Shown one piece after another: positions 1 to 20,350 of a stretch of 20,350 nucleotides of DNA; within the stretch, counting starts at the first letter, position 1, and every line of letters begins with the position of its first letter. The DNA is taken from IMG/VR virus record IMGVR_UViG_3300037580_000253, positions 1-20,350 of that record; one strand, written 5' to 3'. The notes under the pieces were generated by a model. It searched no databases and was not told where the DNA came from. It saw only the letters and a list, made by a program, of their open reading frames with translations. A program made the translations under genes and the position numbers. This DNA comes from a virus.

Positions 1-210
1 GTGTTTGATTTTCTCGCCATTTTTCTTTTCTTCTTTGGCATCGGTGCCATCCTCGGGATTGTTTATGGTCTTATCCGCGGTCTTCCACCTATTATTGGTA
101 TCATCGTACGTGAATTTAAGCTCTTTATTAAAGATATTAAAGCTATTGCCAAGCCGGGCCCAGAAGGAGTAGAAGCAGCCCGAAAAATTCTAAACCGCGA
201 CCGGCAGTAA
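1..210 (+). CDS. Small AT-rich membrane protein, possible moron (superinfection exclusion or conversion gene)
   Basis: A 69-residue ORF beginning with GTG at the very edge of the window, so an upstream start cannot be excluded. Residues 1-38 form one long or two short hydrophobic segments rich in F, I, L and G. A basic amphipathic tail follows (KLFIKDIKAIAK), so a small inner-membrane protein is likely. I do not recognise the family. It is transcribed against every structural gene of the phage, is visibly richer in A+T than its neighbours, and is followed at once by an intrinsic terminator overlapping its stop codon. Those are the marks of a moron: an independently transcribed gene inserted in a late operon and often expressed in lysogens. 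It lies where the tail chaperone would normally be followed by the tape measure gene. A role in superinfection exclusion is only a guess from size and membrane character. Confidence 0.6.
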   Translation: MFDFLAIFLFFFGIGAILGIVYGLIRGLPPIIGIIVREFKLFIKDIKAIAKPGPEGVEAARKILNRDRQ

Positions 211-227
211 CTGCTGCCGGCTTTTTT
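201..227 (+). terminator. Intrinsic terminator of the 1-210 gene
   Basis: A perfect 7-bp GC-rich stem, CCGGCAG (201-207) with CTGCCGG (214-220), has a 6-nt loop and is followed by C and six T residues (222-227) on the plus strand. The left arm and loop include the stop codon of the 1-210 gene. The T tract touches the stop codon of the frameshifted chaperone reading from the other side (226-228), so the two convergent units end back to back. Confidence 0.85.
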
Positions 228-791
228 ATTTCGCAAACAACTCTCCCAGAGCCATTAGCAGCCCCCGCTTGACGGCCAGGGCGCGGCGGTCCTCGTAAAA
301 ATAAGCGAGTGCAGCTAATTCGATGAACCGCTCGTCGCCCAGCCCGTCCAGTTCTTCGGGGGATAACCCGAAGTAGTACTGCACAAGCGCTTCTGCCTGC
401 GGCAGGCCGTCCCGGCGCAGGTCCTCGACCCGCCTTACAATTTCCTCGATAAAAAATCCTGATTGGTGCCCACGATCCGCTGCAGTTCGTTGCCGACCGC
501 AATTGCTAGGCCCGGCTTTTCATCGAACAGCCTGCGCACCACTTCTTCCGAGGGGTGCAGTAAGCAGCCGAACACCAGATTGTTCACTGCTTTGAAGGCG
601 TCTTTCATCGCTTCCTTTGTGAATCTCGACAGCTGCGGCCGCCCGGGCTTACGGAAGTAGAAAAGCAACTGCTCCCCATCGAAACCGTCATCGCGAATCT
701 CGTACACATCGCCGTACTGCTGTTTCCACTGTTCAATCTGCGCCGGACTCACTCCGGTACCCACTTTCGGTTCTTTATCTTCCGGCATCAT
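226..791 (-). CDS. Tail assembly chaperone, long -1 frameshift product (Mu gp41/gp42-like)
   Basis: This is the fused product of the tail chaperone gene. Ribosomes read 114 codons from ATG 791 to TTA at 452-450, slip back one base on T TTT TTA (456-450), and continue for 74 codons to TAA at 228-226, giving 188 residues. The added part reads as a normal acidic and helical protein (for example VQYYFGLSPEELDGLGDE) and has no start of its own. In Mu-like and lambda-like phages the short and long chaperones together coat the tape measure protein during tail assembly. Position directly after the tube gene fits this. A 7-bp stem-loop (433-417) follows 16 nt after the slip site. The frameshift is inferred from sequence; the product has not been observed. 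Confidence 0.82.
435..791 (-). CDS. Tail assembly chaperone, short zero-frame product (Mu gp41-like)
   Basis: A 118-residue protein from tandem ATG codons at 791 and 788, preceded by AAGGGGG about 5 nt upstream. It ends at TAA 437-435, five codons after the slippery heptamer. It is hydrophilic and mostly helical, with a middle segment (residues 60-80) that reads as a chaperone-like helix bundle. Established for the class: the short form is made in excess over the frameshifted form and both assist assembly of the tail tube around the tape measure. It follows the sheath and tube genes as in Mu. Identification rests on synteny and on the frameshift signal rather than on strong sequence resemblance. 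Confidence 0.85.
   Translation of the reverse strand: MMPEDKEPKVGTGVSPAQIEQWKQQYGDVYEIRDDGFDGEQLLFYFRKPGRPQLSRFTKEAMKDAFKAVNNLVFGCLLHPSEEVVRRLFDEKPGLAIAVGNELQRIVGTNQDFLSRKL
450..456 (-). promoter_or_regulatory. Programmed -1 ribosomal frameshift site T TTT TTA
   Basis: Read on the minus strand in the chaperone frame, the codons are GAT TTT TTA TCG. The heptamer T TTT TTA fits X XXY YYZ exactly and is a classic slippery sequence. A stem of 7 bp (433-427 with 423-417, one G-T pair, 3-nt loop) lies 16 nt downstream, farther than the usual 5-9 nt, so stimulation by it is uncertain. Confidence 0.85.
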
Positions 792-814
792 TTATACCCC
801 CTTCTAGTTAAATG

Positions 815-1246
815 CTAGTTGGGTGCTAACCCGTTGCGCCAGATCCCGTTGAGAATGATGAACTCGTACTCTACCTTAGTGGCTTTATCACCCTGGCTGC
901 CGGAATGGCTGACCTTGGTGATCTTGCAGCCTTTGAGCACATCGGTGGAAGTGGGCTGGTCTTCATTCGCATAGGAAACCGTGATAACGAACGGCGGCAG
1001 CTTGTACAGTGATTTTCCGCGCCGCTTGGCGTACTCCACGAACTTGTCGTGCTCCTCCCGCAACAGGGTGGCCTTACCCGTGGCAGAATAGTTGCCGGTA
1101 CCATAGCCCACCGGATTGGACCCTTTGCCGTAGACCGCTTCCACTTCTTTCTCATCGGAATACTCGATGCTGTCGATGTCCACCAGCACGCCATGCGGCA
1201 TCTGCACGGTGATGTCTTCCCAGCTGTAGCGCTTACCATTAATCAA
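815..1246 (-). CDS. Tail tube protein (Mu gpM-like)
   Basis: A 143-residue protein that forms the inner tube of a contractile tail, through which DNA passes. It lies immediately after the sheath gene, as in Mu and other myophages, and its mixed beta-rich composition and length fit the tube family. Start: TTG at 1246-1244. An in-frame TAA lies two codons upstream (1252-1250) and a run of eight G residues supplies the ribosome binding site, so a TTG start is forced unless ATT is used. The N-terminus MINGKRYSWEDITVQMPHG and a central glycine-rich stretch (YGKGSNPVGYGTGNYSATGK) are typical of tubes from Firmicute Mu-like prophages as I know them. Confidence 0.85.
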   Translation of the reverse strand: MINGKRYSWEDITVQMPHGVLVDIDSIEYSDEKEVEAVYGKGSNPVGYGTGNYSATGKATLLREEHDKFVEYAKRRGKSLYKLPPFVITVSYANEDQPTSTDVLKGCKITKVSHSGSQGDKATKVEYEFIILNGIWRNGLAPN

Positions 1247-1263
1247 GCGTTACACCCCCCCCT

Positions 1264-2685
1264 TTAAGCAGCGTTCTGGAAGGGGTTCTCGAACCCGACT
1301 TCCAGCTCGATCCAGCGCATAATGGCCTTCGGTACGATGCGTATCTTGACGCGTACAGTAGATGTCGCCAGCACGTCCTGGTCCAGCGGGATCACCACGC
1401 GGCCTTGCGCGATCTCGCCATCGCCCACCATGATGTCCAGGGGCTCGGACAATGCTGCTTCCAAAGCCCGCACACTGACAGACATATTGGCGGGGTCGAT
1501 CTCCGCGTGCTCGAACCGCAGCGCCGCGTTGCGCACCAGCGTGCAGGCCTTGTCCATCGGCCGGCGCAACTCCACGTACCGAAAGTCAGAGATGCTCTCC
1601 GCGGCGATCCGGCCGTTCGTTATATAGAACCCGGACAAGCCGACGTACTGCCGGAATGTGATAAACCCGGCCTGGTCTAAAGCTAAGATGTGTCCCTCGT
1701 TAATGCCGTCGGGAGCGAGCTTAAGGATAGCCGGGAGTGGTCCTTCCATAACCTTACCAGGAGACTCCTGCACATCGAGCGCACTCAAGCGCCCGGAGTA
1801 CAGCCCGGCCCCGTTGCGATTCACCTGACGGCCCGTGTTCATGTCCAGGATCTCACACCAGGCGGCACAGATCGAAACGCGGGTGGACGCAAAGTTGGCG
1901 ATCTCCGTCTGCAAAGCCTGCACCCAGGCATCCACGCTTTCTCCGGCGTCGGGGCCTCTGGCTTCGCAGAGGAAGTGGATGTACCGGTACTGGCTGGCCG
2001 CTTCCTGAGCTTTAACATCCAGCGCGGCCCACATAGCGGCATCCGACTCACCCACTACGTGAATAAACTCATACAGGTAACTGGATGCCAGCAGTGCGTC
2101 AATGGCGGCGTTTACACTTGTCACGCTTGCCCGGGGTGCTTCGGTAGTAAACGTGTACTTATCCCCGGGCAGGAACGATTGTGTCGGGTCCGTCGCATAT
2201 TCGGAAAAGTTTAGCGTCAGGCCGGTATCGGTAATGCCGTATGCGCCGTCGGCGGGTACCGTAATCTTCCCGGACCAGGTGTCTCCGCCGTCCAGGCTGT
2301 ATTTAAACGTCGCAGCGTTAAAACCGCCACCGTCAATGATCTCCACGATCACGTCATAGGCATCAAGCGGCGTCCCGGACACTGTCATGTCGCCCAGTCC
2401 GGTTTTCTCGGAGGTGACAGTTCCCACCGATCCGGCCATGTCGCCCTCGGCCCTGACGGCATACACCGTACGCGCGCCGGCGGCAAAGGCGTCAAAGAGA
2501 GCGTTGACCAGGGGACCGGTACCGAACTTGTCCACGATCTGCCCGGGATCAGTGATGCTTACGATTTCATTGACGGTACCCTGCGAACACGTACCCACCT
2601 TGGCGTGCAGTCCGGAAGCGCTGGGCGGCAGCAATCCCAAACCGCCGTCCAGTATGTCAACCGTTACATCGGGTAAACCCGGCAT
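1264..2685 (-). CDS. Contractile tail sheath protein (Mu gpL-like)
   Basis: A 473-residue protein that polymerises around the tail tube and contracts during DNA injection. The N-terminal part (MPGLPDVTVDILDGGLGLLPPSASGLHAKVGTC..., residues 1-75, including GPLVNALFDAFAAGARTVYAVR) matches the start of Mu-family sheath proteins, where a beta-sandwich is followed by a helix. The middle (about residues 90-170) has a variable domain, and the C-terminal part (IRIVPKAIMRWIELEVGFENPF) is the conserved sheath core. ATG follows the stop of the small gene upstream without a gap, with GGAAGGTGA as binding site. The tube gene follows 17 nt later. Together these mark a myovirus-type particle. Confidence 0.92.
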   Translation of the reverse strand: MPGLPDVTVDILDGGLGLLPPSASGLHAKVGTCSQGTVNEIVSITDPGQIVDKFGTGPLVNALFDAFAAGARTVYAVRAEGDMAGSVGTVTSEKTGLGDMTVSGTPLDAYDVIVEIIDGGGFNAATFKYSLDGGDTWSGKITVPADGAYGITDTGLTLNFSEYATDPTQSFLPGDKYTFTTEAPRASVTSVNAAIDALLASSYLYEFIHVVGESDAAMWAALDVKAQEAASQYRYIHFLCEARGPDAGESVDAWVQALQTEIANFASTRVSICAAWCEILDMNTGRQVNRNGAGLYSGRLSALDVQESPGKVMEGPLPAILKLAPDGINEGHILALDQAGFITFRQYVGLSGFYITNGRIAAESISDFRYVELRRPMDKACTLVRNAALRFEHAEIDPANMSVSVRALEAALSEPLDIMVGDGEIAQGRVVIPLDQDVLATSTVRVKIRIVPKAIMRWIELEVGFENPFQNAA

Positions 2686-2907
2686 TTATTTCACCTTCCT
2701 CCTCATGGGGCCGGAAAGCCATTCGTCCTTCGCCTTCATGAAGTCAGCTTCGCTCATTTTCTTACCCGCGCCCCAACCGAATGCGGCCTTCATCCCCACT
2801 AGTGTCCAGCTGGGAACGTTATGCTTCTGCGCCAGCTCTTCAATCGTAAAGAGTTCAAGCTTGGCGCTGTCCTTCCGAAGCTTATCCTTCTCGCTTCTAT
2901 TAGCCAA
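2686..2907 (-). CDS. Small protein between tail terminator and sheath, HTH-like, unknown function
   Basis: A 73-residue basic protein with TTG start at 2907, GGAGG 10 nt upstream, and a stop that abuts the sheath ATG. Residues 18-50 (LFTIEELAQKHNVPSWTLVGMKAAFGW) read like a helix-turn-helix. The C-terminus is basic (GPMRRKVK). Mu carries a small gene (gp38, DUF2635) at the same place, but the sequence does not obviously match it. It may be a tail accessory factor or a small regulator carried in the tail operon. I cannot assign a function. Confidence 0.75.
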   Translation of the reverse strand: MANRSEKDKLRKDSAKLELFTIEELAQKHNVPSWTLVGMKAAFGWGAGKKMSEADFMKAKDEWLSGPMRRKVK

Positions 2908-2912
2908 CGGCC

Positions 2913-3419
2913 TTACACCTCCTCATATTCGGCTTCGATCTTAAGGGCCGAATCTAGATTGACCAGATCCACCGTATGGTCACGATATACACCTCCCTGG
3001 AAGGTAACTGTGAGGTACACCACGTCCTGTTGTTTTAATAGGCTCGGGTCATCCTCGGGCTGCGCTGTCGCTACGCTTACCAGAATCGCGTTGTTATCAC
3101 CGTCCCATATGCGGCGCTCCAAACCTGCCAGAAACGCTTGCTTGACCTGGGCCGCAGCATTACCATCTCGGTGAACGATCTTGACCTTAATCTGTGCCGT
3201 GTGCCGGTAGATCCTGCGGCGATAGGTGCACTGCCGGTTTTCCCGGTCAACCTCTTTGGCAACCAGGGACCCGTCGTACTCCAGCTTCTCATTTCCGGGT
3301 ATAAGCTGGGCGTACGGCCGGACCTGGTGCTTGCCGGCGTCTTCGGCCTCGGCATAGACCCTGGTAATACCAGCTTGGTTAAGCAGTGTGATTAAATACT
3401 CCCGGCAGTAGCCGATCAT
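2913..3419 (-). CDS. gp37-like protein (DUF1834), probable tail terminator
   Basis: A 168-residue protein with the length and place of Mu gp37, between the G/gp36 head-tail genes and the sheath. It has an N-terminal helix (MIGYCREYLITLLNQAGI), followed by alternating beta strands with basic residues (CTYRRRIYRHTAQIKVKIVHR) and an acidic C-terminus. This resembles tail terminator folds that cap the tube. ATG at 3419-3417 overlaps the stop of the preceding gene as ATGA, so translation is coupled. The family assignment is good by synteny; the tail-terminator role is knowledge about homologues. Confidence 0.8.
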   Translation of the reverse strand: MIGYCREYLITLLNQAGITRVYAEAEDAGKHQVRPYAQLIPGNEKLEYDGSLVAKEVDRENRQCTYRRRIYRHTAQIKVKIVHRDGNAAAQVKQAFLAGLERRIWDGDNNAILVSVATAQPEDDPSLLKQQDVVYLTVTFQGGVYRDHTVDLVNLDSALKIEAEYEEV

Positions 3420-3892
3420 CTCAGGCAGTCCTCCACGTGGTCCCGAATGATCTCATTGATCGCTTCCTGGTCATCATCGCTGATCCCCAGGAAGGGGCGG
3501 GCGGGGATCTCGACCTTGGCCTTACGCGCCCAGCGCCTGCCGATCTTGAACTGCAGGTACCTGGCGCGCTTTGGCCGGATGGTTGCCCCGTACTGGTGGA
3601 CAGCAGCCGTCTTATTATTCGTACCAACCTCGACACGATCCGGGCGCGCATGGTAATTAATCGAGCCATAGAGGGTAGAGGTGTCACGAAGGGTGACACC
3701 GCCTTCCGTGCGCGCTCTGATCGACTCGGGCCACGGGGTACCGTCCGGCGCCGTCTGCGTTTTAAACCGTTCCTTTGTGCTGGATACCAAATACTCCCCG
3801 ATCTCTTTATGTAAGGCCGTAAAGTTCAAGCCCATCAGTCGGTGGAGATTGTCTTCAAGTCTTGACCAGTCGCCGGTGAGCCTGATGCCCAT
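3416..3892 (-). CDS. Virion morphogenesis protein (Mu gpG-like)
   Basis: A 158-residue protein of the phage virion morphogenesis family, needed for joining tail to head. Helical N-terminus (MGIRLTGDWSRLEDNLHRLMG), then ERFKTQTAPDGTPWPESI, the hallmark DGxxW segment of this family, then RDTSTLYGSINY and a basic beta region ending in PARPFLGISDDDQEAI, also characteristic. The ORF is open to 4072, but the upstream 60 residues overlap gp36 and look out of frame. ATG 3892 has GGAGG nine nt upstream and starts just after the gp36 stop. In Mu the G gene lies next to F; here it lies after gp36. Confidence 0.9.
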   Translation of the reverse strand: MGIRLTGDWSRLEDNLHRLMGLNFTALHKEIGEYLVSSTKERFKTQTAPDGTPWPESIRARTEGGVTLRDTSTLYGSINYHARPDRVEVGTNNKTAAVHQYGATIRPKRARYLQFKIGRRWARKAKVEIPARPFLGISDDDQEAINEIIRDHVEDCLR

Positions 3893-3893
3893 T

Positions 3894-4316
3894 CTAAAAC
3901 GCCTCCAAACTCTTGCGTGAGAATTTTCGTTCACTACTTGCGATATTGATGCCGGTTGCGGGAGGCGGGGTCGGCTGACCCAGGGTGACGACACCCTTCG
4001 CGATGTTTTCCAGCACCCGCACCGCGTTTTTGTAACGATCCAGGATGCTGCGGTCAGCACTGTCCTCGTCATACCCGCGCCGGGCGAATAGATTATATAA
4101 GGTAATATCTACAGCCAGTTTTTTGATGAACGGCGGCACCGGGTCAAAGGGGACGGGGTACCGTGACTGGCAGTATCCGTCGATCTCGCTGCTGGCACTG
4201 GCGATGGCCGCATTCACCCGGTCCGCATTTATGGCCCCGGTACCCTCATCGTCGGTCAGATCAACGAGTACCGCCTCGGGCACCTGAGCCCGTAAATCAT
4301 CCAGTGTACAGTACAT
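3894..4316 (-). CDS. Head-tail connector protein gp36-like (DUF1320)
   Basis: A 140-residue protein matching the DUF1320 family of Mu gp36. It starts MYCTLDDLRAQVPEAVLVDLTDD and contains RVNAAIASASSEIDGYCQSRYPVPFDPVPPFIKKLA, a helical pattern shared by head-tail connector proteins of the gp6 type. A C-terminal tail rich in proline and serine follows. The ATG overlaps the stop of the gp35-like gene as TAATG (4318-4314), so the genes are translationally coupled. Role by homology: completion of the capsid vertex between portal and tail. Confidence 0.92.
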   Translation of the reverse strand: MYCTLDDLRAQVPEAVLVDLTDDEGTGAINADRVNAAIASASSEIDGYCQSRYPVPFDPVPPFIKKLAVDITLYNLFARRGYDEDSADRSILDRYKNAVRVLENIAKGVVTLGQPTPPPATGINIASSERKFSRKSLEAF

Positions 4317-4654
4317 TATTCAGAGGCCTCCACTGGTTCGCTGGCAATCAGCTCAATCAACTGTTTTTTGGTGGCCTTCCCGGGTACTTTAAGCCCCATA
4401 TCCGCTGCCAGCTTTTCTAATTCCGCCACCTTCATGTTTTCCAAAGTCTTCGGGTCCAGGTGGCCTACCACGCCGGTGGCCGGTTCCGCCGTTTCTGTCT
4501 CCGAGGACTCGACCTCCACCGTCAGGATCGGATCGGCTTTAAGCATGGCTAGCTCCTGCTCGCTAAACCTGTCGTCCGGGTACTCGGTAGGGCGGGCGGG
4601 GTGGAGCACCCCGCACCGCCGGTACCCGTCAACCTTGCTCGTTATCCGGATCAT
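4316..4654 (-). CDS. gp35-like protein (FluMu/HI1506-type N-terminus with SAP/Rho-N-like tail)
   Basis: A 112-residue protein between capsid and gp36, as Mu gp35. The N-terminal half (IRITSKVDGYRRCGVLHPARP... then RFSEQELAMLKADPILTVEV) matches the N-terminal domain seen in Mu gp35/HI1506 relatives. An acidic linker follows. The last 40 residues (MKVAELEKLAADMGLKVPGK, then ATKKQLIELI) read as a helix-extended-helix of the SAP/Rho-N type, which in other proteins binds nucleic acid. Exact function is not known to me; a capsid accessory role is likely. Start ATG 4654 follows GGGGGGTGA. Confidence 0.85.
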   Translation of the reverse strand: MIRITSKVDGYRRCGVLHPARPTEYPDDRFSEQELAMLKADPILTVEVESSETETAEPATGVVGHLDPKTLENMKVAELEKLAADMGLKVPGKATKKQLIELIASEPVEASE

Positions 4655-4669
4655 CCGCCGTCACCCCCC

Positions 4670-5563
4670 TTACGCCGCAGTGCCGGTGGAACCGTAGGCC
4701 AGTTGCCATAGGCCATAGCCGGCGTTGTCGCGGCTGTCCACGCCGTAGAGGAATTCCTTTTTCATGAACACGTTATCATCGTCCGGAGAATCCTTGGCCA
4801 CGAACTCGGGGCGCTTGCGCTGCTGGAAGATCAGGGGTTTAACAGGTTTACTCGTGTCCAGCAGGAACCACATCGTATCATGACCGGCCAGCTCGGGAGC
4901 CACCATTAATTCAGCGGTACCCTTCCACGGGTTGGTCTTGCCAGCGGCATCCCTATCGGAGAGTAGGATTTCCCTGCCTATACCCTCCAGGGCCGGCGGG
5001 ACCACCAACAGGTTGGGAACGATCTTCAGTGGCCTGCCGTGCTCGTCCTTAAAGCTCATCATGGCAGCCCTGGCCGCCGCGTAGGATGCGGCCGACAGCG
5101 CCGCGTCGGTCACGTTAGACTGCGGGGGCTGGTTGCCGTCCTTGTGCTCCGGCGCGAAGAACGGCTGCCCGTCGTAACACTTCTGAATAAACCCGTTGAC
5201 CAGCAGTTCAAACACCAACTCGTCAGGGTGTATCGCCGCCGACTGGCCCAAGGCTTGGATCAGGGGCGTGTAAATGCCGATGGCGTCATCTTCGATGTCG
5301 TTGCGATCCACGGACACGGTGGCCTCCCAGTCGCGGTTCTTGATGGTGTACCCGTGGGCCGCGAGGTTCTGGATCACCCGGTCGCCAATCCACTCGCGCA
5401 TCCGCGGGACCCTACCCAGCCACTTGTATTCCTCTTCGCGGGTGGTAGAGGGAACCACCGTGGCGATGCGCTCGTACACAGGCTGGGCGGTTTCCAGCGC
5501 CTTATTAAAGATTGTCTTGAAGCTCCGGTAAATGCTCTGCAGGGTTGCCTGGTTAACAATCAT
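4670..5563 (-). CDS. Major capsid protein (Mu gpT-like)
   Basis: A 297-residue protein, the same size class as Mu gpT, which forms the icosahedral shell. Recognisable blocks are the N-terminus (MIVNQATLQSIYRSFKTIFN), EEEYKWLGRVPRMREWIGDR, LAAHGYTIKNRDWEATVSVDR, and the conserved end region with a GVDSRDNAGYGLWQLAYGS motif. The gene has a good binding site (GGAGGG seven nt before ATG) and sits between the decoration-like gene and gp35, as expected. Maturation by the I-type protease upstream is likely but not visible in the sequence. Confidence 0.95.
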   Translation of the reverse strand: MIVNQATLQSIYRSFKTIFNKALETAQPVYERIATVVPSTTREEEYKWLGRVPRMREWIGDRVIQNLAAHGYTIKNRDWEATVSVDRNDIEDDAIGIYTPLIQALGQSAAIHPDELVFELLVNGFIQKCYDGQPFFAPEHKDGNQPPQSNVTDAALSAASYAAARAAMMSFKDEHGRPLKIVPNLLVVPPALEGIGREILLSDRDAAGKTNPWKGTAELMVAPELAGHDTMWFLLDTSKPVKPLIFQQRKRPEFVAKDSPDDDNVFMKKEFLYGVDSRDNAGYGLWQLAYGSTGTAA

Positions 5564-5575
5564 CCTTTATCCCTC

Positions 5576-6094
5576 CTAAGATGCCATGATGCCGGCAGCT
5601 TTCAGCTTTGCCAGCAGGGCGTTGAAGTCCGCTACAATGGTGGCCAGATCGGCCGCGGTGCTATCGGCCTGCGCCTGGGCCGTCCTGCGGTTGGCCTCCG
5701 CAATGTCAATCCAGACCCTGGTGGCCGATTCCACTTCCGTGATGATGCCGCATCCTACGGCATTGGTGGTGGATAGGGCCACCGTCTGGTCATCGCTCAC
5801 GAAAACCGGCTTGCCCACGTCCGCTGCGGTCATGCCGCTGGCCTCGAAGTCGAAAACTCCCTCTTTCCAGACCAACACCGTCTGGGCACTGTCGGCCCCG
5901 CCGGTGTTGTCCACATACTCGCGGGAAACCCCCACGAACTTCAGCCCCGCCGTATCCGCTGCCGGTACGGCGTAGCCGCTGGCGTTCAGACAAACCATGG
6001 CCCCGGCGTAGATCTTCGCGCCGGCCGCCACGGGATAGGCCGCCTGGCCGCCCACTTTCCTGGTGGTATTCCGGTCCTGAGTTAACGCTGCCAT
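5576..6094 (-). CDS. Putative capsid decoration/cement protein (DUF2190-like)
   Basis: A 172-residue protein between the protease-scaffold and the major capsid gene. The first 120 residues are rich in A, G, V and T and read as a small beta-barrel with repeated turns (AAGAKIYAGAMVCLNASGYA, FVGVSREYVDNTGG, KPVFVSDDQTVAL). This is the pattern of capsid cement or DUF2190-type proteins. The last 45 residues form a helical, alanine-rich tail (AEANRRTAQAQADSTAADL) that could trimerise. GGAGGTGTAAGAG precedes ATG 6094. Mu itself has no gene here, so this looks like a capsid-stabilising addition. Confidence 0.75.
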   Translation of the reverse strand: MAALTQDRNTTRKVGGQAAYPVAAGAKIYAGAMVCLNASGYAVPAADTAGLKFVGVSREYVDNTGGADSAQTVLVWKEGVFDFEASGMTAADVGKPVFVSDDQTVALSTTNAVGCGIITEVESATRVWIDIAEANRRTAQAQADSTAADLATIVADFNALLAKLKAAGIMAS

Positions 6095-6097
6095 CTC

Positions 6098-6622
6098 TTA
6101 CACCTCCATGCCGCCGTATTTCTTGAAGTCCTCATCGGAAACGCCCAGCATCTTGTTGATTGACGCCTGCACGTCGTCCGCCGTGGTGGCAGGCTTGCTG
6201 GGACTAACACCGGGAGCCGGCTTGAGTGGCACCACCTGCGGGGCTTGCTCCAGGAACGCCTTGAATCCTTCCTGGTCCTTCAGGGCGTACTGCTCGGCCC
6301 ACTCCTTCTGCGCCGGGGTGATCTTGCCTTCCGCCAGCGCCCTTGCCACCAGTTCGTCGCGCTCCCGCTGGGCCAGCTTGTCCTGCAGGGCTTTAAACTC
6401 TTCAACCCGCACGTAGCCCGACGGATTCTTCAAAGCAATCACCCGTCCTTTGACTTCCGCCAGCCCGGCATCCTCCTTGAGGTCTAAAAGCTCCAGAACC
6501 TCCTTGTGAGCCGGTGGCTGGGGCTTGTCCTTGAGGGCCTTCACTGCTTCCAGCAGCTCCGCCTCGTCCGGCTGGCCGGTAAGCCCCAGCATCCTGGCCA
6601 GCTCTTCCATAAACTTGGACAT
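6098..6622 (-). CDS. Nested scaffold protein from internal start (Mu gpZ-like)
   Basis: Inside the protease gene and in the same frame, ATG 6622-6620 is preceded by a perfect AAGGAGG at 6637-6631 with 8-nt spacing. That is as good as any gene-start site in the window. Translation from it gives 174 residues beginning MSKFMEELARMLGLTGQPDE, which is the helical scaffold without the protease. In Mu, gene Z is produced in just this way from within I, and free scaffold is needed in large excess over protease. The site falls exactly at the linker between the two domains. I infer the product from the binding site and the Mu parallel. Confidence 0.8.
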   Translation of the reverse strand: MSKFMEELARMLGLTGQPDEAELLEAVKALKDKPQPPAHKEVLELLDLKEDAGLAEVKGRVIALKNPSGYVRVEEFKALQDKLAQRERDELVARALAEGKITPAQKEWAEQYALKDQEGFKAFLEQAPQVVPLKPAPGVSPSKPATTADDVQASINKMLGVSDEDFKKYGGMEV

Positions 6623-7387
6623 CTTATCATCCTCCTTGCCGTGTGTATTAACTATCGGCCGCACCCCGGATATGGCCGGCGCGTTGGTCAGGGCCACCGA
6701 GTGGATGGCCACGGCCTTGTTGTCCGCCCGGCGCACCAGCACCACCGGAGAGAGGTACCGGTATTCCTTGTTTGCCAGGTACTCCCTAGCCCGCCCCGTC
6801 CATTCCACTCTGGCCCAGAGGCCGTCCGGCCCCCGGTCCTCAAGCTCTTTTATCCAACCAGCCGCCGGGGCCTGGCCGCCTTCCAGGGTCTGGTGTTCGT
6901 AGTCAATCACAATATCATTGCCTCTGGCCTTGAAGTAACTGATTATCTCGGTCAGGCTTTCCTCGTCCACGGTGAAGTCCCCCTTGGCAGACCGCACCTG
7001 GCCGAAGGGGAGGAGCTGTATCCACTCGGGCACCTGGCCGGCCAGGTCGCTGGCCAGGGTCACCGTAAAGGTGTTCTCCTGAGCGAACTCGCCGATCTTA
7101 AACTTCTTCTTTTTCTCTTCCAGCCGGCGGGATATTATCTCTCGCTCCCGTTCCGTGTACTGTTCCTGGTTATCCGGCTGACCCCAATACCTGGCCGCCA
7201 CCCTTGTCTGCTCGGCGTTGGGGCAGGGGTAGCGGTAGTTCACGGGGTCCAGGTAGTCCTCGTCCGTGAGGCCGGGCCAACGACTATGTTCCGCCGGCAT
7301 AGTCACATTGCCGTCGGGCTTGATGCCTATTCCGTACCTTCTGGATCGGGCTTCCTGCGCCCGCTTTTCTTCCTCGCTTGCCGACAT
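6098..7387 (-). CDS. Capsid maturation protease / scaffold precursor (Mu gpI-like)
   Basis: A 429-residue protein. Residues about 105-250 match the Mu gpI protease family: WIQLLPFGQV, then GNDIVIDYEHQTL, AAGWIKELE, YLSPVVLV, and HSVALTNAPAISG (the H and S/N blocks around the active site). After a linker rich in charged residues, the C-terminal 174 residues are helical and scaffold-like. The N-terminal 95 residues are additional and contain RYPCPNAEQTRVAARYWGQ followed by a basic helix. This resembles an accessory domain (DUF6582 type) found in other phage proteins. The start ATG has GGGGGTGAT before it and lies just downstream of the phased repeats. The protease cuts the scaffold and frees the shell for DNA packaging. 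Confidence 0.92.
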   Translation of the reverse strand: MSASEEEKRAQEARSRRYGIGIKPDGNVTMPAEHSRWPGLTDEDYLDPVNYRYPCPNAEQTRVAARYWGQPDNQEQYTEREREIISRRLEEKKKKFKIGEFAQENTFTVTLASDLAGQVPEWIQLLPFGQVRSAKGDFTVDEESLTEIISYFKARGNDIVIDYEHQTLEGGQAPAAGWIKELEDRGPDGLWARVEWTGRAREYLANKEYRYLSPVVLVRRADNKAVAIHSVALTNAPAISGVRPIVNTHGKEDDKMSKFMEELARMLGLTGQPDEAELLEAVKALKDKPQPPAHKEVLELLDLKEDAGLAEVKGRVIALKNPSGYVRVEEFKALQDKLAQRERDELVARALAEGKITPAQKEWAEQYALKDQEGFKAFLEQAPQVVPLKPAPGVSPSKPATTADDVQASINKMLGVSDEDFKKYGGMEV

Positions 7388-7400
7388 GCCATCACCCCCC

Positions 7401-7449
7401 GCGTTAATAATGCGTTAAAACCGCGTTAAATGGCGTTACAGCGCGTTAA
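7401..7449. repeat. Five helically phased GCGTTAA repeats
   Basis: Copies of GCGTTAA start at 7401, 7412, 7423 and 7443, with a one-mismatch copy (GCGTTAC) at 7433. The start-to-start distances are 11, 11, 10 and 10 bp, about one helical turn each, so all copies face the same side of the DNA. A weaker GGGTTAA lies at 7457. They fill most of the gap between the F-like and protease genes and contain stop codons in all frames, so they are not coding. Likely protein-binding sites; the function is unknown. Confidence 0.8.
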
Positions 7450-7482
7450 CGGATTCGGGTTAATACCTTAAACCTCTCGCTC

Positions 7483-7505
7483 AAAATAGGCTCTTTTAGA
7501 AGCCT
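7483..7505 (-). terminator. Weak hairpin after the F-like gene, possible terminator
   Basis: On the minus strand, directly after the stop of the F-like gene, AGGCT pairs with AGCCT across an 8-nt loop and is followed by ATTTT. The stem is only 5-6 bp, so it would attenuate transcription at best. Confidence 0.3.
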
Positions 7506-8246
7506 CTAAGGGCGTTTCCGCTCCTCCTGGCGCTTCCGGTACGCCTCTCGTAGGCTGGGCGGGTACCTCTCCAGGTCCGGTTTCCAGGCCTCTTTCCCTG
7601 GGTTAAAGCCGAACCCCGGATCGGGTATCAGCGGCCTAGCCGGCTGCCCCGGCGGCTCCACCAATCCGGGAGCAGCCCCCGTTTCTACCTTCAGCCCTCT
7701 GCGCCTCACCTCGCGCTCCGATAGGTTGCGCACCGCACAGCGGCAGCGGTAGCCGTTGGGCGGGTACCAGGTGTCCCAAAACGGGTCGTCGGCCCGCCGC
7801 ACCGTCCCGTCCAGGGCCAGGTGGGTGGGGCGGGTCCGCCGGTCGTTCACCGCGTCATACATCCAGTAAGGCCTGGCCTCCAGGATGTCCGGTTCGGTCA
7901 TCTGCTTGTAGCGGCCCACGTTAAAGGCCGTCTGGATATTGGTGCGGAAGATGTTGTCCAGTCGGTATGGGGTGGCCCCTTCCCAGCCCCTGGTCTTGAA
8001 AAGCTCCTGCGCCTGCTCCTGGAATTCCCTGACCGTCAGGCCCTCGGCAATAGCCTTATCCAGCAGCCGCCAAACTTCGTTCAGCATGTCCAGCCCTGTA
8101 GCGCCCGCCACCGTGAAGGCGTTGACCTTGATCTCATCAGCCAGCCGCCGGAACTCCTCTGGGGTCAGCACCACCTTGTACCGCCAGTAGCTGATGGCCT
8201 CCTCAAAAGGGAGGGGTTCCAACACAATCTGCGTCAGACTAGCCAT
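7506..8246 (-). CDS. Minor head protein (Mu gpF/gp30-like)
   Basis: A 246-residue protein with the canonical Mu F signature. It has a helical N-terminal half (LTPEEFRRLADEIKVNAFTV), RLDNIFRTNIQTAFNVGRY, YDAVNDRRTRPTHLALDG, and DPFWDTWYPPNGYRCRC with the paired cysteines. Members of this family bind the portal and sit inside the capsid, and may help eject DNA. The ATG lies within the last codons of the portal gene (8-base overlap), so translation is coupled. The C-terminus is short and basic. Mu F is longer, so this is a compact member. Confidence 0.95.
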   Translation of the reverse strand: MASLTQIVLEPLPFEEAISYWRYKVVLTPEEFRRLADEIKVNAFTVAGATGLDMLNEVWRLLDKAIAEGLTVREFQEQAQELFKTRGWEGATPYRLDNIFRTNIQTAFNVGRYKQMTEPDILEARPYWMYDAVNDRRTRPTHLALDGTVRRADDPFWDTWYPPNGYRCRCAVRNLSEREVRRRGLKVETGAAPGLVEPPGQPARPLIPDPGFGFNPGKEAWKPDLERYPPSLREAYRKRQEERKRP

Positions 8247-9777
8247 TGATCACCGTGTACCTCCCGTACAGGTCGGCGGCGTATAAGGCCCGCTGCACCA
8301 GGTCCTCGAACTCCTCCAAGGCCATCTGGCCGTACAGCTCGGCCAGCCGCTCCCGCAGCTCCTCCAGGCTAGTGGCCTCGGCGATGGCCCGTTTGACCAG
8401 CTCCAGCAGGTCTCGCACCACGGGCAGGGCCTGTATCACGGCCAGGTCGGCCAGGCGGTCCACCTTCCCCTGGGCTGTGCGTGGGTCGCCGTCGGACAGA
8501 GCCAGGCCCTTGAGGGGCATCGCCCCGCCGCTCGGCGGCGTCACCAGGGTCTGGCCGGCTTCTGGCTTCGGGATCCCGAACTTCTCATAAACATGCTCGG
8601 CCGCTATCGGCAAGCCCACCTCTTTCACCAGAGTGGCGTAGGTCTTGCTCTCGGCGGCAAGGTCCTCCGGCGGTTCGTAGTGGAACTTGATCCAGGGCAG
8701 CCTGGCCTCCGGCCCGAAATTGAACCGTACCAGGGGCCTGATCAGGTCTCGGCGCAGGGTCTCCGCCAGGGCCTTGCAGTCCGCTTCCAGCAAATCCTGC
8801 CGCACTTCCGCGTGGGTCTGGCTGGCAGCGTAGCTACCCCGGCTGCCCACCTCGGTGGTGAGGGTCTGCCCCAGGATGGCCTTGGACATCTCTGCGTTGC
8901 AGAAGTTGGCCAGGCCCTGGTATACGCTGGCCCCGCCGGTGCCCTTTGTCTCGATGAACTCAATGTCTGTGTTACGGCTGATGATGCCGGCGGCGTCGGT
9001 CCCCAGTTGCACGACCGCCTGCAGAAGCTTCTCCCGGTCCTCCTGGGAGGTGCCGGGGTCGTACTTGCCCAGCCTGAGCGGCATGCCGAAGATCTCGGCG
9101 AAAGCTACCCAGTCCTTCAGGGTGTAGTTCTTGAACAGGTACATCCAGGCCACTACCCTTAAAACCCCCTGGCGGGAGGGGTGGCCGCTCTTGGCTTTGT
9201 ATTTGTGGACGATGAACTTGTTGGCCGGCAGCTCTATCCCCTGAACCGGGTTTTGGTCCGTCAAAAGGCGCAGCTCCCTGGTGTCATGAGTAAAGGTAAA
9301 CCTTTTCTGGGGTACCCAGCGCAGTTCCCTGGCCCATACCCGGCCGTCGGCTATCTCCCACATGATTTCCGTTCCCGAAAGCCCCTTGCCGATGGCGTCT
9401 AAAAGGTCGAGCAGGGCATCCTCAAAGCCCAGGATGTGGTCCAGCGCCTCGGCGATAAAGTCCGCCACTTCCCGGTCCCTGGGGTCATCGGAAAACGGGA
9501 TCACGTCGTAGTCCAACCCCAGTACCGCGTTCTTCCTCGTTTGCAGAAGACTATAAAGGTGGGGGTCCTTTTCCTCCATCTCCTCGAACAGTTCGGCCTG
9601 GCGCAGGATGTCGCCCTCGTCCGCCTCCCGGAAGATGCGGGCCAGCCGCTGAGGCGTCAGCCCTACCGACGGGTAGGAGGAGAAGCGGTCCCGGATGGAG
9701 GCCACCGCCACCTCGTCCATTATCGGTTTTTCTCGCATCTTAATCGGCCGGCCGTCCGGCCCGTAAATCGTCGGCAC
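8239..9777 (-). CDS. Portal protein (Mu gp29-like, DUF935)
   Basis: A 512-residue protein forming the dodecameric ring at the packaging vertex. It has family blocks such as YSLLQTRKNAVLGLDYDV, GLSGTEIMWEI, FGMPLRLGKYDPGTSQEDRE, and LGQTLTTEVGSRGSYAASQTH, the last being highly characteristic of DUF935 portals. GTG start at 9777-9775 overlaps the terminase stop as TAGTG, with AAGGGGG nine nt upstream. The order terminase, portal, F, protease is the Mu order. The C-terminal 90 residues (after about residue 420) are less conserved and helical. Confidence 0.96.
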   Translation of the reverse strand: MPTIYGPDGRPIKMREKPIMDEVAVASIRDRFSSYPSVGLTPQRLARIFREADEGDILRQAELFEEMEEKDPHLYSLLQTRKNAVLGLDYDVIPFSDDPRDREVADFIAEALDHILGFEDALLDLLDAIGKGLSGTEIMWEIADGRVWARELRWVPQKRFTFTHDTRELRLLTDQNPVQGIELPANKFIVHKYKAKSGHPSRQGVLRVVAWMYLFKNYTLKDWVAFAEIFGMPLRLGKYDPGTSQEDREKLLQAVVQLGTDAAGIISRNTDIEFIETKGTGGASVYQGLANFCNAEMSKAILGQTLTTEVGSRGSYAASQTHAEVRQDLLEADCKALAETLRRDLIRPLVRFNFGPEARLPWIKFHYEPPEDLAAESKTYATLVKEVGLPIAAEHVYEKFGIPKPEAGQTLVTPPSGGAMPLKGLALSDGDPRTAQGKVDRLADLAVIQALPVVRDLLELVKRAIAEATSLEELRERLAELYGQMALEEFEDLVQRALYAADLYGRYTVING

Positions 9778-11078
9778 TAGTAAGCCCCCTTCACAAATGC
9801 CCGCCGTCTGGCCACCGACTCGTATTCCGGCTTGCCCGGTGGGTTCGTCCCGGCGTGGAGCGCCAGGGCCAGAGCCCAGAACCGGTCCGCGTGCCCGCCC
9901 CCGGCCTCGCTCCGTTCGGCGTCATAGCGGATGTTGCCGGCCGCCGTGGTCACCTTCTTCACGCTGTGCAGGTCCTCGCGTATCTCCCGGCGCGCCGGCA
10001 CCCGCACCAGGCGGTCCTCGAACTTGCGCCGCTGGGTCACCACCAGCTCCTGTTTGACCGCCGCAATGAAGGTGACCGGTTCCACCAGGTAGCCGTAGCG
10101 CTCCTGGGCCTCCTCGGCAAGCTGCATGCCCAGGCCCGTACTGTCGATGCATGCTCGCCGCAGCCGAGGCAGGGAGAGATACCAGAACAGCTCCTGCCTT
10201 TGCACCCGGAACGGCGTCTTGGCTAATTCCTTAACGGCCCTGGTCCAGAAGACATCCCCCAGGACCTCGCAGAGCCAGATCACCGTCAGGTCGCGCTTGC
10301 GGCCGATGTCCACCCCCAGGTAAAGGTCGCCCTGGGGCTCCCAATCCTCGGGCAGCTCGGTGGTGGCCTGGTCGTCCTCGCAGTTATTGATCATCTCGTA
10401 GGGCAGGAGGGAGTCGGCCTCGTCCAGGAACTCGCAGCAGAACTCCTGCAGCCAGTCGTCCTCGGACTCAACACCCTTGCGCAGCTCCTCGATGTCGACG
10501 TCCATGCCCTGCTCCTTGGCCTGGTATATGTCCACCCGGTGCTTCGACCAGGTGCCGGTGTCGTCCATCCATAGGTTGTAGAACTTGTTCGACTTGCCCT
10601 GGGGCGTGCTGATCACCCTGATCTTGTATCCCCTGGTGATGGTGGGGTAGAGGGCCGTCCATATCTTTCTGCTGTCGGCATGGAAGGCGAACTCGTCCAG
10701 CACCACGTTCCCGGAGAAACCCCTGGCCGTGTCCGGGTTCGCCGGCAGGCCGATCACCTTTGATCCGTTGGGGAAGCGTATCTCAAGCTGTTTAAAGTCC
10801 TTATCGTCGATCTGAAACGTCGTCTCCAGCTCTTGGCAGGCCACCCCGATGGCCCTGGCGTGCATGGCCACCTTTTCCATTAACTCCTTGCTCTGCCGTT
10901 CACCGCGCGAGAGAAGCACCCACAGGGTCCGGTGCTCCACCGCGTCCAATACCACTTCCAGGGCTACGGCGAAGGAGAAGCCGGTCTGCCTGGCCTTGAG
11001 GGCGATCTTGAAGCGGCTCCTGTCCTCGACCCACTTCTTCTGGTATTCAGCTAACTGGATGGCGCTAGATGATGCCAT
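9777..11078 (-). CDS. Terminase large subunit (Mu gp28-like)
   Basis: A 433-residue packaging motor. The ATPase part has a Walker A-like loop LKARQTGFS (residues 27-35) and a Walker B NVVLDEFAF with D128/E129, followed by the coupling segment RVISTPQGKSNKFY. The nuclease part has LGVDIGRKRDLTV (D257), IDSTGLG (D312) and GGGHADRFWALALALH (D398), the three-acid pattern of terminase nucleases. It starts inside the small subunit gene (14-base overlap). In Mu-like phages it packages DNA headfully from the integrated copy, taking flanking host DNA along. It is somewhat shorter than Mu gp28. Confidence 0.96.
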   Translation of the reverse strand: MASSSAIQLAEYQKKWVEDRSRFKIALKARQTGFSFAVALEVVLDAVEHRTLWVLLSRGERQSKELMEKVAMHARAIGVACQELETTFQIDDKDFKQLEIRFPNGSKVIGLPANPDTARGFSGNVVLDEFAFHADSRKIWTALYPTITRGYKIRVISTPQGKSNKFYNLWMDDTGTWSKHRVDIYQAKEQGMDVDIEELRKGVESEDDWLQEFCCEFLDEADSLLPYEMINNCEDDQATTELPEDWEPQGDLYLGVDIGRKRDLTVIWLCEVLGDVFWTRAVKELAKTPFRVQRQELFWYLSLPRLRRACIDSTGLGMQLAEEAQERYGYLVEPVTFIAAVKQELVVTQRRKFEDRLVRVPARREIREDLHSVKKVTTAAGNIRYDAERSEAGGGHADRFWALALALHAGTNPPGKPEYESVARRRAFVKGAY

Positions 11079-11595
11079 AGATTTGCTCCTTGATCAGGGC
11101 CAGGGTTTCCGGGTCGAGGCCTTTCTTCTCGGCCGTCTGCTCGATCTGCTTCACCGCCGCCTCCGCCTTCTGCTTGAACTCCAGCTTCAGGCGCTCGCGC
11201 GTCACGGCGCTGCGCTCAAGCAGTGCCAGTGCCTTAATGGCCTCGGTAACCTTCTTGTCCAGCCCCTGCCCGGCATCCCCGGCTGCCAGTAGCGCCTCGG
11301 TGATGAGCTGGCTGGCCAGGGCGCTGGCCGCTTCGTTCAGTTCGGTGGCTGGCCGGCCGGCATTGTCCTCCACGATGGCCCTGGCCTGATCGCGCACTAT
11401 GCGCAGTCGCTCCAGCCTGGCCAGGAAGTCCTTGCCATAGCGGCCCACGGAGGACTTGCTGACCTGGTGGCCCATCTGCCTCAGCCAGTCGGCCACTTCC
11501 TGGTAGGTGTGACCCTCCACCAGCCGGGCGTTGATTTCCTCCACCAGCTCGGGCGGCAGCTCCCTTTCGATCTTGGAATGCTTTCGCCGGGCCAT
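11065..11595 (-). CDS. Terminase small subunit (Mu gp27-like, DUF3486)
   Basis: A 176-residue helical DNA-binding protein. Residues 1-60 hold KHSKIERELPPELVEEINARL then YQEVADWLRQMGHQVSKSSVGRY, the DUF3486 signature of an HTH that recognises the packaging start. The remainder is a long coiled-coil region (alanine, glutamate and lysine-rich). It overlaps the large subunit gene by 14 bases. ATG 11595 follows the stop of the gp26-like gene with a 1-base overlap. The partner is the large terminase. Confidence 0.93.
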   Translation of the reverse strand: MARRKHSKIERELPPELVEEINARLVEGHTYQEVADWLRQMGHQVSKSSVGRYGKDFLARLERLRIVRDQARAIVEDNAGRPATELNEAASALASQLITEALLAAGDAGQGLDKKVTEAIKALALLERSAVTRERLKLEFKQKAEAAVKQIEQTAEKKGLDPETLALIKEQIYGII

Positions 11596-11900
11596 TAAAC
11601 ATTCACTCCCGGATCGTCCGGGATGTTGCCCTCCAGTAGGTCTTTACCCTTCGCGGTCAGCTTGGCCACTCTCATGGTCAGGCCCAGGTCGTCGGATTCA
11701 AGCTGCCGGCACTCCACGTACCCCTTATCTTTCAGATAGTCCAGGTAACCCTGCAGGATGGCCGGGTTAACATTGTAGCTTATGTCATTTAAGGTAAGGG
11801 CGATCACGCGGTCGCTTACCTCGTGGGGATAGTCCAGGTCCAGGATTTTCAAAATGCGGCCCCTGATCTCGCGGGCCTCGGCTCGATTGGTCTTCGCCAC
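11595..11900 (-). CDS. Winged-helix protein (Mu gp26-like)
   Basis: A 101-residue protein with a winged-helix pattern (residues 10-85: RGRILKILDLDYPHEVSDRV, ILQGYLDYLKDKGYVECR, and a basic hairpin before AKLTAKGKDLL). It starts with GTG at 11900, GGAGG ten nt upstream, after a TAA that ends the gp25-like gene. Mu gp26 stands at the same place between gp25 and terminase genes and is also a small winged-helix-like protein. A role in packaging or transcription is not established, so this is a family and position call only. Confidence 0.8.
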   Translation of the reverse strand: MAKTNRAEAREIRGRILKILDLDYPHEVSDRVIALTLNDISYNVNPAILQGYLDYLKDKGYVECRQLESDDLGLTMRVAKLTAKGKDLLEGNIPDDPGVNV

Positions 11901-12212
11901 TTACTTTACACCTCCCACCAGTTTGGCGATGGCCTCTTTGATTTCCGTCGTGTCGGTCACCACCCGGTCGATCTTCGCCTCCAGGGCGGCCGTTGTCCTT
12001 ATGAAGTCCTCCCGCAGGACGTACTGGCGGGGCAGCGACGCCTTGAAGTCCGCTAGGTCCTTGGCCAGCAACTCCATTGCCTCTTCCTGCTTCGCCTGCC
12101 GCTCCTTCAGCGCCCCCCTGGTATCATGCACCAGGTACCCCAGGGCCGCCAGCGTGGCCGAAAGGACCATGAGAAGGATTTGAACGCCGATATTGTCGCC
12201 GATATTGTCCAT
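11901..12212 (-). CDS. Membrane-anchored coiled-coil protein (Mu gp25-like, DUF2730)
   Basis: A 103-residue protein with one N-terminal membrane span (residues 9-27, VQILLMVLSATLAALGYLV), a basic helix rich in K, E and Q that should form a coiled coil, and the motif LPRQYVLREDFIRTTAALEA, typical of DUF2730 and of some holin-associated proteins. ATG 12212 is preceded by GAGG nine nt upstream. It is the first gene after the terminator that closes the Mor unit, so it may begin the head-gene transcript. Function unknown; a lysis-related role is possible since no clear holin or lysin is found in the window. Confidence 0.8.
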   Translation of the reverse strand: MDNIGDNIGVQILLMVLSATLAALGYLVHDTRGALKERQAKQEEAMELLAKDLADFKASLPRQYVLREDFIRTTAALEAKIDRVVTDTTEIKEAIAKLVGGVK

Positions 12213-12242
12213 GCCGCACCTCGTTTTCGCGATTTCTGAACC

Positions 12243-12273
12243 AAAAGAAAAAATCCCAGCATCTACTGGGATT
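12243..12273 (-). terminator. Strong intrinsic terminator after the Mor-like gene
   Basis: On the minus strand, AATCCCAG (12273-12266) and CTGGGATT (12259-12252) form a perfect 8-bp stem around a 6-nt loop, followed by TTTTTT C TTTT. It lies 46 nt beyond the Mor stop and 31 nt before the gp25-like start. It divides early/middle from late transcription. No clear -10/-35 promoter is visible in the remaining space before gp25. Confidence 0.9.
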
Positions 12274-12318
12274 GTAACCTGCCCACATTTTCGGTTTCAA
12301 AAAAAGCCCTTGAGAAAC

Positions 12319-12648
12319 TTATTTCCCGAAAGTGCTTTCCAGGAATTCCTCGCTGAAAAGGGACGGCTGGTTGCTTTCGTCCGGGCGTTCAGCCAGTATT
12401 TTCCTGACCCAGGCCTCCGTCAGCCCGTACTTGATCGCCAATTGCTTGTGGTTGCCGCCGTCGAATTCCTCCCTGATTTTCTTGTCCCTGATGAGCTTGA
12501 TGGTGCTGTCTAGCTTTGTGAAGTACAGGGTGGTGCCCTGGAACTCCTTCGCCAGCTTCATGGTATTCTCTAAGCCGATGATGGATGTCAGCTTCCGGTA
12601 GGGCTCGGGCAGCACCTCGGGATTTATCTCTTTCATCCACTGCTCCAA
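12319..12648 (-). CDS. mor: Mor-family transcription activator
   Basis: A 109-residue activator of the Mor/C family. The N-terminal half is the dimerisation region (PEPYRKLTSIIGLENTMKLA, FQGTTLYFTKLD). The C-terminal half has an HTH, NHKQLAIKYGLTEAWVRKIL, as in Mu Mor. In Mu, Mor binds RNA polymerase and turns on the middle promoter, and C (a Mor relative) turns on late genes. Here a single family member is seen, so it may serve for both. TTG at 12648 has GGAGG with 8-nt spacing; ATG at 12636 with GGAG is an alternative. It is the last gene before the 12243-12273 terminator. Confidence 0.93.
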   Translation of the reverse strand: MEQWMKEINPEVLPEPYRKLTSIIGLENTMKLAKEFQGTTLYFTKLDSTIKLIRDKKIREEFDGGNHKQLAIKYGLTEAWVRKILAERPDESNQPSLFSEEFLESTFGK

Positions 12649-12691
12649 TTTGCCACCCTCCCTGTTATCTTGATCGTCAATTCCGCCGGCG

Positions 12692-13111
12692 TCAAGGTGC
12701 CGCGCACTCCTTTCTGCCGGCCAGGGCCTTCAGGCCCTCGATCACCCGCCAGGCCTGCGCCCTGGTGAGCCACTGGGGGTTGTCCACGCCGGCATACTTG
12801 CGGCAGAACCCCTGCAGGCGCTTCGGGTTGTCGACCCAGTCCAGCTCTTTTTCCAGTTCCCTGATCTTCCAGAGTTGCTTTTTGGTGGCCAGGGCCACCT
12901 TGCGGCCGCCCGGCAGAACGATGGACCGCGAACGGTTAGCCCGGTTTTCCAAGTCGTCAATGACCAGGGCGGCTTCCCGCTTGGTCAGTTCAGATATGTG
13001 CTCCTTGCCCGTCAAGCCTTCCACGATGGCGTGTAAAAGGTCGCTGTCCAGGCACAGCTCCCTCGCTGTGGCGAAAACTTTCTTCCTTTGCGCCGCCGTG
13101 ATGCCGTCCAT
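12692..13111 (-). CDS. gemA: GemA-like regulatory protein (DUF1018)
   Basis: A 139-residue protein of the GemA/DUF1018 family, which in Mu is made early and alters host gene expression and DNA supercoiling. Signature features are ITAAQRKKVFATARELCLD at the N-terminus, LTGKEHISELTKREAALVIDDL in the middle, and near the end KKQLWKIRELEKELDWVD and RLQGFCRKYAGVDNPQWLT. The open frame reaches a TTG at 13117, but ATG 13111 has AAGGGGGG six nt upstream and is the better start. It is followed by mor, as in other Mu-like phages of Firmicutes. Confidence 0.93.
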   Translation of the reverse strand: MDGITAAQRKKVFATARELCLDSDLLHAIVEGLTGKEHISELTKREAALVIDDLENRANRSRSIVLPGGRKVALATKKQLWKIRELEKELDWVDNPKRLQGFCRKYAGVDNPQWLTRAQAWRVIEGLKALAGRKECAAP

Positions 13112-13132
13112 GCCCAACCCCCCTTGGCTTCA

Positions 13133-13366
13133 TCATTTTACCGTTACCGCCACCCATACGCCATTCTCCCTGGCCAGCACCACCACATGCCGGCTGCCCA
13201 CCAGTTTCAGCCTGAACGTGCCGTCGCCTTGGCTTTTGAGCCTCCTGCTCTTGAGACTCCTGGCCACCCAGGCCTGCTGCGCGGAAGGGGGGGCGCTACC
13301 CACCCGCTCCCGGTAACGTTCCTTGAAATGGTGCGTGAGAATAACCGTAACCTTCTTCCCGCGCAA
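13133..13366 (-). CDS. Small basic protein, possible RelE/DUF4258-like fold
   Basis: A 77-residue protein with many arginines. TTG at 13366 has AAGGGGG eight nt upstream; a GTG at 13375 overlaps the SD and is less likely. It begins with a strand (KKVTVILTHHF), an arginine-rich helix (FKERYRERVG, RSLKSRRLKS), and ends with beta strands (FRLKLVGSRHVVVLARENG, VWVAVTVK). That order resembles small RelE-superfamily or DUF4258 proteins, which can be ribonuclease-like toxins or phage host-takeover factors. There is no antitoxin beside it. The fold is only suggested. Confidence 0.55.
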   Translation of the reverse strand: MRGKKVTVILTHHFKERYRERVGSAPPSAQQAWVARSLKSRRLKSQGDGTFRLKLVGSRHVVVLARENGVWVAVTVK

Positions 13367-13379
13367 GGCCAGCACCCCC

Positions 13380-13487
13380 TTACGGGAGTCGGCCCCAGTG
13401 CCTCGCTACCACAACCGCCGCGGTGAAATACCCGGCCGCGAAGCCGATGAAGATATAAGCCAAGATTTCCGCTAACGCGCCCCTCAC
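13380..13487 (-). CDS. 35-residue membrane protein after Gam
   Basis: A small ORF of 35 codons. GTG 13487 follows the Gam stop by 3 nt and has GGAGG with 8-nt spacing, so it is likely translated by coupling. The protein is one membrane span (residues 6-27, AEILAYIFIGFAAGYFTAAV) with a basic end (ARHWGRLP), so the C-terminus should lie in the cytoplasm. No family recognised. Similar tiny membrane proteins are frequent in Firmicute phage early operons. Confidence 0.6.
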   Translation of the reverse strand: MRGALAEILAYIFIGFAAGYFTAAVVVARHWGRLP

Positions 13488-13490
13488 GGC

Positions 13491-14000
13491 CTACACCTCC
13501 ACCAGCTTATCCCGGTTGACCTCGTACCAGAACACGTCTTCGGTCTTAATTTTCGCGCCCACGGCCTCGACGGTAGCCGGGTCGTATTTCTTCAGGGTAT
13601 CCTTGCTGACCTGTTCTTTGATCACGATGCAGTCCGTCATGCCTCTGGCCTTCAGGGCCGCGATGATGGCTTTGACGTTGCGCAGAATCAACTTGGTTGA
13701 TTGCCGGAAGCCGATGCGCCCGAAATTCAGCTCCCTGGATTTCTTGCCATCCAGCCCGTCCCTGTGGGTCTCGGCAAACTCCTTCACCAGGCGTTCCAGG
13801 AAAGCCTTGCGCTCCTGGAGGGGTTGGGCCTGGTTCGCCAGCTCCTCCTTGAGGTCGGTTATTTTGCGGTTGTATTCCGCCTCCATACTCTCGATCTCCA
13901 GGTCAATCCTGCCGATTTCGCGCAGGGTATCGTCCACCTCCGTCCAGCTCTTGAGGGCGGTATCCTCCAGCCTGCGCCTTGCTGTTGCTGCTTTTGCCAT
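13491..14000 (-). CDS. gam: Host-nuclease inhibitor Gam
   Basis: A 169-residue protein of the Mu Gam family, which binds double-strand DNA ends as a Ku-like dimer and shields them from exonucleases. It has a long N-terminal helix (residues 8-75, EVDDTLREIGRIDLEIESME..., coiled-coil in Mu Gam), the core RELNFGRIGFRQSTKLILR, and the end EDVFWYEVNRDKLVEV. ATG 14000 has AAGGAGG seven nt upstream; ATG 14006 overlaps the SD and is rejected. Position among early genes fits protection of replicative intermediates. Confidence 0.95.
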   Translation of the reverse strand: MAKAATARRRLEDTALKSWTEVDDTLREIGRIDLEIESMEAEYNRKITDLKEELANQAQPLQERKAFLERLVKEFAETHRDGLDGKKSRELNFGRIGFRQSTKLILRNVKAIIAALKARGMTDCIVIKEQVSKDTLKKYDPATVEAVGAKIKTEDVFWYEVNRDKLVEV

Positions 14001-14021
14001 GTCCATCCCTCCTTGAAAGTC

Positions 14022-14243
14022 TTACGTTATGCCTCGCTCCATCCTGGCCAGTCTGAACAAGTAACTGAGCCTTATCCTGGCGGCCGTGAGCTCCAGCGTG
14101 GCGGCATCCACCAGATCCTTTTCCGTTACCTGGTTGAACCTGGCCTCCGCCTGCTGGACCGCCTCCAGGGCCGCCGCAATGTCGGCCGGTGTTACCTGCG
14201 CCTGATCAGCCCGGCCGCTCTTTCTGGCAAATACCTTCACCAT
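14022..14243 (-). CDS. DUF2508/YaaL-like small protein
   Basis: A 73-residue protein. The C-terminal 50 residues (LEAVQQAEARFNQVTEKDLV, then ELTAARIRLSYLFRLARMER) match the pattern of DUF2508 (YaaL) proteins of Firmicutes, a helical hairpin with acidic and aromatic positions. The ATG begins within the end of the DnaC-like gene, so the two are coupled. YaaL itself is of unknown function. Its presence in an early phage operon supports a Firmicute host. It lacks anything catalytic. Confidence 0.7.
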   Translation of the reverse strand: MVKVFARKSGRADQAQVTPADIAAALEAVQQAEARFNQVTEKDLVDAATLELTAARIRLSYLFRLARMERGIT

Positions 14244-14244
14244 T

Positions 14245-14955
14245 TCACCCCTTTCCGGTTTTCCGGTAGTCCGGCCCGTCCACCACCACCACGTGGCACA
14301 TCTCGAACAGCCTGCTGGTGATCCGCTCCCATCCCGGCAGCTTCTCCAGCTCCTCCAGCTCCAGGTTCGATGTGATGATCGTCGGCAGCATCTCGTTGTA
14401 TCGAGCGTTGATTATGACGTACAGGCGTTCCGTTACCCACTCGGTATTGCGCTCGGCCCCCAGGTCGTCCAGGATGACCACGTCCAGGGTCTTCAAAAGC
14501 TCCAGGCGCTCCTGGGCCTCCTGGCCGAGTCCGACCTGCGGTCTCAAAAGGTCCATGATCTCCGGTACGCTCCCGCACACTCCCGGCACCCCCTTACCCA
14601 AAAGGCTGTTCAGAATGCCGTAGGCCAGGTGGCTCTTGCCCGTGCCCGGTGGCCCGATGAAGCACAGGCCATTTTTGCTCTCGCCCCGGATGGCCTCAAA
14701 CTGTTCCACGTACCGCCGCGCGATCTTCCAGGCCCCCTTTTGGTAGGTGGAGTCGAAGTCTTCCAGGCGCTTCTGTTGAAACCGCCTGGGCACCCTGGCC
14801 GCCTTGAACAGGCGTTCCAGCCTGGCCTGCTGCTCCTTAGCCAGGAGGCAGCGGCAGCGGAGCATCAGCTCGCCGTCCTCATCTCTAACCAGCACCCAGC
14901 CGCTGCCGTCGCACTCGTTAAAAGGGCATGTTGGTTTCATCGCTTCCGTCTCCAT
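14245..14955 (-). CDS. DnaC/IstB-like AAA+ ATPase, putative helicase loader
   Basis: A 236-residue ATPase. It begins with a small zinc-finger-like motif (C10, C15, C34, C36), followed by a linker and the AAA+ core: Walker A GPPGTGKS (101-108), Walker B VVILDDLGAE (159-168), sensor 1 TIITSN (192-197), and an arginine-finger candidate in ERITSRLFEM. This is the architecture of DnaC/DnaI-type loaders and of IstB. ATG 14955 has GGAGGTGA before it and overlaps the stop of the 45-residue ORF; the frame is open to 15135 but that part is low-quality sequence. Since MuA/MuB use host replication proteins, a phage-encoded loader would recruit the replicative helicase. Function inferred. Confidence 0.85.
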   Translation of the reverse strand: METEAMKPTCPFNECDGSGWVLVRDEDGELMLRCRCLLAKEQQARLERLFKAARVPRRFQQKRLEDFDSTYQKGAWKIARRYVEQFEAIRGESKNGLCFIGPPGTGKSHLAYGILNSLLGKGVPGVCGSVPEIMDLLRPQVGLGQEAQERLELLKTLDVVILDDLGAERNTEWVTERLYVIINARYNEMLPTIITSNLELEELEKLPGWERITSRLFEMCHVVVVDGPDYRKTGKG

Positions 14956-15092
14956 CAGTCGGTCACCTCCGGCCGGGCGCATTCCGTGGCCTCGTCTGCC
15001 AGGTCGGCCGCTACGCACAGGGCAGTCACTATGACGCCCACGCAACCCCCGGCCACAAAGGCCGCTACTAGCCACCAAACAGAGATCATCAT
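14955..15092 (-). CDS. 45-residue membrane protein
   Basis: A small gene of 45 codons. Tandem ATGs at 15092 and 15089 overlap the stop (TGA 15091-15089) of the preceding gene, with a G-run about 10 nt upstream, and its own TGA overlaps the ATG of the DnaC-like gene. It has one membrane segment (residues 3-25, ISVWWLVAAFVAGGCVGVIV) and an acidic tail. The composition resembles DUF3789-type phage membrane proteins. Unbroken coupling on both sides makes translation likely. Confidence 0.65.
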   Translation of the reverse strand: MMISVWWLVAAFVAGGCVGVIVTALCVAADLADEATECARPEVTD

Positions 15093-15550
15093 GATGATGC
15101 AGCCCCCCCCGGTTTGCGGGCCACCAGCATGCCACTTTGCTCGTCGAACACGCAGAACGCGCGGCAGGGAACGGGCCAGCCGTCGTCGGCCAGCTTTCTA
15201 ATCAATTTACTGGCTGAAATAAGCAGCCCATGGGTGGAGGCCTTGCCCCTGTCCGACCTGGCGGGGAGGCCGGTCTCGCTTTTCTTAATTGCCAAGAATT
15301 GCTTGTTAATGCCAATCTGCACCCGGTCGCCGGCCTTCATGCCGGCCTCCATGGCCGCAGCGCTAGAGACCCGCAATTGGGACTTACCCACGTAGACGAA
15401 AGGGTCGTTGCCGTTACCTTTCGCGCGGATCTCCTCGCCGTACCAGGTGAAGGCTTCCGGCTGCCAGTAGGTCTTCACCTCGCTCGACGGGCCTGCCTCC
15501 CGCAGGTCGCGGGGGTAGCCGCTGCGCTTGGGCTTGCAGGTTCCCATCAT
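15089..15550 (-). CDS. Unknown early protein with AbrB-like central region
   Basis: A 153-residue protein. The ORF is open to 15769, but the first 73 residues there are shadow of the winged-helix gene. ATG 15550 has GAGGGG six nt upstream and lies 2 nt after the upstream stop. The middle (VYVGKSQLRVSSAAAMEAGM then KAGDRVQIGI) resembles the swapped-hairpin strands of AbrB-like DNA-binding domains, but the match is weak. The rest is mixed alpha/beta with a basic centre (RSDRGKASTHGLLISASKLI). The gene lies in the coupled early accessory cluster between MuB and the DnaC-like gene. I do not recognise a family. Confidence 0.65.
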   Translation of the reverse strand: MMGTCKPKRSGYPRDLREAGPSSEVKTYWQPEAFTWYGEEIRAKGNGNDPFVYVGKSQLRVSSAAAMEAGMKAGDRVQIGINKQFLAIKKSETGLPARSDRGKASTHGLLISASKLIRKLADDGWPVPCRAFCVFDEQSGMLVARKPGGAASS

Positions 15551-15552
15551 CT

Positions 15553-15924
15553 TTACCCCTCCTCTCCAAAGACCAGCCTGATCTGCTCCGCCTGTCCCCG
15601 GCGCAGCCCCAGGTCTTCCGCCGCCCGGTCGAAGGCCCTGGCCACCTGGGCGATTTCGGACACCCTGGCCCACAGATGGCGGGAACAAGCGTCTGCTTCC
15701 TCCCGGTCCGCCGGGATATAAAACCCAGCGGGTGGCTCCACCGCCGAACCCACCGGCACCCCCAGGCACCGCAGCTCGTGGATTGCGGCCCGGACCGTCC
15801 TCTCCGGCATCTCCAGCGCCTGGGCCAGCTCCCTGGCCCGCACGGCGTTTCGGCGGCCCACGGCCTTGAGCTTCAGGTAGCGCCAGACCTTCTGCCCCTG
15901 CACGGGAAGCGGGGCGGGTTTCAT
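15553..15924 (-). CDS. Winged-helix DNA-binding protein, early regulator
   Basis: A 123-residue protein. Residues 10-70 are a winged helix (VWRYLKLKAVGRRNAVRARE, LAQALEMPERTVRAAIHELR, GVPVGSAVEPPAGFYIPAD with the wing). The remaining part is helical and charged (residues 75-123). Similar small winged-helix proteins (the HTH_11-like group) occur in Firmicute transposable phages. ATG overlaps the TGA of MuB as ATGA. The target is unknown; it may regulate early genes or contact replication proteins. Confidence 0.7.
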   Translation of the reverse strand: MKPAPLPVQGQKVWRYLKLKAVGRRNAVRARELAQALEMPERTVRAAIHELRCLGVPVGSAVEPPAGFYIPADREEADACSRHLWARVSEIAQVARAFDRAAEDLGLRRGQAEQIRLVFGEEG

Positions 15925-16898
15925 TTCAGGGTCAGCTCCTCAGCCGCTGTAACTATCGTCTCATTGATCACCCCGTCGGCGATGTCCAGGGCGCGCCTCA
16001 AGATTGTCGTTAACCGGCGCATCCCGCCGGCCTCCCTGGCCGCGCCCCTGGCCAGCAGGTACTCCCTGGCTGCCGGCGTCATGTTGAACTGGGCCAGGAT
16101 GGCCCGCATCTCTTCATTGTTTACCCCCTGCAGCTCCCGCAGGAAGCTCACACGGCTATAGAGCTGGGCCAGGTTCTCCCGCAGGGAAGGCCCCCTGGTG
16201 AGCCAGGCCCGCAAACGCGGCAGGCCGCAGACTACCACGCCGGTTTTCCCTTGGTCGTAAAGCATGCGCAGGATTTCCAGCTTGCGCACCGTCCGAGATG
16301 AGGACGATACCAGCATGTCAGCCTCGTCCACGATTATCAGCCGGGGCTCGGCCCGCAGGGCAGCCACTACCCGCTGCATGATGTCCCGTAATCCCCCGCC
16401 CAGCTCGACTCCAACGGCCTGGGCGATCTCTTCCACTAGTTGCTTGCTGGTCATCAGCACGTCGGCTGTGATCAGGATGGCGCGCGGGTCCTGCTTCAGG
16501 TACTCGTTCAGGGCTGTTGTTTTACCGCTTCCGGGAGCCCCCAGGATCACGCCCATGGCGCGCTCCTTGGCGCAGGCCTTGCAGACCCCGATCACCCGCT
16601 TGGCGTCCTCGGTCATGATGAAGTCCACCGTGGTCCGGTATTCCTGGGCCGTCGCTTCCTCCCTGGAAGCCTGCGCTTGCTCGGCCGCCTCCAGGGCCGC
16701 CTTCAGCTCCAAGAGCTTGGCCGCCACTTGCTCGGAGTCCAGCCCGGACGCGAACCGGGACACCAGCGGCCTGGAAACGCCGATCTGCCGGGCGATCTCC
16801 TCCTTTGTGACGCCCCTTTCCTCGGTCATGTAGCGCAGCCATTCCCGCGCCTGGTCCTGGTCAACAACCTCCTTTTTGCCCACCAACGTTAGAGACAT
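15921..16898 (-). CDS. Transposition target-capture ATPase (MuB-like)
   Basis: A 325-residue AAA+ ATPase that binds DNA non-specifically, activates MuA and directs transposition away from its own DNA (target immunity). Residues 27-52 form an N-terminal HTH (GVTKEEIARQIGVSRPLVSR), as in MuB. Walker A is GAPGSGKTT (120-128) and Walker B is LIIVDEAD (187-194). The sensor segment GVVVCGLPRLRAWL and the C-terminal helical part (GMRRLTTILRRALDIADGVI) follow. ATG 16898 has GGAGG eight nt upstream. It follows MuA with a 40-nt gap, as expected. Its downstream gene overlaps its stop. Confidence 0.95.
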   Translation of the reverse strand: MSLTLVGKKEVVDQDQAREWLRYMTEERGVTKEEIARQIGVSRPLVSRFASGLDSEQVAAKLLELKAALEAAEQAQASREEATAQEYRTTVDFIMTEDAKRVIGVCKACAKERAMGVILGAPGSGKTTALNEYLKQDPRAILITADVLMTSKQLVEEIAQAVGVELGGGLRDIMQRVVAALRAEPRLIIVDEADMLVSSSSRTVRKLEILRMLYDQGKTGVVVCGLPRLRAWLTRGPSLRENLAQLYSRVSFLRELQGVNNEEMRAILAQFNMTPAAREYLLARGAAREAGGMRRLTTILRRALDIADGVINETIVTAAEELTLK

Positions 16899-16938
16899 TC
16901 TCCGTTCCTCCTTCTCCTTTGGTTTTGAATTTCAGGCC

Positions 16939-18783
16939 CTAGCCCTCGGCCAGCACCTTGATATACTCGTCCGCCAGGTTTCTCCTGGCCCGCTTGCCGG
17001 CCTTGGCCGGGACGGAAGCCTCGGCCCTGGCCTTGCCGGCCGCCTCGTGGCCGGTGAGGGTCGCCACCCGGGGTTTCTCCACCCGGTTGGCCGTCGTCGC
17101 CGCCCTGGCCCCAGCCCTGCGCCGCTCCTCGACCACCTCTTCCAGGGTCTTGTTGTTCTCTCTGATCTGGCGCTCCAGCTCCTTCTGGGCGCGCCGGCGC
17201 ATGGCAAGAAATTCTTTGAGGTCGTCCTGAGTGGCCCCCATTTCCATAAGCTCCCGGTTATGCGCTACGCAGGCGAACTTGCCTTTGTGGTAGACCACGA
17301 GTTCACCCAGGCGGTACGGGTCGTAATAGACCGCCACCGTTTTGCCCACCAGCTTCCACAGCTCTGGCGAAGCGTACCAGAAGTTCTGCATCTTGATGCC
17401 CTCGTCGAACACCTTCCTGGTGTCCGCGCGCATCAGCAAGATGTCCAGCGCCCTCGGGTCTGGCATGTCCAGCCGCGCTTTGGGCTTTTTCCTGAATGCG
17501 TCGTATGGAGTGGTCTTGATTCCGGAGTGGACGCGGGTATGGTAGTCGGAAACCAGCCAGTAGGCGAATTGCTGTATGGTCTGCTCCAGGGTCCACAGCT
17601 CGCCCTTGGCCAGTAACTTCTTGGCCTTCTCGAAGGCCTTTTCCGGCTTGTTCTGAGGTGAATTGCCGATGTAGCCGGGGGCGTAACGGCTGAAGCGGTC
17701 GGCCACCGTGCCGAAAGCCCGTTCCACCGGTTTGGCCCACGGGCTGTATTCCTCGCAGTAGGTGACGTCAATGCGGAGGGTCTTGAAGACGGTATCCAGC
17801 CGGTCGCTCCGGTAGTCCTTGCCGTTATCTATGTAGGCTCCCACCGGCAGGCCGCACAGCGGGTTGTCGGGGTCTGCCTTGGGAAGCACGCCGTGGCGGA
17901 ATGCCAGGGCGATGGTGTCGCTTGAAGGCTGCAGGCAGATGCACCAGCCCACGAAGGCCGCCGTGGTCATGTCCAGCCAAGCCGTCAACCAGGGACGCAC
18001 CAGCTTTCCTTTGTATTCGATGAAGAAGTCGAACTGGTGGTGGTCGCCAACCCAGACCTGATTGACCAGGCGGGGTTTACGCCTGACCACCTTGGGCATG
18101 ACCTTCTTCCGGTAGGCCTCGACGCCTTCGCGGCCCATGACCTCCTCCGCGTAGCTGATCATGTCTTTCATTGCCCGGTAGAAGCTCTGCCGGCTGCCCA
18201 CCTTCCATCCTTCCTTTTCGGCCCGCTCCTGTACCCGCTCATAAACCCAGGCTAGGGTGGGCCGCAGGGAAGTCAGGTAGAGCTTTTTGCCGAACTCCAG
18301 GGCTTCCTGGTCAAAAGACTTGCTGCCGTATCCCCCGCTTTCTCTGGTCTTGCGCAGTCCGTCCAATATGCCCATAAACCCCCTTTCCTCGTAGGATGCA
18401 ATCCAGCGGTAGAGTGTGGCCAGGCTGACCCCGGCCATCCTGGCCAGGCTCTGCCGCTGCATCGTCACGTCCTCGCCGGCGTACGCCAGCGCCTGGCGGA
18501 CGAACACCTCCCGCCGCAGGGCTTCGGTGACGATCTCCTGGCCCTCGGCCTCGATGATCTCCGCCAGGTTGGTACCGTCGGCGGCTTTTTGCGCCTGTTC
18601 CATTCTCTGCTGCTCAAAGTAACGGTTTTGAGCATGGGCTGGCAGGGCGGAAAGGGGGATCAGCCATTGACCGCCGTCCCTTACCGGGTTGAAGGCCTTT
18701 ATTGCTTTAAGCACCGCCTGGCGGCTGACCCCCATCAGGTCCGCCGCCTCAGCCACGCTCAGCATTGTCTCCACCATTGTCAC
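16939..18783 (-). CDS. DDE transposase (MuA-like)
   Basis: A 614-residue recombinase that cuts and joins phage ends. Residues 7-55 hold an HTH (LSVAEAADLMGVSRQAVLKA). Residues 90-220 contain further DNA-binding helices. The catalytic core has D247 (WVGDHHQFD), D319 (YIDNGKDYR) and E354 (WAKPVERAFG), with 34 residues between the last two (DD35E type). A beta-barrel-like segment follows (about 445-500), then an arginine- and alanine-rich tail. In Mu the corresponding tail contacts MuB and ClpX. GTG 18783 is the longest start; ATG 18777 after GGGCGG is about equal. It overlaps the end of the 34-residue ORF. Confidence 0.97.
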   Translation of the reverse strand: MTMVETMLSVAEAADLMGVSRQAVLKAIKAFNPVRDGGQWLIPLSALPAHAQNRYFEQQRMEQAQKAADGTNLAEIIEAEGQEIVTEALRREVFVRQALAYAGEDVTMQRQSLARMAGVSLATLYRWIASYEERGFMGILDGLRKTRESGGYGSKSFDQEALEFGKKLYLTSLRPTLAWVYERVQERAEKEGWKVGSRQSFYRAMKDMISYAEEVMGREGVEAYRKKVMPKVVRRKPRLVNQVWVGDHHQFDFFIEYKGKLVRPWLTAWLDMTTAAFVGWCICLQPSSDTIALAFRHGVLPKADPDNPLCGLPVGAYIDNGKDYRSDRLDTVFKTLRIDVTYCEEYSPWAKPVERAFGTVADRFSRYAPGYIGNSPQNKPEKAFEKAKKLLAKGELWTLEQTIQQFAYWLVSDYHTRVHSGIKTTPYDAFRKKPKARLDMPDPRALDILLMRADTRKVFDEGIKMQNFWYASPELWKLVGKTVAVYYDPYRLGELVVYHKGKFACVAHNRELMEMGATQDDLKEFLAMRRRAQKELERQIRENNKTLEEVVEERRRAGARAATTANRVEKPRVATLTGHEAAGKARAEASVPAKAGKRARRNLADEYIKVLAEG

Positions 18784-18853
18784 CGCCCTGAACCGTGAAC
18801 TCTCTCACTCGGCCAACGCCGGCGGGCGTGATGACCGTATCGCCTGCCTTCAT
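18749..18853 (-). CDS. 34-residue KOW-like small protein
   Basis: A 34-codon ORF overlapping both neighbours. ATG 18853 overlaps the HTH stop as ATGA and AAGGAG lies 8 nt upstream; its stop is inside the start of the transposase gene. The sequence MKAGDTVITPAGVGRVREFT resembles small beta-barrel KOW/SH3-like proteins (GDxVxTPxGxGRV). The C-terminus (GGDNGGDNAERG) is low-complexity and coincides with the transposase start. It may be a real small protein or a leader coupling regulator and transposase translation. Confidence 0.5.
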   Translation of the reverse strand: MKAGDTVITPAGVGRVREFTVQGGDNGGDNAERG

Positions 18854-19059
18854 GCCGCCAGCTCCTTAAGCTCGTCCACACCCATGCCCAACACTTCCGC
18901 CAGTGCCGGGAGGTACTTGCCTACCGGCTTCTGGCCGTACAGGATTTTGGATAGATACTGCTCGCTGACGCCCAGCCGGGCCGCCAGCTCCCGCTGCGTC
19001 ATGCGGTGGTCCAAAAGCCACTTCTTCACTTCAACTCCCAGCCTGGTTAGCCGCTTCAT
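18850..19059 (-). CDS. Small Cro/C1-type HTH regulator (possibly Ner-like)
   Basis: A 69-residue protein made mostly of one HTH domain: GVEVKKWLLDHRMTQRELAA then RLGVSEQYLSKILYGQKP, and LAEVLGMGVDELKELA. ATG 19059 follows GGAGGTGG. It stands just before the transposase, where Mu carries ner, a small negative regulator of early transcription; sequence and place fit a Cro or Ner role. It might instead be the lysogenic repressor, but transcription with the lytic operon argues for Cro. Binding site unknown. Confidence 0.9.
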   Translation of the reverse strand: MKRLTRLGVEVKKWLLDHRMTQRELAARLGVSEQYLSKILYGQKPVGKYLPALAEVLGMGVDELKELAA

Positions 19060-19081
19060 GCAACCACCTCCCGGACCAGAT

Positions 19082-19744
19082 TTATCGTATCTTCTGGGCT
19101 AACCGGTACAGGGTGGCCTGGCTGCCCACTCGCCAGCCCCGTTTCTCCGCTACCACTCTTAGCTTCCGGATGGCCTCAATAGCCTTCTGCTGCGGCTCCG
19201 CCTCAAAAAGCTGGCGCAGGAACTCCACGGCCTCCTCGTCCGTGGCCTTCGGCCTGAAGGGGCGGGGCAGGTAGACGATCTTCGTCTCCTGGGCCTGGGC
19301 CAGCCTTCTTACCTCCATTGCCAGCTCGTCCAGCCGCCGCTGTACCTCCTGCAGCGCCTCCACCGGTACCAGCCGCCGGCTCTCCACCGCCTCGTACAGG
19401 TCGATCAGCATCTCCTGTACTTGGATGGCCTTCGGTTGATTGGACTTCATGCAGATTTTCAGAGCGCCGCGCTTGGTGAAGTAGCGGACTCGTTGCGGCC
19501 CCCCTGGAGTTTGAATTTCGACCTCGCCGGTATCATAGGGGGCGTCAATCTGATGCCCCCTTTCCCGGAAGCTATCCTTGTTACGATTGAATAGTATGCG
19601 AATTGACCTTTCATGCGCGTACCCCAGCGCCCTGGCCAGTGCCCGCGCCGTCACCACCGGTTGCCCGTCCACGCTTACCACCGCCAGCTCGCCTTCCTGG
19701 GCCAGCACCGGCAGTATCTCCTCCTGTTTCACGCTTTTTCTCAC
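19082..19744 (-). CDS. Antirepressor-like regulator (P22-AR-N/BRO type) with transposase-like C-terminal motif
   Basis: A 220-residue protein. Residues 20-120 resemble phage antirepressor N-terminal domains: AVVSVDGQPVVTARALARAL, ERSIRILFNRNKDSFRERGH, and RYFTKRGALKICMKSNQPKA with QEMLIDLYEAV. A coiled-coil follows (130-152), then a basic linker. The last 35 residues contain AEKRGWRVGSQATLYRLAQK (199-218), strikingly like AEKEGWKVGSRQSFYRAMKD of the transposase (188-207). GTG 19744 lacks a well-spaced SD; GTG 19732 is better spaced (GGGGGTGA). It is the first gene of the early operon, divergent from the 19831 gene. Possible roles are opposing the lysogenic repressor or early control. Confidence 0.75.
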   Translation of the reverse strand: MRKSVKQEEILPVLAQEGELAVVSVDGQPVVTARALARALGYAHERSIRILFNRNKDSFRERGHQIDAPYDTGEVEIQTPGGPQRVRYFTKRGALKICMKSNQPKAIQVQEMLIDLYEAVESRRLVPVEALQEVQRRLDELAMEVRRLAQAQETKIVYLPRPFRPKATDEEAVEFLRQLFEAEPQQKAIEAIRKLRVVAEKRGWRVGSQATLYRLAQKIR

Positions 19745-19769
19745 CCCCGCTTACAGGGTTTTCCTCCTT

Positions 19770-19816
19770 CTCCGGCGAATTTGGTTACTGCCACCAGAAC
19801 CCCAAACCCGCCGGAG
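19770..19816. promoter_or_regulatory. Inverted repeat in the divergent early control region
   Basis: Between the divergent starts, CTCCGGCGAATTTGG (19770-19784) and CCAAACCCGCCGGAG (19802-19816) are inverted copies matching at 13 of 15 positions, with a 17-bp spacer. The right arm abuts the SD of the 19831 gene (AGGAGGTGA 19817-19825), and AAGGAGG on the minus strand abuts the left arm. It is a likely operator or an mRNA hairpin that controls translation. No convincing -10/-35 boxes were found. Confidence 0.55.
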
Positions 19817-19830
19817 AGGAGGTGAGGACC

Positions 19831-20241
19831 ATGGCTGACAATCTAATGGTCATTTCTGTTGCTGAGTTAAGAGAACGCCTGAGTTCCATTTTTCATGACA
19901 TCATCCCAGAAGCCGTTGCCCGCCGCTGTCAAAAGGGCCTGCGGTCCTTCTCAAGTAATCAGGAGTTTGAAAAGGCCCGCCTTGAGGCAAAGGAAGCAGT
20001 ATCTCAACTCCTCGAACAGATCGCCAATATGGAAAAGCAACCTATTCATAAGATCCAAACCCTGGTTCGCAAATCGCCCCTTAACGTGCAGATTTTCCTC
20101 ATGGAGCGGGTGGTCTTTATGGACAACCAACTCCGGCAAAAGGACCCTAACGAAACTGTTGCTGTCCCCAGCGGCTTTGGGGCGTTTCTCCGGGCTTACC
20201 TGATTGAGGAGTACAACCGGAAGCTAGAAGATACTCCCTAA
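19831..20241 (+). CDS. Divergent gene of unknown function at the early control region
   Basis: A 136-residue protein on the plus strand, ATG 19831 with AGGAGGTGA upstream. It is predicted to be helical (VISVAELRERLSSIFHDIIP, EKARLEAKEAVSQLLEQIAN, a coiled-coil-like stretch at about 48-68), with a basic patch and a C-terminus containing AYLIEEYNRK. No HTH is obvious and I do not recognise a family. It sits where the Mu c repressor lies, transcribed away from the lytic operon, and is visibly less GC-rich than the phage genes. It could be a new repressor type, a lysogenic-conversion gene or an exclusion factor. Confidence 0.75.
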   Translation: MADNLMVISVAELRERLSSIFHDIIPEAVARRCQKGLRSFSSNQEFEKARLEAKEAVSQLLEQIANMEKQPIHKIQTLVRKSPLNVQIFLMERVVFMDNQLRQKDPNETVAVPSGFGAFLRAYLIEEYNRKLEDTP

Positions 20242-20350
20242 CCGCTGCGTCCACTTCCTCAAGGGTAAAAACCCTGGCCGATCCAACCCACCACTTGTTC
20301 AGGTCCAGCCGTCCGCCCTGGGCGGCTTCTTTTTTCGCCTGTTCCGCCAT
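20147..20350 (-). CDS. Edge ORF, partly antisense to the 19831 gene, uncertain
   Basis: A 67-codon minus-strand ORF whose ATG is the last three bases of the window, so its start cannot be checked. Residues 1-44 (RLDLNKWWVGSARVFTLEEV, then DAAVREYLLASG) read as a real helical protein. The last 25 residues lie antisense to the end of the convergent 19831 gene and are low-complexity (GQQQFR end). The gene may be truncated or frameshifted, with the tail read by chance. No family recognised. Confidence 0.4.
   Translation of the reverse strand: MAEQAKKEAAQGGRLDLNKWWVGSARVFTLEEVDAAVREYLLASGCTPQSGKPGETPQSRWGQQQFR

Follow-up and report, generated by a model that had tools for sequence, protein, structure and literature searches.

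The locus considered here raises the question of why a head operon in which neighbouring genes overlap or abut should leave 118 bp in front of the gene for the head maturation protease (I), and what the regularly spaced repeats lying in that interval might do. The window, a virus record of 20,350 bases, covers the left-hand portion of a Mu-like, transposable phage; it encodes a transposase, B, Gam, GemA, Mor/C, terminase, portal, F, I, capsid and tail sheath (Table 1), and it is the presence of a Mu-type transposase A that identifies the phage as transposable. The gyrase site of Mu has been the classic strong gyrase site (SGS) for thirty years, and it has been unclear what form a working central site takes in phages that are not close relatives of Mu. 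An initial annotation of the window had rightly singled out the gap as conspicuous within the head operon, and had suggested that its repeats bind a phage regulator or a nucleoid protein, control a late promoter or form a central synapsis element of a new kind.

Table 1. Coordinates of the array, of its surroundings and of the related elements discussed in the text.
Feature	Position	Strand	Remark
Array of five phased TAACG units	7401..7449	-	Proposed gyrase-wrapping arm
Intergenic gap, 118 bp, holding the array	7388..7505	-	Between F-like gene and protease I gene
Rest of gap	7450..7505	-	Variable between relatives (alignment of close relatives)
Head maturation protease/scaffold (Mu I-like)	6098..7387	-	phrog_328
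Minor head protein (Mu F-like)	7506..8246	-	phrog_220
Mor/C-family activator	12319..12648	-	phrog_836, PF08765
DnaC/IstB-like helicase loader	14245-15135	-	Early region
B-like AAA+ transposition protein, N-terminal HTH	15921..16898	-	phrog_296, HTH_3
Mu-type transposase A	16939..18783	-	phrog_310
Capsid-less element	G037:C18:1-9900 (L337) and G195:C1 (L341, reverse complement 5490-18783)		
Examples of arrays in viral contigs	L056:5979, L079:3864, L122:185 and 607	+	

A phased array in front of the protease gene

On the + strand, CGTTA (TAACG on the coding strand) starts at positions 7402, 7413, 7424, 7434 and 7444, giving successive spacings of 11, 11, 10 and 10 bp. Five copies of GCGTTAA at 10-11 bp had been annotated; the five phased units are there, but the exact heptamer is found in four of them and the fifth reads GCGTTAC, the core common to all being TAACG. 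As the initial annotation had also stated, the array lies just upstream of the SD sequence of the protease gene: its end is followed directly by an GGGGGGTGAT run and then by the protease ATG, and the coding (-) strand of the gap reads ...GTTAACGCGCTGTAACGCCATTTAACGCGGTTTTAACGCATTATTAACGCGGGGGGTGATGGC-ATG.

The longest chain of TAACG at 10/11 bp in the window has five units. When the window was shuffled 300 times with its dinucleotides preserved, chains never grew beyond one unit (293 times) or two units (seven times), and since none of the 300 reached even three units, a chance origin of the array is excluded. Among all 1024 5-mers, chains of at least four units occur in the real window only for TAACG, its complement and the overlapping AACGC/GCGTT, and the window holds no second array of this phased kind. 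The helical-period GC signal of the window has its maximum at the array, and GC periodicity likewise peaks at the array in each of nine contigs that bear one.

Conservation among relatives and central position

Relatives were fetched through the protease protein, and arrays differing in copy number and spacers were found in the same pre-I gap of L002, L003, L005, L006, L007, L009 and L014; the array of L006 runs to about thirteen units, and L012 has a shorter pair. Absence of the motif from close relatives, which the initial annotation would have taken as a refutation, is not what was found: the array is present in close and distant ones alike. Consecutive spacings in the relatives are, with few exceptions, 10, 11, 21 or 22 bp, their best-fit period is 10.70 bp and 36 of 41 are in phase with it. 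Between the window and the relative G002, the bases of the units are identical at 25 of 25 positions and those of the spacers at 17 of 29 (p = 1.7e-4). Simple tandem duplication was rejected as an origin, the spacers differing between units and diverging between relatives while the units stay the same. A search for plasmid relatives of the gap found none. Palindromic CGTTATAACG / CGTTATCACGCGTGATAACG versions of the phased motif were observed in the pre-I gap of L352, L357, L362, L366 and L370, and the same gap holds other short repeats, out of helical phase, in L022, L030 and L049 (e.g. TTGAACC at ~8 bp).

A sample of Mu-like phages was also assembled by capsid protein homology, without reference to the motif, and in 60 of these phages the largest gap 0.5-2.3 kb upstream of the capsid gene was examined; the 60 loci are not independent, because the phages share ancestry. 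GC periodicity at 10.2-11 bp in these gaps has a median percentile of 0.989 relative to same-length windows of the same locus, and control periods of 7, 8.4, 13 and 15 bp have median percentiles of 0.55-0.85. The gap beats every other window of its locus in 48% of cases at the helical period and in 2-15% at the control periods. When 5-mers are ranked by pairs at 10/11 bp, TAACG comes first of 1024, with 23 loci, followed by TTTAA and TTAAA, and TAACG pairs at 7, 8, 13 or 14 bp occur in 0 of the 60 gaps.

The F/I junction is the place of the array in most phages. It lies at the TerL/portal junction in G024, and alike in G023, and at the MCP/head-tail adaptor junction in G025, whose pre-protease gap is short and free of an array, while in G030 it stands inverted before I. 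The array keeps close to the middle of the genome: its relative position is about 0.42 in G001, a near-complete relative of the truncated window, and, with contig ends taken as phage ends, about 0.50 in G004, 0.49 in G009 and 0.56 in G025; the Mu SGS lies at 0.488 of its genome.

A Mu-like element without capsid genes was found in two host genomes, in copies about 93-97% identical, which count as one case because of their shared descent. It carries A, B, GemA-like, tape-measure-like, truncated I and Mor genes, and measures 13.3 kb in the host genome where both of its ends are seen. The pre-I copy of the array is down to two units, and an intact array lies at 0.496 of the length of the element, as expected if a central site is needed. 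Mu is impaired when its SGS is moved away from the centre (PMC10052514, PMC3820752), and the capsid-less element with its central array amounts to a natural version of Pato's site-moving experiment. This 13.3-kb element is possibly a defective or satellite transposable element.

Likeness to the Mu gyrase site and a proposed role in end synapsis

The annotation of the Mu record puts the cut site of gyrase at 17879/17880, within the pre-I gap. Next comes the right arm, GATTTTTTAAAACGCGCCACGGGATTTTTAAACCGGTATTTAACGGTG, and its units, AACG, then AACC at +20 and AACG at +11 bp, have the same orientation as the window array. The initial annotation had seen no resemblance between the array and this site; since the Mu right arm carries same-orientation units at 20+11 bp, with the same TTTAA-ACG letters and in the same gap, that statement was wrong. 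Of its suggestions, the one left standing is a central synapsis element beside I on the pattern of Mu, but not as an element of a new kind, given the resemblance of the array to the right arm of the Mu SGS; the interpretation is supported in this part, and not with respect to resemblance or to the late promoter discussed below. The 20+11 bp spacing is kept in a 74%-identical Mu-like prophage of E. coli TUM9757, in which the letters have changed to TTTTTGAAG units, and Pasteurella phage Pmp9 has TTTAAACG units at 20+11 bp. The GC periodicity of the Mu gap, taken as a positive control, is significant, being reached by 11 of 500 shuffles.

Three features of a Mu-type SGS are found in the array: its location in the pre-I gap, its position near the middle of a transposable phage genome and its composition as a right arm of helically phased, bendable AT/GC units. 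In Mu the right arm of the SGS is essential, its repeat motifs bend the DNA for gyrase and the centre is the best position for the site (reviewed in PMC10052514); the phased bending of this arm is read by the C-terminal domain of GyrA (PMC10052514, PMC6379681, PMC12393610). The array is probably an SGS-type gyrase-wrapping site for end synapsis, forming the bendable arm of a central SGS. With every turn, the AT step (TTAA/TAA) and the GC step (CG/GC) of a unit would return to the same helix faces, so that the DNA would curl easily round one GyrA C-terminal pinwheel. The array would then wrap on this pinwheel of the host gyrase, and gyrase held there would supercoil the prophage from its middle, the genome being reeled into a single loop that has the array at its apex and brings both ends of the phage together for transposition. 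By analogy with Mu, a cleavage core, and a late promoter if there is one, could lie in the remainder of the gap; for comparison, the Mu cut site lies ~20 bp before the first right-arm unit.

Several observations count against the gyrase-site reading. Roughly half of the gaps in the sample are outscored by another window of their locus, and within Mu the SGS ranks only 19th for GC periodicity by the measure used here, with 18 other loci higher. The TAACG letters are kept more strictly than phasing alone needs, as the comparison with G002 indicates, and the same motif and spacing recur in replication genes of unrelated phages. A lone central site needs no TAACG clusters at the left end, yet several relatives have them. 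The pSC101 region taken here as the gyrase site of that plasmid is GC-periodic but lacks a TAACG array, and none turned up across its ori/par region.

If the reading is correct, a simple signature, TAACG or TTTAAACG repeated with every helix turn close to the middle, would allow central sites to be located across hundreds of transposable phage genomes, and tests of the central-loop model of end synapsis could extend to other phyla.

Alternative readings and known systems

A sequence-specific protein might instead bind every TAACG on one helix face and bridge the central array to left-end clusters, in which case the array would serve synapsis from the centre without being a gyrase site. The binder could be B, by way of its N-terminal HTH, some other protein of the phage, or a conserved one of the host. 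We regard this as unlikely, and retain it because the TAACG letters are conserved beyond the phasing and beyond the spacers, because clusters lie towards the phage ends and because the motif occurs in the replication genes of unrelated phages. TAACG clusters lie between the left end and a repressor-like gene in G001, G004, G024 and G025, with a right-end pair in G001, where the extra clusters, in coding orientation, lie near both ends at 193-596 and 35403-35436 (L250/L251). An N-terminal HTH-like region was recognized in B, through Pfam for the window and by eye for the other phages, in all array phages inspected, and the end-paired domain of Mu requires MuB, the left end and the SGS, end pairing depending on nucleoid proteins as well (PMC3820752). 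On the other hand, no protein tracks the array perfectly, and the divergent E. coli prophage changes the letters while keeping the 20+11 phasing. The abr-like gene is no consistent partner of the array: it was found in 7 of 31 records searched, and several records that have an array lack it.

In the window this abr-like gene (15089-15550, - strand) lies next to B on one side and the DnaC-like gene on the other, and encodes a 153-aa early protein that contains a conserved WQPEAFTW motif and has homologues in several array-bearing phages. The protein looked plausible by eye as an MraZ/AbrB-like cognate protein of the array; Pfam gave no match for it, and a medium-quality model of 70 pLDDT gave no match to AbrB.

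We would give only limited credence to the broader idea that phased TAACG is a sequence-specific code, read by a dedicated protein that would join the centre and the left end of transposable phages in one synaptic domain, and reused in the replication genes of unrelated phages to mark sites at which DNA topology is organised. Should a protein other than gyrase read the letters, the mechanism itself would be new.

It is highly improbable that the array serves as an upstream activator array for a late promoter of I, as the suggestion of late promoter control in the initial annotation would have it. In Mu the late promoter PI lies before I, and a counterpart read by a Mor/C-type activator would agree with the place of the array before I, with the presence of a Mor-family gene and with a gap free for a promoter. 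Such an activator array would keep to one gene and one orientation, whereas this array precedes the portal gene or follows the capsid gene in other phages and has the opposite orientation in G030, which makes a late promoter of I a poor general explanation. Moreover, no sigma-70 promoter was seen in the gap, and because the window array ends next to the ribosome-binding site there is no room for a promoter between it and I.

There is a very slim chance that the units are origin iterons for a phage replication initiator. The identical motif at 10/11 spacing does occur in replisome-organiser/initiation genes of many other phages, the window encodes a DnaC-like helicase loader and a protein of G032 resembles part of two such initiators. 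Profile searches at maximum sensitivity, however, detected no cognate initiator in the window or in most array-bearing Mu-like phages, whereas origin iterons would lie inside or beside such a gene; the array is not followed by an AT-rich unwinding stretch, and Mu-like phages replicate by transposition. The DnaC/IstB-like loader, which Mu is not known to have, may replace the host loader in replication restart.

A DNA pattern scan of viral contigs L050-L249 yielded 133 distinct non-perfect phased TAACG arrays, of which 88 fall within ORFs of 120 codons or more, and a great many of these ORFs are replication-initiator/replisome-organiser-like genes. Such arrays encode N..VT repeats, often followed by GATACAGATACA runs, and resemble origin iterons with an unwinding stretch.

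An RNA leader or attenuator was rejected, the spacing following helix turns with 21/22-bp skips and the fold being no better than that of shuffles (z -0.54), as were transposase end sites, the phage ends carrying CGTGAGA-type repeats and not TAACG.

Among known systems, the iterons of replisome organisers share the TAACG core and the 10/11 bp spacing with the window array; they lie inside the coding genes of initiators, in contrast to the intergenic and central array. Central SGSs in other Mu-like prophages are mentioned in a review (Oram and Pato 2004, via PMC10052514). As far as that second-hand account goes, the idea of a central site is common to them and to the window array. The prophages concerned are reportedly proteobacterial. 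The literature searched, with the original 2004 and 2006 papers outside it, yielded neither a TAACG array rule nor a Bacillota example.

The Topo-Seq motif of E. coli gyrase spans 130 bp, with a 10.75-bp GC periodicity in two 47-bp arms (PMC6379681), values close to the 10.70 bp of the arrays in relatives and to the length of the window array, about 50 bp. That motif consists of degenerate GC content, without fixed TAACG letters in the available portion of its description (PMC6379681).

The Mu SGS has three imperfect units (20+11 bp), compared with five near-identical TAACG units in the window and up to about thirteen in its relatives, and gyrase cleavage is proven for the Mu SGS only, the window array being a putative gyrase site. 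The two have in common a pre-I gap near the genome centre, helically phased AT/GC units, TTTAA-ACG letters and the same orientation.
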